A stretch of DNA of 64,000 bases. Source: Psychroflexus lacisalsi (GTDB taxonomy: Bacteria; Bacteroidota; Bacteroidia; Flavobacteriales; Flavobacteriaceae). The position numbers and the translations under genes were made by a program. Every line of letters starts with the position of its first letter. Positions within the stretch are counted from its first letter, which is position 1. The notes under the pieces were generated by a model. It worked only from the letters and a program-made list of their open reading frames with translations, made no database searches and had not been told where the DNA came from. Below are positions 1 to 64,000 of the stretch, in pieces. The stretch covers positions 930,001 through 994,000 of the forward strand of contig NZ_JAIQYZ010000001.1 of the NCBI RefSeq assembly GCF_020164495.1, in the 5' to 3' direction.

Positions 1-2456
1 AGAAGGGACAGCTGACTGTAGATTCTATTCAGGATTTACAATTGCGATCTTTATATAACGTTGGAGGAATGCAGTTTGTGATTCCCGATCCAGCAATCAA
101 GGGACGATACGATTTAGTTCAAAAAGAAATGGTAACCAAAAATGATCCTGATGGTATTTTCGTTCAAGTGACCGCCAACGGCGAAACTAAAAAATTAGGA
201 TTGCTTGGAGGCAAAGGTTATCAGATGGATATGAAAAAACTAAGTGTTGGTGATTTTGAAGTTTATATGAGTTATGGCAGTAAAGATGTAGAACTCCCAT
301 TTGCTTTAAAACTCAACGATTTTATCGCTAAAAAGCATCCTGGAACTGAAGGCAGGCCACAGCCAAGTTATGAGTCCTTTATGAGCCAAGTGGAAGTTGT
401 AGATGGCAGCAATTCTTATCCTTATGATATTTATATGAATCATGTTTTAGACCATAAGGGCTATCGTTTTTTCCAATCTTCTTTTGATCCTGATGAAGGA
501 GGAACCATCTTATCTGTAAACAATGACTGGTGGGGCACTTGGATAACTTATATAGGTTACTTTTTATTATACCTAGGAATGATGGCTATATTGGTGGATA
601 GAGGTTCGAGATTTGGAGATTTAAGGAAAAAATTAGATAAAATCAAACAGAAGAAAGCAAAATTAGCTAGTTTATTTATTTTGTTGTTTGGAATGACTGG
701 TTTTGCTCAAACTCAAAATGGTAATGTTGTTGAGGAGCCTAACCAAGCTCAAGATAGCATAGCAAATGTGGATCACGGACATGAAATGATTCCTGAAGTC
801 GATTATGACAAGGTCATCAAAATGATTCAGGCCAATAAAGTAGACAAGAAGCATGCTGCCAAATTTGGTAAACTTATCATCCAAGATTATGGTGGTAGAA
901 TGAAACCTATCAATACGTATTCTTCGGAGTTACTTAGAAAACTTGGTAAAAAAGATGAGTATAATGAATTGAATAGTGATCAGGTTTTGCTTTCAATGGT
1001 GGAGAATCCCAATATCTGGTATTCGGCACCTCTTATTTCAATTAAGGCTAAAAATGACAGTTTACATCATGTTCTTGGTGTTAAAGAAGAAATAGAATAC
1101 GTTTCTTTAACTGATTTTTTCGAACCTAAAACTGCAGAATATAAACTAGGAAAGTATCTGGACGACGCATACAAAGCAGCTGTCCCAAATCAATTTCAAA
1201 AAGACTTTATCACCGCAGATGAAAAGGTGAATTTGATATACAATACTTTACTTGGCAAGCAATTCAAAATATTCCCGATACCAGATCATCCGAATAATAA
1301 GTGGGTAGCTTTTACAGAGCTCGATGAGGAAAGATATTTTACTGGTGTTGATACGCTTTACACTAAGCAAATCTTACCACTCTACATGCAGTCCTTAAGG
1401 AGTGCTAGGCAAACAGGCGATTATGAACAATCAAATGAACTGCTTTTAAGTCTTAAGTCATTTCAAAAAAAGTATGGCGAAGAAGTTATGCCAGCTGAAG
1501 ACAAGGTGAAAGCTGAAATTCTTTATAATAAAATTGATATTTTCAATATCCTTTTCCAACTGTATCTTTACGTGAGTTTGATCATGATCGTATTTGTAAT
1601 CATGAGAATTTTTAAAGAAAATAAGCTCAATAAATATGTAATTATCACGAGTAAAGTTTTTCTCATTATTTTATTTATTGCTCACACTGCTGGACTTGCT
1701 GCGCGTTGGTATATTTCAGGACATGCTCCTTGGAGTAATGCATATGAAAGCATGATTTATGTGGCTTGGGCTACCATGTTTTTTGGTTTGGCGTTTGGAC
1801 GTAAAAGTGATCTGACGATGGGGTCTACTGCCTTTGTAACTTCCATTATACTTATGGTAGCGCACTGGAACTGGTTAGATCCAAGCATTGGTAATTTGCA
1901 ACCTGTTTTAGATTCTTATTGGTTAATGATTCATGTGGCTGTTATTGTAGGAAGTTATGGTCCGTTTGCATTGGGAGCCATAATTGGTTTAGTTTCTCTC
2001 ATTTTGATTATCGCGACGAATAAGTCAAACTTCAAGAAAATGAAGCTCAATATTCAAGAGTTAACCATCATTAATGAATTAGCACTTACGGTTGGTTTAG
2101 TAATGTTGACTATAGGTAATTTCTTAGGTGGTCAATGGGCCAATGAAAGTTGGGGTAGATACTGGGGCTGGGATCCAAAAGAAACTTGGGCATTAATCAG
2201 TATTTTCGTGTATGCCTTTGTTATTCACATGCGTTTAGTTCCAGGACTACGAGGTCTTTTCGCCTTCAATTGGGGAGCAGTTTTGGCTTTCGGGTCTATA
2301 TTGATGACCTACTTTGGAGTTAATTTTTATCTGACAGGTCTGCATTCTTACGCTAGTGGTGATCAAATTATCAGTTACCAATTTATTATTATAGCTTTAG
2401 TAGCATGGGTTTTACTTGGTATTGCTGCTAGATACAAGTACAAGAAGTTTTACTAA
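1..2456 (+). CDS. ccsA: Cytochrome c biogenesis protein, ResB-CcsA fusion (5' end outside window)
   Basis: The frame is open to the first bases of the window, so the start lies upstream and only the last ~815 codons are present. The TTG at 42 is not a convincing start. The first ~200 residues look like the end of a ResB/Ccs1 domain (heme handling), with a membrane segment near residues 170-185 of the visible part. A soluble middle part follows, then a C-terminal CcsA domain with about eight membrane segments and the tryptophan-rich WGWDPKETWALI heme motif near DNA 2163-2200. System II cytochrome c synthases move heme across the inner membrane and attach it to apocytochrome c. In Bacteroidota ResB and CcsA are commonly fused, which fits what is seen. 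Function is inferred from the family. Confidence 0.9.
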   Translation, partial: KGQLTVDSIQDLQLRSLYNVGGMQFVIPDPAIKGRYDLVQKEMVTKNDPDGIFVQVTANGETKKLGLLGGKGYQMDMKKLSVGDFEVYMSYGSKDVELPFALKLNDFIAKKHPGTEGRPQPSYESFMSQVEVVDGSNSYPYDIYMNHVLDHKGYRFFQSSFDPDEGGTILSVNNDWWGTWITYIGYFLLYLGMMAILVDRGSRFGDLRKKLDKIKQKKAKLASLFILLFGMTGFAQTQNGNVVEEPNQAQDSIANVDHGHEMIPEVDYDKVIKMIQANKVDKKHAAKFGKLIIQDYGGRMKPINTYSSELLRKLGKKDEYNELNSDQVLLSMVENPNIWYSAPLISIKAKNDSLHHVLGVKEEIEYVSLTDFFEPKTAEYKLGKYLDDAYKAAVPNQFQKDFITADEKVNLIYNTLLGKQFKIFPIPDHPNNKWVAFTELDEERYFTGVDTLYTKQILPLYMQSLRSARQTGDYEQSNELLLSLKSFQKKYGEEVMPAEDKVKAEILYNKIDIFNILFQLYLYVSLIMIVFVIMRIFKENKLNKYVIITSKVFLIILFIAHTAGLAARWYISGHAPWSNAYESMIYVAWATMFFGLAFGRKSDLTMGSTAFVTSIILMVAHWNWLDPSIGNLQPVLDSYWLMIHVAVIVGSYGPFALGAIIGLVSLILIIATNKSNFKKMKLNIQELTIINELALTVGLVMLTIGNFLGGQWANESWGRYWGWDPKETWALISIFVYAFVIHMRLVPGLRGLFAFNWGAVLAFGSILMTYFGVNFYLTGLHSYASGDQIISYQFIIIALVAWVLLGIAARYKYKKFY

Positions 2457-2497
2457 TAAGTAAAGCTAATCTATGGTCATTTTCAAAGGAAAGGGAA

Positions 2498-2545
2498 TTT
2501 TATTAAGATTAAAGTTCCCCTTCTGGGAGGGATTAGGGGAGGATT
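2498..2545. repeat. G/C-rich intergenic inverted repeat
   Basis: In the gap between the ccsA and aroE stop codons, a TTCCCCT-like arm is followed about 13 bases later by an AGGGGAGG arm. The C-run/G-run composition stands out in an otherwise AT-rich gap. It could be a weak bidirectional terminator or one copy of a dispersed intergenic repeat. Only one copy is present in this window, so neither can be decided here. Confidence 0.35.
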
Positions 2546-2552
2546 TGATCTT

Positions 2553-3281
2553 TCATTCATTCCAAATCTCCCATGCTTTTTCAGCCTGAGCAATAAGCAT
2601 TTGCTCTCCATTGATAATCTGAGCTCCTTTTTCTTTGCCTTGGGCAAGAAAATTTGTTATTGAAGGATTATAGATCAGATCATAAAGAAGGTGTCTTTCA
2701 TCAATAAATTCGAATGGTATTGGTGGAAATTGATTCACATCCGGATGTGTTCCAAGAGGTGTGCAATTCACGATAAGTTGATGATTTTTTATGATATCTG
2801 AAGTTAACTCCTCGTAGGTATAATCTCCTTTTTCTTTATCTCTGGAAACAAGATTGATATGGTATCCCATTGACACTAATGCATGCCTAATTGCTTTAGC
2901 AGCACCACCGGTTCCCAATATTAAAGCTGCTTCATGGTTTGGTGCAATAAGTGAGAAAATGGATTTTGTAAATCCAAAAACATCAGTGTTGTAGCCAATC
3001 AATTTTTTATTCTCAATCTTGATTGTATTTACGGCACCGATGCGTTCCGCCTGTGAATCAATTTCATCTAGGTATGGAATTACCTTTTCTTTGTAAGGTA
3101 TAGTAACATTCAGCCCTGCTAATTCAATCGAGTTATTGACAATCTGTTTTATTTCCTTGATGTCGTCAATATCATAATTGATGTATTTAGCTTTGATAGC
3201 CTCATTGTGAAATTTGGTATTGAAATATGATTTTGAAAAAGAATAATCTATATTTTTCCCTATTAGTCCGTATGTTGTCAT
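2553..3281 (-). CDS. aroE: Shikimate dehydrogenase
   Basis: 242 residues, slightly shorter than the usual ~270. It reduces 3-dehydroshikimate to shikimate with NADPH in the cytoplasm. The N-terminal substrate domain has the SFSKS shikimate-binding serines (about residues 14-18), the catalytic lysine in NVTIPYKEK (K64) and the NTD motif (about 98-100). The NADP-binding domain has GTGGAAKA near 123-130 and NCTPLGT near 170. It is the last gene of a minus-strand run after gldA and two DUF368 genes, three bases behind the preceding stop. aroA and the DAHP synthase of the same pathway lie nearby but in other units. Confidence 0.93.
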   Translation of the reverse strand: MTTYGLIGKNIDYSFSKSYFNTKFHNEAIKAKYINYDIDDIKEIKQIVNNSIELAGLNVTIPYKEKVIPYLDEIDSQAERIGAVNTIKIENKKLIGYNTDVFGFTKSIFSLIAPNHEAALILGTGGAAKAIRHALVSMGYHINLVSRDKEKGDYTYEELTSDIIKNHQLIVNCTPLGTHPDVNQFPPIPFEFIDERHLLYDLIYNPSITNFLAQGKEKGAQIINGEQMLIAQAEKAWEIWNE

Positions 3282-3284
3282 GTG

Positions 3285-4301
3285 CTATCTTTTTTTACTT
3301 TGCTTGCCGTACCAGGCAAGGCTCAAAACTATTAAAATTCCTAATATAATAAAAGCAAAAGCAATCCACGTGCTTGCTTCAGACAGATCTGGCCAAAATC
3401 TAGCGTAATTATCTAAAACAGGATTACCACTTGTATCTTTTACGATGACTCCGGCTTCGTTTGTTTTATAAATTTTTTCTTTCCAAGGCCAAACTACGCC
3501 TAAACTCCCGGTTATAAAACCAATTATGATTGAAAAAGTAATTTTCTTGTAATACTTGAGAACGAAATTGAGCAAGTGAGATAGTGTTATCAACCCAAAA
3601 ATAGAACCTGCTGTAAAAGAAGCTAAAACTTGCAGTAATCTTACTCTTTTAGGATCTCCACTAAACGAGAAATCCAGCTTTACAACATCTGCAATCGTGT
3701 CATAAAGTGCGTTTACAGAGTCAACGAGTAACAAGACGTAATTCCCGAGAAGAATAAGGATAAAAGAGCCGGACAGTCCTGGAAGAGTCATTCCGGAAAC
3801 GCTTATAATCCCACAGAAAAACACAAAAAGCAAATGATCATTTTCTGTCGCAGGTTTTAAAAAACTGATACTAAGACCAGCTAGTATTCCCAAAGCAATA
3901 AAAACAATAGTCTTAAGAGTTCTTATTTTGAAATCCTTTCCTATAAAATAAATAGAGCCGATGATCATTCCAAAGAAAGTAGACCATACGTATAGCTCAT
4001 AATATTGTATAAAAAAATCCAATAACTTGGAAACACTGAAATAGCTGAAGATCATTCCTAAGATGAGAATGAAAAGGAACTTTGCATTAATGTATTGAAA
4101 AAAACTTACAAACCTAGCATTAAGAAGAAGCTTCAAGGACTTGAGATTAAATTTTTGAAGAGAATAAATGAACTCTTCATAAAAACCTGCAACAAAAGCA
4201 ACTACCCCTCCTGAGACTCCAGGAACTTTATTGGCAGCTCCCATGGCAAGTCCCTTCAGAAAAAGAAAAATCTTATCACTAAATGTTCTAGTGCTTTGCA
4301 T
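3285..4301 (-). CDS. DUF368 family membrane protein, putative polyprenyl-phosphate translocase (paralogue B)
   Basis: 338 residues with about eight to nine hydrophobic segments. It carries the two inverted family motifs: VPGVSGG near residue 27 and LPGLSGSFILILLGNY near 173. DUF368 proteins (PopT-type) have been shown in other bacteria to recycle undecaprenyl phosphate across the cytoplasmic membrane for wall and glycan synthesis; that role is inferred here. Its start overlaps the end of the upstream paralogue by 14 bases, so the two are almost certainly cotranslated. The N-terminal motif reads GAANKVPGVSGGVVAF, whereas the paralogue has GAADVVPGVSGGTIAF, so it has lost the Asp and Thr and may be specialised. 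Confidence 0.85.
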   Translation of the reverse strand: MQSTRTFSDKIFLFLKGLAMGAANKVPGVSGGVVAFVAGFYEEFIYSLQKFNLKSLKLLLNARFVSFFQYINAKFLFILILGMIFSYFSVSKLLDFFIQYYELYVWSTFFGMIIGSIYFIGKDFKIRTLKTIVFIALGILAGLSISFLKPATENDHLLFVFFCGIISVSGMTLPGLSGSFILILLGNYVLLLVDSVNALYDTIADVVKLDFSFSGDPKRVRLLQVLASFTAGSIFGLITLSHLLNFVLKYYKKITFSIIIGFITGSLGVVWPWKEKIYKTNEAGVIVKDTSGNPVLDNYARFWPDLSEASTWIAFAFIILGILIVLSLAWYGKQSKKR

Positions 4302-5223
4302 CGGATAAGGGTTGTTTTTGTGCTATTTTTTCTAAAGCCAATATCAATATAAAACCTAAAACAGCAGCTACCGTAGCAAAAATAAGTTTAGGATCGCCGT
4401 CATAATATTGAGGTAAGATTGAAGTTTCATCCAAAATAACAACTTTACCTTTTACGATTTCAGAATCAATAACCTTTTTCCACGGCCATATTTTGTTGAG
4501 AGATCCGGCAATAAAACCGGTTAAAATAGCCAGGGTAATTAATTTATAGTTATTAAATAGCCATTTGAGAATCCTAGAAAAACTCAAAATGCCTATAATT
4601 GCTCCCAGACCAACAAGACCTATGATTTGAAAATTCAATTCTGAAACCGCTTCAGTTATCGATTTGTAACCTCCCATCAAAACAAGAATAAAGGCTCCGG
4701 ATATCCCAGGCAGAATCATTGCACAGATAGCAATTGCTCCGCAAAGCAAGAAATAGAGTGGATGATCGATACCCTGAGCTGGGGCTAATAAAGTTATTCC
4801 AAATGCGACAAAAAAACCAATAATAGCGAAACTGATTAGCTTTAAAGTCCAGCGATCTATTTGTTTTCCAACGTACCATACACTAGCTAATACGAGACCA
4901 AAGAAAAAAGACCAAACCACTATAGGGTAGGTTTCTAACAGATAATTGGTGAGCTTCATCAAGGTAAATACACTCAGGAATATACCAGTAAGTAAAGCTA
5001 AAATAAAATTACCATTCAATTGTTTCCACATCATTGAAAACCCATTTTTGTTCCAAGTCTTAATCAGGCTTAAGTCAACATTGGCTATGGTCGTAACAAG
5101 CTCTTCATAAATGCCTGTTATAAAAGCTATAGTTCCCCCAGAGACACCAGGAACAACGTCTGCAGCTCCCATGCCCAAACCTTTTAAACTTATCGTGATA
5201 TAGGATTTGAAATTTCTTTTCAT
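4288..5223 (-). CDS. DUF368 family membrane protein, putative polyprenyl-phosphate translocase (paralogue A)
   Basis: 311 residues, multi-pass membrane protein. It has the typical DUF368 signature MGAADVVPGVSGGTIAF near residues 18-34 and the second half-motif LPGISGAFILVLMGGY near 170-185. The two motifs reflect the internal inverted repeat expected of the family. By family knowledge it would return undecaprenyl phosphate to the cytoplasmic face. It lies 46 bases after gldA on the same strand and overlaps the second DUF368 gene by 14 bases. Having two adjacent copies is unusual and suggests an old tandem duplication. Confidence 0.88.
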   Translation of the reverse strand: MKRNFKSYITISLKGLGMGAADVVPGVSGGTIAFITGIYEELVTTIANVDLSLIKTWNKNGFSMMWKQLNGNFILALLTGIFLSVFTLMKLTNYLLETYPIVVWSFFFGLVLASVWYVGKQIDRWTLKLISFAIIGFFVAFGITLLAPAQGIDHPLYFLLCGAIAICAMILPGISGAFILVLMGGYKSITEAVSELNFQIIGLVGLGAIIGILSFSRILKWLFNNYKLITLAILTGFIAGSLNKIWPWKKVIDSEIVKGKVVILDETSILPQYYDGDPKLIFATVAAVLGFILILALEKIAQKQPLSDAKH

Positions 5224-5269
5224 AGTTAAGGATGAGGTTTTTTAACAGTAAAAATTAGTGATTATAAGT

Positions 5270-6169
5270 TTAAGCGTTTTTGGTCAAATCTATAAATAGA
5301 CTTTCGAGATTCTTATTTTTTTTGTGAAGCTCTATAATTTTCAAGCCTTTATCATGAGCAAAGTCAAAAACATCAGGACGTTTGTCAACTGTTGTATCAA
5401 AAGTAATCTCATATTTAAACCGAGCCGTATTTACTATGTTGATCACTTTACCAATTTCTTTGAGTGCAACTTCTTCGATTCTATAATTAAACTCGACTTC
5501 AATGACTTGTTGTGAAGAATCGTTAAGATCCTCAAGTTTTTTATCAGAAACTATTTCACCTTTATTGATGATAATAACTCTATCACAAATGGCTTCGACT
5601 TCCTGCATAATGTGAGTAGACAAGAGGATGGTTTTGTTTTTGCTGATAGATTTTATCAAGTCTCTTATTTCGATAAGTTGATTTGGATCTAGACCTGTCG
5701 TGGGTTCATCAAGAATGAGAATATCGGGATCATGCAGTAAGACAGCCGCTAGACCAACGCGTTGCCTGTAACCTTTGGATAGTTGATAAATTCGCTTTCC
5801 AATTTCATCCGTCAATTTAGTTTGTTCTATAACTTCATCAATTCTTTCTTTTGGACTGTTGAAGATTTTTGCGTGAAAATCTAAATATTCTTTGATGTAC
5901 ATCTCTAAATAGATAGGATTATTCTCCGGCAAGTAACCAATTTGTTTTTGAATTTCAGTTTTGGCTTCAGTCAACTTTAAACCATTGATGCCCGCTTCAC
6001 CTGAAGTTGGACTTATAAACCCAGTCAATATCTTCATCAATGTAGATTTTCCGGCACCATTGGGTCCAAGCAGACCAACAACTTCACCTTTAGAAATCTT
6101 AAAATCTATATTTTTTAAGACTGCTTGATTTTTATAAGATTTTGAAATAGACCTAACTTCAATTGACAT
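5270..6169 (-). CDS. gldA: Gliding motility ABC transporter ATP-binding subunit GldA
   Basis: 299 residues from the ATG at 6169 (MSIEVRSISK). The longer reading frame begins with a TTG at 6187, but that TTG is part of a TATTTTTG promoter element, so the inner ATG is preferred. It has Walker A GPNGAGKST near residues 34-42, the LSKGYRQRVGLA signature near 130-141 and Walker B ILILDEPTTGLDP. The C-terminal ~80 residues are the accessory domain typical of GldA. The partners GldF and GldG are encoded at 31.2-33.6 kb. Together they form an ABC complex that is required for gliding in some Flavobacteriia, although its transported substrate is not known. The two DUF368 genes and aroE follow on the same strand. 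Confidence 0.9.
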   Translation of the reverse strand: MSIEVRSISKSYKNQAVLKNIDFKISKGEVVGLLGPNGAGKSTLMKILTGFISPTSGEAGINGLKLTEAKTEIQKQIGYLPENNPIYLEMYIKEYLDFHAKIFNSPKERIDEVIEQTKLTDEIGKRIYQLSKGYRQRVGLAAVLLHDPDILILDEPTTGLDPNQLIEIRDLIKSISKNKTILLSTHIMQEVEAICDRVIIINKGEIVSDKKLEDLNDSSQQVIEVEFNYRIEEVALKEIGKVINIVNTARFKYEITFDTTVDKRPDVFDFAHDKGLKIIELHKKNKNLESLFIDLTKNA

Positions 6170-6184
6170 TTCTAAACTTTTGTT

Positions 6185-6212
6185 CAAAAATACAAATTAT
6201 ATCTCTTTACAA
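6185..6212 (-). promoter_or_regulatory. gldA promoter (TTG-N17-TATTTTTG)
   Basis: Read on the minus strand, TTG (6212-6210) and TATTTTTG (6192-6185) are separated by 17 bases, matching the Bacteroidota primary sigma consensus TTG-N17-23-TAnnTTTG. Transcription would start near 6179, leaving a leader of about ten bases before the ATG at 6169 and excluding the TTG at 6187 as a start. Confidence 0.7.
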
Positions 6213-6281
6213 TTTCAGAATGGATTTAGTATTGAAAGTATTTTAAGAACTTTTTGAAATTTAAAAGCAATCTAAATGCCT

Positions 6282-6310
6282 TTGATATCTGACATTAAAA
6301 GTTAATTTTG
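6282..6310 (+). promoter_or_regulatory. Promoter of the DAHP synthase operon (TTG-N18-TAATTTTG)
   Basis: TTG at 6282-6284 and TAATTTTG at 6303-6310 are 18 bases apart. The ATG of the gene lies only five bases after the element, about where transcription should begin, so the mRNA is likely leaderless or nearly so. Confidence 0.65.
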
Positions 6311-6315
6311 TAGAT

Positions 6316-7395
6316 ATGGAAAATGATAATAAATTAAGAAATTGGTTAACGGATATGAATTTGGATCATCCGTTAGTAATTGCGGGACCTTGCAGTGCTG
6401 AAACTGAAGAACAAGTCCTAAATATAGCTCATCAACTTAAAGATTCTGACGCCACGGTAATGCGTGCAGGTATATGGAAACCCAGAACACGCCCCGGTAA
6501 TTTTGAAGGTGTTGGTGCCATAGGTTTGGAATGGCTGAAGAAGGCTAAAGAAGAAACAGGTCTTATGATAGCTACTGAAGTCGCCAATAAAACGCACGTT
6601 GATCTGGCTCTTAAAGCAGATGTTGACGTACTTTGGATAGGTGCAAGAAGTACGGTAAGTCCATTTATCGTACAGGAAATTGCAGAGGCTCTAGAAGGAA
6701 CTGATAAAATAGTATTGGTGAAAAATCCAGTCAATCCCGATTTAGCGTTATGGCTTGGAGGAGTAGAGCGACTTTATAATGCCAATATTAAAAATCTTGG
6801 AGTCATTCACAGAGGTTTTTCTACTTACGAAAAAATTAAATATAGAAACAATCCCGAGTGGCAGATAGCTATTGATTTACAAAATCAATTTCCAGATCTG
6901 CCAATTCTTGTAGATCCTTCTCATATTGCGGGTAAAAGAGATTTGGTATTTGATATATGTCAGACAGCCTTAGATCTTAACTACGATGGTATGATAGTAG
7001 AAACTCATCACAATCCCGATAAAGCCTGGAGTGATGCAGCTCAGCAAATCACCCCCGATTTTTTGAAGCAAATGACAATCGATCTTCGCATAAGACAAAA
7101 GGAAGGCGCAGAGGAATTCAATAAGAAACTCAATGTCTTAAGATCTAAAATTGATATCATCGATAATCAAATTGTAGATTTTCTTGGAAAACGAATGAGT
7201 GTAGCAGATGATATTGGTGAGTTGAAAAAAGAAAATAATGTAGCAATTCTGCAGCCCGAACGGTGGAATAGTGTTTTAAATAGACTCACAGAAGAAGGAG
7301 AAAAAAATCATTTGTCTAAGGATTTTGTGGAACGTCTTACAAAAGCGATCCATGAAGAATCTATCGCCCATCAGCACAAAATAATAAGCCAGTAA
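6316..7395 (+). CDS. Bifunctional 3-deoxy-7-phosphoheptulonate synthase / chorismate mutase
   Basis: 359 residues. Residues ~1-260 are a type I-beta DAHP synthase with GPCSAET near 24-30, KPRTRPGNFEG near 55-65 and the DPSH metal/substrate motif near 201-204. Residues ~265-359 are an AroQ-type helical chorismate mutase (LRSKIDIIDNQIVDFLGKR). The enzyme condenses PEP and erythrose 4-phosphate to open the shikimate pathway, and the second domain converts chorismate to prephenate. In this fusion type the mutase domain usually also provides feedback control; that is inferred. A promoter sits directly upstream, and rsgA follows after 31 bases. Confidence 0.93.
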   Translation: MENDNKLRNWLTDMNLDHPLVIAGPCSAETEEQVLNIAHQLKDSDATVMRAGIWKPRTRPGNFEGVGAIGLEWLKKAKEETGLMIATEVANKTHVDLALKADVDVLWIGARSTVSPFIVQEIAEALEGTDKIVLVKNPVNPDLALWLGGVERLYNANIKNLGVIHRGFSTYEKIKYRNNPEWQIAIDLQNQFPDLPILVDPSHIAGKRDLVFDICQTALDLNYDGMIVETHHNPDKAWSDAAQQITPDFLKQMTIDLRIRQKEGAEEFNKKLNVLRSKIDIIDNQIVDFLGKRMSVADDIGELKKENNVAILQPERWNSVLNRLTEEGEKNHLSKDFVERLTKAIHEESIAHQHKIISQ

Positions 7396-7426
7396 TGAAA
7401 TTTGTATCTATTTTAAAATCAAGTTT

Positions 7427-8383
7427 ATGAAGGCGGTGGTTTATAAATCTACAGGGAGTTGGTATCATGTCAAAGGTGAAGATGGGAAGATTTATAATTC
7501 TAGAATCAAAGGAAAATTTAGGCTAAAGGGGATTAAAAGTACAAATCCTGTTGCAGTTGGAGATCACGTAGAAATTGATACTGAAAAGAAAGGAGATGAT
7601 ACCATTGGCATCATAAAAGAGATTTACGACAGAAAAAATTATATCATAAGAAAGTCTGTCAATCTTTCTAAGCAAACGCATATTATAGCAGCTAATATTG
7701 ATCAAGCTTTTTTACTTGTCACTCACAACAACCCACCTACTAGTACTACATTTATAGATAGATTTCTTGTGACAGCCGAGGCATACCATATTCCTACAGT
7801 AATTTTAATTAACAAAATCGATACTTATAGTTTGGAAGAATTCGCTGAAATGAAATATCTGGCAGAACTTTACAGAGGTATTGGATATACCTGCATAGGG
7901 ATTTCCGCAGAGACTGGCGAAAATATCGACAAAGTGAAAGAACTAATGAAAAACAAGGTAAGTGTTTTTGCCGGTCATAGTGGGGTTGGTAAGTCTACAC
8001 TGGTCAATGCCATTGAGCCAACTTTGAATATTAAAACATCGGAAATTTCTGAACAGCATAGGCAAGGTCAACACACAACAACATTTGCAGAAATGCATGA
8101 GTTGAATTTTGGAGGTCAGATTATAGATACTCCAGGGATCAGAGGGTTTGGTGTTGTGGACATTGATAAATATAATCTTGATAATTATTTTCCTGAATTC
8201 TTCAAATTAAAAAGTAATTGTAAATTTAACAATTGTATTCATGTAGAAGAACCTCATTGCGCAGTAAAAGATGCTCTGGCAGAAGATGAACTAGCTTATT
8301 CCAGATACAAAAGTTACTTGCAGATCATGGAAGGTGAGGAGGACGAAAGTTTTAGAAAAGACCCTTATCAAGATTTGAGATAA
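7427..8383 (+). CDS. rsgA: Ribosome small subunit-dependent GTPase A
   Basis: 318 residues, full length. It shows the circularly permuted GTPase order: an N-terminal OB fold, then G4 NKID near residue 128, then G1 GHSGVGKST near 182-190, then G3 DTPG near 232. A C-terminal zinc knuckle follows (Cys/His in the segment [15 protein letters not shown]). RsgA checks late maturation of the 30S subunit and releases assembly factors on GTP hydrolysis. dtd follows after one base, so the two genes are probably translationally coupled. Confidence 0.95.
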
Positions 8384-8384
8384 T

Positions 8385-8837
8385 ATGAAAATTATACTTC
8401 AAAGAGTCAAAGAAGCTTCAGTTGAAATTGATACTCAAATAGCCGGAAGCATCAATCAAGGTTTTCTCATCTATCTAGGTATTGGAGAAGAAGACCAGAA
8501 AGAAGATATTGACTGGTTGGTTAATAAAATTTCCAATTTTAGGATATTTTCGGATGAAGATGAAAAGATGAATCTAAATATTAAAGACGTAAAAGGAGAG
8601 ATTTTGATAGTAAGTCAATTTACTCTTCATGCTTCTACCAAAAAGGGAAATAGGCCGAGTTTTACAAAGGCAGCAAAACCAGAACTGGCAAAAGAACTTT
8701 ATCATAATTTCATTGATTCAATGAAAGAAGCATATCATGGTAATATCCAAACAGGCCGATTTGGAGCTAATATGCAGGTAGACTCCTTAAATGATGGACC
8801 TTTGACATTTATTTTGGATTCAAAGAATAGGGATTGA
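8385..8837 (+). CDS. dtd: D-aminoacyl-tRNA deacylase
   Basis: 150 residues, the standard length. It hydrolyses D-aminoacyl (and glycyl) esters on tRNA, a proofreading step in the cytoplasm. The catalytic SQFTLHA motif lies near residues 78-84 and the Gly-Pro cross-subunit motif is in NDGPLTF near 138-144. The start is tightly coupled to the rsgA stop (TAATATG). Confidence 0.94.
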
Positions 8838-8852
8838 TTTAAAACTAAACTT

Positions 8853-9179
8853 ATGAACATACAAGATGCTCAAAAGGCAGTAGACGAATGGATTAATAAA
8901 CATGGTGTACGTTATTTTGATGAACTTACCAACATGGCTCAACTCACTGAAGAGGTGGGCGAGGTGGCTAGAATAATTGCTAGACGCTATGGTGAGCAAA
9001 GTGAAAAAGAAAGCGATAAGTCTAAGGATCTCGGAGAAGAACTTGCAGATGTAGTCTTTGTTGTTTTATGTTTGGCAAATCAAACAGGAATCGATCTGCA
9101 ATCTGCTTTTGATAAAAAATTGGATTTGAAATCGAAGAGAGACCATGATCGACATAAAAATAATCCAAAACTTAAGTAA
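8853..9179 (+). CDS. MazG-like nucleotide pyrophosphohydrolase
   Basis: 108 residues, an all-alpha single-domain MazG/NTP-PPase family protein. The metal-binding acidic motifs are visible: LTEEVGEVAR near residues 31-40 and EELADVVFVV near 62-71. Such enzymes hydrolyse (d)NTPs to NMPs and may clear abnormal nucleotides; the substrate cannot be told from sequence. It lies 15 bases after dtd, and the next gene starts immediately after its stop. Confidence 0.85.
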   Translation: MNIQDAQKAVDEWINKHGVRYFDELTNMAQLTEEVGEVARIIARRYGEQSEKESDKSKDLGEELADVVFVVLCLANQTGIDLQSAFDKKLDLKSKRDHDRHKNNPKLK

Positions 9180-9437
9180 ATGTTTCAAAAAGTAATCTCC
9201 ACCAAAGGCTTTTGGAGATCTGTAATAATCCTTGCAGGCGGTCTTATCTTCATCTACAATATTGTAGATATTTGGTTTGCTTATGATTTTGATTGGGCTC
9301 TATATGCAGAAAACCGATTTGCCAAAGATAATTTGCTAAGGTTCTTTGTCGCTAACATCATGAGTGGATTTGTTTATGGTTTTGTTGTTACTTTTTTAAA
9401 ATTCAGAGGGAATATTAAAAAAAGAGACAAACAATGA
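9180..9437 (+). CDS. Small membrane protein of unknown function
   Basis: 85 residues with two hydrophobic segments (about residues 13-30 and 57-75) and a basic C-terminus (KKRDKQ). I do not recognise a family with a known role. Its ATG directly follows the stop of the MazG-like gene and its own stop overlaps the aroA start (ATGA), so it is clearly a real, cotranslated operon member. The tight packing argues for a conserved arrangement rather than a chance ORF. Confidence 0.75.
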   Translation: MFQKVISTKGFWRSVIILAGGLIFIYNIVDIWFAYDFDWALYAENRFAKDNLLRFFVANIMSGFVYGFVVTFLKFRGNIKKRDKQ

Positions 9438-10654
9438 AACTGAGCTATACCCCGATAAAAATCAATCAGTTTCAATTTGAAATTACTGGTTCCAAAAGCA
9501 TTTCTAATAGATACCTGATTCTAAAGGCACTGTTCCCTAATCTAGAACTTAAAGGATTATCCAATAGTGATGATACCCAGGTGCTTCAAAAAGCATTGTC
9601 AAAGCCTCTTGAGGAAACCAAAGAAATCGATATTCACCACGCAGGAACTGCCATGCGATTTTTAACGGCCTATTTATCAACCATTCCTGGCAGTGAAATC
9701 ATACTCACAGGAAGCGAGCGCATGCAGGAACGACCAATCGGTATTCTTGTAGAAGCGCTTAGAACTCTTGGAGCATCTATAGAATATGTGAAAATCGAAG
9801 GTTTTCCTCCTTTAAGAATATCTGGGAAATCCCTTCGAAAAGATACAATATCCATTTCGGCAGATGTCAGCAGTCAGTACATTACAGCTTTGATGCTCAT
9901 CGCACCTTCTTTAAAAAATGGCTTAACCATAAAGTTAGAGTCTAAAGTTACTTCCAAGCCTTATCTTAGAATGACAGCTCAAGCGCTTGAATCAATTGGA
10001 GTTAAGGTTGATTTTGACAGCCATTCCATTAAAGTATATTCACAAACTGAAATCGAACCTACACAAATTGCTGTCGAATCAGATTGGAGTTCCGTGTCTT
10101 ATTTCTACAGTTGTTTAGCTTTAATGAAAACAGGAACTTTTGAAATTTCTACCTTCAATAAAAACAGTCTTCAGGGAGATTCCAAAGTAGCTGAATTCTA
10201 TAAGCTGCTCGGCATCGAGACTCAGTTTGATAAAGAATCGATTCAGCTCTCAAAAATTGAGGACTTTAAATTTCCTACGAAGATTGAATTGGATCTCAAT
10301 GATACGCCAGATTTAGCACAGACGTTTGCTGTCACGTGTTTAGGGCTTGGAGTGGAATGTGTGTTGACTGGACTTCACACTTTAAAGGTAAAAGAAACAG
10401 ACAGGCTAGTAGCTTTAAAAAATGAAATCGAAAAATTTGGTGCTGAGGTTTTTATAACTACAGAATCTCTTCACTTAAAACTCATTTCGAAATTACATTC
10501 AGAAGTAAAAATTAAAACCTACCAAGACCATAGAATGGCTATGGCTTTCGCGCCATTGGCTCTTAAGACTGATCTGGAAATTTTGAATCCTGAAGTAGTT
10601 TCTAAGTCTTTTCCAGACTTTTGGGAGAAAATGAATATGCTCGGCATACAGTAA
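9434..10654 (+). CDS. aroA: 3-phosphoshikimate 1-carboxyvinyltransferase (EPSP synthase)
   Basis: 406 residues, a little shorter than typical (~425). It transfers the enolpyruvyl group of PEP to shikimate 3-phosphate. Visible motifs: GSKSISNR near residues 16-23, HAGTAMRFL near 57-65, SERMQERPIG near 78-88, SSQYITALMLIAP, the late KETDRL and the final DHRMAMAFAPLAL. It is the last gene of the plus-strand unit that begins with the DAHP synthase, so two steps of the shikimate pathway may share one transcript. Confidence 0.94.
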   Translation: MKLSYTPIKINQFQFEITGSKSISNRYLILKALFPNLELKGLSNSDDTQVLQKALSKPLEETKEIDIHHAGTAMRFLTAYLSTIPGSEIILTGSERMQERPIGILVEALRTLGASIEYVKIEGFPPLRISGKSLRKDTISISADVSSQYITALMLIAPSLKNGLTIKLESKVTSKPYLRMTAQALESIGVKVDFDSHSIKVYSQTEIEPTQIAVESDWSSVSYFYSCLALMKTGTFEISTFNKNSLQGDSKVAEFYKLLGIETQFDKESIQLSKIEDFKFPTKIELDLNDTPDLAQTFAVTCLGLGVECVLTGLHTLKVKETDRLVALKNEIEKFGAEVFITTESLHLKLISKLHSEVKIKTYQDHRMAMAFAPLALKTDLEILNPEVVSKSFPDFWEKMNMLGIQ

Positions 10655-10699
10655 AAACACTGTCTTGGAAGTTATTACGCTAAATAAACAATAATTTAC

Positions 10700-10731
10700 T
10701 TGACAACGCCTATCTCGCGGTCGTATATTTG
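10700..10731 (+). promoter_or_regulatory. queA promoter (TTG-N21-TATATTTG)
   Basis: TTG at 10700-10702 and TATATTTG at 10724-10731 are separated by 21 bases, a full match to the Bacteroidota consensus. The predicted start near 10737 leaves about 20 bases of leader before the ATG at 10759. Confidence 0.75.
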
Positions 10732-10758
10732 CACTCTTTTAAAAAAATATACTAGACT

Positions 10759-11814
10759 ATGGGAATGAAACTTTCACAATTCGAATTTACTTTACCTGAA
10801 GACCTTTTGGCAGAGTTTCCGTCGGAGCACAGAGATGAAGCTAAGTTAATGGTAGTAAATCGTAAAGATGGTACTATTGAGCATAAAATGTTTAAGGATG
10901 TGATCAATTACTTTGACGAAAAAGACGTCATGGTGTTCAATAATACCAAAGTTTTCCCAGCAAGACTCTACGGAAATAAGGAAAAAACTGGCGCCAAAAT
11001 CGAAGTCTTTCTTTTGAGAGAACTTAATCCTGAAACACGTCTTTGGGATGTATTAGTGGATCCAGCAAGAAAAATAAGAATCGGTAATAAACTTTATTTC
11101 GGCGAAGATGAAAGTCTGGTCGCTGAAGTTATTGATAATACAACCAACAGGGGTAGAACCCTGCGTTTCCTTTATGACGGGTCTTACCAGGACTTTAGAA
11201 ACAAGTTGACAGAACTTGGTCAAACTCCGCTTCCTAAGTACATAAAGCGTGATGTAGTGCCGGAAGATGCCGAGCGTTACCAGACTATTTATGCCAAAAA
11301 AGAAGGTGCTGTCGCAGCTCCAACGGCAGGGCTTCATTTCTCAAAACACTTGTTGAAACGTTTGGAAATTAAAGGAGTTGACTTTGCTGAAGTTACCTTA
11401 CACATCGGTCTTGGGACTTTCAATCCAGTAGAAGTTGAAGATTTATCCAAGCACAAAATGGATAGCGAAGAAATTATGATTGATAGCGAAGCTACATCGG
11501 TCATCAATAATGCAAAATCTGAAAAAAGAAGAATTTGTGCGGTTGGTACAACTGTAATGAGAACTTTGGAAAGTGCTGTTAGTTCAAACCATAGATTAAA
11601 TGAATACAATGGATGGACTAATAAATTTATTTTTCCACCACACGATTTTAGCATCGCTAATTGTATGATTACCAATTTTCACATGCCAAAATCAACTCTT
11701 CTAATGATGATTTCAGCATTTGCAGGGTACGATCTTATGGAGAAAGCTTATAAAGAAGCCATCAAGGAAAAGTATAAATTTTATTCTTACGGTGATGCTA
11801 TGCTGATTTTATAG
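10759..11814 (+). CDS. queA: S-adenosylmethionine:tRNA ribosyltransferase-isomerase
   Basis: 351 residues, full length. It transfers and isomerises the ribosyl part of SAM onto 7-aminomethyl-7-deazaguanine in tRNA to form epoxyqueuosine. Family features are the N-terminal [17 protein letters not shown], the [14 protein letters not shown] segment near residues 56-69, [14 protein letters not shown] near 177-190 and [11 protein letters not shown]-type sequence near 216-226. It has its own strong promoter and ends in a bidirectional terminator shared with rlmH. A second in-frame ATG two codons in (MGMKLSQ) could also be used. Confidence 0.95.
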
Positions 11815-11836
11815 CAGTTCACTTTTAACAATACAG

Positions 11837-11870
11837 AAAGCTGACTTGCAACTTGCAAGTCAGCTTTTTT
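11837..11870. terminator. Bidirectional terminator between queA and rlmH
   Basis: Arms at 11837-11851 and 11853-11867 are perfectly complementary. In practice this gives a stem of about 12 pairs with a small loop, followed by a T-run on the plus strand and preceded by A residues. It lies between two converging genes and ends one base from the rlmH stop. Confidence 0.85.
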
Positions 11871-12344
11871 TTATTCGTGATGGTAAGGAAGATTTTTTAA
11901 AATAGAAAAGGCTCTATACAATTGCTCGGTAAAAAATAACCGAATCATTTGGTGAGAAAAAGTCATTTTGGAAAGGGATAATATTCGATTACCTCTGTCA
12001 TAAACTGGTTTAGAAAATCCATAAGGACCACCAATGACAAACACCAGTTTTTTAATGCCCGAATTCATTCTTTTTTGAAGCCAGCTGGCGAACTTGGTTG
12101 AGGAATGATCAACACCATTTTCATCTAATAGAACAACAAAATCTGAGTTTGAAATTTTACTCAATATAAGCTCACCTTCTTTTTCCTTCTGGACTTCAGT
12201 CTCCATGTTTTTCCTTTTCTTGAGGTCCGGAATGATGGTGACTTCAAATTTTACAAAAAACGATAAGCGTTTCTTATAATCATTAATTAATGCTTCCAAA
12301 TGCTTATTATCCGTTTTGCCTACAAGTACTAATGAGATGGTCAT
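11871..12344 (-). CDS. rlmH: 23S rRNA (pseudouridine1915-N3)-methyltransferase
   Basis: 157 residues from the ATG at 12344 (MTISLVLVGKT), exactly the usual SPOUT RlmH length. A longer frame upstream would run through the promoter region. It has the SAM-knot motif FVIGGPYGFS near residues 101-110, LSLSKMTFSHQMIRLFFTEQLYRA and the C-terminal PYHHE. It methylates pseudouridine 1915 in helix 69 of 23S rRNA on the assembled ribosome. It is divergent from nadC, with overlapping promoters in the 47-base gap. Confidence 0.93.
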   Translation of the reverse strand: MTISLVLVGKTDNKHLEALINDYKKRLSFFVKFEVTIIPDLKKRKNMETEVQKEKEGELILSKISNSDFVVLLDENGVDHSSTKFASWLQKRMNSGIKKLVFVIGGPYGFSKPVYDRGNRILSLSKMTFSHQMIRLFFTEQLYRAFSILKNLPYHHE

Positions 12345-12359
12345 CCGTCTAAAAAAGTT

Positions 12360-12382
12360 TAACTTTGTTTGAGACAAAAATA
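12360..12382. promoter_or_regulatory. Overlapping divergent promoters for nadC (+) and rlmH (-)
   Basis: A TAACTTTG element lies at 12360-12367 on the plus strand, and TATTTTTG on the minus strand at 12382-12375. The predicted start sites (about 12373 plus, 12369 minus) cross each other, so the two polymerases would compete for the same DNA. The -33 elements are weak for both. These elements also decide the starts: ATG 12392 for nadC and ATG 12344 for rlmH. Confidence 0.55.
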
Positions 12383-12391
12383 GATAACCAA

Positions 12392-13249
12392 ATGATTAGC
12401 GAAAAGCAATTGGCTCAAGAAATTCAAATCATTATTGAAAATGCAATAAGAGAAGATGTTGGTGATGGAGATCATTCTAGTTTGGCTTGTATCCCTAAAG
12501 AGGCAACAGGGAAGGCTAAATTGCTCGTAAAGGATGAGGGAATACTGGCAGGAGTCAATTTTGCACAACAAGTTTTTAATTATGTTGACCCTTCTTTGGA
12601 GATAGAAAACCTTATGAAAGATGGTGATGCAATGACTCACGGAGATATTGCATTCTACGTTTCAGGCTCAAGCCAATCAATTTTGAAAGCAGAGCGGTTG
12701 GTCCTTAATGCCATGCAACGTATGAGTGCGATTGCCACAAAGGCAAATTTGTTTTCAAGTCTACTAAAAGATTACAAAACCCAGATTTTAGACACGCGAA
12801 AGACAACTCCTGGATTTAGAGCTTTAGAAAAGATGGCTGTAAAAATCGGAGGTGGAGAAAATCACAGATTTGCGCTTTACGATATGATCATGTTGAAAGA
12901 TAATCACATAGATTTTGCAGGAGGAATTTCAAAAGCGATAGAAAAAACCATTAGGTATCTGGCAGATAAAAAATTGGATCTCAAAATTGTAGTGGAAGCA
13001 AGATCACTTTCAGAAGTAGAAGAAATTTTACAGTCCGATGGTGTTTATAGAATTTTGCTCGATAATTTTAGTTATGATGACACCAAAAAAGCGGTGAAGT
13101 TGATTGGCGGTAGATGCTTTACAGAATCAAGTGGAGGCATTACGCTAGAAAATGCAAAATATTATGCGGAATGTGGAGTAGATTACATTTCAAGTGGAGC
13201 ACTTATTCATTCGGTTCATAATCTAGATCTAAGTTTAAAAGCTATATAA
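12392..13249 (+). CDS. nadC: Nicotinate-nucleotide pyrophosphorylase (carboxylating), quinolinate phosphoribosyltransferase
   Basis: 285 residues from the ATG at 12392 (MISEKQLAQEIQ). The frame is open upstream to 12365, but that part overlaps the promoter. It converts quinolinate and PRPP to nicotinate mononucleotide in de novo NAD synthesis. Motifs seen: REDVGDGDHSS near residues 21-31, AERLVLNAMQRMSAIAT near 100-116, DTRKTTPGFRALEKMAVKIGGGENHR near 130-155 (quinolinate and phosphate binding) and ESSGGITLENA near the end. It starts a plus-strand run with the YihY-type gene one base after its stop. Confidence 0.94.
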   Translation: MISEKQLAQEIQIIIENAIREDVGDGDHSSLACIPKEATGKAKLLVKDEGILAGVNFAQQVFNYVDPSLEIENLMKDGDAMTHGDIAFYVSGSSQSILKAERLVLNAMQRMSAIATKANLFSSLLKDYKTQILDTRKTTPGFRALEKMAVKIGGGENHRFALYDMIMLKDNHIDFAGGISKAIEKTIRYLADKKLDLKIVVEARSLSEVEEILQSDGVYRILLDNFSYDDTKKAVKLIGGRCFTESSGGITLENAKYYAECGVDYISSGALIHSVHNLDLSLKAI

Positions 13250-13250
13250 T

Positions 13251-14177
13251 ATGGCCGTTGAAATTAGTGATTCTCTTAAGAAAATACCAGTAATTTGTAG
13301 TATTGCTTATCGAATGAACGAGACTAAACTGCCTGGTTTCGAGGGCTTCACCCTTTATGATCTTTTTAGTTTATACATTATTGGAATTTTAAAGGGAACA
13401 TTCTCAACCAGAGCGGGTTCTATTGCTTTTAGCTTCTTTATGGCTATTTTTCCTTTTTTACTTTTTATACTGAATTTGATACCGTTCGTTTGGTTCATCG
13501 ATAATTTCCAACAAGAGTTACTCAATTATCTGGAAGAATTATTACCGCCACAAACCGCTGGTTTATTTCAAGATATATTTTATGACATAGCCAATAATCC
13601 AAGAGCTGGTCTGCTTTCTTTTGTTTTTTTACTTTCTATATTTTTGATGTCCAACGGCGTAAACGCCATTTTCACTGGCTTTGAATTTTCTTATCATACA
13701 CGATTTAATAGAACAATCATTCGGCAATATATGGTTGCTGTGGGGGTCGCTTTAATTGTAGCTATCCTTCTTTTGATAGCGGTAATTGCTACGGTGTATT
13801 TAACATTCGTCATTGATCAATTCAAAAGTTTAGGAGTAGTCGGTGACTCATTACTACTTGCCAAATATGGTCGTTTTGCTATCCTGGTTTTGGTTTTGAT
13901 TCTGGGAATTTCAACTTTGTATTACTTCGGAACCAAAGAGGGAAGGAAAACCCGGTTTTTTTCTTTGGGAACTTTTTTTACAACTATTTTAATTATTTTA
14001 ACCACATACTTGTTCTCTATTTATGTCGAAAATTTTAGTGCGTACAACAAACTATATGGATCAATTGGAGCTTTGTTGATTCTCATGTTATATATTTGGT
14101 TAAACTCAAATATTCTTTTGTTGGGTTTCGAACTAAATGGATCACTTTATAACCTTAAACGAAAATCAAAATACTAA
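13251..14177 (+). CDS. YihY/virulence factor BrkB family membrane protein
   Basis: 308 residues with about six transmembrane segments, beginning after a soluble N-terminus of ~40 residues. The TRAGSIAFSFFMAIFPFLLF segment near residues 57-76 and the final YGSIGALLILMLYIWLNSNILLLGFELN segment are characteristic of the BrkB/YihY family. Its older annotation as ribonuclease BN is wrong for this family, and its function is not established. It follows nadC by one base, and its C-terminus overlaps the longer reading of the next gene but not the preferred start. Confidence 0.85.
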   Translation: MAVEISDSLKKIPVICSIAYRMNETKLPGFEGFTLYDLFSLYIIGILKGTFSTRAGSIAFSFFMAIFPFLLFILNLIPFVWFIDNFQQELLNYLEELLPPQTAGLFQDIFYDIANNPRAGLLSFVFLLSIFLMSNGVNAIFTGFEFSYHTRFNRTIIRQYMVAVGVALIVAILLLIAVIATVYLTFVIDQFKSLGVVGDSLLLAKYGRFAILVLVLILGISTLYYFGTKEGRKTRFFSLGTFFTTILIILTTYLFSIYVENFSAYNKLYGSIGALLILMLYIWLNSNILLLGFELNGSLYNLKRKSKY

Positions 14178-14181
14178 AACT

Positions 14182-14742
14182 ATGAAAACACGCTTTTTAA
14201 TGATTCTAGTCCTTGTAATTGCTTCTACAACTTTTGCACAAACTGAAGTTGCCGGAATTGAACTTCCTGATACTTTTCAAGTTGGAGAAACAGAACTCAG
14301 CTTAAATGGTGCGGGAGTACGAGAGAAATTCTGGATGGATATGTACGCTGGCGGCCTTTATACATCTCAAAAAATGTCGGATGCTCAAAAAGTAATGGAT
14401 GCCGATGCTCCTATGGTCATTAAATTACATATAGTTTCTGGATTAATATCAAGTGATAAAATGAGTTCTGCTGTCGAAGAAGGCTTTGAAAATTCAACAA
14501 ATGGAAATACCAAACCTTACAGAGCAAAAATAGATAAGTTTATTTCTTTTTTCTCTGATGAAATCACCAAAAATGATGTCTTTGATATTACTTATACTCC
14601 TTTAGATGGTGTTGTGGTCTTTAAAAACGGTGAGGAGCTTGGTAGTATTAAAGGTGCTGATTTTAAAAAGGCTCTTTTTGGCATTTGGTTTTGTAACAAG
14701 CCTGCAGATAAGGATTTAATGAAAGGAATGTTAGGACAATAA
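14182..14742 (+). CDS. Secreted chalcone isomerase-like protein
   Basis: 186 residues from the ATG at 14182, which gives a clean signal peptide (MKTRFLMILVLVIASTTFAQ). A longer frame from 14137 would bury that signal and overlap the YihY-type gene. The body resembles the bacterial chalcone isomerase-like fold: VAGIELPDTFQVGE, then GAGVREKFWMDMYAGGLYT, and FGIWFCNKPADKDLMKGMLG at the end. Plant-type flavonoid chemistry is not expected; bacterial members may bind fatty acids or other ligands. It is probably periplasmic and cotranscribed with the next small secreted protein. Confidence 0.8.
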   Translation: MKTRFLMILVLVIASTTFAQTEVAGIELPDTFQVGETELSLNGAGVREKFWMDMYAGGLYTSQKMSDAQKVMDADAPMVIKLHIVSGLISSDKMSSAVEEGFENSTNGNTKPYRAKIDKFISFFSDEITKNDVFDITYTPLDGVVVFKNGEELGSIKGADFKKALFGIWFCNKPADKDLMKGMLGQ

Positions 14743-14746
14743 TTAT

Positions 14747-15172
14747 ATGAAATTTTTGATATTACTTACAGGTTTCCTTTTTGGAAACCTTATTTATTCT
14801 CAACAAGTCTATGGTGAGTGGAAAACGATAGACGATGAAACGGGTGTTACAAAATCTATTGTTAAGGTTTATAAAGATGATGGGCAGGTTTTTGGGAAAG
14901 TGAAAAGAATCCTCAGAGAAGACAAGAGAGACGTTCGCTGCACAGAATGTAAAGGTGATTTGAAAAATCAGAAAGTAGAAGGAATGGTGATTTTAAAAAA
15001 TCTTTCTAAAGACGACAATAAGTATAATGATGGCACCATTACCGATCCTGAAAACGGAAAAACTTATGAGGCCAAGATTTGGCTAAAAGAAGGTGACCCC
15101 AACACACTTATGGTAAGAGGCTATGTCGCATTTTTTTATCGTACACAGGAATGGAAAAGGATTGAAAACTAA
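14747..15172 (+). CDS. Secreted DUF2147 family protein
   Basis: 141 residues with an N-terminal signal peptide (about 18 residues ending near IYSQ). The body matches DUF2147: GEWKTIDDETG near residues 24-34, the paired cysteines in VRCTECKG, and GTITDPENGKTYEAKIWL near 96-113, ending in FFYRTQEWKR. Function is unknown; it is a small beta-rich periplasmic protein. It begins four bases after the chalcone isomerase-like gene and 17 bases before priA. Confidence 0.85.
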   Translation: MKFLILLTGFLFGNLIYSQQVYGEWKTIDDETGVTKSIVKVYKDDGQVFGKVKRILREDKRDVRCTECKGDLKNQKVEGMVILKNLSKDDNKYNDGTITDPENGKTYEAKIWLKEGDPNTLMVRGYVAFFYRTQEWKRIEN

Positions 15173-15189
15173 CGGATAACACTTATTTC

Positions 15190-17652
15190 ATGTCTTTTTT
15201 TATTGATGTCATTGTTCCTTTACCTCTCGAACAGAGATTTACATATTCTGTTACTGATGAAGAACATGAGCGTTTGCAAATTGGCATGAGAGTAGCAGTG
15301 CCATTTGGCAAGAGAAAAGTCTATACAAGTATTGTTGCCAAAATCCACAGCACGCCACCCGTTCGTTATGAAGCCAAGCCTGTTGAAGAACTGCTTGATG
15401 AGTCGCCTACCGTTACAGCTTATCAGCTCAAACTTTGGAAGTGGATTGCAGACTATTATTTGTGTACGGAAGGCGAGATTTTAAAATCAGCCTTACCAAG
15501 TGCGCTATTGATAGAAAGTGAAACTGTTATTGAGCCTCATCCTGATTATGATATTAATACAATTGATGAAGATAAACATCTTAATGATAGTGAATATTTA
15601 ATACTGCAAGCCCTTCAGAAGCAAAGCCTGTTAAAGATTAGTGAGATTACACTTATTCTTGACAGGAAAACCATCTTTCCAGTCATCAATGCGATGGCAG
15701 AAAAAGGATTAATTCTTATAAATCAGGAATTAAATAAACAATACAAGCCTAAACTTCAGAAATACATAAAACTTTCTGACCATTACTCATCAGAGACAGA
15801 ATTGCCAGGTCTTTTGGAAAGCTTGGAAAGAGCGAACAAACAAAAGGAAGCTCTTTTAAAATTGTTTAGCCTGAAAGCTCAAACTAAAAAGCCAATATCA
15901 TTAAAAGTACTAAAAGAAGAAGCTGGAGTTTCTGATTCAGTCATCAAGTCATTGGTCGATAAATCCATCTTTGAAGAATATCACATAAAAAAAGATAGAA
16001 TTCAATATGACGGGGATTCATCCTCGCACCAAATCAATCTCAACGACTATCAAACTGAAGCTTTAGAGGATATTAAAAATGGATTTAACAAACATCCAGT
16101 GTGTCTGCTTCAAGGGGTGACCTCTTCAGGTAAAACGGAAGTGTATATTAAGCTGATTGAAAAAGTAATACGCGAAGGAAAGCAAACACTTTATCTGTTG
16201 CCAGAAATTGCTTTAACTACCCAACTTATACAGCGTTTGCAAGATTATTTTGGAGATCAGGTTTTAGTTTACCACAGTAAATATTCTGTCAACGAAAGAG
16301 TTGAAGTTTATAGGCATGTCCTCAATGGAACTAAAGGTAAAATTGTGATAGGTGCCAGATCCTCCATTTTCCTGCCTTTTCAAGATTTAGGACTTATTGT
16401 TGTCGATGAATCACACGAAAGCAGTTTTAAGCAGTTTGATCCGGCTCCCCGTTACCATGCCAGAGATACTGCGATTGTGTTGGCTTCCTTTTTTAAAGCC
16501 AAAACACTTCTGGGTACAGCGACGCCAAGTGTGGAAAGTTTTCATAATGTCAAACAAGATAAGTACGCATTTGCTCAATTGACAAGACGTTACGGCAATG
16601 TGATTCCACCCAAAATTGAGCTTGTTGATCTCAAGGATCAACAGAGAAAACAGAAGATGACTGGTCATTTCTCTGAAACTCTTCTCAATGCTATCAAAGA
16701 AACCTTGAAGCAAGGGCAGCAGGTTATTCTTTTTCAAAATAGAAGAGGATTTTCTCCAATTCTGGAATGTAACACCTGTGGTCATGCTCCGCAATGTCCC
16801 AATTGCGATGTGAGTCTCACTTACCATAAGCATAATAACACGCTGAGGTGCCATTATTGCGGTTATCACATTGCCATGCAAACCAAATGTATGGCTTGCG
16901 GATCAAACGATGTGACTACCAAAGGCTTTGGTACTGAGCAAATAGAGACCGAACTACATGCTATGTTTGAGGATAAAGTCATCAAGCGTATGGATCTCGA
17001 TACGACTCGTGGTAAATACGCTTATGAAAAAATAATTTCCGCTTTTGAGAATAGGGAAATTGACATTTTGGTGGGGACACAAATGTTGACCAAAGGTCTT
17101 GACTTTAGGCACGTAAAGCTTGTGGGTGTAATGAATGCGGATAGTTTGCTCAATTTCCCCGATTTTAGAGCTCACGAACGAAGTTTTCAATTACTAGTCC
17201 AGGTTGCGGGTAGGGCAGGACGAACCGAAGAACAAGGTCAAGTTCTTATTCAAACCTATAATCCTTACCATCGCATCTTACAGCAAGTCACCACCAATAG
17301 TTACGATGAAATGTTTAAAGAACAACTAGATGAGCGCCGACATTTTAAATACCCGCCTTTATTTAGAATGATCAAGATCACTTTTAAATCCCGGGATTTA
17401 AATAAAATGAATGAAGGTTCAGATTGGCTTGCGCTTTACTACAGGCAAATTTTTACAACTAATGTTCTGGGACCAGAATTTCCAGCTATTTCAAGAATTC
17501 GAAACCAATACCATAAAAATATTCTGATCAAAATTCCACATGATCAGTCACTGGCAAAAACTAAAGCCTACGTAAAAGCGGGCGTTGATAAGTTTAAATC
17601 TATTGCTCAATTTCGTTCAATAAAAGTGGTGGTAAATGTGGATCCTTATTAA
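15190..17652 (+). CDS. priA: Primosomal protein N' (replication restart helicase PriA)
   Basis: 820 residues, full length. The N-terminal DNA-binding domain (FIDVIVPLPLEQRFTY) is followed by a superfamily 2 helicase core with Walker A GVTSSGKTEVY near residue 312, the DESHE box near 400, and late motifs GTQMLTKGLDF and QVAGRAGR. Between them lie eight zinc-ligand cysteines (CNTCGH, CPNCD, CHYCG, CMACG, residues ~530-580). PriA recognises stalled forks and D-loops and reloads the replicative helicase. The small secreted-protein genes before it are unlikely to be functionally related. Confidence 0.95.
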   Translation: MSFFIDVIVPLPLEQRFTYSVTDEEHERLQIGMRVAVPFGKRKVYTSIVAKIHSTPPVRYEAKPVEELLDESPTVTAYQLKLWKWIADYYLCTEGEILKSALPSALLIESETVIEPHPDYDINTIDEDKHLNDSEYLILQALQKQSLLKISEITLILDRKTIFPVINAMAEKGLILINQELNKQYKPKLQKYIKLSDHYSSETELPGLLESLERANKQKEALLKLFSLKAQTKKPISLKVLKEEAGVSDSVIKSLVDKSIFEEYHIKKDRIQYDGDSSSHQINLNDYQTEALEDIKNGFNKHPVCLLQGVTSSGKTEVYIKLIEKVIREGKQTLYLLPEIALTTQLIQRLQDYFGDQVLVYHSKYSVNERVEVYRHVLNGTKGKIVIGARSSIFLPFQDLGLIVVDESHESSFKQFDPAPRYHARDTAIVLASFFKAKTLLGTATPSVESFHNVKQDKYAFAQLTRRYGNVIPPKIELVDLKDQQRKQKMTGHFSETLLNAIKETLKQGQQVILFQNRRGFSPILECNTCGHAPQCPNCDVSLTYHKHNNTLRCHYCGYHIAMQTKCMACGSNDVTTKGFGTEQIETELHAMFEDKVIKRMDLDTTRGKYAYEKIISAFENREIDILVGTQMLTKGLDFRHVKLVGVMNADSLLNFPDFRAHERSFQLLVQVAGRAGRTEEQGQVLIQTYNPYHRILQQVTTNSYDEMFKEQLDERRHFKYPPLFRMIKITFKSRDLNKMNEGSDWLALYYRQIFTTNVLGPEFPAISRIRNQYHKNILIKIPHDQSLAKTKAYVKAGVDKFKSIAQFRSIKVVVNVDPY

Positions 17653-17739
17653 CATTTTCACCATTAAATTATAATTACGGCTTATAGACTTATATGATTC
17701 TCCAATACTATTGTATTTTTATAGAAAAATTATTCAGCA

Positions 17740-18687
17740 ATGACTATTACTCAACTTACTTATGTGCTTGCGGTAGCAGAATATAAGAACTTCACCAAAG
17801 CTTCAGAAAAAGTGTTCGTTACACAGCCTACACTGAGTATGCAAGTCCAGAAACTTGAAGAAGAACTAAATGTGAAAATTTTTGATAGAAGTAAAAAGCC
17901 TATCAAATTAACTCCAGTAGGTGAGAAAATAATTGAGCAGGCCAAAAACATAGTCAACGAAAGTGTAAGAATACAAGACATTGTTGATCAGCAAAAAGGC
18001 TTTGTAGGTGGTGAATTCAAACTTGGAATCATCCCGACAGTCATGCCAACATTACTGCCAATGTTCCTGAATAATTTTGTGAAAAAATATCCAAAGATTA
18101 ATTTGAAAATAGAAGAATTACACACCGAAGTGATTATTGAAAAATTAATTGATGGTCATCTGGATGCTGGGATCGCAGCGACTCCGCTTGGTAATGAGAA
18201 GATTAAGGAAAAGCCGTTATACTATGAGCCATTTATGGCCTATATACCAGAACAACATAGATTATTTAATTCTAAAGACATCACAGCTGAGGACCTAAAT
18301 GTGGATGAAGTCCTTTTACTGGAAGATGGGCATTGTTTTAAAGACAACATTCTTAATTTATGCAAAACAGCCCAAAACCTACCGGACCAAAAACGTTTCT
18401 ATCTTGAAAGTGGAAGTTTTGAAACGCTTATAAAATTAGCTGACGAAGGTTTGGGTATGACTTTATTGCCTTATCTACACACTTTAGATTTAAAAGAAGG
18501 AAAACAGAAAAATGTAAAGTTTTTCAAAAAACCTTATCCTTCAAGAGAAATAAGTTTGGTTCATCATAAGAATGAATTGAAGTCGCATATCATCAAAGCT
18601 CTACAAGAGTCGATCAACTCAATCGTTAAAGCTGCAATACAATTTCAGGATGTTGAAATAATAAGTCCGCTTAATCAACGTAAGTAA
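17740..18687 (+). CDS. oxyR: LysR-type peroxide-sensing regulator OxyR
   Basis: 315 residues. A winged-helix DNA-binding domain (residues 1-60, TQLTYVLAVAEYKNFTKASEKVFVTQPTLS) is followed by a periplasmic-binding-protein-like sensor. The sensor holds DGHCFKDNILNLC, with cysteines at residues 199 and 208, the same positions and nine-residue spacing as the redox pair of E. coli OxyR. It is therefore a peroxide sensor rather than a generic LysR protein. No catalase, Dps or alkyl hydroperoxide reductase is in the window, so targets must lie elsewhere. An 87-base gap separates it from priA. Confidence 0.9.
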   Translation: MTITQLTYVLAVAEYKNFTKASEKVFVTQPTLSMQVQKLEEELNVKIFDRSKKPIKLTPVGEKIIEQAKNIVNESVRIQDIVDQQKGFVGGEFKLGIIPTVMPTLLPMFLNNFVKKYPKINLKIEELHTEVIIEKLIDGHLDAGIAATPLGNEKIKEKPLYYEPFMAYIPEQHRLFNSKDITAEDLNVDEVLLLEDGHCFKDNILNLCKTAQNLPDQKRFYLESGSFETLIKLADEGLGMTLLPYLHTLDLKEGKQKNVKFFKKPYPSREISLVHHKNELKSHIIKALQESINSIVKAAIQFQDVEIISPLNQRK

Positions 18688-18766
18688 CTGATAATTAAAA
18701 ACTTAACTTGATAATTATTTTTAGTTATTTAATTTGCTATTTTCTTTTCTAATAGAGTTTAAGCCC

Positions 18767-18774
18767 TAAATTTG
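18767..18774 (+). promoter_or_regulatory. Candidate -7 element (TAAATTTG) for the SulP gene
   Basis: TAAATTTGCA matches the Bacteroidota -7 consensus. Predicted transcription from about 18780 gives a ~105-base leader before the ATG at 18886. The -33 region has only TTT at an acceptable distance. Confidence 0.5.
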
Positions 18775-18845
18775 CAAACTTTTTACAAATGCAAATTACC
18801 GTTAGTTTTTAGCAGAATATAGTATTCTTCTTTTCTCACTGTAAT

Positions 18846-18862
18846 TCTTAAATCACTTAAGA
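18846..18862. promoter_or_regulatory. Inverted repeat TCTTAA-N5-TTAAGA in the SulP leader
   Basis: A perfect 6-bp inverted repeat with a five-base spacer lies 24 bases before the transporter start, downstream of the candidate promoter. The form suits a regulator-binding site, but six AT-rich base pairs can also arise by chance. Confidence 0.3.
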
Positions 18863-18885
18863 TTATTAAATTCTAACAAATACCA

Positions 18886-20409
18886 ATGAAAAAGTTAATT
18901 AATTTATTCAATTTCAAACAAAAAGTAGATTACAAAATCGAAATTATGTCTGGACTTACAGTCGCTTTGGCATTGATCCCAGAATCGATCGCGTTTTCAT
19001 TTATTGCTGGATTATCTCCATTAACGGGTTTATATGCCTCTTTTGTGATGGCTTTGGTTACCTCCATCTTTGGCGGACGTCCTGGTATGATTTCTGGAGC
19101 TACAGGAGCAGTAGCAGTGGTTTTAGTCAGCCTTTCTCTAGACTATGGTGTAGAATATATTTTTGCAGCTGTGATTTTAGCTGGTATTTTACAAGCAGCA
19201 GCAGGATTACTTAAGTTGGGAAAATTGATGCGACTTGTGCCTCATCCAGTGATTTTTGGTTTCGTGAATGGTCTTGCCATCATTATATTCATGTCTCAGT
19301 TAGATCAATTTAAAGACGCTTCAGGTGCTTGGCTTACGGGGGCTAACTTATTTATTATTTCAGGACTGGTTATCTTAACCATGCTTATTATATGGCTGTT
19401 GCCTAAACTGACACGTGCAGTGCCTGCCTCTTTGGTAGCGATATTAGTAGTGTTTGCGATTGTTTATTTTGGTGATATCACTACGAGCACTGTTGGTGAT
19501 CTTGCCTCTATCAAAGGAGGTTTTCCTCCATTTCATATCCCTGACTTTCCTTTTACATTAGAAGCCTTTTTAGTTATACTGCCTTATTCTGCTATCATCG
19601 CTGGTGTTGGGTTGATAGAGAGTTTATTGACACTAAATATAGTAGATGAGATTACTGAAACCAGAGGTAGTGGTAACCGTGAGGCTATAGCTCAAGGAAG
19701 CGCTAATATTTTATCTGGTTTTTTCTCTGGTATGGGAGGTTGCGCCATGTTGGGGCAAAGTTTAATTAATATTTCTAACGGAGCTAGAGCACGATTATCG
19801 GGAATTATTGCAGCTGTGGCTCTACTTGCTTTTATCATGTTTGGATCTAGTATCATTGAGCAACTCCCTATGGCTGCCCTTACTGGACTGATGATTATGG
19901 TTGCTATTGGTACTTTTGAATGGGCGAGTTTAAAAACTTTAAAGCGTATGCCAAAATCTGATATTTTGGTGATGGTCTTGGTTACTCTTGTAACAATTAT
20001 ACTTCACAACTTGGCTTTGGCGGTTCTTGTTGGAGTGATTATCGCCGCTTTGGTGTTTGCTTGGGATAATGCGATACGCATTAGAGCTCGTAAGCGCATT
20101 GATGAGCAGGGGGTGAAGCATTATGAAATTTACGGTCCTTTATTTTTTGGATCGACCAGTGTGTTTACAGATAAGTTTGATGTTCTCAATGACCCAGAAG
20201 AAGTCATTATTGATTTTAAAGAAAGCCGAGTAGTGGACATGTCGGCTATAGAGGCATTAAACAAACTGACTGAACGTTACCTAAAAATTGGTAAAACTAT
20301 TCACCTAAAGCATTTGTCTCCAGACTCCAGGCGATTGTTGAAAAATGCTGAAGAGATCATTGATGTGAATATCATAGAGGACCCCAATTATAAAGTAGTG
20401 ACCGATTAG
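18886..20409 (+). CDS. SulP (SLC26) family inorganic anion transporter
   Basis: 507 residues. The transport domain has about 12-14 membrane segments, starting with the MSGLTVALALIPESIAFSFIAGLSPLTGLYASF signature near residues 22-55, and includes GRPGMISGATGAVAVVL. A cytoplasmic STAS domain occupies the last ~110 residues (VIIDFKESRVVDMSAIEALNKL). Family substrates include sulfate, bicarbonate and other anions; none can be assigned. No sulfate-assimilation or carbonic anhydrase gene is adjacent. It follows oxyR on the same strand but after a 198-base gap with its own candidate promoter. Confidence 0.9.
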   Translation: MKKLINLFNFKQKVDYKIEIMSGLTVALALIPESIAFSFIAGLSPLTGLYASFVMALVTSIFGGRPGMISGATGAVAVVLVSLSLDYGVEYIFAAVILAGILQAAAGLLKLGKLMRLVPHPVIFGFVNGLAIIIFMSQLDQFKDASGAWLTGANLFIISGLVILTMLIIWLLPKLTRAVPASLVAILVVFAIVYFGDITTSTVGDLASIKGGFPPFHIPDFPFTLEAFLVILPYSAIIAGVGLIESLLTLNIVDEITETRGSGNREAIAQGSANILSGFFSGMGGCAMLGQSLINISNGARARLSGIIAAVALLAFIMFGSSIIEQLPMAALTGLMIMVAIGTFEWASLKTLKRMPKSDILVMVLVTLVTIILHNLALAVLVGVIIAALVFAWDNAIRIRARKRIDEQGVKHYEIYGPLFFGSTSVFTDKFDVLNDPEEVIIDFKESRVVDMSAIEALNKLTERYLKIGKTIHLKHLSPDSRRLLKNAEEIIDVNIIEDPNYKVVTD

Positions 20410-20478
20410 TAAATTATAAATAAAATCTTACTCCGTAAATTAATACTAGGGCGAGTTGAACCTTGAAAGGATTACTAA

Positions 20479-20522
20479 AAACAATTGGATTCATAATAGT
20501 TAAATTATGAATCCAATTGTTT
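20479..20522. terminator. Long perfect hairpin between converging SulP and 3D-lipoprotein genes
   Basis: Arms 20479-20497 and 20504-20522 are perfectly complementary over 19 bp with a six-base loop. The arms end in A/T runs, so the structure can act as a terminator for both converging genes. The stem is unusually long for a terminator. Confidence 0.75.
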
Positions 20523-20535
20523 ATAGTTATGGTGC

Positions 20536-20973
20536 TTATTTAGACATTTCCTCTTCTTTAGGGTTTTCTTGATAATATTGAATTTTAACTTTTTTCTTGC
20601 CCCATTCGAGAGCGGCTTCTTCATCAAGTCCCATGTAGACGTCTATTTTCTTCTCCCAGCGTTTATTCATTTTGTCTTTTACAATGTAGGTACCTTCCAA
20701 TCCTTCTATTTGTACCTCATCATTATGACTGAGTCCCATTTTAATAAGATCCCTAGATATAGCTATAGCTTTTTCTCCTGGAACTAAAGTGTCCCCCCAA
20801 GCTGCAAGTCCAATATTTCCTTTTTTGGTCTGACTTTCCACAGAATTGTAGGCGGTCGCAGTAACTTCCATAGTCACAAGAGTTTTATTTTCTTTATCAT
20901 TTTTACATCCTGAAAAGATAGAGGCTAATGCTAGAGTGGCAGTGAGTCCTAAAGTTTTGTAGTTATACTTCAT
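20536..20973 (-). CDS. 3D-domain lipoprotein
   Basis: 145 residues. The N-terminal signal ends in the lipobox SIFSGC (Cys at residue 22), so it is a lipoprotein. The mature part is a 3D (Asp-Asp-Asp) domain as in MltA/RpfB-type double-psi beta-barrels: VTATAYN near 36-42, then AISRDLIKMGL, GTYIVKDKMNKRWEKKIDVYMG and WGKKKVKIQYY. In other proteins this domain sits in lytic transglycosylases, but the free-standing form has unknown activity. It stands alone on the minus strand between two plus-strand transport genes. Confidence 0.82.
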   Translation of the reverse strand: MKYNYKTLGLTATLALASIFSGCKNDKENKTLVTMEVTATAYNSVESQTKKGNIGLAAWGDTLVPGEKAIAISRDLIKMGLSHNDEVQIEGLEGTYIVKDKMNKRWEKKIDVYMGLDEEAALEWGKKKVKIQYYQENPKEEEMSK

Positions 20974-21164
20974 AAAATTTTTTTCTTATAATACACAAAA
21001 TATTTTATAAACATAGTTAAAGCGATCATAAGCTATAGCTAGAAAATTTGTCTGCTTTTGTTGGGTTAGCTTATAAATACTCTTTGGTTAACTTAAGGTA
21101 CTATGAAGGCAAAATTGGTTTTGGCCTATAATTTTAGTAATATCGAACTTAAAATTTATAGACT

Positions 21165-22238
21165 ATGAAATTTATTTTAAGTGTATTGATCATTGCTTTT
21201 TTATGCCCTGTTTCTAATGGTTTAGCCCAACAAGACACGTTGACCAATAAAGCTAAAGAACTAAAAATTGGAGTTTTTGTGACTCCACCGTTTGTAATGG
21301 AGAACAATGGGAAATTCTCAGGACTAAGTATTTCATCATGGGAATTGGTTAATAAGGACTTACAACAATCTTACGAGTATATCCAGTATGGGTCTTTAAA
21401 AAATCTGTTGGAAGCAATAGAAAAAAAGGAGATCGATTTTAGTATAAACCCTGTGACGGTCACCAATAGTAGGATGGAACGTTTGGCATTTTCTCAGCCT
21501 TATTTTATATCTAAAACAGCAGTTGCCAAACGCAAGCAAAGTCAGACTTGGATATTTATTAAAAACTTATGGAGCTGGAAATTTATTTCTGCAGTGCTGA
21601 TATTAATAAGTGTTATCTTCATTTTTGGAGTTTTGGTCTGGTTATTCGAGCGGCATAAAAATAAAGAAGAATTCGGAGGGAAAGGTCTAAGTGGAATCCA
21701 AGAAGGCTTTTGGTGGAGTGCTGTGACTATGACTACGGTTGGTTATGGAGATAAATCACCTAAAACCACGGGTGGTAGACTAGTAGGTCTAGTCTGGATG
21801 TTTGCGGCTATTATAATGATTTCAAGTTTAACTGCTGGTATTGCTTCAGCCTTAACTATTCAAAACATCAATAATAGTATAAGTAGCGTAGAAGATCTAG
21901 ACAGGTTTGAAACGACTACGGTTGCAAATTCCAGCGCAGCAGAACTGCTGGATTTATACCGTATCGATACTGAAACGGTATTTGACGAAAAAGAAGGGGT
22001 GCAAAACTTACTGGACGAAAAGACCACACTCTTTGTATACGATGAACCCATTATCAGTTATGAAATCCAACGCAGATCGCTCGAAGATGACATTGAAATC
22101 CTTCCACAAGGTCTAAAAAAAGACTACTACAGCTATACTTTTTCTAAAGGCTCTGATTTACTATCCCAAATTGACCCTGTTCTTGTGAGTACTTTGAAAA
22201 CTATGGAATGGAGTAAGCTATTGGAGAAATATCAATAA
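21165..22238 (+). CDS. GluR0-like ligand-gated potassium channel (prokaryotic ionotropic glutamate receptor type)
   Basis: 357 residues in the full prokaryotic iGluR order. A signal peptide (1-22) is followed by the S1 lobe of a type-3 solute-binding domain (~30-123), TM1 (~140-161), a pore helix and filter TMTTVGYGD (188-196), TM2 (~207-229) and the S2 lobe (~232-357). The filter is that of potassium channels, as in GluR0. In S1, residues 96-113 contain P96, T98 and R103 followed by FSQPY, matching the spacing of the ligand-binding Pro, Thr and Arg of animal AMPA receptors. S2 has NSS (255-257) and YDEP (292-295) where ligand contacts are expected. It should be an inner-membrane channel opened by a periplasmic amino acid. 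It is monocistronic, ends in a strong terminator, and its physiological role is unknown. Confidence 0.87.
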   Translation: MKFILSVLIIAFLCPVSNGLAQQDTLTNKAKELKIGVFVTPPFVMENNGKFSGLSISSWELVNKDLQQSYEYIQYGSLKNLLEAIEKKEIDFSINPVTVTNSRMERLAFSQPYFISKTAVAKRKQSQTWIFIKNLWSWKFISAVLILISVIFIFGVLVWLFERHKNKEEFGGKGLSGIQEGFWWSAVTMTTVGYGDKSPKTTGGRLVGLVWMFAAIIMISSLTAGIASALTIQNINNSISSVEDLDRFETTTVANSSAAELLDLYRIDTETVFDEKEGVQNLLDEKTTLFVYDEPIISYEIQRRSLEDDIEILPQGLKKDYYSYTFSKGSDLLSQIDPVLVSTLKTMEWSKLLEKYQ

Positions 22239-22333
22239 ACAATATTAAAATCTTATACATACAATTTAAAGTTATCTATATGTTATGATTATTTTTTAGC
22301 ACCAACAGCAACTGATATTTTTCTACAATAAAT

Positions 22334-22361
22334 AAAAAAACCGTCAGTTATGACGGTTTTT
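22334..22361 (+). terminator. Rho-independent terminator after the GluR0-like gene
   Basis: Stem arms AAAAACCGTCA (22336-22346) and TGACGGTTTTT (22351-22361) enclose a GTTA loop, giving a GC core plus a T-run on the plus strand. It lies ~100 bases after the channel gene and may also serve the converging AraC-type gene. Confidence 0.85.
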
Positions 22362-22468
22362 AATGAAAAAAGATAGAGGCCTTCAATTTTAAAGCCAATA
22401 GGATGATCTGTTTTTCAATACGTTATCTAAGGTTCCAATCACATTTTTTTAGAATTCAAGTATCCTGT

Positions 22469-23341
22469 TTAAAGCTTACTGTACTCTCTCTGTAAGGCTT
22501 GTGATAACAGAGGGTTGAAATCATTTTTATAACTATTGATACTTTGCCCTAGAAATTTTTTAAAATCTTTTTCAAAATGAGAATGGTCGTAATAATTATA
22601 CTTTTTAATTAATTCTTCCATGCTGTTATAATTCTGTTTTTCCAGTTCCCGTATAATAAAATTGAACCTGATCAAACAAATAAAATTATGTGGTGAAGAG
22701 CCTACTTCAATATTGAACATGCGATCTATGCTACGCTCTCCAAAAGGGAATTTCTCACTGAGCGTAGATACTGGAAGTAAGCCTTTTTGACTGTAGATAT
22801 AATTAACAATCATAGTTGAATCCAAATTCAAGTTCCTGGTGCTGTAAAACTTATTGAGATGTTTATCTAATGTCTGTGTAATAGTTTCTATAGTTTGACT
22901 TTCGTATATTTCATAATAAAGTTGATCTAAGATTGTAGCATCTACATAGTCATACAAATCAATCAACTTATTTCTATATTTCTTAGCAACGAGGTTGGTA
23001 ATATTATGAAAACTATGATTGGGTAACTCAACTGAAATCCAGGTACAGTTTTTATAAGCTTTAACGTTAAAAAAATCACCAATACCTTTTACAAAAACTT
23101 TTGGGATTTCAATTGAATTATTTTGGTAATCATAAGCCTCAAGATCTCCAAAACGAAACATAATGTAACTATAGCCATAGTCATTAATACATTGTAATGG
23201 CATATCGGCTACATAATCAATTCTAATTATATCTTTAAAAAATGAATGTTTGAAATTAACATCATTAATAAATTTCATTATGTCAAATTTGCCTGCTAAA
23301 ATACTTCTTAAAGAATTGTTCAAGTTGTAAAATTCCGACAA
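22469..23341 (-). CDS. AraC family transcriptional regulator
   Basis: 290 residues. The first ~170 form an effector or sensor domain of the kind seen in Bacteroidota AraC proteins (MPLQCINDYGYSYIMFRFGD near 47-66). The last ~100 are the two helix-turn-helix AraC DNA-binding domain: LPVSTLSEKFPFGERSIDRMFNIEVGSSPHNFI, then YYDHSHFEKDFKKFLGQSINSYK. The second half shows the canonical D-x-S-HF-x-x-x-F-K-x-x-x-G pattern. It stands alone, converging on the channel gene, and its targets are unknown. An internal ATG at residue 22 is an alternative start. Confidence 0.85.
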   Translation of the reverse strand: MSEFYNLNNSLRSILAGKFDIMKFINDVNFKHSFFKDIIRIDYVADMPLQCINDYGYSYIMFRFGDLEAYDYQNNSIEIPKVFVKGIGDFFNVKAYKNCTWISVELPNHSFHNITNLVAKKYRNKLIDLYDYVDATILDQLYYEIYESQTIETITQTLDKHLNKFYSTRNLNLDSTMIVNYIYSQKGLLPVSTLSEKFPFGERSIDRMFNIEVGSSPHNFICLIRFNFIIRELEKQNYNSMEELIKKYNYYDHSHFEKDFKKFLGQSINSYKNDFNPLLSQALQREYSKL

Positions 23342-23390
23342 ATACTAACGGTATGGCTATGTTGTCCAGTGCTAGTACAAAAAAAAAGAA

Positions 23391-23432
23391 GAAAAATAAA
23401 AAATCCCTAAATGAAATTTCACCTAGGGATTT
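23391..23432 (-). terminator. Terminator of rho
   Basis: Arms 23401-23409 and 23424-23432 (AAATCCCTA / TAGGGATTT) form a 9-bp stem. The 14-base loop itself contains a GAAATTTC palindrome. On the minus strand the stem is followed by a T-rich run (complement of 23391-23400), which fits termination of rho. Confidence 0.8.
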
Positions 23433-23454
23433 ATGTTTTGTATTGCGAGACTTA

Positions 23455-25290
23455 TTATCCGTTCATCGACATTAAGAATTCTTCATTGGACTTAGTATCT
23501 TTTATTCTTTGATTTAAGAATTCAATAGCTTCTACAGGATTCATATCTGCTAGGTATTTCCTCATGATCCACATCTTTTGGATCTGATCATCACCAAGTA
23601 ATAAATCATCTCTTCGTGTGCTTGATGAAGTGAGATCAATCGCTGGGAAAATTCGTCTGTTGGCAATTTTTCTATCCAGTTGTAATTCCATATTACCTGT
23701 TCCTTTGAATTCTTCAAAGATAACTTCGTCCATCTTAGAGCCTGTATCAGTTAGTGCTGTAGCTATAATGGATAATGAGCCTCCATTTTCAATATTTCGT
23801 GCAGCACCAAAGAATCGTTTCGGTTTATGTAATGCATTTGCATCAACACCACCACTCAATACTTTACCACTAGAAGGTTGAACTGTGTTGTAAGCTCTAG
23901 CCAGACGTGTAATAGAATCGAGTAAGATAACTACATCATGTCCGCACTCTACAAGACGCTTTGCTTTTTCAATGACAAGATTGGCAACTCTTACGTGTTC
24001 ATGTGCTTCTTTATCAAAAGTAGACGCAACTACTTCGCCTCTTACATTCCGTTGCATGTCGGTGACTTCCTCCGGACGCTCATCAATCAATAAAACAATT
24101 TGATAGACTTCAGGATGATTTGCAGCAATAGCATTGGCAATATCCTTCAATAACATGGTTTTACCAGTTTTCGGCTGAGAAACAATCATGCCTCTTTGGC
24201 CTTTACCTATCGGCGAAAACAAATCAATAATACGTGTAGAAAGTGTGCTTTGCTTTTCAGCCAATCTGAACTTCTCCTGAGGGAAGAGCGGAGTCAAATG
24301 TTCAAATGAAACACGATCTCTTACAATCTTTGGATCTAGCCCATTTATTTTTTTAATCTTAATTAATGGGAAATATTTTTCACCTTCTTTCGGTGGTCTT
24401 ACCTCTCCAAGAACTGTATCGCCTGTCTTTAAACCAAAAAGTCTAATCTGAGATTGAGACAAATAAATATCATCCGGTGATGATAAATAATTATAGTCAG
24501 AAGACCTTAGGAATCCATATCCATCTTGCATCAAGTCAAGAACTCCTTCACTCTCTATGATAGAATCAAATTCGAAATCTGGATCTTTGTATTTATTTCT
24601 GCTATCCCTATTTCCATTTTTGTCACTCGACTTATTGTCATTCCTGGATTTAGGATTCTGGTGTTTTGGGTTTTGAGGTTTTGCAGAAGGAGAATTCTTT
24701 TGTGAATTGTCCTTGTTTTGGTGGTTGTGTTGAGGAATCTTTTTCTCCTTTGCTTCCTTATTTTGTGCTGCAGGCTTCTTTTCTTGGTTTGGATTAGAAG
24801 ATTGAGCAGGTTTTGGATTCTGAGTGGGCTTCGAGGCTTGATTTGGCTTTGAAGGCGATTTCTCAGTTGGATTTGTTTTATTTTGATTTTTCTCTTCAGG
24901 CTTAGATTTATTCTCTGCCTGCTTAGGTGTATCACTTTTATCAAAAGGATTCTTAGGGGCTTTTTTAGGCTCACCTTTTTGAACTCTTTTTCTTGGTTTT
25001 TTTGAAGTTTGACTTTCTTTATCAGTAGTCTTTTCTTCGATAGGTTGACTTTTTTCTTCTTTAGGAGAAGATTCTTTTTCTTTAGGTTTTGCTTCCGTGC
25101 CAGAAGACTTTTCTTCTTTTTCCTTACTAAGAATCTCTTTCATCTTTTCTGGGTTGGCAGCTTGATAATCCAAAATCTGGTAGATTAGGTCTAACTTTTT
25201 AAGACTCCTAAATTTTGGAACTTTCAATTCTTTAGCAATTTCTTGTAAGTCTGCAAGTTTTCTAGACTTTAGTTCAATAATTTCTAACAT
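23455..25290 (-). CDS. rho: Transcription termination factor Rho with long low-complexity insertion
   Basis: 611 residues against ~420 in E. coli. Residues 1-55 are the Rho N-terminal helical domain ([19 protein letters not shown]). Residues ~58-235 are a disordered, Lys/Pro/Ser/Asn/Gln/Glu-rich insertion. The RNA-binding cold-shock-like domain follows ([19 protein letters not shown]), then the hexameric ATPase with P-loop [26 protein letters not shown], and the Q- and R-loop region. Rho ends untranslated or antisense transcripts. Such insertions are known in Bacteroidota Rho and may promote RNA binding or condensation; that is inference. It has its own terminator. Confidence 0.95.
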
Positions 25291-25434
25291 TGATCTTTTT
25301 TGAAATTAAATAGTTTCGAGGGAGATTCGAATTTAAATTGATGATTTGTAACCGCTTAGGAAAGCAGTAGTCTTGTGACTCTGCAATTATACAACTTTAT
25401 TTTATTTATAAATATTAATTCTCAAATATTCTAT

Positions 25435-25442
25435 TATTTTTG
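25435..25442 (+). promoter_or_regulatory. Candidate -7 element (TATTTTTG) for the DUF4293 gene
   Basis: TATTTTTG lies 18 bases before the ATG at 25461, predicting a leader of about 13 bases. No clear TTG is present at the -33 distance. Confidence 0.45.
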
Positions 25443-25460
25443 CTATTCAATATTTAACAA

Positions 25461-25871
25461 ATGATACAAAGAATTCAAAGCTTATATTTGGTTATTGCAA
25501 TTTTGCTTAATGGAGTGCTTAGTTTCTATTTGCCACTTTGGATAACTTCAGATAATATAGAAATTTTCATTATTTCTCAGCCTATAGCTATATCTTTGTT
25601 TTTGTTATCAGTTCTTATTTCGATTATAACTTTATTTTCATTCAAAAGAAGGAAACGTCAATTTGTCTTAGGACGAATTAATATCATATTGAACTTTGTT
25701 TTAGTAGGTGTTTTCGCATATTGGACGCTAAGTTTACCTGGAGAGATGGATATCTCGGAGAAGGGTATTGGGATGCTTCTTCCAATAATTTCTATCGTTT
25801 TTATTGCTCTGGCCAACAAGGCTATCAAGAAGGACGAAGATCTTGTAAAATCTGTGGATCGATTGCGATAA
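25461..25871 (+). CDS. DUF4293 family membrane protein
   Basis: 136 residues with four hydrophobic segments. The N-terminus MIQRIQSLYLVIAILLNG is the signature of DUF4293, a family confined to Bacteroidota. The C-terminus (LVKSVDRLR) is charged and cytoplasmic. Function is unknown. It is divergent from rho, an arrangement I believe is common in Flavobacteriaceae, and it ends in its own terminator. Confidence 0.85.
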   Translation: MIQRIQSLYLVIAILLNGVLSFYLPLWITSDNIEIFIISQPIAISLFLLSVLISIITLFSFKRRKRQFVLGRINIILNFVLVGVFAYWTLSLPGEMDISEKGIGMLLPIISIVFIALANKAIKKDEDLVKSVDRLR

Positions 25872-25900
25872 ACCTGAAATCTTAGTAATGTTAGTGCATG

Positions 25901-25930
25901 AAAACCCCGAGCAGCCACTCGGGGTTTTTT
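25901..25930 (+). terminator. Rho-independent terminator after the DUF4293 gene
   Basis: AAAACCCCGAG (25901-25911), loop CAGCCA, CTCGGGGTTTT (25918-25928), then further T residues. It is a strong GC stem 30 bases after the stop. Confidence 0.9.
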
Positions 25931-26014
25931 GCTTTTATAATGGTAATATGATGATGTTCTTTTATTCTGATTCTGCCACCGTTAGATATTATGCTCATAG
26001 TAAATAAGCTTACA

Positions 26015-26072
26015 ACTTATAAGTCAGTTTAAAATATAGAATTTCTAGGTGGAGATAGAGTGAAATTCTATA
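26015..26072. repeat. Palindrome and 11-bp inverted repeat in a convergent intergenic region
   Basis: ACTTATAAGT at 26015-26024 is a perfect palindrome. At 26035-26045 and 26062-26072 there is an 11-bp perfect inverted repeat (TATAGAATTTC / GAAATTCTATA) with a 16-base spacer. The surrounding ~210 bases (25931-26142) hold no convincing ORF, tRNA or promoter. The minus-strand phosphodiesterase gene ends 70 bases further on, so the repeat may be part of its 3' untranslated region. Confidence 0.4.
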
Positions 26073-26142
26073 ATTTATTAAAGCGATTGTCTATCTGAAA
26101 CTTTTTAGAAATCATTTATTTCATATCTTAAATCTGAAATAC

Positions 26143-26658
26143 CTAAGAAGTTGCCGACTTCCCTCTGTTTCCAAAATCTATGACTTCTAAGTCTTTAATT
26201 TTTCCATCATCCAAAATAAACTTCAGCATTGTCCTTTTTACATGAAATCCATGGATGCCTATAGCCCCAGGATTCATGTGTAATAATCCAAGTTTTTTGT
26301 CATTCATTACTTTCAGAATGTGTGAGTGACCACTTATGAATAATTTAGGTGGGTTTTCTTTGATTTTATCCTTCACATCTCTGCTATACCGGTTTGGATA
26401 ACCACCAATATGAGTCATCCAAACGTCAACACCTTCCAGTGTGAAACGTTGGTTTAAAGGAAATTCACTTCTCAATTCATGTCCGTCTATATTACCATAA
26501 ACTGCTCTCAATGGCTTTATCTCTGCTAAAGCGTCACATACTTTATGATCACCAATATCTCCTGCATGCCATATTTCATCAGCTTTTGATGCCCATTTCA
26601 ATATCTTTTCGTCTATATAGCCGTGGGTGTCGCTCAGTAGTAAAATCGATTTAGCCAT
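26143..26658 (-). CDS. YfcE/MJ0936-type metallophosphoesterase
   Basis: 171 residues, the normal size of this small calcineurin-like family. All metal-site motifs are visible: SDTHG (residues 8-12), HAGDIGD (31-37), YGNIDG (54-59), SGHSH (109-113) and MNPGAIG near 127-133. Relatives hydrolyse phosphodiesters such as bis-p-nitrophenyl phosphate in vitro; the natural substrate is unknown. It is divergent from truA across an 86-base gap. Confidence 0.9.
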   Translation of the reverse strand: MAKSILLLSDTHGYIDEKILKWASKADEIWHAGDIGDHKVCDALAEIKPLRAVYGNIDGHELRSEFPLNQRFTLEGVDVWMTHIGGYPNRYSRDVKDKIKENPPKLFISGHSHILKVMNDKKLGLLHMNPGAIGIHGFHVKRTMLKFILDDGKIKDLEVIDFGNRGKSATS

Positions 26659-26715
26659 TCTTTTTTTTCAAGGCAATATAAATAAAGCTTTACATTATGG
26701 TCTGTTCTCTATTGT

Positions 26716-26723
26716 TATCTTTG
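26716..26723 (+). promoter_or_regulatory. truA promoter -7 element (TATCTTTG)
   Basis: TATCTTTGCA matches the consensus, with a TTA about 17 bases upstream as a weak -33 element. The predicted start near 26729 lies downstream of the ATG at 26697, ruling that codon out as the translation start of truA. Confidence 0.65.
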
Positions 26724-26744
26724 CAATTCAAAAATTATCTGGGG

Positions 26745-27512
26745 GTGAGATACATGATTCAACTTTCTTATTTAGGCACTAATTATCACGGATGGCAAAA
26801 ACAACTGGATAAAATAAGTGTACAATCCCAAGTAAATCATGCCTTAAATACTGCCCTTCAGGAAACCATTGATGTAGTAGGAGCAGGCAGGACAGATACA
26901 GGTGTTCATGCCTCCGGATATATCGCCCATTTTGATAGTGAACAACACATTATCGATTATGAAAAGCTCATTTTTAAATTGAATAGCATTTTACCTCCAG
27001 ACATAGCTGTTCATGCTTTCAGTAAAGTTGATGCAGATTTTCACGCTCGTTTTGACGCCATATCCAGAACTTATGAATATTCAATTGTTCAATATAAAGA
27101 TCCTTTTTCATTGGGTAAAAGTTATTTTGTAAAAAACGAGCTTGATATAAATGCGATGCAAAAGGCTTCCAACCTCTTATTTAATCATAAAAATTTCAAA
27201 TCTTTTTCCAAAGTTAAAACTGATGTTTATACATTTGACTGCGAAATAAAAAAAGCAGATTGGCATCTAAATGGACATCACCTCCTTTTTGAAATTTCTG
27301 CCAATCGATTTTTAAGGAATATGGTCAGAGCTATTGTTGGGACTTTAGTTGAAGTAGGATTGCACAAAATATCTGTAGAAGAATTCAACCAAATTATACT
27401 AGCTCAAGACAGATCTAGAGCTGGAAAATCTGTCCCAGCTCATGCTTTAGTTTTGAAAAATATAGAATACCCTCAAGGATATTCTGATAAGTTAACAAAT
27501 GGAAAAGAATAG
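26745..27512 (+). CDS. truA: tRNA pseudouridine(38-40) synthase
   Basis: 255 residues from the GTG at 26745 (VRYMIQLSYLGTNYHGWQ), which aligns with the usual N-terminus of TruA and follows a GGGGG run. The upstream ATG at 26697 would precede the promoter. The ATG at 26754 is a further option. The catalytic Asp lies in VGAGRTDTGVHA near residues 44-55, and AISRTYEYSIVQ and SANRFLRNMVRAIVGTLVEVG are family motifs. It modifies uridines 38-40 of the tRNA anticodon arm. Its end overlaps the ABC exporter start by 14 bases. Confidence 0.92.
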   Translation: MRYMIQLSYLGTNYHGWQKQLDKISVQSQVNHALNTALQETIDVVGAGRTDTGVHASGYIAHFDSEQHIIDYEKLIFKLNSILPPDIAVHAFSKVDADFHARFDAISRTYEYSIVQYKDPFSLGKSYFVKNELDINAMQKASNLLFNHKNFKSFSKVKTDVYTFDCEIKKADWHLNGHHLLFEISANRFLRNMVRAIVGTLVEVGLHKISVEEFNQIILAQDRSRAGKSVPAHALVLKNIEYPQGYSDKLTNGKE

Positions 27513-29268
27513 CGGAAACGCCTTTGATACTAAACTCTTTAAGAGACTCTTAAAGTTTACAGATCCTTATAAAAAAACATTTTATTTTGTAGGATTTGCA
27601 GCTATTGCATTATCTGGACTCGGCGTGCTTAGGCCTTATTTATTGAGGTTAACAATAGATGAGGGAATTACAAAAAGCGATGCCGATAGTTTGATTTTTT
27701 ACGTCAGCACAATGCTGATCGTGCTTGTTTCTGAAGTGATTTTTCAGTTTAGCTTTATTTTTTATGCCAACTGGCTTGGACAAGAAGTGATTACAGATAT
27801 CCGTATCAAACTTTACAAGCACATGATGAATTTCAAAAAGCAATATTTTGATAATTCTTCTGTAGGTAGATTGGTGACTAGAGCAGTAAGTGATATTGAG
27901 ACCATTGCCAGTATTTTTAGTCAAGGTTTATTTATGATCATAAGTGATTTATTAAAAATGATCGTGGTTTTAGGATTCATGTTTTGGCAAAGTTGGCAGT
28001 TAACTTTATTGGTCTTGACGGTTTTACCTTTTATTATATACGCTACGCGCGTATTTCAGAAGAAAATGAAAATTGCTTTTGAAGAAGTAAGGACACAGGT
28101 TTCGAACTTGAATTCTTACGTACAGGAGCATATCACCGGGATGAAAATCGTCCAGATTTTTAATCGAGAAAAAGAGGAGTACAATAGATTTAAAGACATC
28201 AATAAAAAACACAGAGAAGGTTGGATCAAAACTGTTTGGTACAATGCTATTTTCTTTCCCATCGCAGAAATGTCAACCTCTATTACCATTGGATTGATCG
28301 TCTGGTTCGGTGGCTTGCGAGTCGTCGAATCCGATATGTTATCACTGGGTATTATTGTAATGTTTATTGAACTGTCTCAGATGCTGTTTCGACCGCTTCG
28401 ACAGATTGCAGATAAGTTTAATTCATTGCAGATGGGAATGGTAGCTGCCAACCGTGTGTTTAAAATATTGGATACAGACTCTCAAATCGAAAACTCTGGA
28501 ACAATTGTTCCAAAAAAGTTGAGAGGTCATATCACATTTGAAGATGTAAGATTCAACTACATCCCCGATGAGGAGATCCTTAAGGGAATTTCCTTTGAAG
28601 TTCAGCCTGGAGAAACAGTTGCTATTGTTGGGGCGACCGGAGCGGGAAAAAGTACAGTCATCAACCTACTAAGCCGATTTTACGAAATCAAAAGCGGGAA
28701 AATAACTGTTGATGGTGAAGACCTCAAAAACTATGAGCTTACTGCTTTAAGGAGTCAAATAGCTGTAGTGCTTCAGGATGTATTCTTATTTGCAGATACA
28801 ATTCTGAATAATATCACACTTAATAAAGAAGGAATCACAGAAGAACAAGTGGTTTCTGCGGCAAAAGACATCGGTGTTCACGAGTTTATTTCTTCTTTGC
28901 CTAATACTTACCATTACAATGTAAAGGAAAGAGGGGTCATGTTGTCCTCAGGACAACGCCAATTGATAGCTTTTTTGAGAGCTTTTGTAACCAATCCGAG
29001 TGTATTGGTTTTAGATGAAGCTACATCCTCTGTAGACAGTTACAGTGAGCAACTTATACAGGATGCTACAGAAAAGCTGACTCAAAATAGGACTTCTATC
29101 GTTATTGCTCACCGATTGGCAACGGTCAAGAACGCAGATAAGATTATAGTAATGGACCTTGGAAAAATTGTTGAAACGGGAACGCATTCAGAATTACTGA
29201 AAAAAGAGGAGGGATATTACAGAAATCTTTACGAGGCTCAATTTCAACATGAAGAAGAGATCAACTAG
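27499..29268 (+). CDS. MsbA-like ABC exporter, fused permease and ATPase
   Basis: 589 residues, a half-transporter. The transmembrane domain occupies ~1-320 with six helices, and the nucleotide-binding domain follows with Walker A GATGAGKST near 376-384, LSSGQRQL near 484, Walker B VLVLDEATSSVD near 506-517 and the H-loop IVIAHRLATVK. It is the type that exports lipids or small molecules across the inner membrane as a homo- or heterodimer; the substrate is not deducible. It overlaps truA by 14 bases. Its stop codon overlaps the stop of the converging cdaA within a CTAG tetranucleotide. Confidence 0.88.
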   Translation: MEKNSGNAFDTKLFKRLLKFTDPYKKTFYFVGFAAIALSGLGVLRPYLLRLTIDEGITKSDADSLIFYVSTMLIVLVSEVIFQFSFIFYANWLGQEVITDIRIKLYKHMMNFKKQYFDNSSVGRLVTRAVSDIETIASIFSQGLFMIISDLLKMIVVLGFMFWQSWQLTLLVLTVLPFIIYATRVFQKKMKIAFEEVRTQVSNLNSYVQEHITGMKIVQIFNREKEEYNRFKDINKKHREGWIKTVWYNAIFFPIAEMSTSITIGLIVWFGGLRVVESDMLSLGIIVMFIELSQMLFRPLRQIADKFNSLQMGMVAANRVFKILDTDSQIENSGTIVPKKLRGHITFEDVRFNYIPDEEILKGISFEVQPGETVAIVGATGAGKSTVINLLSRFYEIKSGKITVDGEDLKNYELTALRSQIAVVLQDVFLFADTILNNITLNKEGITEEQVVSAAKDIGVHEFISSLPNTYHYNVKERGVMLSSGQRQLIAFLRAFVTNPSVLVLDEATSSVDSYSEQLIQDATEKLTQNRTSIVIAHRLATVKNADKIIVMDLGKIVETGTHSELLKKEEGYYRNLYEAQFQHEEEIN

Positions 29269-30044
29269 CTTAAGTCTTCTTTGATTTGATCAATCAATTT
29301 TTCCAAATCGTCAAAAATATTGAACTCTCCGTTTTTTAAATAAGAAACCTGCCCTGTTTCTTCACTAACGACTAGTACAACGGCATCAGTTTTTTCACTT
29401 ATTCCTACTGCTGCCCGGTGTCTCAGTCCAAATCTCAAAGGAATATCTCTATCGTTGCTTACAGGTAATATTACTCGTGTTGCAGTAATCCTTCCATCTT
29501 CAATGATGATAGCTCCATCATGAAGAGTGCTGTTTTTATAGAAAATAGATTCAATAATAGGTCTGTTAACTTTGATATCCATATCATCGCCAGTGTTTTT
29601 CACAAAATCGAGTTTCGTATTTCGTTTGATGACAATAAGTGCTCCTGTTTTTGTGCTCCCTAATTTTTTACAAGCTTCAACAATAATATCAACATAGTTT
29701 TGAGTTTTATTTTCTCGATTTGAAAAACTAAGTTGAAACCAATTGTTTTTTCCACTGAAACTTGTCGAACCAACCATAAGTAAGAATTTTCTAATTTCTT
29801 GCTGAAATACAACAATCAGTGCAAACATCCCTACACCAATAAATTCTCCGAGAACGCTGCTCAACATCTCCATTTGAAGCAGTTGCGTTAACTTCCAGAT
29901 CAGATAGATAATAACAATACCAATAAATATATTGATGGCTGCAGAGCCCTTAACAAGTTTATATATGTAATATAAGAGTACAGCAACTAATAGTATATCT
30001 AGAATATCTAAGAATCTAAACTCTAAAAAATCTAAACCTGTCAT
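29265..30044 (-). CDS. cdaA: Diadenylate cyclase
   Basis: 259 residues. Three N-terminal membrane helices (about residues 12-80) are followed by a DAC domain with the catalytic LHDGAIII motif near 172-179 and the RHRAA motif near 206-210. It makes cyclic di-AMP from two ATP, and c-di-AMP commonly controls potassium and osmotic balance. It follows folP by three bases. A potassium-selective GluR0-like channel is encoded 7 kb away, but no direct link can be drawn. No c-di-AMP phosphodiesterase is recognisable in the window. Confidence 0.93.
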   Translation of the reverse strand: MTGLDFLEFRFLDILDILLVAVLLYYIYKLVKGSAAINIFIGIVIIYLIWKLTQLLQMEMLSSVLGEFIGVGMFALIVVFQQEIRKFLLMVGSTSFSGKNNWFQLSFSNRENKTQNYVDIIVEACKKLGSTKTGALIVIKRNTKLDFVKNTGDDMDIKVNRPIIESIFYKNSTLHDGAIIIEDGRITATRVILPVSNDRDIPLRFGLRHRAAVGISEKTDAVVLVVSEETGQVSYLKNGEFNIFDDLEKLIDQIKEDLS

Positions 30045-30047
30045 ATT

Positions 30048-30875
30048 CTAGTTTTCTTTCAATTTTTGGTACAAGGTAACGCATTGCTTTGCTTCGAGCA
30101 CATCGTGAACTCTCAATATTGAACTTCCATTCATGAGTGCTACCATATTTAAAGCTGTAGTTCCATTGAGCGCTTCTTTAGCGTCTATAGATAAAGTTTT
30201 ATAGATCATAGACTTTCTTGAAAGTCCAGTAAGCATTGGAACATCAAGGTTTTTTAAGACTTTGAGATGATTGAGCAACTCGAAATTTTGGGTGATGTTT
30301 TTTGCAAAACCAAATCCAGGATCAATGATTAAGTCATTTATGCCTTTGCTTCTTGCTTCTCCTATTCTTTCAGAAAAGTAAAAAACCACCTCTTTAACTA
30401 AGTCTTCATAATCTGTAAGTTGCTTCATGGTTTGTGGTGTTCCCCGCATATGCATCATGATGTAAGGCACTCGGTACTCTGCAATTAACTCCAGCATTTT
30501 ATCATCAAGCTTTCCTGCAGAAATATCATTAATGATATGCGCACCCCGGTCTAAGCTTTCTTTTGCAACTTTACTTCTGAAGGTGTCAATAGATATAATT
30601 AAATCTGGAAATTCCTTTTTTAATTGTTCTAAAATTAAACTTTGTCTTTTGAGTTCCTCATTTTCACTGATGTCGTCAGCTCCGGGTCTTGAGCTATAGG
30701 CGCCGATATCCAAAATATCCATGCCGTCATGGATGCTTTTTTCTACTTGTTTAAGGACTTCATCTTCATTTTTGAATTTTCCACCATCATAAAACGAATC
30801 CGGCGTCAGATTCAAAACTCCCATCACTTTAGGTACTGATAAATCGAGTAATTCTCCTTTGCAGTTAATTGTCAT
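30048..30875 (-). CDS. folP: Dihydropteroate synthase
   Basis: 275 residues. It joins p-aminobenzoate and the pterin pyrophosphate to give dihydropteroate and is the sulfonamide target. Motifs: MGVLNLTPDSFYDGGKF near residues 18-34, DIGAYSSRPGAD near 56-67, INDISAG near 115-121, MHMRGTPQTM near 141-150 and DPGFGFAK near 186-193. A TAAATTTG promoter ends five bases before the ATG. It is cotranscribed with cdaA, a pairing I regard as common in Bacteroidota. Confidence 0.94.
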   Translation of the reverse strand: MTINCKGELLDLSVPKVMGVLNLTPDSFYDGGKFKNEDEVLKQVEKSIHDGMDILDIGAYSSRPGADDISENEELKRQSLILEQLKKEFPDLIISIDTFRSKVAKESLDRGAHIINDISAGKLDDKMLELIAEYRVPYIMMHMRGTPQTMKQLTDYEDLVKEVVFYFSERIGEARSKGINDLIIDPGFGFAKNITQNFELLNHLKVLKNLDVPMLTGLSRKSMIYKTLSIDAKEALNGTTALNMVALMNGSSILRVHDVLEAKQCVTLYQKLKEN

Positions 30876-30880
30876 AGAAA

Positions 30881-30888
30881 CAAATTTA
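30881..30888 (-). promoter_or_regulatory. folP-cdaA promoter -7 element (TAAATTTG)
   Basis: TAAATTTG on the minus strand at 30888-30881 lies five bases from the folP ATG (30875), so the expected transcription start coincides with the start codon and the mRNA is probably leaderless. A -33 TTG is not evident. Confidence 0.55.
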
Positions 30889-30980
30889 TAATTTTAATGG
30901 ACTTTCTAAACTCATTTTTCCAACTCCTTTTAGATTTATTTTAGATTTTATGCTAAATTAGGTTTCTAAACTTCTGAATA

Positions 30981-31214
30981 ATGGACCTAACCGAACCCGA
31001 CTTTCAATCATTTATGGATGACTATTCCTATCTTATAGGCATCATTCTTTTCCTTATAATTGTCGACGCTATTTTAAAACTTATCACTTTATGGCAGTCA
31101 GCCAGACGTAAACAAATCGCGTGGTTTATTTTTTTAGCGCTCATCAACTTTTTAGGAATACTGCCAGTTATATATCTTATTGTCAATAGAAATAAAGATA
31201 AATTCAGGCGCTAA
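30981..31214 (+). CDS. Small two-helix membrane protein (PLDc_N/DUF5652-like)
   Basis: 77 residues with two membrane helices (about 18-37 and 47-66) separated by a basic turn (QSARRKQ), ending in PVIYLIVNR. This resembles the short N-terminal phospholipase-D-associated (PLDc_N) membrane hairpin found alone in many bacteria. Function unknown. It is monocistronic between divergent folP and convergent gldG, and its stop codon overlaps the gldG stop by four bases. Confidence 0.7.
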   Translation: MDLTEPDFQSFMDDYSYLIGIILFLIIVDAILKLITLWQSARRKQIAWFIFLALINFLGILPVIYLIVNRNKDKFRR

Positions 31215-32884
31215 TTTCTGCTGTATTTTCTCTTTCTCCAATAGTGAAACAAAGCGCCAAAAGCAAATATTGAAAGGAGAGGAGCTGCTATATTGAAAAT
31301 CTGCCAGGTTAACTTATCAGTCTCCAGCTTATCCAGATTCATCTCATCAAGGCGGATTGACTTATTTCTTGTATTCACTAAATCCTTGTCACCAAGGAGA
31401 AAATTCACCGTATTCAAAAGGAAAGTTTTGTTGCCATATGTTATTCCTGAATACCTGTCAAAACCTAATTCTAAGGGTTTACCAGATTGAATTTGATTTT
31501 TGATGACATCACCATCAGAAATAAAGACTTGCTCTGTTATCGGACTTTTATCTAAAGGCTTTGATAACTGAAATGGTTTTAGTTTTGCTTGGAAAGCTGA
31601 ACTAAATTCACCTTCCACCATCACAGCCATTGGAAATCTACCTGAAGTATAAAGTTCTGGATTTGGGTCTTCGTTGATTTCATTCAAATTGATTTCAAAA
31701 GGAACCCCTATTTTTTTGGAGAGTTCTGAGCTTTCCAGCAATATTGTTTTCTTGAGTCCAGATTTTAGAGTATCTATTGGGTTTGCAAACTCAAATTTTA
31801 CAGGATTTAGATTACTTGTTATGGGATGCTTATTGGCAATGTTTCCAAGCGGATCATAAAACCATGGAAATCTGGAAAGCTGAGTAGAATTTCCACTCCC
31901 AGAAGCTAAAACAATGGGAGCAGAATAAAGATCATTTATGAGTTGAGGATTGATTCTAATTCCATATTTAAAGAACAAATTGTATAAATTCAAATTTCTA
32001 GGTAAGGCCAAAGCAGATTTTGAAGCTCTATATAGACTATCTTTTTCAACATTAACATGTTCCGTAAGCCAAAGCGCTTTCCCTCCACTCATCAAATATT
32101 GGTCTATCGCATAATTTTTTTCTTCACTGAACGGCTGAGTAGCTTTTGCATCTATGATGAGGTCGTAAGTTTTTAGCTGGTCGACAGTTCGTTGTGGATT
32201 GCTTTCTACTGAATCTAATGTGAAAGGCGCTATTAGATAATACTCTTTAAGTGTAGTCAGAAAGTCTGATAGATATTTATCTTCAAGTTCACCTTGACCT
32301 TTCAAAATAGCGACTTTTTTACTTCTTTCACGTGTCAATTTTGTGGCAGCATCGATAAAGCCATATTCTAGATTTTCAATTGATTTTTGAACCAATTCAG
32401 AATTGCTTTGCGACAATGTTTTCTGCAGGAGTTGAATGGAAGACTGCTGATTTTTGTAATTCGCTACAGCCCAGGGAAATATGACGCGTTCCGTGAGTTT
32501 TCCGTTTTCGCGAATATTCAATGACTCTGGTGGCATGCCTTTTTCGTAAAAAAGATTGGCGACCTCCATGGCCTCCAGATTGCTATCCAAAGGATCTATA
32601 AATTCATATTTTATATTAGAATTATACGCGCGAAGTTCTTCAAGTATGTAGCGAGTTTCTGTTTGTAATCTTTTAAATTCTGAAGGTAAATCCCCTGTTA
32701 AAAACACCTGAATAAGAATAGGGCTTTCTATAGATTCTATCAATTCTATGGTAGGCTTGGATAGTGTATACTTTTGGTCTGAAGTGAAATCTACTCGCGT
32801 AAAAAATTGCGAGGCCAATACATTCAGAAGTACGATGACAACTAAAATTCCCAGAGCTTTTTTTAGCATCGGTCTTGCTTTCAT
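31211..32884 (-). CDS. gldG: Gliding motility-associated ABC transporter substrate-binding protein GldG
   Basis: 557 residues. One N-terminal membrane anchor (about 7-28) is followed by a large periplasmic domain of the ABC-auxiliary type (PILIQVFLTGDLPSEFKRLQTETRYIL near 54-80) and a C-terminal membrane helix (about 530-550) with a basic tail. It pairs with GldF and the ATPase GldA. The start overlaps the gldF stop (ATGA). An internal ATG five codons in (MLKKALG) is an equally plausible start. Confidence 0.9.
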   Translation of the reverse strand: MKARPMLKKALGILVVIVLLNVLASQFFTRVDFTSDQKYTLSKPTIELIESIESPILIQVFLTGDLPSEFKRLQTETRYILEELRAYNSNIKYEFIDPLDSNLEAMEVANLFYEKGMPPESLNIRENGKLTERVIFPWAVANYKNQQSSIQLLQKTLSQSNSELVQKSIENLEYGFIDAATKLTRERSKKVAILKGQGELEDKYLSDFLTTLKEYYLIAPFTLDSVESNPQRTVDQLKTYDLIIDAKATQPFSEEKNYAIDQYLMSGGKALWLTEHVNVEKDSLYRASKSALALPRNLNLYNLFFKYGIRINPQLINDLYSAPIVLASGSGNSTQLSRFPWFYDPLGNIANKHPITSNLNPVKFEFANPIDTLKSGLKKTILLESSELSKKIGVPFEINLNEINEDPNPELYTSGRFPMAVMVEGEFSSAFQAKLKPFQLSKPLDKSPITEQVFISDGDVIKNQIQSGKPLELGFDRYSGITYGNKTFLLNTVNFLLGDKDLVNTRNKSIRLDEMNLDKLETDKLTWQIFNIAAPLLSIFAFGALFHYWRKRKYSRN

Positions 32885-33612
32885 TCCGAAAGGGTTTTTA
32901 ATTGAATACGCGTTAATGCTAAAAATAAAACGCTAATACTAATCAGATAAATTAGGTTTCTACTGTCCAGAATTCCTCTTGTAATGCTTTTGAAATGGTA
33001 ATTAATTCCGAAGTATTCCAGGGAGTATAATTGTGAGCCTCCTATTGCAATTGAATTCAATCCATCAAAACCAAAGTATAGAAATAAACTTATAACAGTT
33101 CCCCAAATAAAGGCTACAATTTGGTTGGTACTCACAGATGAGGCGAAAATACCGATAGAGGTGAAACAGGATATAAGTAAAACCAGTCCAAAATATGAAC
33201 TAAAAATGACACCATAATCTATGGTTACATTTTCGGCAGTAAGTTCGGAAAGACTTATTAAATAGAAGAAAGTAGGTAGAATGGCAATAAGACTTAAGCA
33301 CAAACACCCAAGAAATTTACCAAACACAAGTTGATTCAGACTCAAAGGTTTTGTGAGTAAAAGTTCCATAGTGCCTTGTTTTCTTTCTTCAGAAAAGCTC
33401 CGCATGCTGATGGCAGGAATCAAGAAAGCAAAAACCCAGGGCAAGGCTTCAAAAAAGGGGATGAGGTTGACATAGCCTAAGTCGAAAATATTGAACGGTC
33501 CAGGAACGACCCAGATTAAACTCCCTGTTGAAACTAAAAATAATCCAATGACGATATAGCCATTGGCACTGGAAAAGAAACTGTTGAATTCTTTATTGAA
33601 GATGGCTAGCAT
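32881..33612 (-). CDS. gldF: Gliding motility-associated ABC transporter permease GldF
   Basis: 243 residues with six membrane segments of the ABC-2 type. The N-terminus MLAIFNKEFNSFFSSANGYIV and the cytoplasmic loop MRSFSEERKQGTMELLLTKPLS near residues 69-90 are typical of GldF and related ABC-2 permeases. It forms the membrane part of the GldAFG complex. It is tightly packed with the monooxygenase-like gene before it (one-base gap) and overlaps gldG after it. Confidence 0.9.
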   Translation of the reverse strand: MLAIFNKEFNSFFSSANGYIVIGLFLVSTGSLIWVVPGPFNIFDLGYVNLIPFFEALPWVFAFLIPAISMRSFSEERKQGTMELLLTKPLSLNQLVFGKFLGCLCLSLIAILPTFFYLISLSELTAENVTIDYGVIFSSYFGLVLLISCFTSIGIFASSVSTNQIVAFIWGTVISLFLYFGFDGLNSIAIGGSQLYSLEYFGINYHFKSITRGILDSRNLIYLISISVLFLALTRIQLKTLSE

Positions 33613-33613
33613 A

Positions 33614-33910
33614 TCATTTTAATTCTACAAGTTTATCTAAGCTCCAAGCCTCAGCCTTGTCTGAAAATTTTGCTTTAGTAGCTTTCCAGACGTAAGCAAA
33701 TAAATCTGAGTGACGGTAAGCATTCAAATGAGATTCGGACTCCCAATAGCTGTATGTGAAGAATATACTAGAGTTGTTTTGATCTTGATAGAGTTCTAAG
33801 CGTCGGCAACCTTCAAAATGACGTATTTTCTCTTTGTTTTTTTTAAAAAGGCTCTGGAAGTCTTCAACAGCTTCAGGAGTAAACTTCATTTTCACTATTC
33901 TTACTAGCAT
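33614..33910 (-). CDS. Antibiotic biosynthesis monooxygenase (ABM) domain protein
   Basis: 98 residues, a single dimeric alpha+beta barrel ABM domain: VRIVKMKFTPEAVEDFQSLF, then GCRRLELYQDQNNSSIFFTYSYWESESHLNAYR. Members are putative quinol monooxygenases or heme-degradation-like proteins; with no cofactor motif, activity cannot be assigned. It is the second gene of a minus-strand operon, one base from its neighbours on both sides. Confidence 0.82.
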   Translation of the reverse strand: MLVRIVKMKFTPEAVEDFQSLFKKNKEKIRHFEGCRRLELYQDQNNSSIFFTYSYWESESHLNAYRHSDLFAYVWKATKAKFSDKAEAWSLDKLVELK

Positions 33911-33911
33911 T

Positions 33912-34742
33912 CTATAAAAATTTAATAGTTAGCGTGTCCAGATATTTTATTCCGAATAAACTAGAAGCAGAGCCTACACTTAAAGGATTACTTTTATAAA
34001 TAGCAAGTTCTAAAAAATCTGATGAATTGAACAAAGCAATTTTCTTTCCTTCCATTTCTCTGTTTTCTTTAGGAACGTTGAAGTTGATCGCATCGGAATA
34101 ATTTGAATACACGTTTTTGAATTTGGTAGACCTTGCAGAAATCAACACTTCTCTTCCTCTTGCTACAGATTTGAAAAGTTTCTTACTGACGTTTGAAACC
34201 ACATTGCCGAAATTATCGATGTAAATAATATGTCCAATAATCTGGTCTTCCTGTTGATTTACAATAGGTTTCACATGCGTAAGCTCATTCATACTTGGAA
34301 TAGTTTTTCCGATGACATCCAAGTCACCACCTCTGCAAATGTGAGCGGCTACACTGATAAATACATCCAGGATTTTGGATTTCATTTCAAAATTATCATG
34401 AATATTGATTTCAACAATTTTATCTGGTTTTATTTCAGAAGAAATAAGGGATAAAATACCATTGTCGGCACATATAAAATAGTGCCCATCCAGATAAATA
34501 GCAAGATGTTTATTCTCTGGTGTCAATTCAGAATCTACCCCAATGATGTGTATCGAGTTTTCTGGAAAGTTATGGTAAGCGTTTTTTATAATGTAAGCAG
34601 CTTCCGTGTAATTGAAGGGAGAAATTTCATGAGAAATGTCTATAATTTGAACCTTGTCCAACTCGCACAACAGAGCGCCTTTTACGGCGGCAACGGAGTG
34701 ATCCTTTAGTCCAAAATCTGTAGTAAGAGTTATGATAGGCAT
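33912..34742 (-). CDS. SAM hydroxide adenosyltransferase family protein (DUF62, chlorinase/fluorinase relative)
   Basis: 276 residues, two-domain S-adenosylmethionine hydrolase family. Motifs: ITLTTDFGLKDHSVAAVKGAL near residues 3-24, DGHYFICADNGILSLI near 84-99, and YIDNFGNVVSNVSK near 173-186. Most members outside halogenating actinomycetes use water to give adenosine and methionine, and this one is predicted to do so. It is the first gene of the operon leading to gldF-gldG and diverges from phoH. The pairing with gliding genes is probably only positional. Confidence 0.88.
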   Translation of the reverse strand: MPIITLTTDFGLKDHSVAAVKGALLCELDKVQIIDISHEISPFNYTEAAYIIKNAYHNFPENSIHIIGVDSELTPENKHLAIYLDGHYFICADNGILSLISSEIKPDKIVEINIHDNFEMKSKILDVFISVAAHICRGGDLDVIGKTIPSMNELTHVKPIVNQQEDQIIGHIIYIDNFGNVVSNVSKKLFKSVARGREVLISARSTKFKNVYSNYSDAINFNVPKENREMEGKKIALFNSSDFLELAIYKSNPLSVGSASSLFGIKYLDTLTIKFL

Positions 34743-34790
34743 TTAATAGACAGTTAATAATTGGATGCTCATTTTAGTCAAAAAAATGCG

Positions 34791-34798
34791 TAATTTTG
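34791..34798 (+). promoter_or_regulatory. phoH promoter -7 element (TAATTTTG)
   Basis: TAATTTTG at 34791-34798 contains the TTG that would open the longest frame (34796). As a promoter element it cannot also be the start codon, which points to the TTG at 34838. Confidence 0.5.
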
Positions 34799-34837
34799 TT
34801 ATGCGAATTTATTATTTTTAAACAAAAATCAGCGCTT

Positions 34838-35790
34838 TTGAATGAACTTATTTTAGAACTCTCAGAAATTAATCCAAGAGAATTTTTTGGACACCACAAC
34901 GTTAATATTGAACTTATTAAAAAATATTATCCGCAACTCAAACTTGTAGCTAGAGGGAATAAAATAAAGGTTTTTGGAGATGACGAGCGTCTAGAAGAAT
35001 TTGAAGGGCGTTTCGAAATGCTAACCGACCATTTCTCTAAGTTCAATTCTATAGATGAAAATGCGATAGAGAGAATTCTTACAAGCCAGTCTAAAGCTGA
35101 TTATGATGCACCGGTTTCTTCTGGAGCTGTTTTGGTACATGGCATAGGAGGGAGGCTCATAAAAGCGCAGACGGCCAACCAAAGAAAATTGGTAGAGTTG
35201 ATGAATACCAATGATATGGTATTTGCAATTGGTCCTGCAGGTACAGGTAAAACTTATACTGGTGTGGCCTTAGCAGTGCAAGCACTTAAAAATAAACAAG
35301 TAAGAAGAATTATATTGACTCGCCCTGCTGTTGAAGCCGGAGAAAATCTTGGGTTTTTACCAGGAGATTTGAGAGAAAAACTTGATCCTTATATGCAACC
35401 CCTTTATGATGCATTAAGAGATATGATTGCTCCTGAAAAGCTTGAAAGTTATATTGAAAAGGGTACCATTCAAATAGCACCTCTCGCATTTATGAGGGGT
35501 AGAACATTGGACAATGCGTTTGTTATTTTGGATGAAGCTCAAAATACTACACATCCACAGATGAAAATGTTTTTGACAAGGATGGGAAAAATGCAAAATT
35601 CATGATCACTGGAGATCCCGGTCAGGTGGATTTACCAAAACGTGCAATCTCAGGTCTTAAAGAAGCACTTCTCGTTCTCAAAGACGTTAAAGGTATTGGT
35701 ATGATTTATCTAGATGACAAAGATGTCATTCGTCACCGTCTTGTCAAAAAAGTAATTTCTGCTTACAAAGCAATAGAAAATCAGGATTAA
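34838..35790 (+). pseudogene. phoH: PhoH family ATPase, interrupted by a -1 frameshift
   Basis: A PhoH-like protein read in two frames. Frame 1 (34838-35605) has LNELILELSEINPREFF at its start, Walker A GPAGTGKT and Walker B VILDEAQNTT, then goes out of frame and stops at 35603. Frame 2 (to 35790) continues the family sequence with FMITGDPGQVDLPKRAISGL. The break is at ATG-GGA-AAA-ATG (35582-35593). One extra A in the five-A run, or a -1 slip on G GGA AAA (35584-35590), restores the conserved TRMGKNAKFMITGD exactly. It may be a sequencing error, a true mutation or recoding. The start is inferred to be the TTG at 34838, since the longer frame begins inside the promoter. PhoH proteins are RNA-related ATPases of uncertain role. 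purC follows after three bases. Confidence 0.8.
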
Positions 35791-35793
35791 ATT

Positions 35794-36744
35794 ATGAGTA
35801 AAACACTTACATCCACCCAGTTTCAACTACCTAATCAGGTTGATTTTTATAAAGGTAAAGTAAGAGAAGTATACACGCTTTCCAATGATAAAATTGTAAT
35901 AGTAGCCACAGATAGGCTTAGTGCCTTTGATGTAGTTTTGCCTCAGGGCATTCCTTATAAAGGTCAAATTCTTAATGAAATTGCTTCTGAAATGCTTAAG
36001 GCGACAGAAGATATTGTTCCGAATTGGCTTAGGGCAGTTCCAGATCCTAATGTAAGTGTGGGTGTGAAATGCGAACCCTTCAAAGTGGAAATGGTAGTCA
36101 GGAATTATCTGGTTGGTCATGTGGCCAGAGAGTACTCAGCTGGGAAACGAGAGCTTTGCGGAGTGAAACTTAAAGAAGGATTGAAACTCAACGGTAAGTT
36201 TGATCACCCAATTATAACGCCAACTACCAAAGCAGATCAGGGTGACCATGATCAAGATATATCTAAAGAAGACATACTAAGTCAAGGCATTGTAAGCAAA
36301 GAAGACTACGAAGTTTTAGAAGACTATTCACTTAAGTTATTTCAAAGGGGAACCGAACTTGCTGAAAAAAGAGATTTACTTTTAGTAGATACCAAATACG
36401 AATTTGGTAAAACACCAGAGGGCCAGATTGTAGTCATAGATGAAATACATACCCCGGATTCTTCTCGCTACTTTTATAAAGATGGTTACGAGCAAAGACA
36501 GACAAAAGGCGAAAAGCAAAAGCAATTGTCCAAAGAATTTGTAAGAGAGTGGCTCATGGAGAATGGTTTTCAAGGTAAAGACGGTCAAAAAATCCCAGAA
36601 CTTACTCCAGAAGTTGTGTCTTCCATAAGCGAACGATACATAGAACTTTACGAAAAAATTACTGGTAAAGCATTTGAAAAAGCGGATGTTATTTCTATCA
36701 AAACAAGAATTTTAAACAACATCAAAGGCTATTTGAAGCCTTAA
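35794..36744 (+). CDS. purC: Phosphoribosylaminoimidazole-succinocarboxamide synthase
   Basis: 316 residues, the longer form with a C-terminal extension common in Bacteroidota. It ligates aspartate to CAIR using ATP in purine synthesis. Motifs: [11 protein letters not shown] near residues 19-29, [26 protein letters not shown] near 40-65, [13 protein letters not shown] near 103-115, [14 protein letters not shown] near 143-156 and [14 protein letters not shown] near 214-227. It starts three bases after phoH. Its stop codon overlaps that of the converging DUF4174 gene within TTAA. Confidence 0.94.
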
Positions 36745-37142
36745 TTTTTTCTCATTTCCGCTTGTCGCATTGGCATTCGATCTACAACATTAAAAATTTG
36801 TTGAGGTTGGATAAAATCTGTAAAGGTTTGTTTTATGCTTTTATCTAAACCTATAAGGTATGTTTTTGAATTTAAGGTTGCTGTGTAATCAGTCTTATTA
36901 TCATTTAGAAATTTTTTGCTTTTTTTACTAGGGTTGATGACTGGATCAATTTTACCATCGATGATTGTATAAACTGCTAGTCTTCTTTTCTCCAGTTCCA
37001 TCGAGTTTTTTTCCAACAAATCAATTTGATTTTGAATTTCCGGATTATGTTCTGAAGATACAATTACTAAGATTCTTCTATCATTAAACCCTTGTGGAAT
37101 TGACATTAAACTAAAAAGTAAAATTGATAAAGCTAACTTCAT
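36741..37142 (-). CDS. DUF4174 domain protein
   Basis: 133 residues. A short N-terminal hydrophobic stretch (1-17) may be a signal peptide. The rest matches DUF4174: [22 protein letters not shown] near 22-43, VYTIIDGKI, then [12 protein letters not shown], and the hallmark ending [13 protein letters not shown]. The fold is thioredoxin-like without redox cysteines; function unknown. Its start overlaps the end of the sigma-factor gene (ATGA), so it is part of the same unit. Confidence 0.82.
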
Positions 37143-37699
37143 AATCCATTTTGTTTTTGATTTATAATTTCAGCAAGTAGCTTTTTTGCTCTCAGCAGTC
37201 TCACTTTTACATTGGTAATGGGTTGCTCGGTTCGAACTGCAATTTCCTTATAGCTCATTTCACCAAAGAATCTCAACTCAATCACTTCTCTGTAATGAGG
37301 TTGTAATTCTTTAATTTGCCTTAATAGATTACTAAGATTCTGTTCTTTAATTATTTTATCTTCTACTGTAGGCTCTACATCTGCTATTTGCGATACACCA
37401 AAAGTCTCTATTTCAGAGGTTTTGAGTTTCTGTTTACGCGTCAGATCGATGTGAATATTTTTGGATATCGTTATGAGCCAGGTTTTGAATTTAAAGCTAT
37501 CCTCATAAGTTTCTATTTTATCAAAAGCTCTCGCAAAAGTTTGTACCGTAACCTCCTCAGCTTCATAATCATCTCTAGTGCGTTTCAACTGAAACCTGTA
37601 AACATCATCCCAAAAATAATTTAAAAGAGCTCTAAATGCTTTCTGATCAGATTGTTTTGCTTTGTTAACAAGTTCTTGTACGTCAGGTTTTACTGCCAC
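37139..37699 (-). CDS. ECF-type RNA polymerase sigma factor
   Basis: 186 residues. Region 2 lies near residues 20-85 (YFWDDVYRFQLKRTRDDYEAEEVTVQTFARAFDKI, then FKTWLITISKNIHIDLTRK), and region 4 near 120-175 (LQPHYREVIELRFFGEMSYKEIAVRTEQPITNVKVRLLRAKKLL). Both sigma-70 helix-turn-helix regions are intact. No anti-sigma factor is recognisable next to it. Its start overlaps the end of the upstream glycosyltransferase gene by ten bases, and DUF4174 overlaps its end. Its regulon is unknown. Confidence 0.9.
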   Translation of the reverse strand: MAVKPDVQELVNKAKQSDQKAFRALLNYFWDDVYRFQLKRTRDDYEAEEVTVQTFARAFDKIETYEDSFKFKTWLITISKNIHIDLTRKQKLKTSEIETFGVSQIADVEPTVEDKIIKEQNLSNLLRQIKELQPHYREVIELRFFGEMSYKEIAVRTEQPITNVKVRLLRAKKLLAEIINQKQNGL

Positions 37700-38790
37700 G
37701 TTTTTTGTTTTTGAAATTTACCTTGTATGCCTAAGCTTAATTGCAAAATAAGCAAACATGCTTCTAAGATAGGCCAAAGCAGCAAAACATGCTTGGAAAC
37801 TTTTAGAACTCTCGCATAACTTATAATTGAAAGACTTTTAACAATTAAAGCAACAAATAAAATCATTAATACTGTTTCCGAATACTGACTAAAAGCTAAA
37901 ATCAAGAAACTGATCCAAAATACTAACTGAGAAAAATGGTAAGTTCCAAGGAATAATTGACTCTTAGTGTTATAATGAACTGCAGTAGAATAGTGCCTTA
38001 ACTTTTGTTTCCACCAAGCGATCCAGGATATTTTAGCCTGGCTTAGAACAAAACTTTCAGGCTTTAAACACACCGTAATTTGTGATTTATCTTCAATATT
38101 TTGAATTAATAGATCATCATCACCAGAAGTTAACTGCTTTTCATTGTCGAAGTTTTCACTTTTTAAAAATAAGTCTTTCGAGTACATCACATTTCTGCCA
38201 ACACTCATGTAAGCCTTGTTTTTAATAGCCTGAGTTAAATACAGTCCTGCGGTTTGTAGGGTTTCAAATTGAATAATTAAATTCAAAAACGAATAATGAA
38301 GGTTGTAAGGAGAATATCCAAGAACACAAGTTTTTGATTCTGAAAGTTGATTAACCATACTAGAAATCCATTCTTTTGAAGCTGGTCTGCAATCAGCATC
38401 CGTCAATAGTAGCAAGTCATATTTTGAATCTAAGACTCCTTGTTTTAAAGCGTTGCGCTTGGAGTTTGAAGATTCTGCTTTAGACTTTGTCAATCTTAAA
38501 TTAGCAAATTGTTTTTGAAATTCCTGTACGACTTCCGAAGTAGAATCAATAGAATTATCATCTACTATAAGAACTTCAAATTGATTATAATCTTGTTTTA
38601 AAACAGATAGTAAGTTTTTAGATAGATTTAATGCCTCGTTTTTTGCACATATAATGATGCTTACAGGCATTGATTGATTTTCTCTGCCTGAAGAAGAATT
38701 ATGACGTTTAAATAATCTAAAGGCAATTTTGAATTGCTGAACTAAAATGTAGAGGGTTGAAATCAAAAATAAGAAGAATATGAATTTCAA
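37690..38790 (-). CDS. Family 2 glycosyltransferase, membrane-associated
   Basis: 366 residues. An N-terminal membrane helix (1-20) is followed by a GT-A domain: SIIICAKNEALNLSKNLLSVLKQDYNQFEVLIVDDNS near 45-80, the DADCRP motif near 133-138 and TSGDDDLLIQ near 220-229. Three C-terminal membrane helices follow a QAKISWIAWWKQKLRH segment resembling the Q-x-x-R-W region of processive enzymes. It likely adds a sugar to a lipid carrier or polysaccharide. The frame starts with TTG at 38790; the nearby ATG at 38794 is out of frame. Confidence 0.85.
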   Translation of the reverse strand: MKFIFFLFLISTLYILVQQFKIAFRLFKRHNSSSGRENQSMPVSIIICAKNEALNLSKNLLSVLKQDYNQFEVLIVDDNSIDSTSEVVQEFQKQFANLRLTKSKAESSNSKRNALKQGVLDSKYDLLLLTDADCRPASKEWISSMVNQLSESKTCVLGYSPYNLHYSFLNLIIQFETLQTAGLYLTQAIKNKAYMSVGRNVMYSKDLFLKSENFDNEKQLTSGDDDLLIQNIEDKSQITVCLKPESFVLSQAKISWIAWWKQKLRHYSTAVHYNTKSQLFLGTYHFSQLVFWISFLILAFSQYSETVLMILFVALIVKSLSIISYARVLKVSKHVLLLWPILEACLLILQLSLGIQGKFQKQKTWQ

Positions 38791-38809
38791 CCATTGAAAG
38801 TTTAAATTT

Positions 38810-39016
38810 CTATTTAGCTTTTTCTAAGCCACCACAATCTGTTTGCTGGTCTGGCATTTTACCACAATAACTGCAAGATTCACCGCTTTTATTTAAAAAA
38901 GGACTTTGACTTGCGCATGTTCCTGAAAACTTTCCGTCTTTTTTACCCCAGATTTTTATAGCTATACCAGCTACTGCTAATCCTAAAAGTACAATTGATA
39001 TAAGTAGTAATTTCAT
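38810..39016 (-). CDS. Small membrane-anchored Cys-rich protein
   Basis: 68 residues. An N-terminal hydrophobic helix (1-19) is followed by a short domain with four cysteines (about residues 34, 48, 51 and 61, in C-x13-C-x2-C-x9-C spacing). It may bind a metal or form disulfides in the periplasm. I know of no function; similar short proteins occur in Flavobacteriaceae. A TAAATTTG promoter sits four bases before the ATG, supporting both the gene and a leaderless transcript. Confidence 0.65.
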   Translation of the reverse strand: MKLLLISIVLLGLAVAGIAIKIWGKKDGKFSGTCASQSPFLNKSGESCSYCGKMPDQQTDCGGLEKAK

Positions 39017-39020
39017 ACTG

Positions 39021-39028
39021 CAAATTTA
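39021..39028 (-). promoter_or_regulatory. -7 element (TAAATTTG) of the Cys-rich protein gene
   Basis: TAAATTTG on the minus strand at 39028-39021 ends four bases before the ATG at 39016. Transcription would begin at or inside the start codon. No good -33 TTG is seen. Confidence 0.5.
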
Positions 39029-39101
39029 ATAAAAGTCAAACTTATTGAAAGTGAAATGGGATATTATCTCGGTTTTTTAACTTAATACTGAATTATGATA
39101 T

Positions 39102-40115
39102 TCAAAAAATGTTCACCTCAGTTTCTAAGTTGATGTTGAATTTCTTTTCGACTTCTTTTTTAACAAGTTCTGCCAACTCATGAACTTCCTTACCACTTGC
39201 ATTACCGTAATTGACCAATACTAATGCTTGTTTGGAATGAACGCCTGCATCTCCTTTTCTAAAACCTTTTAAGCCTGTTTTTTCTATCAACCAGCCAGCA
39301 GGAATTTTGACAGAGCTTTCATTAATCTTATAGAAAGGTACATCTGGGATACTTTTTTGAATATCTTCTAAAACTGAAAATTTAACTATGGGATTTTTGA
39401 AAAAACTTCCACTATTTCCAATTTGACTTGGATCTGGAAGCTTGGATTGTCTTATGGCAATTATAGCTTTTGAAACATCCTGAATGGTAGGTGATGAGAT
39501 CTTTTTAGCTTCCAATTCATTTTGAATGGAACCATAGTCAATGTGAAGCTTATGATTCTTCTTGGTTAATTTAAAAACCACACTTGTAATGATGTATTGG
39601 TTTTTAAACTTGGTTTTAAAGACTGAATCTCTATATCCAAATTGGCAATCTTTCGTGTAAAATCTTTTTTTGTTGAGGGTTTGCCTGTTGATGGTTTCAC
39701 AATAAGACATTGTATCTTTCAATTCAACACCGTAAGCACCTATATTTTGAATTGGTGAAGTTCCTACATTACCCGGTATTAGCGAAAGATTTTCTAAACC
39801 TCCGTAACCTTGTTGCAAACAATATAGAACAAAATTATGCCAGTTTTCTCCAGCATCAGCTTTTAAAAGAACTTGATGTTCATCTTCTTCTACAACTTCA
39901 ATTCCTTTTAAGTTGATATGCAGGACAGTTTTATTAATGTCTTGGGTGAGAAGCATATTACTGCCTCCACCCAAAACAAATAATTCTGAAGCATAAAAAC
40001 GTCTCAATATTTCTATAAGCTCTTCTTCACTTTCAATTGAGATGAACTGATGAGCATTTACATCAATACCAAAAGTGTTGTAAGACTTTAGAGAAACATC
40101 TTTATTAAGCTCCAT
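39102..40115 (-). CDS. murB: UDP-N-acetylenolpyruvoylglucosamine reductase
   Basis: 337 residues, the E. coli-like (type I) length. It reduces the enolpyruvyl group to give UDP-MurNAc, using FAD and NADPH. Motifs: LGGGSNMLLT near 47-56, LIPGNVGTSPIQNIGAYGVEL near 106-126 (FAD binding), GNSGSFFKNPIV near 232-243 with the catalytic serine, and a late Glu in the last ten residues. It begins directly after the stop of the aminotransferase gene. Confidence 0.94.
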   Translation of the reverse strand: MELNKDVSLKSYNTFGIDVNAHQFISIESEEELIEILRRFYASELFVLGGGSNMLLTQDINKTVLHINLKGIEVVEEDEHQVLLKADAGENWHNFVLYCLQQGYGGLENLSLIPGNVGTSPIQNIGAYGVELKDTMSYCETINRQTLNKKRFYTKDCQFGYRDSVFKTKFKNQYIITSVVFKLTKKNHKLHIDYGSIQNELEAKKISSPTIQDVSKAIIAIRQSKLPDPSQIGNSGSFFKNPIVKFSVLEDIQKSIPDVPFYKINESSVKIPAGWLIEKTGLKGFRKGDAGVHSKQALVLVNYGNASGKEVHELAELVKKEVEKKFNINLETEVNIF

Positions 40116-41309
40116 TTATCTACTGGTATAAGCTTGGAGTGCCATTTTCAAAATTGAAACTGCTTTAAGTAAATTTTGTTTTTCAAGAACATAAGCAATT
40201 CTGATTTGATTAAGGCCAGTTCCAGGTGTCGAGTAAAATCCAGCTGCAGGTGCTACCATTACAGTTTCTCCGTTCACATCAAATTCTGAAAGCATCCATT
40301 TTGCAAAATCTTCTGTATCTTCTACAGGAAGTTCCACAACACAGTAAAAAGCACCTTTAGGTTTTGCTACGTTCACTCCATCAATTGCCTCTAAGGCTTC
40401 AATAAGAGTATTACGACGATCTGTATACTCTTTATTAACTTCTAGAAAATAATCTTTTGTTGTATCTAAAGCAGCTTCACTTGCGATTTGGGCGAAAGTA
40501 GGAGGACTCAACCTTGCTTGTGCAAACTTCAGCGCTGTAGCCATCAGTTCTTTATTTCTGGAGACCATGCATCCAATACGCGCTCCACACATGCTGTAAC
40601 GTTTGGAAACAGAATCTACCATAATAGCATGCTCTTTCAACTCTGGTAATCCCATAATTGAATGATGTTCCACACCATCATAAACAAATTCCCTATACAC
40701 TTCATCTGCTACCAAAAATAAATCGTGCTTTAGAGCTAAATCTGCTAATTTCTGAATCTCCTCTTTCGTGTATAAATATCCGGTTGGATTACCAGGGTTA
40801 CAAATGATAATCGCTTTGGTTCTCTCTGTGATTTGCTCTTCAAATTCACTGATGGGAGGTAGGGCGAAATTATTTTCAAAATGAGATTCTACAGGTTTTA
40901 CGGTTACTCCGGAAGCAACTGCAAATCCATTGTAATTTGCATAAAAAGGTTCCGGGATAATCACTTCATCCCCAGGATCTGTTATACTCCCCATAGTAAA
41001 AAGGAGTGCCTCAGAGCCACCTGTAGTTACGATAAGATCTTCGGCATCAATGTCAATGCCATTATTGACATAATACTTGGCTAGTTTCTTTTTATAAGAC
41101 TCAAACCCTGAAGATGGACTATAAGATAATATATCCAGATCGTTATTTTTAACGGCATCTAGGGCAACTTGTGGAGTTGCAATATCCGGTTGACCAATAT
41201 TTAAAAAATATATCTTTTTTCCTTCTTCAACTGCTTTATCAGCAAAAGGGGCCAATTTTCTAATTGGAGATTGAGGCATTTCAAGTCCTTTAAAGGATAA
41301 TTTAGGCAT
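40116..41309 (-). CDS. Pyridoxal phosphate-dependent aminotransferase, aspartate aminotransferase-like
   Basis: 397 residues, fold type I class I/II. The PLP lysine is in DSVSKRYSMCGARIGC near residues 232-247. The NPGNPTGYLYT segment near 173-183 and ADEVYREFVYDG near 203-214 are the usual cofactor contacts. It probably transaminates aspartate or an aromatic acid with 2-oxoglutarate; the exact substrate cannot be fixed. Role with murB: only close packing. Confidence 0.88.
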   Translation of the reverse strand: MPKLSFKGLEMPQSPIRKLAPFADKAVEEGKKIYFLNIGQPDIATPQVALDAVKNNDLDILSYSPSSGFESYKKKLAKYYVNNGIDIDAEDLIVTTGGSEALLFTMGSITDPGDEVIIPEPFYANYNGFAVASGVTVKPVESHFENNFALPPISEFEEQITERTKAIIICNPGNPTGYLYTKEEIQKLADLALKHDLFLVADEVYREFVYDGVEHHSIMGLPELKEHAIMVDSVSKRYSMCGARIGCMVSRNKELMATALKFAQARLSPPTFAQIASEAALDTTKDYFLEVNKEYTDRRNTLIEALEAIDGVNVAKPKGAFYCVVELPVEDTEDFAKWMLSEFDVNGETVMVAPAAGFYSTPGTGLNQIRIAYVLEKQNLLKAVSILKMALQAYTSR

Positions 41310-41429
41310 AATTTAATTTTTTACAAATGTGGTGATTTTAAATAGTAACTGCAAGATTCACAATGTTCAAAACCGTCTAAAAAAGATTTAAAGAGTTACT
41401 AAAAATATTTTTAAAGCTTTATTTCACAT

Positions 41430-41437
41430 TATCTTTG
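41430..41437 (+). promoter_or_regulatory. -7 element (TATCTTTG) of the aspartyl protease gene
   Basis: TATCTTTG at 41430-41437, with TTT 19 bases upstream, lies six bases before the ATG at 41444. The TTG at 41435 that would open the longer frame is part of this element. Confidence 0.6.
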
Positions 41438-41443
41438 AAGCCC

Positions 41444-42775
41444 ATGAATAAATTGAAAAATAGAGCGATTATTTTCTTGATTTTTGCAGTTTGCATTTGT
41501 AGTCAACTTCGCTCTCAAGATGAATTCAAATTTGATGATCAAGACAAAAGGGCTGTAACTTTAAAGTTTAAGTCTTTGAATAATTTGATCATTCTTTCAG
41601 CATCTTTAAATGGTGAATCGATCAATTTTCTCGTAGATACAGGCGTTAATAAAACAAAGGTTTTTGCTCAAGTGAAAGATTCTACAGTTTTGGAGGGTGC
41701 TGAGTTTATATCGCTTAGAAGCCTTGGTAGTTCAGAACCTGTGAAGGCATACAAAACCACAGATAATAAGATTGATTTTGGACCACTTTACGGAGATAAT
41801 CAAGAAGTCTATTATATCACAGATCCAAGATATGATCTTGCTAGTAAGTTAGGTATAAATGTACAAGGGATTATTGGCTATGACTTTTTAAAGCATTTTA
41901 TATTCAGATTAAACTACAATCGAAACAGTTTAAGAATTTATCAGCATAAAAAATTCAATCGAAAGTTAAGACGATTTGATAAGCTGGAATTTCGGACTAT
42001 TCGTAATAAGCCGCATTTGAAATTACCAGTAAAGTTTTTGGACGGCTCAAATAAAGAATTAGTTTTTTTACTTGATACCGGTTCGGGTGATGCATTTTGG
42101 ATTTTTGAAAATGATGAAATCACTGCTCCAGAGCATTCTTTTGAAGATTATGTTGGATATGGACTGGAACTCGTTATAAGCGGCAAAAGATCTAAGCTAA
42201 AAACTGTGAACATAGGCGATTATGATTTAGAAATGCCAAGAGTTGCTTTCATAGATTCTACCTCAGCTGAGTTGTTTACGGCAGATCGATACAAAAATGG
42301 CATAATAGGTAGTGAAATATTGAGACGTTTCGTAATTTTTTTGGACTATAAGAATCGAGATATTTTTTTAAAACCAAGTGCTTCATTTAATGACAATTCC
42401 AATTATGACAGGAGCGGTTTGATTCTGTTGTTTGTTGGAGAAGAAATTACATCAGTAAAGACGCCAATTTTTGTCAGAGTCAATGAAGAAACAAATTACA
42501 GTAAAAAAAACACATCAATAGATTTTGATATTCGACTAGAAATATCAAAAATTCTTGAAGTCGTAAAAATAAGGCCAAATTCTCCTGCTTCAGAGATTGA
42601 TATTCTTGAAGGTGATCGCATCCTAAAATTAGATGGAAAAAACGTGAATAGGATGAATCTAGAAGAAATAAATAACCTACTTAGAAGCGAACAAGGAAAG
42701 CGTATTAAAATCCAGCTTAAAAGGGGCAAAGCAATTTTGAAGAGAGAATTATTTTTAAGTTCTCAACTCAATTGA
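41444..42775 (+). CDS. Secreted retropepsin-like aspartyl protease with PDZ domain
   Basis: 443 residues from the ATG at 41444 (MNKLKNRAIIFLIF), which begins a signal peptide. Two aspartyl-protease-like repeats follow: FLVDTGVNKTKVF near 63-75 and VFLLDTGSGDAFWIF near 207-221, each with the catalytic D-T-G. A C-terminal PDZ domain (~350-440: VVKIRPNSPASEIDILEGDRILKLDGKNV) completes the protein. This architecture is common in Bacteroidota; the substrate is unknown. Probably periplasmic or surface-exposed. The predicted mRNA is leaderless. Confidence 0.85.
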   Translation: MNKLKNRAIIFLIFAVCICSQLRSQDEFKFDDQDKRAVTLKFKSLNNLIILSASLNGESINFLVDTGVNKTKVFAQVKDSTVLEGAEFISLRSLGSSEPVKAYKTTDNKIDFGPLYGDNQEVYYITDPRYDLASKLGINVQGIIGYDFLKHFIFRLNYNRNSLRIYQHKKFNRKLRRFDKLEFRTIRNKPHLKLPVKFLDGSNKELVFLLDTGSGDAFWIFENDEITAPEHSFEDYVGYGLELVISGKRSKLKTVNIGDYDLEMPRVAFIDSTSAELFTADRYKNGIIGSEILRRFVIFLDYKNRDIFLKPSASFNDNSNYDRSGLILLFVGEEITSVKTPIFVRVNEETNYSKKNTSIDFDIRLEISKILEVVKIRPNSPASEIDILEGDRILKLDGKNVNRMNLEEINNLLRSEQGKRIKIQLKRGKAILKRELFLSSQLN

Positions 42776-42786
42776 CCACCGATAAG

Positions 42787-43158
42787 CTAATCCACTACTT
42801 TTCCAATAAGTTTAAGTGATATGGTATTGTTTTTATTTGATGTAAAAACACTCACAGTTTTCCGAATTGGACCTTTGCAGTCAGAATCGTATGTAATTGT
42901 AATAGCTCCCTTTTCGTTAGGAGCATAGCTTTTTACACTTAAAGAATCGATGACGATGCATCTATTTTCTCCGTGTACCTTTAAAATTTCAATAATTGAT
43001 TCTGAGGTGTTGGTAAAATTGAACGTTGCTTTTGTGTTCGATTTTGAATTAATAATTCCAAAATCATGGCTGGTCGTTTTAAAGCTTAAGCCTATGTTTT
43101 CTTGGCTAAAAAACAACAAAGGCATAAACATTAACAATAGGAGGATTAGTTTTTTCAT
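42787..43158 (-). CDS. DUF1573 family secreted protein
   Basis: 123 residues with a signal peptide (about 18 residues). The body is an immunoglobulin-like (ASH/MSP-type) DUF1573 domain: HDFGIINSKSNTKATFNFTNTSESIIEILKVHG and ISVKSYAPNEKGAITITYDS-type sequence, where the GxIxxxx-F-x-x-x-N pattern is typical. Role unknown, often near proteins of the cell surface. It converges on the aspartyl protease gene with an 11-base gap. Confidence 0.82.
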   Translation of the reverse strand: MKKLILLLLMFMPLLFFSQENIGLSFKTTSHDFGIINSKSNTKATFNFTNTSESIIEILKVHGENRCIVIDSLSVKSYAPNEKGAITITYDSDCKGPIRKTVSVFTSNKNNTISLKLIGKVVD

Positions 43159-43272
43159 ATAGTAAATATACTCAAGATTTTCTAAACACTAAATTCTTAC
43201 CATATTTCAAATCTTAATTTTTTTAGTTTAGTGACTTATCAGTAATTTCGCCATTTAAAATTAAGCAATCGC

Positions 43273-45900
43273 ATGTCAAGCAAACTTGAATACAATTCAA
43301 AAGAATCAGAACAAAAATGGTATTCTTACTGGGAAGAAAACAATTTCTTTCATTCTGAAGTAGATGAAAGAGAATCTTACTCTATAGTAATACCACCTCC
43401 AAATGTTACAGGTGTATTACACATGGGACATATGCTTAATAATACCATACAAGATGTACTTGTAAGGCGTGCGCGTTTGCTTGGGAAAAATGCGTGTTGG
43501 GTCCCAGGAACAGATCATGCGTCTATCGCTACAGAAGCTAAAGTTGTTGCAAAACTTAAAGCTGAAGGTATTTCAAAATCAGATCTTAGCAGGGAGGAAT
43601 TTCTTAGCCATGCCTGGGACTGGACCAATGATTACGGAGGCAGGATTTTGAATCAGCTAAAAAAGCTGGGCGCTTCTTGTGACTGGGAAAGAACAAAATT
43701 TACGCTTGATAAGGATATGTATGAATCCGTGATTCAGTCTTTCATAGATCTACATAACAAAGGCTTGATATACAGAGGTTACCGGATGGTAAACTGGGAT
43801 CCGGAAGCACAAACAACTCTTTCGGATGAGGAAGTTATATATGAAGAAAAACAAGGTAAGCTTTATTATGTGTCATATAGTTTAGAAAATTCTGAAGAAA
43901 AATTGACCATAGCCACTACTAGGCCAGAAACAATTTTTGGTGATTCTGCCATTTGTATCAATCCAAACGATGAAAGATTTACTCATCTTAAAGGGAAAAA
44001 AGCTGTAGTACCAATCGTAGGCAGAAGCATCCCAATTATTGAAGATGATTACGTGGACATAGAGTTTGGTACTGGTTGCTTAAAGGTCACTCCGGCTCAT
44101 GATGAAAATGATAAAATTTTGGGTGAAAAGCATGACCTTGAGGTTTATGACATCTTTAATCCTGATGCTACTCTCAATAGTTTTGGTCTAAAATATGAAG
44201 GTCAAGACCGGTTTGAGGCCAGAAAGAATTTTATAAGTGATCTTGATAAACAAGGCTTCTTACTCAAGGTTGAAGATTATACCAATAAAGTTGGAACTTC
44301 TGAGAGGACCAAAGCTGTAATTGAACCTAGGCTATCTGACCAGTGGTTTCTCAAGATGAAAGACCTTGCTAAACCTGCAATTAAAGCAGTTCTTGAGTCC
44401 AATGATATAAAGTTACATCCTAAGAAGTTTGAGAATACTTACAAGCACTGGATGGAAAACATCAGAGATTGGAATATCTCCCGTCAATTGTGGTGGGGTC
44501 ACCAAATTCCTGCGTACTTTTTTGGCGATGGTGAAAATGATTATGTGGTTGCCAAAACAAAAGAGGAGGCCTTAAAACTGGCTATTGAAAAATCTGGAAA
44601 GTCGTTAGGATTGAAGGATTTGAGACAAGATGAAGATGTTTTGGATACCTGGTTCTCTTCATGGCTTTGGCCTATGAGTGTATTTGATGGCATTCGAAAC
44701 CCTGAAAATAAGGAGTTCAAATATTACTATCCTACCAATGATTTGGTCACAGGACCGGATATTTTATTTTTCTGGGTTGCCCGTATGATCATGGCTGGCT
44801 ACGAGTATACAGACCAAAAACCTTTTGAAAATGTATACCTCACTGGTTTGGTAAGAGATAAAAAAAGACAAAAGATGTCAAAGTCTCTTGGAAATTCTCC
44901 GGATGCCCTAGAACTAATTGACACTTATAGTGCCGATGGAGTAAGGGTAGGCTTACTTTTGAGTAATGCAGCTGGTAATGATTTGCTTTTTGACGAATCC
45001 TTATGTCAACAAGGGAAAGGCTTTGGTAATAAGATATGGAACGCCTTTAAATTGATCACTTCCTGGGAGGTTAGCGAAGAGATTGCGCAACCCGAATCTT
45101 CCAAAATTGCCATAGACTGGTATCAATCTGTTTTTCAATCTAAATTAAGAGAGCTAGAAGATCACTTTGGTAAATACAGAATTTCAGATGCACTCATGAC
45201 CAGTTATAAGTTGGTTTGGGATGATTTCTGTTCATGGTTTTTAGAACTTATAAAGCCAGATTACAAGCAACCGATTGATAAATCAACTTTGGTCGATACA
45301 ATTAAACTTTTTGAAGATAATCTGAAAATCTTACATCCGTTTATGCCATTTATTACTGAAGAAATATGGCATCAAATTGAAGAAAGAAATCCTAGTAACG
45401 CTCTTACTATATCATCCTGGCCTGTAGAAAAAGATTACAATGAAAAACTAATCACAGAATTTACTTTTGTTTCTGAAGTGGTCTCGGGAATAAGAACCAT
45501 AAGAAAAGAAAAAAATATAGCTTTCAAGAATCAAATTGATTTAGTCGTTATCAATAATGAATCTGCTTCTGAAGATTTGGACCCTGTAATTTTGAAAATG
45601 GGTAATATAAAGAATCTATCCTATACGGATTCTCCAGTTGAGGGAAGTCTCACGTTTAGGATAAAATCGAATGAATACTTTATACCTGTTGAAGGCGCAA
45701 TAGACATTGAAGCGGAGAAAGAAAAACTGAAAGAAGAATTAAAGTATTATCAGGGATTTTTAAAATCTGTAGAGAAAAAACTTTCTAATGAAAGATTTGT
45801 AAACAATGCCCCCGAAAAGGTTGTAAGTATTGAAAAGCAAAAGAAAGAAGATGCTTTAGCACAAATTCAAACCATAACAAAAAGCTTACAAAATCTGTAA
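43273..45900 (+). CDS. valS: Valyl-tRNA synthetase
   Basis: 875 residues, full length. The class I signatures are PPPNVTGVLHMGHMLN (HIGH equivalent near residues 42-57) and KKRQKMSKSLGNSPD (KMSKS near 535). An editing domain with TTRPETIFGD near 216-225, an anticodon-binding helical domain and a C-terminal coiled coil (EKEKLKEELKYYQGFLKSVEKKL) are present. A TAATTTCG element at 43243-43250 is an imperfect promoter candidate. A strong terminator follows. Confidence 0.96.
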   Translation: MSSKLEYNSKESEQKWYSYWEENNFFHSEVDERESYSIVIPPPNVTGVLHMGHMLNNTIQDVLVRRARLLGKNACWVPGTDHASIATEAKVVAKLKAEGISKSDLSREEFLSHAWDWTNDYGGRILNQLKKLGASCDWERTKFTLDKDMYESVIQSFIDLHNKGLIYRGYRMVNWDPEAQTTLSDEEVIYEEKQGKLYYVSYSLENSEEKLTIATTRPETIFGDSAICINPNDERFTHLKGKKAVVPIVGRSIPIIEDDYVDIEFGTGCLKVTPAHDENDKILGEKHDLEVYDIFNPDATLNSFGLKYEGQDRFEARKNFISDLDKQGFLLKVEDYTNKVGTSERTKAVIEPRLSDQWFLKMKDLAKPAIKAVLESNDIKLHPKKFENTYKHWMENIRDWNISRQLWWGHQIPAYFFGDGENDYVVAKTKEEALKLAIEKSGKSLGLKDLRQDEDVLDTWFSSWLWPMSVFDGIRNPENKEFKYYYPTNDLVTGPDILFFWVARMIMAGYEYTDQKPFENVYLTGLVRDKKRQKMSKSLGNSPDALELIDTYSADGVRVGLLLSNAAGNDLLFDESLCQQGKGFGNKIWNAFKLITSWEVSEEIAQPESSKIAIDWYQSVFQSKLRELEDHFGKYRISDALMTSYKLVWDDFCSWFLELIKPDYKQPIDKSTLVDTIKLFEDNLKILHPFMPFITEEIWHQIEERNPSNALTISSWPVEKDYNEKLITEFTFVSEVVSGIRTIRKEKNIAFKNQIDLVVINNESASEDLDPVILKMGNIKNLSYTDSPVEGSLTFRIKSNEYFIPVEGAIDIEAEKEKLKEELKYYQGFLKSVEKKLSNERFVNNAPEKVVSIEKQKKEDALAQIQTITKSLQNL

Positions 45901-45924
45901 AATAAATACAAAACAGTATAGAAT

Positions 45925-45958
45925 AAAAAAGAGCGGCTTGATGAAGCCGCTCTTTTTT
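45925..45958. terminator. Bidirectional terminator between valS and the acyl-CoA-binding protein gene
   Basis: Arms 45925-45939 and 45944-45958 form a 15-bp perfect stem (GAGCGGCTT core) with a GATG loop and A/T tails on both sides. It serves both converging genes and overlaps the minus-strand stop codon by two bases. Confidence 0.93.
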
Positions 45959-46265
45959 ATTCCATTTGAAACTCATCACCCAAATGTTTCTTTGCCAGTT
46001 TGATGTACTTTATTTTAGACTCCCTTTCAGAGAATTTTTTTATTTGAAACATAGCATTTGCTTTGAAAGCATTAACGAGTTCCTCACCATCATTAACTGC
46101 ATTTTGGTTGACTTTTAAATCTGAATCATTTTTTGCATGCTTATAGTAAGCATAGAAATAAAGCAATACATCTTGTGGAAATTTTTTATGAGTTTGGCTC
46201 ACCTTGGAATAGGCTGCATCAAAAAGACGATCTATACTTTCTTCAGAACATTCTTCTAAATTCAT
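45957..46265 (-). CDS. Acyl-CoA-binding protein
   Basis: 102 residues, a four-helix ACBP. The conserved LLYFYAYYKHAKNDSD segment near residues 34-49 and ELVNAFKANAMFQIKKFSERESKIKYIKLAKK near 65-96 match the acyl-CoA pocket. It should bind and buffer long-chain acyl-CoA in the cytoplasm. ACBPs are rare in bacteria but occur in Bacteroidota. It is the last gene of the LUD-cdsA-psd unit and starts directly after the psd stop, which supports a lipid role. Confidence 0.85.
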   Translation of the reverse strand: MNLEECSEESIDRLFDAAYSKVSQTHKKFPQDVLLYFYAYYKHAKNDSDLKVNQNAVNDGEELVNAFKANAMFQIKKFSERESKIKYIKLAKKHLGDEFQME

Positions 46266-46925
46266 TTAGGCCTTTTTAAAAATGACAGTCTTACCACCCT
46301 TTACAACATCATTTATTTTCACTGATACCTCAGCGTCTACAGGCAAGAATATATCAACTCTAGATCCAAACTTTATAAATCCAGAATCTTCGCCTTGTAC
46401 TGCTGTTTGGCCCTCTTTCGCATAGTTGACAATTCGTCTTGCTACAGCTCCAGCTATTTGTCTGAAGAGTATATTTCCGAAGTTTTTGGTTTCTACTACA
46501 ACAGTAGTCCTCTCGTTTTCTTCACTGGATTTAGGATGCCATGCTACCAGAAATTTTCCTGGATGGTATTTATTATACACAATTTTCCCGCCTATGGGGT
46601 AACGAGTAACGTGAACGTTTATTGGTGACATAAAGATAGAGACTTGTAGTCTCTCTTCATTGACAAATTCAGGTTCAAAAACCTTTTCTATGGTTACCAC
46701 TTTACCATCTACAGGAGCTAAAATATGACCTTCGTTTTTTTCAATTTCTCGTTTTGGATTTCTGAAAAACTGAGCAACCAAAAAGAATAGAATAAACGAT
46801 ACTAAGAAAATCAAAATGATAAGCCATTGTTGACTTTCGTCTATAAGTAAATTGGATAAAAGATTTATGATGATTAAACCGATTAAACTAGAAACAAGAA
46901 TTTTATAACCCTCTTTATGAAACAT
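46266..46925 (-). CDS. psd: Phosphatidylserine decarboxylase proenzyme
   Basis: 219 residues, the short (PSD-A/archaeal-like) type. Two N-terminal membrane helices (about 10-50) are followed by the catalytic part. The self-cleavage site is the Gly-Ser in GFIKFGSRVDIF near residues 183-194, where Ser becomes the pyruvoyl group. MSPINVHVTRYPIGG near 93-107 is also conserved. It makes phosphatidylethanolamine at the inner membrane. Its start lies within the end of cdsA (11-base overlap). No phosphatidylserine synthase gene is in the window. Confidence 0.94.
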   Translation of the reverse strand: MFHKEGYKILVSSLIGLIIINLLSNLLIDESQQWLIILIFLVSFILFFLVAQFFRNPKREIEKNEGHILAPVDGKVVTIEKVFEPEFVNEERLQVSIFMSPINVHVTRYPIGGKIVYNKYHPGKFLVAWHPKSSEENERTTVVVETKNFGNILFRQIAGAVARRIVNYAKEGQTAVQGEDSGFIKFGSRVDIFLPVDAEVSVKINDVVKGGKTVIFKKA

Positions 46926-47715
46926 AATCTAAAAGTAAAATGAAAATAAAAACAAATGTACTAGAAAAAAGCATACTATCCATTCGGTCAAAGATACCCC
47001 CATGACCAGGCATGATTTTTCCACTATCTTTTACGTCTGCTTTTCTTTTGAATTTGGATTGCACTAGATCTCCAAGGGTCCCAAAGATGCTTACAATTAC
47101 GGCAAGCATGATCCAAGCCCAAAGGGGAAGTAAATCGATATAGATAAAAATTAAATAGCTTATTATTATTGCTGCAATAGCTCCACCTAAGAAACCTTCA
47201 ATTGTCTTTTTTGGAGAGATTCTTTCAAAAAGTTTTGTTTTTCCAAAATTTTTTCCAACTAAATATGCAAATGAATCGTTTGTCCATATCAAAACAAAAG
47301 TTCCCACAAGAACGTATTCGTAGTCTTCCTTGTAAACAGGTATCATAGTTAAAAATATTATCGACGGAACTATATAAAAGAGGGTAAGCAAATGCTTTCT
47401 CCCATCAAAAATAGGAATATCATGAAGCGTGTATAAATCCTTCAATAAGAAGATTTTCACAACCAGCGTCATTGCCAGGTAAGCAATAAGCAGCGGCAAA
47501 TAAATTTCTGTAAAATTAAAATAATATAGAAGTACTATGAGGGAGATGTAAGAAATAATATTTCTAAACTTTAATAAGGTTTGAAATTCTCTCAAACATA
47601 TAAAACCTACTATTGTAAAAAATAGAAGTAACAGATAGTGACTTAAAAAAGCAGTAGATACTATTATAATGATGTATAAAGCACCGGTAATGCTCCTTTT
47701 TAAAAGTTCAGACAT
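46915..47715 (-). CDS. cdsA: Phosphatidate cytidylyltransferase
   Basis: 266 residues, about seven to eight membrane segments. The CDS signature near the C-terminus is present (GDLVQSKFKRKADVKDSGKIMPGHGGIFDRMDS, residues ~213-246). It makes CDP-diacylglycerol, the precursor of all phospholipids. It sits between the LUD gene (three-base gap) and psd (overlap), a compact membrane-lipid operon. Confidence 0.95.
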   Translation of the reverse strand: MSELLKRSITGALYIIIIVSTAFLSHYLLLLFFTIVGFICLREFQTLLKFRNIISYISLIVLLYYFNFTEIYLPLLIAYLAMTLVVKIFLLKDLYTLHDIPIFDGRKHLLTLFYIVPSIIFLTMIPVYKEDYEYVLVGTFVLIWTNDSFAYLVGKNFGKTKLFERISPKKTIEGFLGGAIAAIIISYLIFIYIDLLPLWAWIMLAVIVSIFGTLGDLVQSKFKRKADVKDSGKIMPGHGGIFDRMDSMLFSSTFVFIFILLLDYVS

Positions 47716-47718
47716 TCG

Positions 47719-48324
47719 CTATAAATCTTCTAGAAGCAACAAATATAAATTTTTTGGTGTACTTCCGTAGTTCATGAAATCAGAATCTTTGTTTTCATCA
47801 AAAGTTTTAATTGTTGTAATATTTGTAGGAAGATTTCTATCGTGGCGTTTATTGATTTTTTGTAGTCCTTCACCTATAGTTTTGATGAGTTGACTTGTTT
47901 TAGCAATTACTATGAAGTTTAGAGGAAGATCTGATAGTTTTTTATCACCTAACTGGCTAGAGCTTACTAAAATAGCTCCGGTGTTTGATATTAAAAATTC
48001 ACAGTTTGAAAGAAAAAAACATGCATTTAGGTTTTTATTGAATGTAAGATGCGTATGCTTAAAATCTTGACGTATGGATTCATTGCTGCAATACACCTCG
48101 CTATGATCCCATTCATTCTCTTTTAAAATCTCAGAAAAATTAAGTCTTAGTTCATTCTCATTCTCACAATACAAGAATTTGCCGCCATTTTTTTTGAAAT
48201 TATGCATGAATTCTTCATCAACAGGTGTTTCCGGCTTAGGCATAAATTTGCCTATTTCGTTCCCATTTTCGTCGGTTACTTCTCCTGTATTTTCTATGCC
48301 AAAGAGGCGTTTCAAGAAGTTCAT
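47719..48324 (-). CDS. LUD domain protein (LutC-like)
   Basis: 201 residues from the ATG at 48324 (MNFLKRLFGI). A longer frame opens with a TTG at 48348 that lies inside the TATATTTG promoter element. The body has an LutC/YkgG-type LUD fold (YCENENELRLNFSEILKENEW near 57-77, and CEFLISNTGAILVSSSQLGDKKLSDLPLNFIVIA near 116-149). LUD proteins function in lactate use together with LutA and LutB, but neither is present here, and in Bacteroidota this gene commonly precedes cdsA. Role unknown. Confidence 0.8.
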   Translation of the reverse strand: MNFLKRLFGIENTGEVTDENGNEIGKFMPKPETPVDEEFMHNFKKNGGKFLYCENENELRLNFSEILKENEWDHSEVYCSNESIRQDFKHTHLTFNKNLNACFFLSNCEFLISNTGAILVSSSQLGDKKLSDLPLNFIVIAKTSQLIKTIGEGLQKINKRHDRNLPTNITTIKTFDENKDSDFMNYGSTPKNLYLLLLEDL

Positions 48325-48345
48325 AAAAATTGCATAAATTTTACT

Positions 48346-48353
48346 CAAATATA
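48346..48353 (-). promoter_or_regulatory. Promoter -7 element (TATATTTG) of the LUD-cdsA-psd-ACBP operon
   Basis: TATATTTG on the minus strand at 48353-48346 predicts transcription from about 48340 and a 16-base leader before the ATG at 48324. A -33 TTG is not seen. Confidence 0.55.
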
Positions 48354-48371
48354 CGTAAGTTTTAAATATAA

Positions 48372-48411
48372 AAAAAACCTGAAATTGATTACATCAATAT
48401 CAGGCTTTTTT
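48372..48411 (-). terminator. Terminator of ftsH
   Basis: Stem CCTGA (48378-48382) / TCAGG (48400-48404) extends inward as ATTGAT/ATCAAT around a TAC loop, with one A/A mismatch. On the minus strand it is followed by a T-run (complement of 48371-48377). It lies 30 bases after the ftsH stop. Confidence 0.8.
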
Positions 48412-48439
48412 AAAAAGTTTCACTATTGAGAGTGATTAT

Positions 48440-50491
48440 TTAAGATTCACTCTCAACTTTATCATCTTTTTTAGAATCATTATCGTCTTCAGATTTTTCA
48501 TCTTTTTGGTCTGATTCTTTTTGTTTTGTCTTTTTCTCGTAAGAATTTATCATTTCTGGTTTCTTAAAAGGACGTTCACCAAAAATCTCTATAAGATTAT
48601 CTTTGAAAATAACTTCCTTTTCCAAGAGTAACTCAGCTAGCTCAGTCAATTGATCTTTGTGCTTTGTCAATATTTCTATAGCTCTTTTGTATTGCTCTTC
48701 GATTAATTTTGAAATCTCTTCATCAATTAATTCTGAAGTTTTATCGCTATACGGCTTAGTAAAGTTATATTCTGATTGACCTGAAGAATCATAATAAGTT
48801 ATGTTTCCAATTTTATCATTTAAGCCATAAATAGTGACCATGGCTTTAGCCTGTTTTGTTACTTTTTCTAAATCACTTAAGGCACCTGTGGATATCTTGT
48901 CGAAAATTATTTTTTCGGCAGCTCGACCACCCATTGTTGCACACATCTCATCAAGAATTTGTTCAGTCCTTACAATCTGGCGTTCTTCTGGTAAGTACCA
49001 GGCAGCCCCTAGAGATTGACCTCTTGGTACAATAGTAACTTTGACTAATGGCGCTGCATATTCCAACATCCAACTTACTGTAGCGTGGCCAGCTTCATGA
49101 AAAGCAATAGCACGCTTTTCTTCAACTGTCATGATCTTATTTTTCTTTTCAAGTCCACCTACAATTCTATCAACTGCATCTAGGAAATCTTGTTTTCCTA
49201 CAGCTTTACTGTTATTTCTGGCTGCAATTAAGGCTGCTTCATTACATAAATTTGCTATATCTGCGCCGGAAAAACCAGGAGTTTGTTTTGCTAAAAACTC
49301 TGTATTTAGTTCATTGTCTACCTTTTTAAGTGGCTTTAAGTGAACTTCAAAAATTTCTTCTCTTTCCCTCACATCTGGTAAGTCAACATAAATCTGTCTA
49401 TCAAATCGACCTGCTCTCATTAAAGCTTTGTCAAGAACATCTGCACGGTTTGTCGCTGCAATAACAATTACATTGGTATTGGTTCCAAAACCATCCATTT
49501 CTGTCAGAAGTTGATTAAGTGTGTTTTCTCTTTCATCATTAGATCCTGACATATTTCCTTTACCTCTGGATCTACCTATAGCGTCAATCTCATCAATAAA
49601 TATAATGGATGGTGATTTATCTTTGGCTTGTTTAAAGAGATCTCTTACTCTTGAAGCTCCTACACCTACAAACATTTCTACGAAATCTGAACCTGATAAA
49701 GAGAAGAATGGTACTCCAGCCTCACCGGCTACGGCCTTTGCAAGCAAAGTTTTACCAGTTCCAGGAGGACCTACAAGCAATGCTCCCTTAGGAATTTTTC
49801 CACCAAGGTTCGTATATTTATCGGGGTGCTTTAGGAAATCAACAATTTCCTGCACTTCATCTTTAGCTCCTTCTAATCCTGCAACATCTTTGAAAGAAGT
49901 TTTAACATCTTTCTTCTCATCAAACAATTTCGCTTTGGATTTACCAATGTTGAAAAGTTGTCCTCCAGGACCACCGCCGCCACCTTTACTCATTCGTTTC
50001 ATAATGAATATCCAGATGCCGACAATTAAAATGATAGGAAGTAAACCAATTAATATTTCACTGAAATAATTTGATCGGGTTTCATAATAAACTTGAGTAT
50101 TCAAGTTTTTTTCTTCCTTTATTTTTTCAATTGTATTTTCAAAATTTTGCAGATCTCCAAATTCAAATGAATAATCTGGACCACCTGAAGAAGCAAAAAC
50201 TTGTTCATCATCAGATCCTGAGTGTTCAGGTTTAGACTTAGCTTCTGTGGTTAGAAAAATTTCGGCTATTCTTGAATTTTTAATGATATTGACTTTGTCA
50301 ACATCTCCTTCTTTTAAAAATTTCTCAAACTGAGCTGGACTTGTTTTTTCAGGATCACTGAATCCACTGCCTCCAAAAAGCTGAACCCCTAAAAAGATAA
50401 CTATAATTCCAATATATATCCAATAAGAATTAAATTTAGGCTTTTTAGGGTCTTTATTTTCGTTTTTCTTTTGCGTTGCTTTTTTAGCCAT
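48440..50491 (-). CDS. ftsH: ATP-dependent zinc metalloprotease FtsH
   Basis: 683 residues. Two membrane helices (about 22-40 and 148-167) flank a periplasmic domain. A Gly-rich linker (KGGGGGPGG) precedes the AAA+ domain, which has Walker A GPPGTGKT near residue 240, IDEIDAIGR and the second region of homology. The protease domain has zinc motif HEAGH near 462. The last ~50 residues are charged ([21 protein letters not shown]). It degrades misfolded membrane proteins and regulators. It follows rsfS by 18 bases and ends in a terminator. Confidence 0.96.
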
Positions 50492-50509
50492 TCTCTACTT
50501 TTATCTTGT

Positions 50510-50881
50510 TTAGTAATTAGATTCAATAGACGTTATCTTAGCGTCTCCCCATAAGCTTTCAATATCGTAATATTCTCTGATCTGTTTTTGGAAAATGTGA
50601 ACAACAACATCTACATAATCCATTAAAACCCACTGTGAATTTTCTAGTCCTTCAACATGCCAAGGCTTGTCTTGAAGAGCTTTACTTACCACTTTCCTTA
50701 CAGAGCTTTCAATAGCATCTACTTGTGTATTAGAATTACCAGAGCAGACAATGAAATAATCACAAACCGTATTTTCAATCTCTCTTAAATCTATAATTTC
50801 AATATCATTACCCTTAATATCTTCTATGCCTTGTATTATGTGTATAATAAGCTGATCTATTTGTTCTTTTTTTGTACTCAT
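50510..50881 (-). CDS. rsfS: Ribosomal silencing factor RsfS
   Basis: 123 residues, the usual size. Motifs: CDYFIVCSGNSNTQVDAIE near 37-55, and EGLENSQWVLMDYVDVVVHIF near 78-98, ending in YDIESLWGDA. It binds ribosomal protein L14 and blocks subunit joining when nutrients are low. It is cotranscribed with ftsH and divergent from birA. Confidence 0.94.
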   Translation of the reverse strand: MSTKKEQIDQLIIHIIQGIEDIKGNDIEIIDLREIENTVCDYFIVCSGNSNTQVDAIESSVRKVVSKALQDKPWHVEGLENSQWVLMDYVDVVVHIFQKQIREYYDIESLWGDAKITSIESNY

Positions 50882-50901
50882 TAAAAGTTTAAATTTTAAC
50901 G

Positions 50902-50909
50902 CAAAAATA
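50902..50909 (-). promoter_or_regulatory. rsfS-ftsH promoter -7 element (TATTTTTG)
   Basis: TATTTTTG on the minus strand at 50909-50902 predicts transcription from about 50896 and a ~15-base leader. The -33 region lacks a TTG at a good distance. Confidence 0.5.
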
Positions 50910-50970
50910 GTTTTTTAATCCCTTTTTTTGCGCCAGTTAACAAAAGATTATTCGATATCTAACCGTTCTC

Positions 50971-51702
50971 ATGAAAGTTGTCAAAGTTGATGCCACAAGT
51001 TCTACAAATAGCTTTTTAAAAGATTTTGTAAAATCACATTCTAAAAAACAAATTTACTGTGTAGTCGCCCATCACCAAATAGAAGGGAGAGGGCAGAGAG
51101 GGACTTCATGGGTGAGTGAGCCTGGGAAAAACCTCACATTTAGTGTCTACTTACCGGAATTGAAGTCTATACATAATGATACTTTCAAGCTCAGTGCCCT
51201 TGTAGCCCTGGCTATTAAAAATGTTTTAGTGAAGTATGACATTCCTAAACTTTCGATTAAATGGCCTAACGACATCCTGTCACATCAGCATAAAATTGGA
51301 GGAATATTGATAGAGAATATGATTACTCAGAATAAAGAAGGTGCTAGCGTAGTGGGTGTCGGTCTTAATGTGAACCAAGACCATTTCTCAGGTCTTCCAA
51401 AAGCTTCTTCAATGAAGTTAATGAGCAACACATCTTTTGACCTTGATGATTTACTTAACGATTTGTTAGTGGAGTTTGAAAAAATCCCAAACCTCTTCAA
51501 TTCCACGAGTTTGAAATCTATTCTTTCAACTTATTATGATTCCTTGTTTAAATACAATAAAGTGACTATGCTTCAATTTCCAGATGGAACTCTTGCACAA
51601 GGTTTAATAAGAGGTATCGATAACCATGGCAAATTAGTGGTTGAATTTGACGAGGATCGATTGGAATCTTTTGACATTAAAGAAATTCAAATTAAATTCT
51701 AA
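50971..51702 (+). CDS. birA: Biotin-[acetyl-CoA-carboxylase] ligase
   Basis: 243 residues, the short form without an N-terminal DNA-binding domain, so it is a ligase only and not a repressor. Motifs: TSSTNSFLKDF near 10-20, EGRGQRGTSWVSEPGKN near 37-53 (biotinyl-AMP loop), IKWPNDIL near 89-96 and KIGGILIEN. It activates biotin with ATP and attaches it to carboxyl carrier proteins. It is divergent from rsfS and converges on the PagL-like gene. Confidence 0.93.
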   Translation: MKVVKVDATSSTNSFLKDFVKSHSKKQIYCVVAHHQIEGRGQRGTSWVSEPGKNLTFSVYLPELKSIHNDTFKLSALVALAIKNVLVKYDIPKLSIKWPNDILSHQHKIGGILIENMITQNKEGASVVGVGLNVNQDHFSGLPKASSMKLMSNTSFDLDDLLNDLLVEFEKIPNLFNSTSLKSILSTYYDSLFKYNKVTMLQFPDGTLAQGLIRGIDNHGKLVVEFDEDRLESFDIKEIQIKF

Positions 51703-51722
51703 AGCACCAAAATTGATCTTCA

Positions 51723-52823
51723 TTAAAAAGTAAAGCCAATTCTGAAGTCAAAAAAATCTGCCACGTGACGGTGAGCTTTTAGATTAAAACCTGCGAAAAT
51801 ATGACTTGAAAAATTGTAAGTCAGCCCGTAGCGCTGATAGATGTCATCATTTATTCTGTAGTCATTATAATAATAAAAACCTATGTGTTGACTGAAAGTT
51901 ACTTTACCAAGCCAAAACTCGTGTCCTACTAGTGCTGCAGCCTGTAAAAAACTATTGTCTGTATTGTCCAAACGAATTTGTTTTCGTCTTGAATAATCAA
52001 AAATTATTTCTGTACCACCAGAAACAGCACTTCTTCTCCCTATCCATGTGCTGAAATATCCAGCGACACCAAATACATAAAATTTATCCTGATCTCCCAC
52101 TGTTGCGTTACTCCATCCAGAAAAATGTACAATTGATAGTCTTGAAAGTTTGTCTGGAGGTTTTCTGTTTTCAACCTTTTGAAAATCAGGAAAAACAATA
52201 GGATGTAAGCTTCTATTGATCCTAAAACTAACTGAGGGAAAATTAATCCCTTTATTTGGAGCTTTGATGCCACCGTTGGAAGTGTGATTGTACTTGGCCA
52301 AAAGTCCGATACTCCATTTATTCGTCAGTCGGTAGTCTATGCCAGCTCCAGCCATTATGGCAAAACTCAAACTTGTACTGTAAGATAAGTTTTGAGGATT
52401 ATTTTCAGCATCAAAAGGTCTGGAGAGGTATGTGCCTCCAAGACCAGCTCTGAAAAAGAAACTCATTCGTTTATGAGTTCTAAAATAAGGCTCTACAAAA
52501 CCCATGACAAGTAAACCGCTTCCGAGAATATCTGGATTATCCCAGCTCCAGTAGGCAGCCTCTACCCCGAATCTTGGAAGGCAGTTGCAAAATTCCCATG
52601 CATTTTTTGTTAGTAATATTTTACTCCATTCCAAACCAATGCCTACTGGAAAAGCATTATCTAACTCTCTCAAATTTTCTGAATGCTGAAGAATATAACC
52701 GTAGTCAAAACTTATTCCAAGAATAGTGGGCTTGCTGTCAATTTTATTACCTTGGTTTTGCGACCAGAGCATAATATTGCAGCTAATTAAATACAAGAGG
52801 ATTATAACAAATAATTTTTTCAT
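51723..52823 (-). CDS. PagL-like acyloxyacyl hydrolase family outer membrane protein
   Basis: 366 residues, longer than PagL (~190) but typical of Bacteroidota members. A signal peptide (1-21) precedes a beta-barrel-like sequence of alternating aromatic strands ending in phenylalanine (RIGFTF), as in outer membrane proteins. The KYNHTSNGGIKAPNKG segment near residues 170-185 matches the PagL active region, in which His and Ser are catalytic. It might remove acyl chains from lipid A. Activity is not proven by the motif alone. Confidence 0.78.
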   Translation of the reverse strand: MKKLFVIILLYLISCNIMLWSQNQGNKIDSKPTILGISFDYGYILQHSENLRELDNAFPVGIGLEWSKILLTKNAWEFCNCLPRFGVEAAYWSWDNPDILGSGLLVMGFVEPYFRTHKRMSFFFRAGLGGTYLSRPFDAENNPQNLSYSTSLSFAIMAGAGIDYRLTNKWSIGLLAKYNHTSNGGIKAPNKGINFPSVSFRINRSLHPIVFPDFQKVENRKPPDKLSRLSIVHFSGWSNATVGDQDKFYVFGVAGYFSTWIGRRSAVSGGTEIIFDYSRRKQIRLDNTDNSFLQAAALVGHEFWLGKVTFSQHIGFYYYNDYRINDDIYQRYGLTYNFSSHIFAGFNLKAHRHVADFFDFRIGFTF

Positions 52824-53002
52824 TTATCTGAAAATTATGTAGTGCTTATATTTAAATCCAAATATTGATGCATTAAGTTTTTTAGTTATTACTTCTTTTT
52901 AGAATTTGAAACCCGAATTAAAATTGATTCTTAGATTGAAATTATTAAAATAATAAATTCAGAAAAAATTGAAGTTAATAGTTAATTTGTAATTGAATTA
53001 TC

Positions 53003-53010
53003 TATATTTG
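53003..53010 (+). promoter_or_regulatory. rpsU promoter -7 element (TATATTTG)
   Basis: TATATTTGCA gives a perfect -7 element 43 bases before the ATG. A TTA stands 18 bases upstream in place of TTG. The 230-base gap before rpsU holds no other recognisable feature. Confidence 0.6.
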
Positions 53011-53053
53011 CAATTCGAAAATTTTAAGTCAACTGTAAATAATTAAGCATTAT

Positions 53054-53248
53054 ATGTTAGTAGTTAAAGTAAAAGATGGTGAGAAAATTGAAAGAGCTCT
53101 TAAACGCTTAAAACGTAAGTTTAGAGATACTAAAGTTCTTCAAACACTTCGTGATAAAAAACAATTCACGAAAAAATCTGTAGAAAAAAGACAAAATCTT
53201 AAGAAAGCACAATACATCCAGTCTCTAAGAGAGAAAGAGAATATGTAA
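53054..53248 (+). CDS. rpsU: 30S ribosomal protein S21
   Basis: 64 residues, basic and helical: VKVKDGEKIERALKRLKRKFRDTKVLQTLRDKKQF, with the lysine-rich tail typical of bS21. In Bacteroidota bS21 takes part in the sequestration of the anti-Shine-Dalgarno end of 16S rRNA, which fits the absence of Shine-Dalgarno sequences in this window. Monocistronic, with its own promoter and terminator. Confidence 0.95.
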   Translation: MLVVKVKDGEKIERALKRLKRKFRDTKVLQTLRDKKQFTKKSVEKRQNLKKAQYIQSLREKENM

Positions 53249-53272
53249 TATGTTTACTCTAAGTTGATTATA

Positions 53273-53303
53273 ACCCTGTGATATTCTTATCACAGGGTAT
53301 TTT
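53273..53303 (+). terminator. Terminator of rpsU
   Basis: ACCCTGTGAT (53273-53282), loop ATTCTT, ATCACAGGGT (53289-53298), then a T-run. It lies 24 bases after rpsU and just before the end of the converging DUF2797 gene, so it may serve both. Confidence 0.88.
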
Positions 53304-53306
53304 TGT

Positions 53307-54104
53307 TTAAGATAATATTTCAAAATCTACTACATAGCCTTCGCTATTTCTCACATTGAAAACAATATCATTTTCAAAAATCAAATATTGCCCCTTGATA
53401 CCTTTCAGCTTTCCTTTATAGGTATTGTTTTTTTCCAGATTCAAGCTTTTTAATTTCTTTGGATATTCTAAAACCGGAAAATTTATATTGAATTCCTGAC
53501 TGGTTGATAAGTAATAATCTTTTGCCTCGTCGGGTATAAATTCCTTTAACTTTTCTCTTTCCTCTACAAGGTTTTTATCCTGGATTTCATTTTTGAGCAT
53601 GGTTCGCCAATTGGTCTTATCAGCAACATGTTTTTTCAATTCAACTTCAGTTATACCTGCTAAGTATCGGTTTGGTGTTTCCAGTATAGCAATAGCCTCG
53701 TGAGCTCCTTGATCGATCCATCGCGTAGGAATTTGGCTTTTGCGAGTTACACCTACTTTGACATTACTAGAATTCGCTAAGTATACAATATGAGGTTGCA
53801 ACTGAACTTTTTTCTCATAATCCAAATCTCTGTCTTCTTCGCCTAAATGGGCCTTGCTCAATTCTGGATGCATGATCCATTCACCAGCATTTGGAATTTC
53901 CTGAAAGCAATCATAACAAAATCCCTGTCTAAATATTTTTTTGTTTTTGCTACAGTTAAGACACTGATATTCCACAAAGTAAAAAGCCACTTCTTTGTCC
54001 AATAATTGGTTTAAATGAACGACGTCGTTTTCAAATTCCAAAAAATAATCAACCTCTTGGTTATTCTCCGTTTTCATTTTTCTTAAGACTCCTCTATATT
54101 GCAT
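53307..54104 (-). CDS. DUF2797 family protein
   Basis: 265 residues. After an N-terminal beta domain, two Cys pairs (YQCLNCSKNKKIFRQGFCYDCF near residues 48-69, C-x2-C...C-x2-C) form a likely zinc knuckle. HIVYLANSSNVKVGVTRKSQIPTRWIDQGA near 106-136 resembles a GIY-YIG-type start, and the family is DUF2797. Function unknown, perhaps nucleic-acid related. It is divergent from the GH3 gene. Confidence 0.8.
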   Translation of the reverse strand: MQYRGVLRKMKTENNQEVDYFLEFENDVVHLNQLLDKEVAFYFVEYQCLNCSKNKKIFRQGFCYDCFQEIPNAGEWIMHPELSKAHLGEEDRDLDYEKKVQLQPHIVYLANSSNVKVGVTRKSQIPTRWIDQGAHEAIAILETPNRYLAGITEVELKKHVADKTNWRTMLKNEIQDKNLVEEREKLKEFIPDEAKDYYLSTSQEFNINFPVLEYPKKLKSLNLEKNNTYKGKLKGIKGQYLIFENDIVFNVRNSEGYVVDFEILS

Positions 54105-54111
54105 TTTTTAT

Positions 54112-54119
54112 TATGTTTG
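54112..54119 (+). promoter_or_regulatory. -7 element (TATGTTTG) of the GH3 gene
   Basis: TATGTTTG lies 36 bases before the ATG at 54155, within the 50-base gap to DUF2797. No matching -33 element was found. Confidence 0.4.
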
Positions 54120-54154
54120 ATGATTCTTGGTTACCTTATTAAACCTACTTATTT

Positions 54155-55672
54155 ATGTCAATACCAATTGTAAATTCTATAGCTTCCTGGATATTAAAGA
54201 AGCGTATTCATCATATGGAATTGTTTAAAAAGCATCCCAATGAAGTTCAAAACGAATTGCTACTTGATTTGGTTTATAAAGCCCAAAATACGGAATTTGG
54301 AAAAACCTATGGCTTTGATGAAATAAATAATTACGAAACTTTTAAAGAGCGCATACCAGTTCAAACTTATGAAAATTTTGAAGCTACTTTCGAGAGGTGC
54401 AGGCAAGGAGAAAAGAATTTAATTTGGCCTTCACCTATTACAATGTTTGCAAAGTCTAGTGGAACTACGGGCGCTAAAAGTAAATTTATTCCAGTAAGTC
54501 AGGAAGCTTTAGAGGATTGTCATTATGCGGCCAGCAAGGATTTATTATGCATGTATTTAAATAATAATCCAGACTCTAAGTTATTCACCGGCAAAAGTCT
54601 CAGGTTAGGAGGGAGTAAAGAGATCTACCAGGATAAAGGAACCTCTTATGGAGATCTTTCTGCTCTACTCATACATAATATGCCATTTTGGGCAAGTTAT
54701 AGTAGTACGCCGGGGAACAGTGTCTCCTTGATGAGTGACTGGGAAACAAAAATGCAAGCTATAGTGGATGAAACTATCAAAGAGCGTGTAACAAGCCTTG
54801 CAGGGGTTCCTTCCTGGATGCTTGTATTGTTAAATGATGTTTTGAAAACTTCAGGGAAAAATAGCATCGATGAAGTTTGGCCAGATCTGGAAGTATATTT
54901 TCATGGAGGCGTGAGTTTTGAGCCTTACCGAATCCAGTACGAGCAGATCATACCATCGAGCAAAATGAAGTATTACGAAATATACAATGCTTCAGAAGGT
55001 TTTTTTGCTGCTCAGGATCTTAATGATTCTAAAGATTTATTATTGATGCTCGATTATGGGATTTTCTTTGAGTTTATACCGATGTCAACTTACGGAACGC
55101 CAAAGGAGAAAGTCATCAGTTTGAGCGAAGTTGAAATTGATACCAATTATGCAATAGTAATTACTACAAACTCTGGATTATGGAGGTATAAAATTGGAGA
55201 TACGCTGCGATTCACCTCTTTGGATCCCTTCAGGATAAGAGTGACAGGAAGGACAAAGCATCATATCAATGCATTTGGAGAAGAGCTCATTATTGAAAAT
55301 GCTGAAGCTGCAGTAAAGAAAACAGCTTTTGAACTCAATTGTGAAGTAATGGAATATACGGCGGCACCTGTTTTTATGAAAGGGAAAAAGAAAGGGGCGC
55401 ATGAGTGGATTTTGGAATTTAAAACACCACCTGAAAGTCTTTCTGATTTTCAAATTTGTTTGGATAAAAATCTTCAGGAAATCAATAGTGATTATGAAGC
55501 TAAGCGATATAACAATATGACACTAGACCTTTTGAAAATTCACCAGGCCAAGCCCAAGCTTTTTCAAAATTGGTTAAAACAACACAATAAACTTGGTGGT
55601 CAACATAAGATTCCACGATTATCGAATAATCGGGAACACTTGGAAGAATTGTTGGCTCTAAACGGAAATTGA
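54155..55672 (+). CDS. GH3 family acyl-adenylate/amide-forming protein
   Basis: 505 residues. The family is the bacterial relative of plant GH3 auxin-amido synthetases, in the ANL (acyl-adenylating) superfamily. The adenylate-forming motif AKSSGTTGAKSKFIPVS lies near residues 107-123, YNASEGFFAAQD near 278-289, and the GLWRYKIGDTLRFT and GRTKHHINAFGEEL segments near 345 and 369 bind ATP or acid. It should activate a carboxylate and perhaps join it to an amine or amino acid. The substrate is unknown, and plant hormone chemistry is not implied. Confidence 0.88.
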   Translation: MSIPIVNSIASWILKKRIHHMELFKKHPNEVQNELLLDLVYKAQNTEFGKTYGFDEINNYETFKERIPVQTYENFEATFERCRQGEKNLIWPSPITMFAKSSGTTGAKSKFIPVSQEALEDCHYAASKDLLCMYLNNNPDSKLFTGKSLRLGGSKEIYQDKGTSYGDLSALLIHNMPFWASYSSTPGNSVSLMSDWETKMQAIVDETIKERVTSLAGVPSWMLVLLNDVLKTSGKNSIDEVWPDLEVYFHGGVSFEPYRIQYEQIIPSSKMKYYEIYNASEGFFAAQDLNDSKDLLLMLDYGIFFEFIPMSTYGTPKEKVISLSEVEIDTNYAIVITTNSGLWRYKIGDTLRFTSLDPFRIRVTGRTKHHINAFGEELIIENAEAAVKKTAFELNCEVMEYTAAPVFMKGKKKGAHEWILEFKTPPESLSDFQICLDKNLQEINSDYEAKRYNNMTLDLLKIHQAKPKLFQNWLKQHNKLGGQHKIPRLSNNREHLEELLALNGN

Positions 55673-55683
55673 GTCTATATTTG
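55652..55683 (+). promoter_or_regulatory. Promoter TTG-N21-TATATTTG overlapping the 3' end of the GH3 gene
   Basis: TTG at 55652-55654 and TATATTTG at 55676-55683 with 21 bases between is a full consensus match. It runs across the GH3 stop codon and would drive the small membrane protein and Smr genes. Confidence 0.65.
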
Positions 55684-55704
55684 TCAATTCAAAACTTATT
55701 TTGA

Positions 55705-55911
55705 ATGATCAATACCAAAAAACAAGCTCTTTATACTGCATTTATTATAATAGGAGCAATTATGTTGATTTATGACCTCACTGGAAAAAATGAAAACGTT
55801 TATTTAAAAATTGGCGGACTTCTTATACTTATGATAGGTCTTTACAATTCAACTAAACAGTGGGCAAGCGACAATCCTAAAGACGATAATACTCCTGAAG
55901 ATGAAAAATAA
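55705..55911 (+). CDS. Small two-helix membrane protein
   Basis: 68 residues with two hydrophobic helices (about 8-24 and 33-47) and an acidic C-terminal tail (ASDNPKDDNTPEDEK). No known family is recognised. It has a consensus promoter 22 bases upstream and overlaps the Smr gene by 11 bases, so it is very likely real and cotranslated with it. Confidence 0.7.
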   Translation: MINTKKQALYTAFIIIGAIMLIYDLTGKNENVYLKIGGLLILMIGLYNSTKQWASDNPKDDNTPEDEK

Positions 55912-56446
55912 AAACTTTCAAATAGGTGATAAAGTTGAATTGATCGATGATGATGTGTCTGGAATTGTCACTAAAGTTGAAAGTAATGAAGTTGTTTTTG
56001 AGACTTCAGATGGTTTTGAAATGAAAGTTCCGTTTTCGCTTGTTGTCAAAATTGATGGCCAATTGGATGTGGATCTTAAGGATGATATTTTGCTTCAAAA
56101 ATTGAAGTCAGATTTAAACCCAAAACGAAAAGGGCCTTCTCAAAAGCCAAAACGCCAGCAACCCGCTATGGAAGTGGATCTTCATATTCATAATATTGTT
56201 GATAAAACATCACATCTATCCAATTTTGAAATGCTCAACATCCAGCTTGAGCATAGCAGAAGGAAAATTGAATTTGCTATTGAAAAGCGAATCAAACGCA
56301 TTGTTTTTATTCATGGAGTAGGTCAAGGCGTTCTTAAAGCTGAATTGCATACTCTTTTTAGACGTTATGATCAAGTCGAATTTTACGATGCCGACTATCA
56401 AAAATATGGTCTTGGTGCCACTGAAATTTATATCTACGATCAATAA
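55901..56446 (+). CDS. DUF2027-type Smr domain protein
   Basis: 181 residues, shorter than many DUF2027 proteins (~330). The first ~70 residues form a small beta-barrel (FQIGDKVELIDDDVSGIVTKVE). The C-terminal ~95 are a Smr domain as in MutS2: EVDLHIHNI near 90-98, HSRRKIEFAIEKRIKRIVFIHGVGQGVLKAEL near 118-149. Smr domains nick or bind nucleic acids and, in MutS2/SmrB types, act on collided ribosomes or recombination intermediates. The DxH and HGxG signatures are intact, with HGVGQG as the latter. Confidence 0.86.
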   Translation: MKNKNFQIGDKVELIDDDVSGIVTKVESNEVVFETSDGFEMKVPFSLVVKIDGQLDVDLKDDILLQKLKSDLNPKRKGPSQKPKRQQPAMEVDLHIHNIVDKTSHLSNFEMLNIQLEHSRRKIEFAIEKRIKRIVFIHGVGQGVLKAELHTLFRRYDQVEFYDADYQKYGLGATEIYIYDQ

Positions 56447-56501
56447 TTACTTATCAACTTTTTTAAAATGAAGTTTACCCGACGTAAATTAGATTTAATC
56501 T

Positions 56502-56509
56502 TAAATTTG
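56502..56509 (+). promoter_or_regulatory. -7 element (TAAATTTG) of the dual PPIase gene
   Basis: TAAATTTGCA lies 16 bases before the ATG at 56526, predicting a leader of about ten bases. A TTT around 56474 may replace the -33 TTG. Confidence 0.55.
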
Positions 56510-56525
56510 CAAAAAAAATAAATTC

Positions 56526-57458
56526 ATGGAAAACGGAATATACGCACATTTCAACACGGAAAAAGGTAAAATTATAGTTCAACTTGCTTTCGATAAAACA
56601 CCTGGTACAGTTGGGAACTTTATAGGGCTAGCTGAAGGAAAAATCGAAAACTCAGCTAAAGATTTAGGAACTCCCTATTATAATGGATTAGTCTTTCACA
56701 GAGTAATCGATAACTTTATGATACAGGGAGGAGACCCAAAAGGAAATGGAACTGGTGGACCAGGTTATCAGTTTGATGATGAAATTAACCCTGACTTGAG
56801 GCATGACCGTTCTGGAGTGTTATCTATGGCAAATGCGGGGCCAGGCACTAATGGGAGTCAGTTTTTTATCACACACGGAGCAACACCTTGGCTAGATGGA
56901 AAGCACACAGTCTTTGGTTATGTTGTAGAAGGACAGGACGTTGTCGACAGCATCGAAGGGAAAGACAGCCTAAATTCAGTTGAAATAGAAAGAATTGGAG
57001 AAGAAGCTAAAGCCTTTGATGCAGTAAAAAGTTTTGAGAAATTCAACTCCTCTAAGGCAGAAAGAGAAGCTAAATTAAAAGCTGAAGCTGCTAAAAGGCT
57101 TGATGAAATTTCTAAAGGTTTTAAAGAAACTGAAAGTGGACTTCGTTACCAAATCATCAATGAAGGATCTGGAGCAAAACCGAATAAAGGTCAGGAAGTG
57201 AGTGTTCATTACAAAGGAAGTCTGGTAGACGGAACCGTGTTTGATTCTTCATACAAAAGAAAACAACCTATCGAATTTCCAGTGGGAGCAGGTCATGTGA
57301 TTGAAGGTTGGGATGAAGGTCTTTTATTATTGAATCAAGGGACAAAAGCTCAATTCGTCATTCCTCCTCACTTAGCTTACGGAGATAGAGAAGTAGGTGG
57401 AGTAATTCCTGCAAATTCTATTTTGGTTTTCGACTTAGAGTTGGTTGATATTAAATAG
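56526..57458 (+). CDS. Dual-family immunophilin: cyclophilin-FKBP fusion peptidyl-prolyl isomerase
   Basis: 310 residues with two unrelated PPIase folds. Residues ~4-150 are a cyclophilin ([15 protein letters not shown] near 57-71, [31 protein letters not shown] near 99-129, with the usual catalytic Arg equivalent in FHRV). A charged helix (~165-200) links to an FKBP (~215-310: [69 protein letters not shown]). No signal peptide is seen, so it is cytoplasmic. Cyclophilin-FKBP fusions of this order have been described from Flavobacterium. Ends in a terminator. Confidence 0.92.
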
Positions 57459-57478
57459 AAGTCATTATAAACAAAAAC

Positions 57479-57514
57479 ACCCCATAATTAGTTTTAAAAT
57501 TATGGGGTATTTTT
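57479..57514. terminator. Bidirectional terminator between the dual PPIase and sdaA
   Basis: ACCCCATAATT (57479-57489) pairs with AATTATGGGGT (57498-57508) around an eight-base loop, with a T-run after it on the plus strand and an A-rich stretch before it. It lies between two converging genes. Confidence 0.88.
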
Positions 57515-57516
57515 GT

Positions 57517-58956
57517 TTAACAGTCACTCATATTGACTTTAATGGCCAGTCCGCCTTCAGAAGTTTCTTTGTATTTGGACGTCATGTCTTGAGCCGTGTC
57601 CCACATAGTAGCAATCACTTTATCTAGAGGTACTTTAGCTTTGGTGGCATCAGATTCCATAGCAATTTCAGCAGCGTTGATCGCTTTGATGGCACCCATA
57701 GCATTACGCTCAATACAAGGGATCTGAACCAATCCGGCAATAGGATCACAGGTCATTCCAAGATGATGCTCCATTGCGATTTCGCTAGCCATCAGTACCT
57801 GCTCAGGAGTACCGCCCATCAACTCTGTAAGCGCACCAGCAGCCATAGCTGAAGATACACCAATCTCTGCCTGACAACCGCCCATAGCAGCTGAGATGGT
57901 TGCTCCTTTTTTGAATAAACTTCCTATTTCACCTGCAACCAACATGAATTGTTTTAAATCATCAAATGTGGCTTGATGGTTTTCGATTACCATATAGTAC
58001 ATCATCACCGCGGGTAATGTGCCGGAGCTACCATTGGTAGGAGCGGTGACGACACGACCTAGAGAAGCATTGACTTCATTGACAGATATGGCAAAACAGC
58101 TTACCCATTGTAATATTTGTCTGAATTTGACTTCTTTGGTTCTTATAGTCTCAAGCCATTCCTGGGGAGTGCTGTAGGTTTCAAATTTATGCTCTAAAAG
58201 GTTTTTGTTCATCCTTGCGGCTCTTCTATTGACGTTTAAACCCCCAGGCAGAGTGCCTTCTGTATGGCAGCCAATGTACATAGATTCCAGCATGACCTCC
58301 CAAACCTTCTCTAATCCAGAATGAATTTCGAGTTCATTTCTAAGCGATTTTTCGTTTCCAAGAACAATTTCTGATATGATCTTTTGTTCCTTCTTGCAGT
58401 GATCAAGTAACTCTTGAGCAGAATTAATCTGGTATGGGAAGCTTTTAAATTCTTCCTGCTTTTGTTTCGCATTTTCTCGATCTTCTTTTACTACAAATCC
58501 ACCTCCTATGGAGTAAAATGTAGATTCTACTTTTTCGCCATTTTTTAAGTGCGCTATGTAAGTAATACCATTCGGGTGGAACTCCTTGAAATCTTTTTCA
58601 AAGACAACGTCGTTCTTAAAATCAAAATCGATGAACCTAGAATCGTCAAGATTCAATCTACCTTCATTTTTGACTCGGTCTATTTCTACATCAATATGAG
58701 TGATATCCATAGTTACAGGATCATGACCGCAAAGTCCTAAAATAGATGCAATATCCGTTGCATGACCTTTTCCTGTTAAAGACAAAGATCCGTAGAGATG
58801 TATCTTTATATTTTTAACCGAGTCTAAAAGGTCGTCATCCTTCAATTCTTCAATCCAACGTTGAGACGCACGCCAAGGTCCAAGTGTATGTGAACTTGAT
58901 GGTCCAACACCGATCTTCAGCATATCAAAAACACTTATACATTCAATTTTCTTCAT
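57517..58956 (-). CDS. sdaA: L-serine ammonia-lyase, single-chain iron-sulfur type
   Basis: 479 residues from the ATG at 58956 (MKKIECISVFDMLK); the ATG at 58962 (MIMKK) is two codons further out. It converts L-serine to pyruvate and ammonia with a [4Fe-4S] cluster. GVGPSSSHTLGPWRA lies near residues 16-30. Cluster cysteines are visible in GGCQAEIG near 360 and in the pair CDPIAGLVQIPC, 11 residues apart as in other single-chain serine dehydratases. Beta and alpha parts are fused in one chain. It shares a terminator with the converging PPIase gene. Confidence 0.93.
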   Translation of the reverse strand: MKKIECISVFDMLKIGVGPSSSHTLGPWRASQRWIEELKDDDLLDSVKNIKIHLYGSLSLTGKGHATDIASILGLCGHDPVTMDITHIDVEIDRVKNEGRLNLDDSRFIDFDFKNDVVFEKDFKEFHPNGITYIAHLKNGEKVESTFYSIGGGFVVKEDRENAKQKQEEFKSFPYQINSAQELLDHCKKEQKIISEIVLGNEKSLRNELEIHSGLEKVWEVMLESMYIGCHTEGTLPGGLNVNRRAARMNKNLLEHKFETYSTPQEWLETIRTKEVKFRQILQWVSCFAISVNEVNASLGRVVTAPTNGSSGTLPAVMMYYMVIENHQATFDDLKQFMLVAGEIGSLFKKGATISAAMGGCQAEIGVSSAMAAGALTELMGGTPEQVLMASEIAMEHHLGMTCDPIAGLVQIPCIERNAMGAIKAINAAEIAMESDATKAKVPLDKVIATMWDTAQDMTSKYKETSEGGLAIKVNMSDC

Positions 58957-59055
58957 TATCACATCAATTTTTTATCAATGCTGTAAAGATGGGAGATTTT
59001 TTTTACATTTATTAGTGAATGTTCAATTTAAACAGAGAGCTTAAGATTTTTTTTC

Positions 59056-59817
59056 TTAAGGTATTTGATAAAAATGTTCATCATCGTCGCCAAGAATCTC
59101 CTTTTTTCTGAAATCAAAACGTTGGGAAATCCAGACGACCAATGTATGGTTTCTTACAAACCTTTGATTTTGAGATAATTTCACAAAACGATTCATGTAA
59201 CCGACCTGAAAGCTTGTATTCTCAAGTCGTAAACCTAACGTAAGCCAGGTTCTATTCTGGTTAAAATGATTTGTAATAATGTTCTCACCAAAATTGATCA
59301 GAACTTCGTTACTTAAATTTATATAAGGCGTTCCAGAGAAAATCGTTTGTTTCTCAAAATGGTAACGCAAGCCAATAAGTAATCTTAAACGGTGGTTGAA
59401 GTTGAAATCATTTAATAGCTCTCCATTTGCAAAATTTTGCCTGTAACGCATATCATAACGGACACGATTTATCATAGTCCACCTTTCAGTTAACTCGTGG
59501 TTGGCAACTGTCTGCATCCAGGGGCGATGTTCGGTTCTGTTTAATTTAGTATCGTTGCTTTCTGTAGGGATATTCAAATAGGCATAACCTGCAGTGAGAT
59601 AAAGCTTTTCAAAAAATGAGCGTGTAATTCCTGTCCTCGCTACAAAAAAACCATCGGGTACGTAATGAAAATCATTCCATAGCGAATAGTTTTCAGAAAT
59701 TCTTGCACTGGTCATGTAACCGGTCCAGAATTGCCCCTGATTGATGATTTCTTTCTCTTGAGAAAAAGAAAAGTAACTCAAAAGGCAAATTGATAGTAGA
59801 ATAAAGTTTTTAATCAT
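59056..59817 (-). CDS. DUF2490 family outer membrane beta-barrel-like protein
   Basis: 253 residues with a signal peptide (1-19). The body has the repeated amphipathic strands of a DUF2490 barrel (WTGYMTSARISENYSLWNDFHYVPDGF near 32-58, and RVRYDMRYRQNF near 117-128). Function unknown. It diverges from dnaK; its TATGTTTG promoter ends 11 bases from the ATG. Confidence 0.8.
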   Translation of the reverse strand: MIKNFILLSICLLSYFSFSQEKEIINQGQFWTGYMTSARISENYSLWNDFHYVPDGFFVARTGITRSFFEKLYLTAGYAYLNIPTESNDTKLNRTEHRPWMQTVANHELTERWTMINRVRYDMRYRQNFANGELLNDFNFNHRLRLLIGLRYHFEKQTIFSGTPYINLSNEVLINFGENIITNHFNQNRTWLTLGLRLENTSFQVGYMNRFVKLSQNQRFVRNHTLVVWISQRFDFRKKEILGDDDEHFYQIP

Positions 59818-59828
59818 AGGTGTTTACT

Positions 59829-59855
59829 CAAACATAAAATTAAATCTAATAGCAA
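59829..59855 (-). promoter_or_regulatory. DUF2490 gene promoter (TTG-N16-TATGTTTG)
   Basis: On the minus strand, TTG at 59855-59853 and TATGTTTG at 59836-59829 are 16 bases apart. The predicted start near 59823 gives a leader of about six bases. The TGTCA sites begin one base beyond its -33 element. Confidence 0.6.
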
Positions 59856-59856
59856 G

Positions 59857-59882
59857 TGTCATCTTTTTATGACATGCTGTCA
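59857..59882. promoter_or_regulatory. TGTCA/TGACA repeat cluster upstream of dnaK
   Basis: TGTCA (59857-59861), TGACA (59870-59874) and TGTCA (59878-59882) are three copies of one pentamer in alternating orientation. The last two form TGACA-TGC-TGTCA, and the outer part is extended by AGTGT...ACACT. The cluster lies in the 137-base divergent gap between DUF2490 and dnaK, 73 bases before the dnaK ATG. It could be an operator for a heat-shock or other regulator; it is not a CIRCE element by sequence. Confidence 0.4.
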
Positions 59883-59954
59883 CACTCTGTTGGCTGGCAT
59901 AAAGATTGACTTTTGTTGAGCGAAGACAATAATAAGAATATAAAAATAAAAATT

Positions 59955-61865
59955 ATGAGTAAGATTATAGGTATAGATTTAGGAACAACCAACTCTTGTG
60001 TCTCCGTAATGGAGGGTAATGAGCCAACAGTAATTCCTAATGCTGAAGGTAAAAGAACAACTCCATCTGTTATTGCTTTTGTAGAAGATGGTGAAATAAA
60101 GGTAGGTGATCCTGCAAAACGTCAGGCAGTTACCAATCCAGAAAAAACTATTTCCTCTATTAAAAGATTTATGGGAAATAAGTATTCTGAGTCAACTAAA
60201 GAAGTCAGCAGAGTACCTTACAAAGTTGTGAAAGGTGAAAATGATACAGCTCGTGTTGACATCGACGGAAGAATGTATACTCCACAAGAACTTTCTGCTA
60301 TGATTCTTCAAAAAATGAAGAAAACAGCTGAAGATTATTTAGGTCAAGAAGTGACTGAAGCAGTCATTACAGTTCCTGCTTATTTTAACGACTCTCAAAG
60401 ACAAGCAACCAAAGAAGCTGGTGAAATTGCTGGGTTAAAAGTGAGCAGAATTATTAACGAACCAACTGCTGCTGCTTTAGCATACGGTCTTGATAAAAAA
60501 GATAAAGATCAAAAAATCGCAGTATTTGACTTTGGTGGTGGTACACATGATGTCTCCATCCTAGAGTTGGGAGACGGAGTTTTTGAAGTACTAGCTACCG
60601 ATGGTGATACTCACTTAGGTGGTGATGATGTCGATGAGGTAATCATTGACTGGTTAGCTGAAGAATTTATCAAAGATGAAGACATTGATCTTAGAAAGGA
60701 TGCAATGGCACTTCAGAGATTGAAAGAAGCTGCAGAAAAAGCAAAAATTGAATTATCTTCTTCAAATTCAACAGAAATTAACCTACCATATGTTACAGCA
60801 ACGCAAAGCGGACCTAAGCACTTGGTAAGAACATTTACAAGATCAAAATTTGAACAATTAATTTCAGGTCTTGTTAAAAGAACAATCACGCCGTGTGAGA
60901 AAGCTTTAAAAGCTGCAGGTTTGAATACAAGTGATATCGACGAAGTTATTTTAGTTGGTGGTTCAACTCGTATTCCAGCAGTGCAGAAAGCTGTGGAAGA
61001 TTTCTTTGGTAAGAAACCAAGTAAAGGTGTAAACCCTGATGAGGTTGTAGCAATTGGTGCTGGAATTCAAGGTGGTGTTTTAACTGGTGATGTAAAAGAT
61101 GTTTTATTACTTGATGTGACTCCACTTTCTCTTGGTATTGAAACTATGGGAGGTGTGATGACCAAATTGATTGAGTCTAACACAACTATTCCTTCTAAAA
61201 AATCTCAGGTATTTTCAACTGCTCAAGACAACCAGCCAAGTGTAGAAATACACGTATTGCAAGGTGAACGTCCAATGGCAACTGATAATAAAACAATTGG
61301 AAGATTTCACTTAGACGGTATTCCACCAGCAAAAAGAGGTGTTCCACAAATTGAAGTAACTTTCGATATTGATGCCAATGGTATCATCAAAGTAAGTGCT
61401 ACAGATAAAGCTTCTGGTAAATCTCAAGACATTAGAATTGAAGCGTCTTCTGGATTGACTGAAGAGGAAATCAAGAAAATGAAGCAAGATGCTGAAGCTA
61501 ATGCTGAAGCAGATAAAAAGTCTAAAGAAAAAGTAGATAAGCTAAATGAAGCAGATGCTATGATTTTCCAGACTGAAAGCCAAATGAAAGAATTTGGAGA
61601 TAAAATTTCTGATGATAAGAAAAAGCCTATCGAAGAGGCGCTAGAAGAATTGAAAGCAGCTTATGAGACCAAAGAGCTTGAAACGATTACGCCAGCTTTA
61701 GATAAATTGAATGAAGCTTGGAAAACAGTCTCAGAAGAAATGTACAAAGCTCAAGCTGAATCTCAAGGCGGCGGAGGTGAACAACAACCAGGTCCAGATG
61801 CTGAAGATAAAAGCGGAAAAGACGATGGTGACGTTGAAGACGTAGACTTCGAAGAAGTTAAATAA
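59955..61865 (+). CDS. dnaK: Molecular chaperone DnaK (Hsp70)
   Basis: 636 residues from the ATG at 59955 ([15 protein letters not shown]). The frame is open upstream to 59913, but every DnaK starts at this point. The ATPase domain has [47 protein letters not shown] and [15 protein letters not shown]. The substrate-binding domain and helical lid follow, with a Gly-rich linker ([10 protein letters not shown]) and the C-terminal co-chaperone motif DVDFEEVK. No dnaJ or grpE is adjacent. Confidence 0.97.
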
Positions 61866-61890
61866 TTTAATTAGATATTGGTTAAGTTTG

Positions 61891-61923
61891 AAAAGCTGCT
61901 CACGAAAGTGAGTAGCTTTTTTT
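61891..61923 (+). terminator. Terminator of dnaK
   Basis: AAAAGCTGCTCAC (61891-61903), GAAA loop, GTGAGTAGCTTTT (61908-61920) with one G-T wobble, then TTT. It lies 25 bases after the dnaK stop and faces the end of the NRAMP-like gene. Confidence 0.92.
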
Positions 61924-61959
61924 GTTATATTGGGTATTGAAATTAATTTTGACTCACGA

Positions 61960-63204
61960 CTAACCCAAGTAATTAAAAACCTCATAAACAATATACCCAA
62001 GACCAAAGCAAACTAAAAAGAATAAGCAAACTTTAGAAAACAGCAAGTAGCCTGAGCTGATCATGATTTTATTATTCTTGTTTGTCATCAATTTCAAATT
62101 GAACCACGCCAGAACAGGAGATGCCAGAAATGACAATCCTGCAGCAAAATCTACTAAAACTGTAAATGTACTTTTCAGGGTATAAAGAATTCCGAGTGCT
62201 ACCACTGGAATCACAATTATAAATAGTTGATAGGTCTTTTGTTCCTTACGACTCTGCTTACCGCTTTGTATCAATTTAGACATCACTCTCGGAAATGCAT
62301 CAGTCACCGTTAAGGTCGTGCTAAACATAGTCACAAAAGCAATAAACGCAATTAAAACTCTACTCCATTCTCCCAAAGTTTGAGTGTACATTTCAATTAA
62401 CTGGCCTGAGAAAGCAACACTCCCTGAAGCAAAACTGATATTGCTGTTATTCATGAGAAAAAGTCCCATCATGAAAAACAAAATGCCAAGTAAAGTGGCT
62501 GAGATATAACCTAAATTAAAATCAAATCCAGCTTCTTTTAAATTGGTTTGGTGGTGAGTTTGGTAAGCTTTTTCCTGTATCCAGATGGAATGCCAGACCG
62601 AAGCATCAATAGGAATTGGCATCCATCCCATTAAGGCTATGACAAAACCAACACCGCTGAGCGTCCATAATTCTGGTGATTTATTAAAACTGATGCTTGA
62701 AAAATCTATTTGAAAGGCTGCAACGACCACCGAAAATAGAGTGCAAACCGTCAGGAAACTGATCACAATCTTCATTAAGAAATCTAGCTTTTTGTATTTT
62801 CCTATTAATAAAATCAGAATACAAAAAATCAACAGAAGAAGACTCCATGTGAAATTTGACCAGCCAAATTCAAATAGATATTCAGCTAAACCAGCAGAAA
62901 CTATTGTGACTGCAGCTTGGATAATAAACATGGTGGATATGGTAATCAATGCAAAAACTTTTAGATATCCTGGTCCAAGTGTTCTGTAGCCGTCAATCAG
63001 ATTTTTTCCTGTTGCTGAGGCATATCTGGATCCAAATTCCATAAACGGATATTTGGTAAGACAAGCAATCAAGATCGCAAAGATCAAAACTACTCCATAA
63101 TCAGCTCCGGCACGTGTGGCCTGGACCAAATGTGAAACTCCAATAGCAGCGCCAGCCAGAAGAAAGCCGGGTCCGATATGTCTTAATAAACCCCTCAAAG
63201 GCAA
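61960..63204 (-). CDS. NRAMP-related divalent metal transporter with altered metal site
   Basis: 414 residues with about 11 membrane segments. The first helix reads GPGFLLAGAAIGVSHLVQATRAGADYG, where canonical NRAMP proteins have DPGN. The sixth helix reads GWMPIPIDASVWHS, where the canonical motif is MPH. The overall pattern is still that of SLC11/NRAMP (PFMEFGSRYASATGKNLIDGYRTLG near 53-77). Loss of the Asp-Asn metal ligands resembles NRAMP-related magnesium transporters, so substrate may differ from manganese or iron. It is monocistronic and divergent from pyrR. Confidence 0.82.
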   Translation of the reverse strand: MPLRGLLRHIGPGFLLAGAAIGVSHLVQATRAGADYGVVLIFAILIACLTKYPFMEFGSRYASATGKNLIDGYRTLGPGYLKVFALITISTMFIIQAAVTIVSAGLAEYLFEFGWSNFTWSLLLLIFCILILLIGKYKKLDFLMKIVISFLTVCTLFSVVVAAFQIDFSSISFNKSPELWTLSGVGFVIALMGWMPIPIDASVWHSIWIQEKAYQTHHQTNLKEAGFDFNLGYISATLLGILFFMMGLFLMNNSNISFASGSVAFSGQLIEMYTQTLGEWSRVLIAFIAFVTMFSTTLTVTDAFPRVMSKLIQSGKQSRKEQKTYQLFIIVIPVVALGILYTLKSTFTVLVDFAAGLSFLASPVLAWFNLKLMTNKNNKIMISSGYLLFSKVCLFFLVCFGLGYIVYEVFNYLG

Positions 63205-63307
63205 AGATTTTAGTTAACAATTTTATTATAATAATTTGAATGTACTACAATTTTAATAGCCAAATTATAAATTGAAACTACTGTCTAACATTACAGCTAA
63301 TTTTAAT

Positions 63308-63315
63308 TACTTTTG
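63308..63315 (+). promoter_or_regulatory. -7 element (TACTTTTG) of pyrR-pyrB
   Basis: TACTTTTG lies 21 bases before the pyrR ATG (63337), predicting a leader of ~16 bases. No TTG was found at the -33 distance. The leader is too short for a PyrR-binding attenuator. Confidence 0.5.
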
Positions 63316-63336
63316 TGAATCAAAGGAAATTCGACG

Positions 63337-63876
63337 ATGAGCCAAAAATTGCTTCTTAATGCAAAAGAAATCAATATTATACTTCAACGTTTAGCTTGTC
63401 AACTTGTTGAAAATCATAAAAATTTTGAAAATTCTGCACTCATAGGTATTCAGCCCAGAGGTAGCTTTTTGGCGAATCGACTTTATGACATTCTAAAGAA
63501 AGATTACGGCTTGACTTCTTTGAATTACGGTAAGCTAGACATTACTTTTTATCGGGATGATTTCAGACGTGGAGACAAGGTTTTAAAAGCCAGTGAAACA
63601 GATATCGATTTTATCGTTGAAAACAAACATGTCGTACTAATAGATGACGTTCTATTTACAGGAAGAAGCATACGTTCTGCGTTAACGGCCCTGCAGTCTT
63701 TTGGAAGACCTTCCAAAATCGAATTATTGACGCTTATTGACAGACGATTTAGCAGGCATTTGCCCATTCAGCCAGATTATAATGGAAGGAAAGTAGATGC
63801 TATCAATGATGAACATGTGAAAGTTTGCTGGATTGAAAATGATGGAGAGGATGCAATCTATTTATTGAAAAACTAG
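63337..63876 (+). CDS. pyrR: PyrR-type uracil phosphoribosyltransferase / regulator
   Basis: 179 residues, typical PyrR length. The PRPP motif VVLIDDVLFTGRSIRSAL lies near residues 98-115, and IGIQPRGSFLANRL near 37-50. In Bacillus PyrR binds pyr mRNA and has uracil phosphoribosyltransferase activity; in Bacteroidota the regulatory part is not established, and no pyr attenuator is visible in the short leader. pyrB begins nine bases after its stop, so a pyrimidine role is firm. Confidence 0.92.
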   Translation: MSQKLLLNAKEINIILQRLACQLVENHKNFENSALIGIQPRGSFLANRLYDILKKDYGLTSLNYGKLDITFYRDDFRRGDKVLKASETDIDFIVENKHVVLIDDVLFTGRSIRSALTALQSFGRPSKIELLTLIDRRFSRHLPIQPDYNGRKVDAINDEHVKVCWIENDGEDAIYLLKN

Positions 63877-63885
63877 CCCTATACC

Positions 63886-64000
63886 ATGAAAGAACTTAGT
63901 GTTTCAAATTTACTAGGAATCAAATACCTCTCTGCAGAAGACCTTCATCTTATTTTTGAAACTGCAGATCAGTTTAAAAAAGTTATCAACAGACCCATTA
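63886..64000 (+). CDS. pyrB: Aspartate carbamoyltransferase, catalytic subunit (3' end outside window)
   Basis: Only the first 38 codons are present, reading MKELSVSNLLGIKYLSAEDL and running to the window edge without a stop. This is the usual N-terminus of PyrB (an N-terminal helix with LLGIKYLSAEDLHLIFETA). It makes carbamoyl aspartate, the first committed step of pyrimidine synthesis. It follows pyrR by nine bases in an apparent operon. Confidence 0.82.
   Translation, partial: MKELSVSNLLGIKYLSAEDLHLIFETADQFKKVINRPI

Follow-up and report, generated by a model that had tools for sequence, protein, structure and literature searches.

The gene described here lies in the window (the whole 64,000-nucleotide stretch of Psychroflexus lacisalsi DNA that was analysed) and very probably encodes a GluR0-type K+ channel, which a putative amino-acid ligand would open. 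Such a channel is an established kind of protein; the fresh part of the analysis is its linkage, in several related genera, to a gene for a putative lipoprotein, here called lip. The features are collected in Table 1.

Table 1. Features of the channel gene and its surroundings, in positions of the window.
Feature	Position	Strand	Basis
GluR0-like (Group 1 prokaryotic iGluR) K+ channel gene, 357 aa	21165..22238	+	ORF, Pfam, PDB sequence matches, model, folds
N-terminal hydrophobic stretch, likely signal peptide, residues 1-21	21165..21227	+	sequence reading; model helix 2-12
S1 half, ligand-binding domain, residues 33-122	21261..21530	+	Pfam, PDB sequence matches
Ligand motif P96-x-T98-x4-R103...FSQPY113	21450..21503	+	conservation in 55 close sequences
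M1 helix, residues 138-162	21576..21650	+	model
Pore helix and TVGYGD selectivity filter, residues 175-196	21687..21752	+	alignments, model
M2 helix (iGluR M3 equivalent), gate motif SLTAGIASALT, residues 202-232	21768..21860	+	model
S2 half, ligand-binding domain, residues 236-356, including S256-S257 and D293	21870..22232	+	Pfam, PDB alignment, conservation
Divergent neighbour lip, 145-aa putative lipoprotein, weak 3D-domain similarity	20536..20973	-	PF06725, N-terminus
lip-channel divergent intergenic region, 191 bp	20974..21164		ORF positions; same arrangement in G514 (L195/L205)
Terminator-like hairpin between channel and converging AraC-type gene	22336..22361		terminator scan, folding

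Domain architecture and fold of the channel

The channel ORF starts with ATG, and its product is ordered as an N-terminal hydrophobic stretch, S1, M1, a TVGYGD pore loop, M2 and S2, which is the order of the bacterial iGluR GluR0. The split SBP halves flank two transmembrane helices and a pore loop, as in Group 1 prokaryotic iGluRs. The Pfam model SBP_bac_3 matched residues 33-356 with 71 bits, split around the pore, and Lig_chan matched residues 146-250 with 68.4 bits, both above the cut-off. Ion_trans_2 matched residues 147-230 with 49.7 bits against a cut-off of 22.5 and, together with TVGYGD, gives the protein the signature of a K+ channel. In its own genome, the single Lig_chan match at E <= 0.001 is this channel, and SBP_bac_3 is found in two proteins, the channel and an MltF-like protein carrying SBP_bac_3 and SLT domains.

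The filter reads T190-T-V-G-Y-G-D196, and the model places a pore helix at residues 175-189. The M2 gate motif was aligned with the SYTANLAAFLT region of GluA2 in the PDB sequence alignment. Beyond the N-terminal stretch, the model of the 357-residue protein contains two helices of transmembrane length; there is neither an ATD nor an M4, as expected of the GluR0 type. The N-terminus is hydrophobic in both the sequence and the model, at the place where a cleavable signal peptide with an N-out topology would be expected. The eukaryotic binding-site model Lig_chan-Glu_bd scored 21.2 bits, below its Pfam cut-off of 30, and the channel lacks the features of a eukaryotic iGluR (Lig_chan-Glu_bd at cut-off, an ATD, an M4 and a non-GYG pore).

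An AlphaFold2 (AF2) model of the channel, built on 52 aligned channels including that of the window, had a pLDDT of 91.7 and a pTM of 0.80. The best PDB sequence matches were the GluR0-type core of Nostoc punctiforme NpGluR3 (2pyy), GluA2 and Synechocystis GluR0 (1iit/1ii5). When the model was searched with Foldseek, all 50 matches listed were AMPA-receptor chains (top E 1.5e-20), with query-normalised TM-scores of 0.50-0.68. The earlier note had proposed that the S1-S2 structure be predicted and compared with GluR0, and the AF2 binding domain does superpose: in VIA-align, the glutamate-bound Nostoc GluR0 core 2pyy came first (Z 28.8, 1.9 Å over 210 residues) and Synechocystis GluR0 1ii5 second (Z 28.0, 2.1 Å over 218 residues). 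The next row was an engineered glutamine-binding protein (8eyz, Z 27.6), with other glutamine-binding proteins below it. Rows less than 1 Z apart count as tied, so the ligand-binding domain is about equally near to GluR0 and to the glutamine-binding proteins (28.0 vs 27.6), and the fold therefore names the superfamily, not the ligand.

Distribution of the channel and its linkage to lip

A near-full-length channel match was present in at least 45 of 299 Flavobacteriaceae genomes (E <= 3.7e-42, own genome included); the same search tallied 277 of the 299, mostly with matches over the pore alone. In the window's genus, 3 of 27 genomes have a close orthologue, with four more distant copies besides; in four other genera the figures are 13/15, 24/24, 6/6 and 8/12 (E <= 1e-80). 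A close channel is present in 7 of the 299 family genomes. Two copies, G215:C1:3729913-3730961 and G201:C1:3086870-3087855, are split or carry stops and are apparently decaying.

Full-length relatives occur in Bacteroidota, Gammaproteobacteria, Alphaproteobacteria, cyanobacteria, Planctomycetes and Desulfobacterota, the most divergent being those of Acidimicrobiia; this cross-phylum set comprises the best 80 of at least 489 stretches confirmed in a contig scan. For the Acidimicrobiia channels L143-L146, the start called by script gives a charged N-terminal extension, not a stretch resembling a signal peptide. Eighteen plasmid records contained a channel match over >= 80% of the query, with 24-31% identity among the matches listed. 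The plasmid channels (H1-H12) are mostly alphaproteobacterial, and 10 of the 12 listed are named 'transporter substrate-binding domain-containing protein'; this generic naming may be why the channel group is overlooked. A 2010 survey reported 23 prokaryotic iGluR sequences from 971 prokaryotic genomes, in very few species (PMC2924276). Bacterial iGluR homologues had likewise been called few in the earlier note, which does not agree with the counts in this family and the presence of others in several phyla. Among the top open-licence matches in PMC, judged by title and the start of the abstract, there was no paper on iGluRs in Flavobacteriia.

The gene order in the window is a SulP-like permease (+), lip (-), the channel (+), an AraC-type regulator (-) and Rho (-); the AraC and Rho genes were named by sequence reading, and SulP from a match below the cut-off of its model. 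A sigma-70 scan gave no more promoter-like sites than shuffled sequence (10 vs a mean of 8.9). The hairpin begins 97 nt past the channel stop codon and has a folding energy of -14.3 kcal/mol (z -6.5). The channel gene had been described as standing alone with its own terminator. A hairpin does lie 3' of the channel; however, the terminator scan placed it (22336-22361) solely on the minus strand, and it may therefore act for the converging gene or for the two together. Standing alone holds for transcription and orientation within the window but is misleading as a general description, given that, in three other genera, 40 of 43 loci have a same-strand lip upstream of the channel.

These loci are divided among the genera g32 (10/13), g236 (24/24) and g101 (6/6), and in each of the 40 lip lies directly upstream of the channel (among loci L004, L006, L007 and L215-L253, with about 1.5 kb of flank covered). 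The gaps of the 40 pairs range from -4 to +87 nt and are 14 nt or less in 11; their starts were chosen by script, and the 12-nt gap of L241, where the channel start is not ATG, is unsure. The two genes are also adjacent, in divergent orientation, in two of the three channel loci of the window's genus (the window and its congener G514). At a position about 20-25 nt before the channel start, TTCG was noted by eye in 20 of the 24 g236 gap ends (L007, L226-L248), and this recurrent sequence is perhaps an internal promoter element.

Gene order of this kind suggests a functional link between the channel and lip, and it would point to a connection with the cell wall. In one reading the two form a functional unit: lip would cut or bind peptidoglycan, and the channel would sense a wall-derived amino acid or adjust turgor during wall remodelling. 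The short same-strand gaps in three genera and the divergent adjacency at another locus favour this reading. We nonetheless consider it unlikely, as lip does not adjoin the channel in any of the eight loci of the fourth genus g8, in 3 of 13 g32 loci, in G493 or in Gillisia, and was not found beside the more distant channels in the loci scanned (L003-L031, for which only about 1.5 kb of flank was covered, L082-L147 and L163-L168). Moreover, the same-strand pair of the three genomes compared belongs to a single block that also includes an aspartokinase gene, found in the family scan, and an FKBP-like gene, named by sequence reading. The genomes within a genus are not independent, and much of the three-genus linkage may be plain synteny. 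A similar block with lip and without the channel is present in G031, G007 and G241. The channel of G031 (L163:7980-14787) adjoins, on sequence reading, a porin-like gene and a pst-like cluster for phosphate uptake.

The pair of the window and of G514 lies elsewhere, between SulP on its upstream side and AraC and Rho on its downstream side. In a tree of lip, the window copy groups with its own genus and two other genomes, apart from those of g32, g236 and g101. On this grouping, the channel came to lie beside lip genes native to each lineage at two separate loci, provided that the adjacency is not ancestral with the genes having moved. Both an ancestral linkage with later loss and two independent juxtapositions fit the channel tree, whose backbone lacks resolution.

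Homologues of lip were found in 125 of the 299 family genomes at E <= 0.001, each genome having a single match, which is weak or partial in two; most of these genomes lack a close channel, which also speaks against a functional unit. The N-terminus and Cys23, both read by eye, mark lip as a putative lipoprotein, and Cys23 is kept in at least 90% of 25 lip proteins. The match of lip to PF06725 (3D domain) has an E-value of 8.1e-4 and 20.0 bits against a cut-off of 23.8, so that the window copy does not reach the gathering score; PF06725 was matched at E up to 0.1 in 11 of 25 lip relatives (best 1.7e-4). D61, D75, D100 and D111 are invariant in all 25 lip proteins. The spacing of 11 between D100 and D111 equals that of D151-D162 in YuiC and D297-D308 in MltA, a likeness of spacing only. 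In the source on these enzymes, D162 of YuiC is given as the catalytic carboxylate and D308A of MltA as inactive (PMC4499186).

The invariant Asp residues and the shared spacing of 11 lend a functional unit some further support, as does the position of lip beside genes of one family in 6 of the 12 genomes of the window's genus that carry it; the one copy of that neighbour scanned (L197) is a Mur ligase. Against this, lip remains below the Pfam cut-off, the D75-D100 spacing of 25 differs from the 22 of YuiC D129-D151 (D75 as the first Asp being a guess), and neither sequence nor profile searches of the PDB matched lip to YuiC, MltA or any other 3D enzyme. RESC8, the single PDB profile match of lip (E 0.0065), was judged to be a chance match. 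A profile comparison showed no relation between lip and the channel, and the single-sequence model of lip (pLDDT 47) was too poor for use.

The boldest form of the reading is that, in a clade of Flavobacteriaceae, the iGluR-type K+ channel and a 3D-type wall-cleaving lipoprotein are one envelope-sensing unit, in which the lipoprotein would remodel peptidoglycan and the channel would read a periplasmic wall-derived amino acid (D-Glu, D-Ala or diaminopimelate) and reset K+ and turgor. This form we hold to be less likely still. Peptidoglycan fragment release signalling to a receptor has been proposed for the analogous Rpf proteins (PMC4499186). If the envelope-sensing unit were true, ionotropic receptors would have a cell-wall-monitoring role in bacteria.

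Ligand-contact residues

The motif in S1 reads P96-V-T98-V-T-N-S-R103...F109-S-Q-P-Y113; P96, T98 and R103 are located where the earlier note had placed them. The PDB sequence alignment pairs R103 with the Arg and D293 with the Asp of GluR0, so that the S1 Arg and S2 Asp of the GluR0 family are both present by alignment; the S2 piece of that alignment is weak when taken alone (8.7 bits for GluR0 and 14.4 for 2pyy). The pairing of R103 with the GluR0 Arg and the superposition on glutamate-bound GluR0 structures argue indirectly against an R103 that points away from the inter-lobe cleft. The S1 Arg is described as holding the alpha-carboxylate and the S2 Asp the alpha-amino group, and both residues are reported to be fully conserved across Groups 1 and 2 (PMC2950845). 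Across 55 close sequences, window included, P96, T98, T100, R103, Y113, S256, S257 and D293 are invariant, as are V192-D196 of the filter, and S110 is kept in 54. Conservation in 55/55 close sequences indicates that the motif and the filter are not due to chance. Together with the Pfam matches, the PDB alignment, the model and the fold, it bears out the identification of a GluR0-like split-SBP K+ channel.

In a wider family set of 50 (49 homologues and the window), P96 and R103 are present in 50, D293 in 48 and T98 in 34. This set omits the near-full-length G054 and G274 and the broken or split G201 and G215, and 26 of its 49 homologues, with the window, make up alignment A1. Seven family members (L041, L042, L044-L048) have the filter TTGYGD instead of TVGYGD. 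Among 52 bacterial channels from many phyla, P96 is present in 26 (Ala in 23), R103 in 46 and D293 in 50. The latter set takes in the window and 51 of those 80 loci, leaving out partial or very divergent matches and also the full-length L105, L116, L123, L127, L131, L136, L140, L141 and L143-L146. The aligned S1 Arg is absent from L113, L114, L115, L121, L126 and L129 (two Desulfobacterota, two Bacteroidales and two Martelella); in L113 an Arg lies one position earlier, and its absence may be an alignment slip.

Because T98 is kept in 34/50, D293 is missing in 2/50 and the aligned R103 is missing in 6/52, a plain amino acid need not be the ligand of all homologues. The Arg at the R103 position seems to have been lost from some bacterial channels, and the ligand of those without it may not be a free amino acid. 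Such losses of contact residues would suit a protein in which an amino-acid binding domain fused to a K+ pore serves mainly for passive K+ leak or volume control, with a ligand domain that is vestigial or meant for something other than an amino acid. It would also suit the Synechocystis knockout, whose phenotype is described as KCl-specific and for which glutamate dependence in vivo is merely proposed (PMC13099474). This is an improbable account of the present channel, with the named contact residues invariant throughout its clade and with GluR0 activity reported to need the soluble domains (PMC13099474).

The motif had also been labelled as animal-type, and that label was not borne out. GluR0 itself reads P-I-S-V-T-P-E-R at this site, with the same Pro and Arg as the channel, and half of the 52 bacterial channels have the Pro. 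NpGluR3 has Ala at the P96 position. As a control, a regular expression left open at that position was run on 30 Bacteroidota SBP_bac_3 loci (L052-L081); 21 instances in 13 genuine-looking loci were kept, several of them near-duplicates, four matches in short or unrelated frames were dropped, and 17 of the 30 loci gave no genuine match. None of the 21 had Pro at the P96 position (Cys 10, Gly 9, Asn 2), and the MltF-like SBP_bac_3 protein of the same genome has Gly there. From the GluR0 Pro, the NpGluR3 Ala and the 0/21 in other SBP_bac_3 proteins, P96 looks like a trait of channels and not of animals; on these comparisons, Pro or Ala at the position seems to go with channels, and not with animals in particular. 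Horizontal transfer from eukaryotes, or convergence on an animal receptor, is accordingly a most improbable origin: the P-x-T-x4-R identical to that of GluA2 and the place of GluA2 among the best PDB matches favour it, against the K+ filter, the missing ATD and M4, the sub-threshold Lig_chan-Glu_bd score and the bacterial occurrence of the same Pro and Arg.

Predicted gating and relation to known receptors

For the preferred reading, a GluR0-like K+ channel gated by an amino acid, we infer a signal peptide, topology, tetramer, amino-acid gating, K+ selectivity and physiological role along the following lines. The gene product would be one of the four subunits of a Group 1 channel that is K+-selective and ligand-gated. 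S1 and S2 would fold as a clamshell in the periplasm, and a free alpha-amino acid would be held between the lobes, its alpha-carboxylate at R103 and its alpha-amino group at D293. Closure of the clamshell would pull on the M2 gate and open the TVGYGD pore, which would have an inverted orientation in the membrane compared with ordinary K+ channels. K+ would then flow down its gradient and change the membrane potential and turgor.

For GluR0, a 2026 paper (PMC13099474), which its abstract presents as the first to give direct evidence that a prokaryotic iGluR has a role, reports restored growth of a K+-uptake mutant, an inverted orientation and an effect on cell volume under KCl upshock. Some cytoplasmic-side values in its topology analysis were not statistically significant (PMC13099474).

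GluR0 (Slr1257 of Synechocystis sp. PCC 6803) resembles the present channel in its published S1-M1-P-M2-S2 order with a GYG filter, in the S1 Arg and S2 Asp, and in the fold of the ligand-binding domain. It differs in that this domain is 23% identical over the structural alignment, in having Ser at the T98 position, and in coming from a different phylum. The NpGluR3 core (PDB 2pyy) is both the best fold match (26% identity) and the best PDB sequence match; its Ala at the P96 position and Ser at the T98 position are unlike the channel. The AMPA receptor GluA2 shares the ligand-binding domain and pore fold, P-x-T-x4-R and a SYTANLAA-like gate, whereas the channel has a K+ filter and no ATD or M4. 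AvGluR1, a rotifer iGluR with a K+ signature, was compared by its description only: it is likewise selective for K+ over Na+ on an iGluR body, and is gated by alanine, methionine, cysteine and glutamate (PMC12226733), but is eukaryotic.

In one bacterial family iGluR-like channels are thus frequent (at least 45 of 299 genomes), and all searched genomes of two genera have one (24/24 and 6/6). With the recurring partner gene, those two genera offer a definite context for testing, by gene deletion, what a bacterial homologue of glutamate receptors does.
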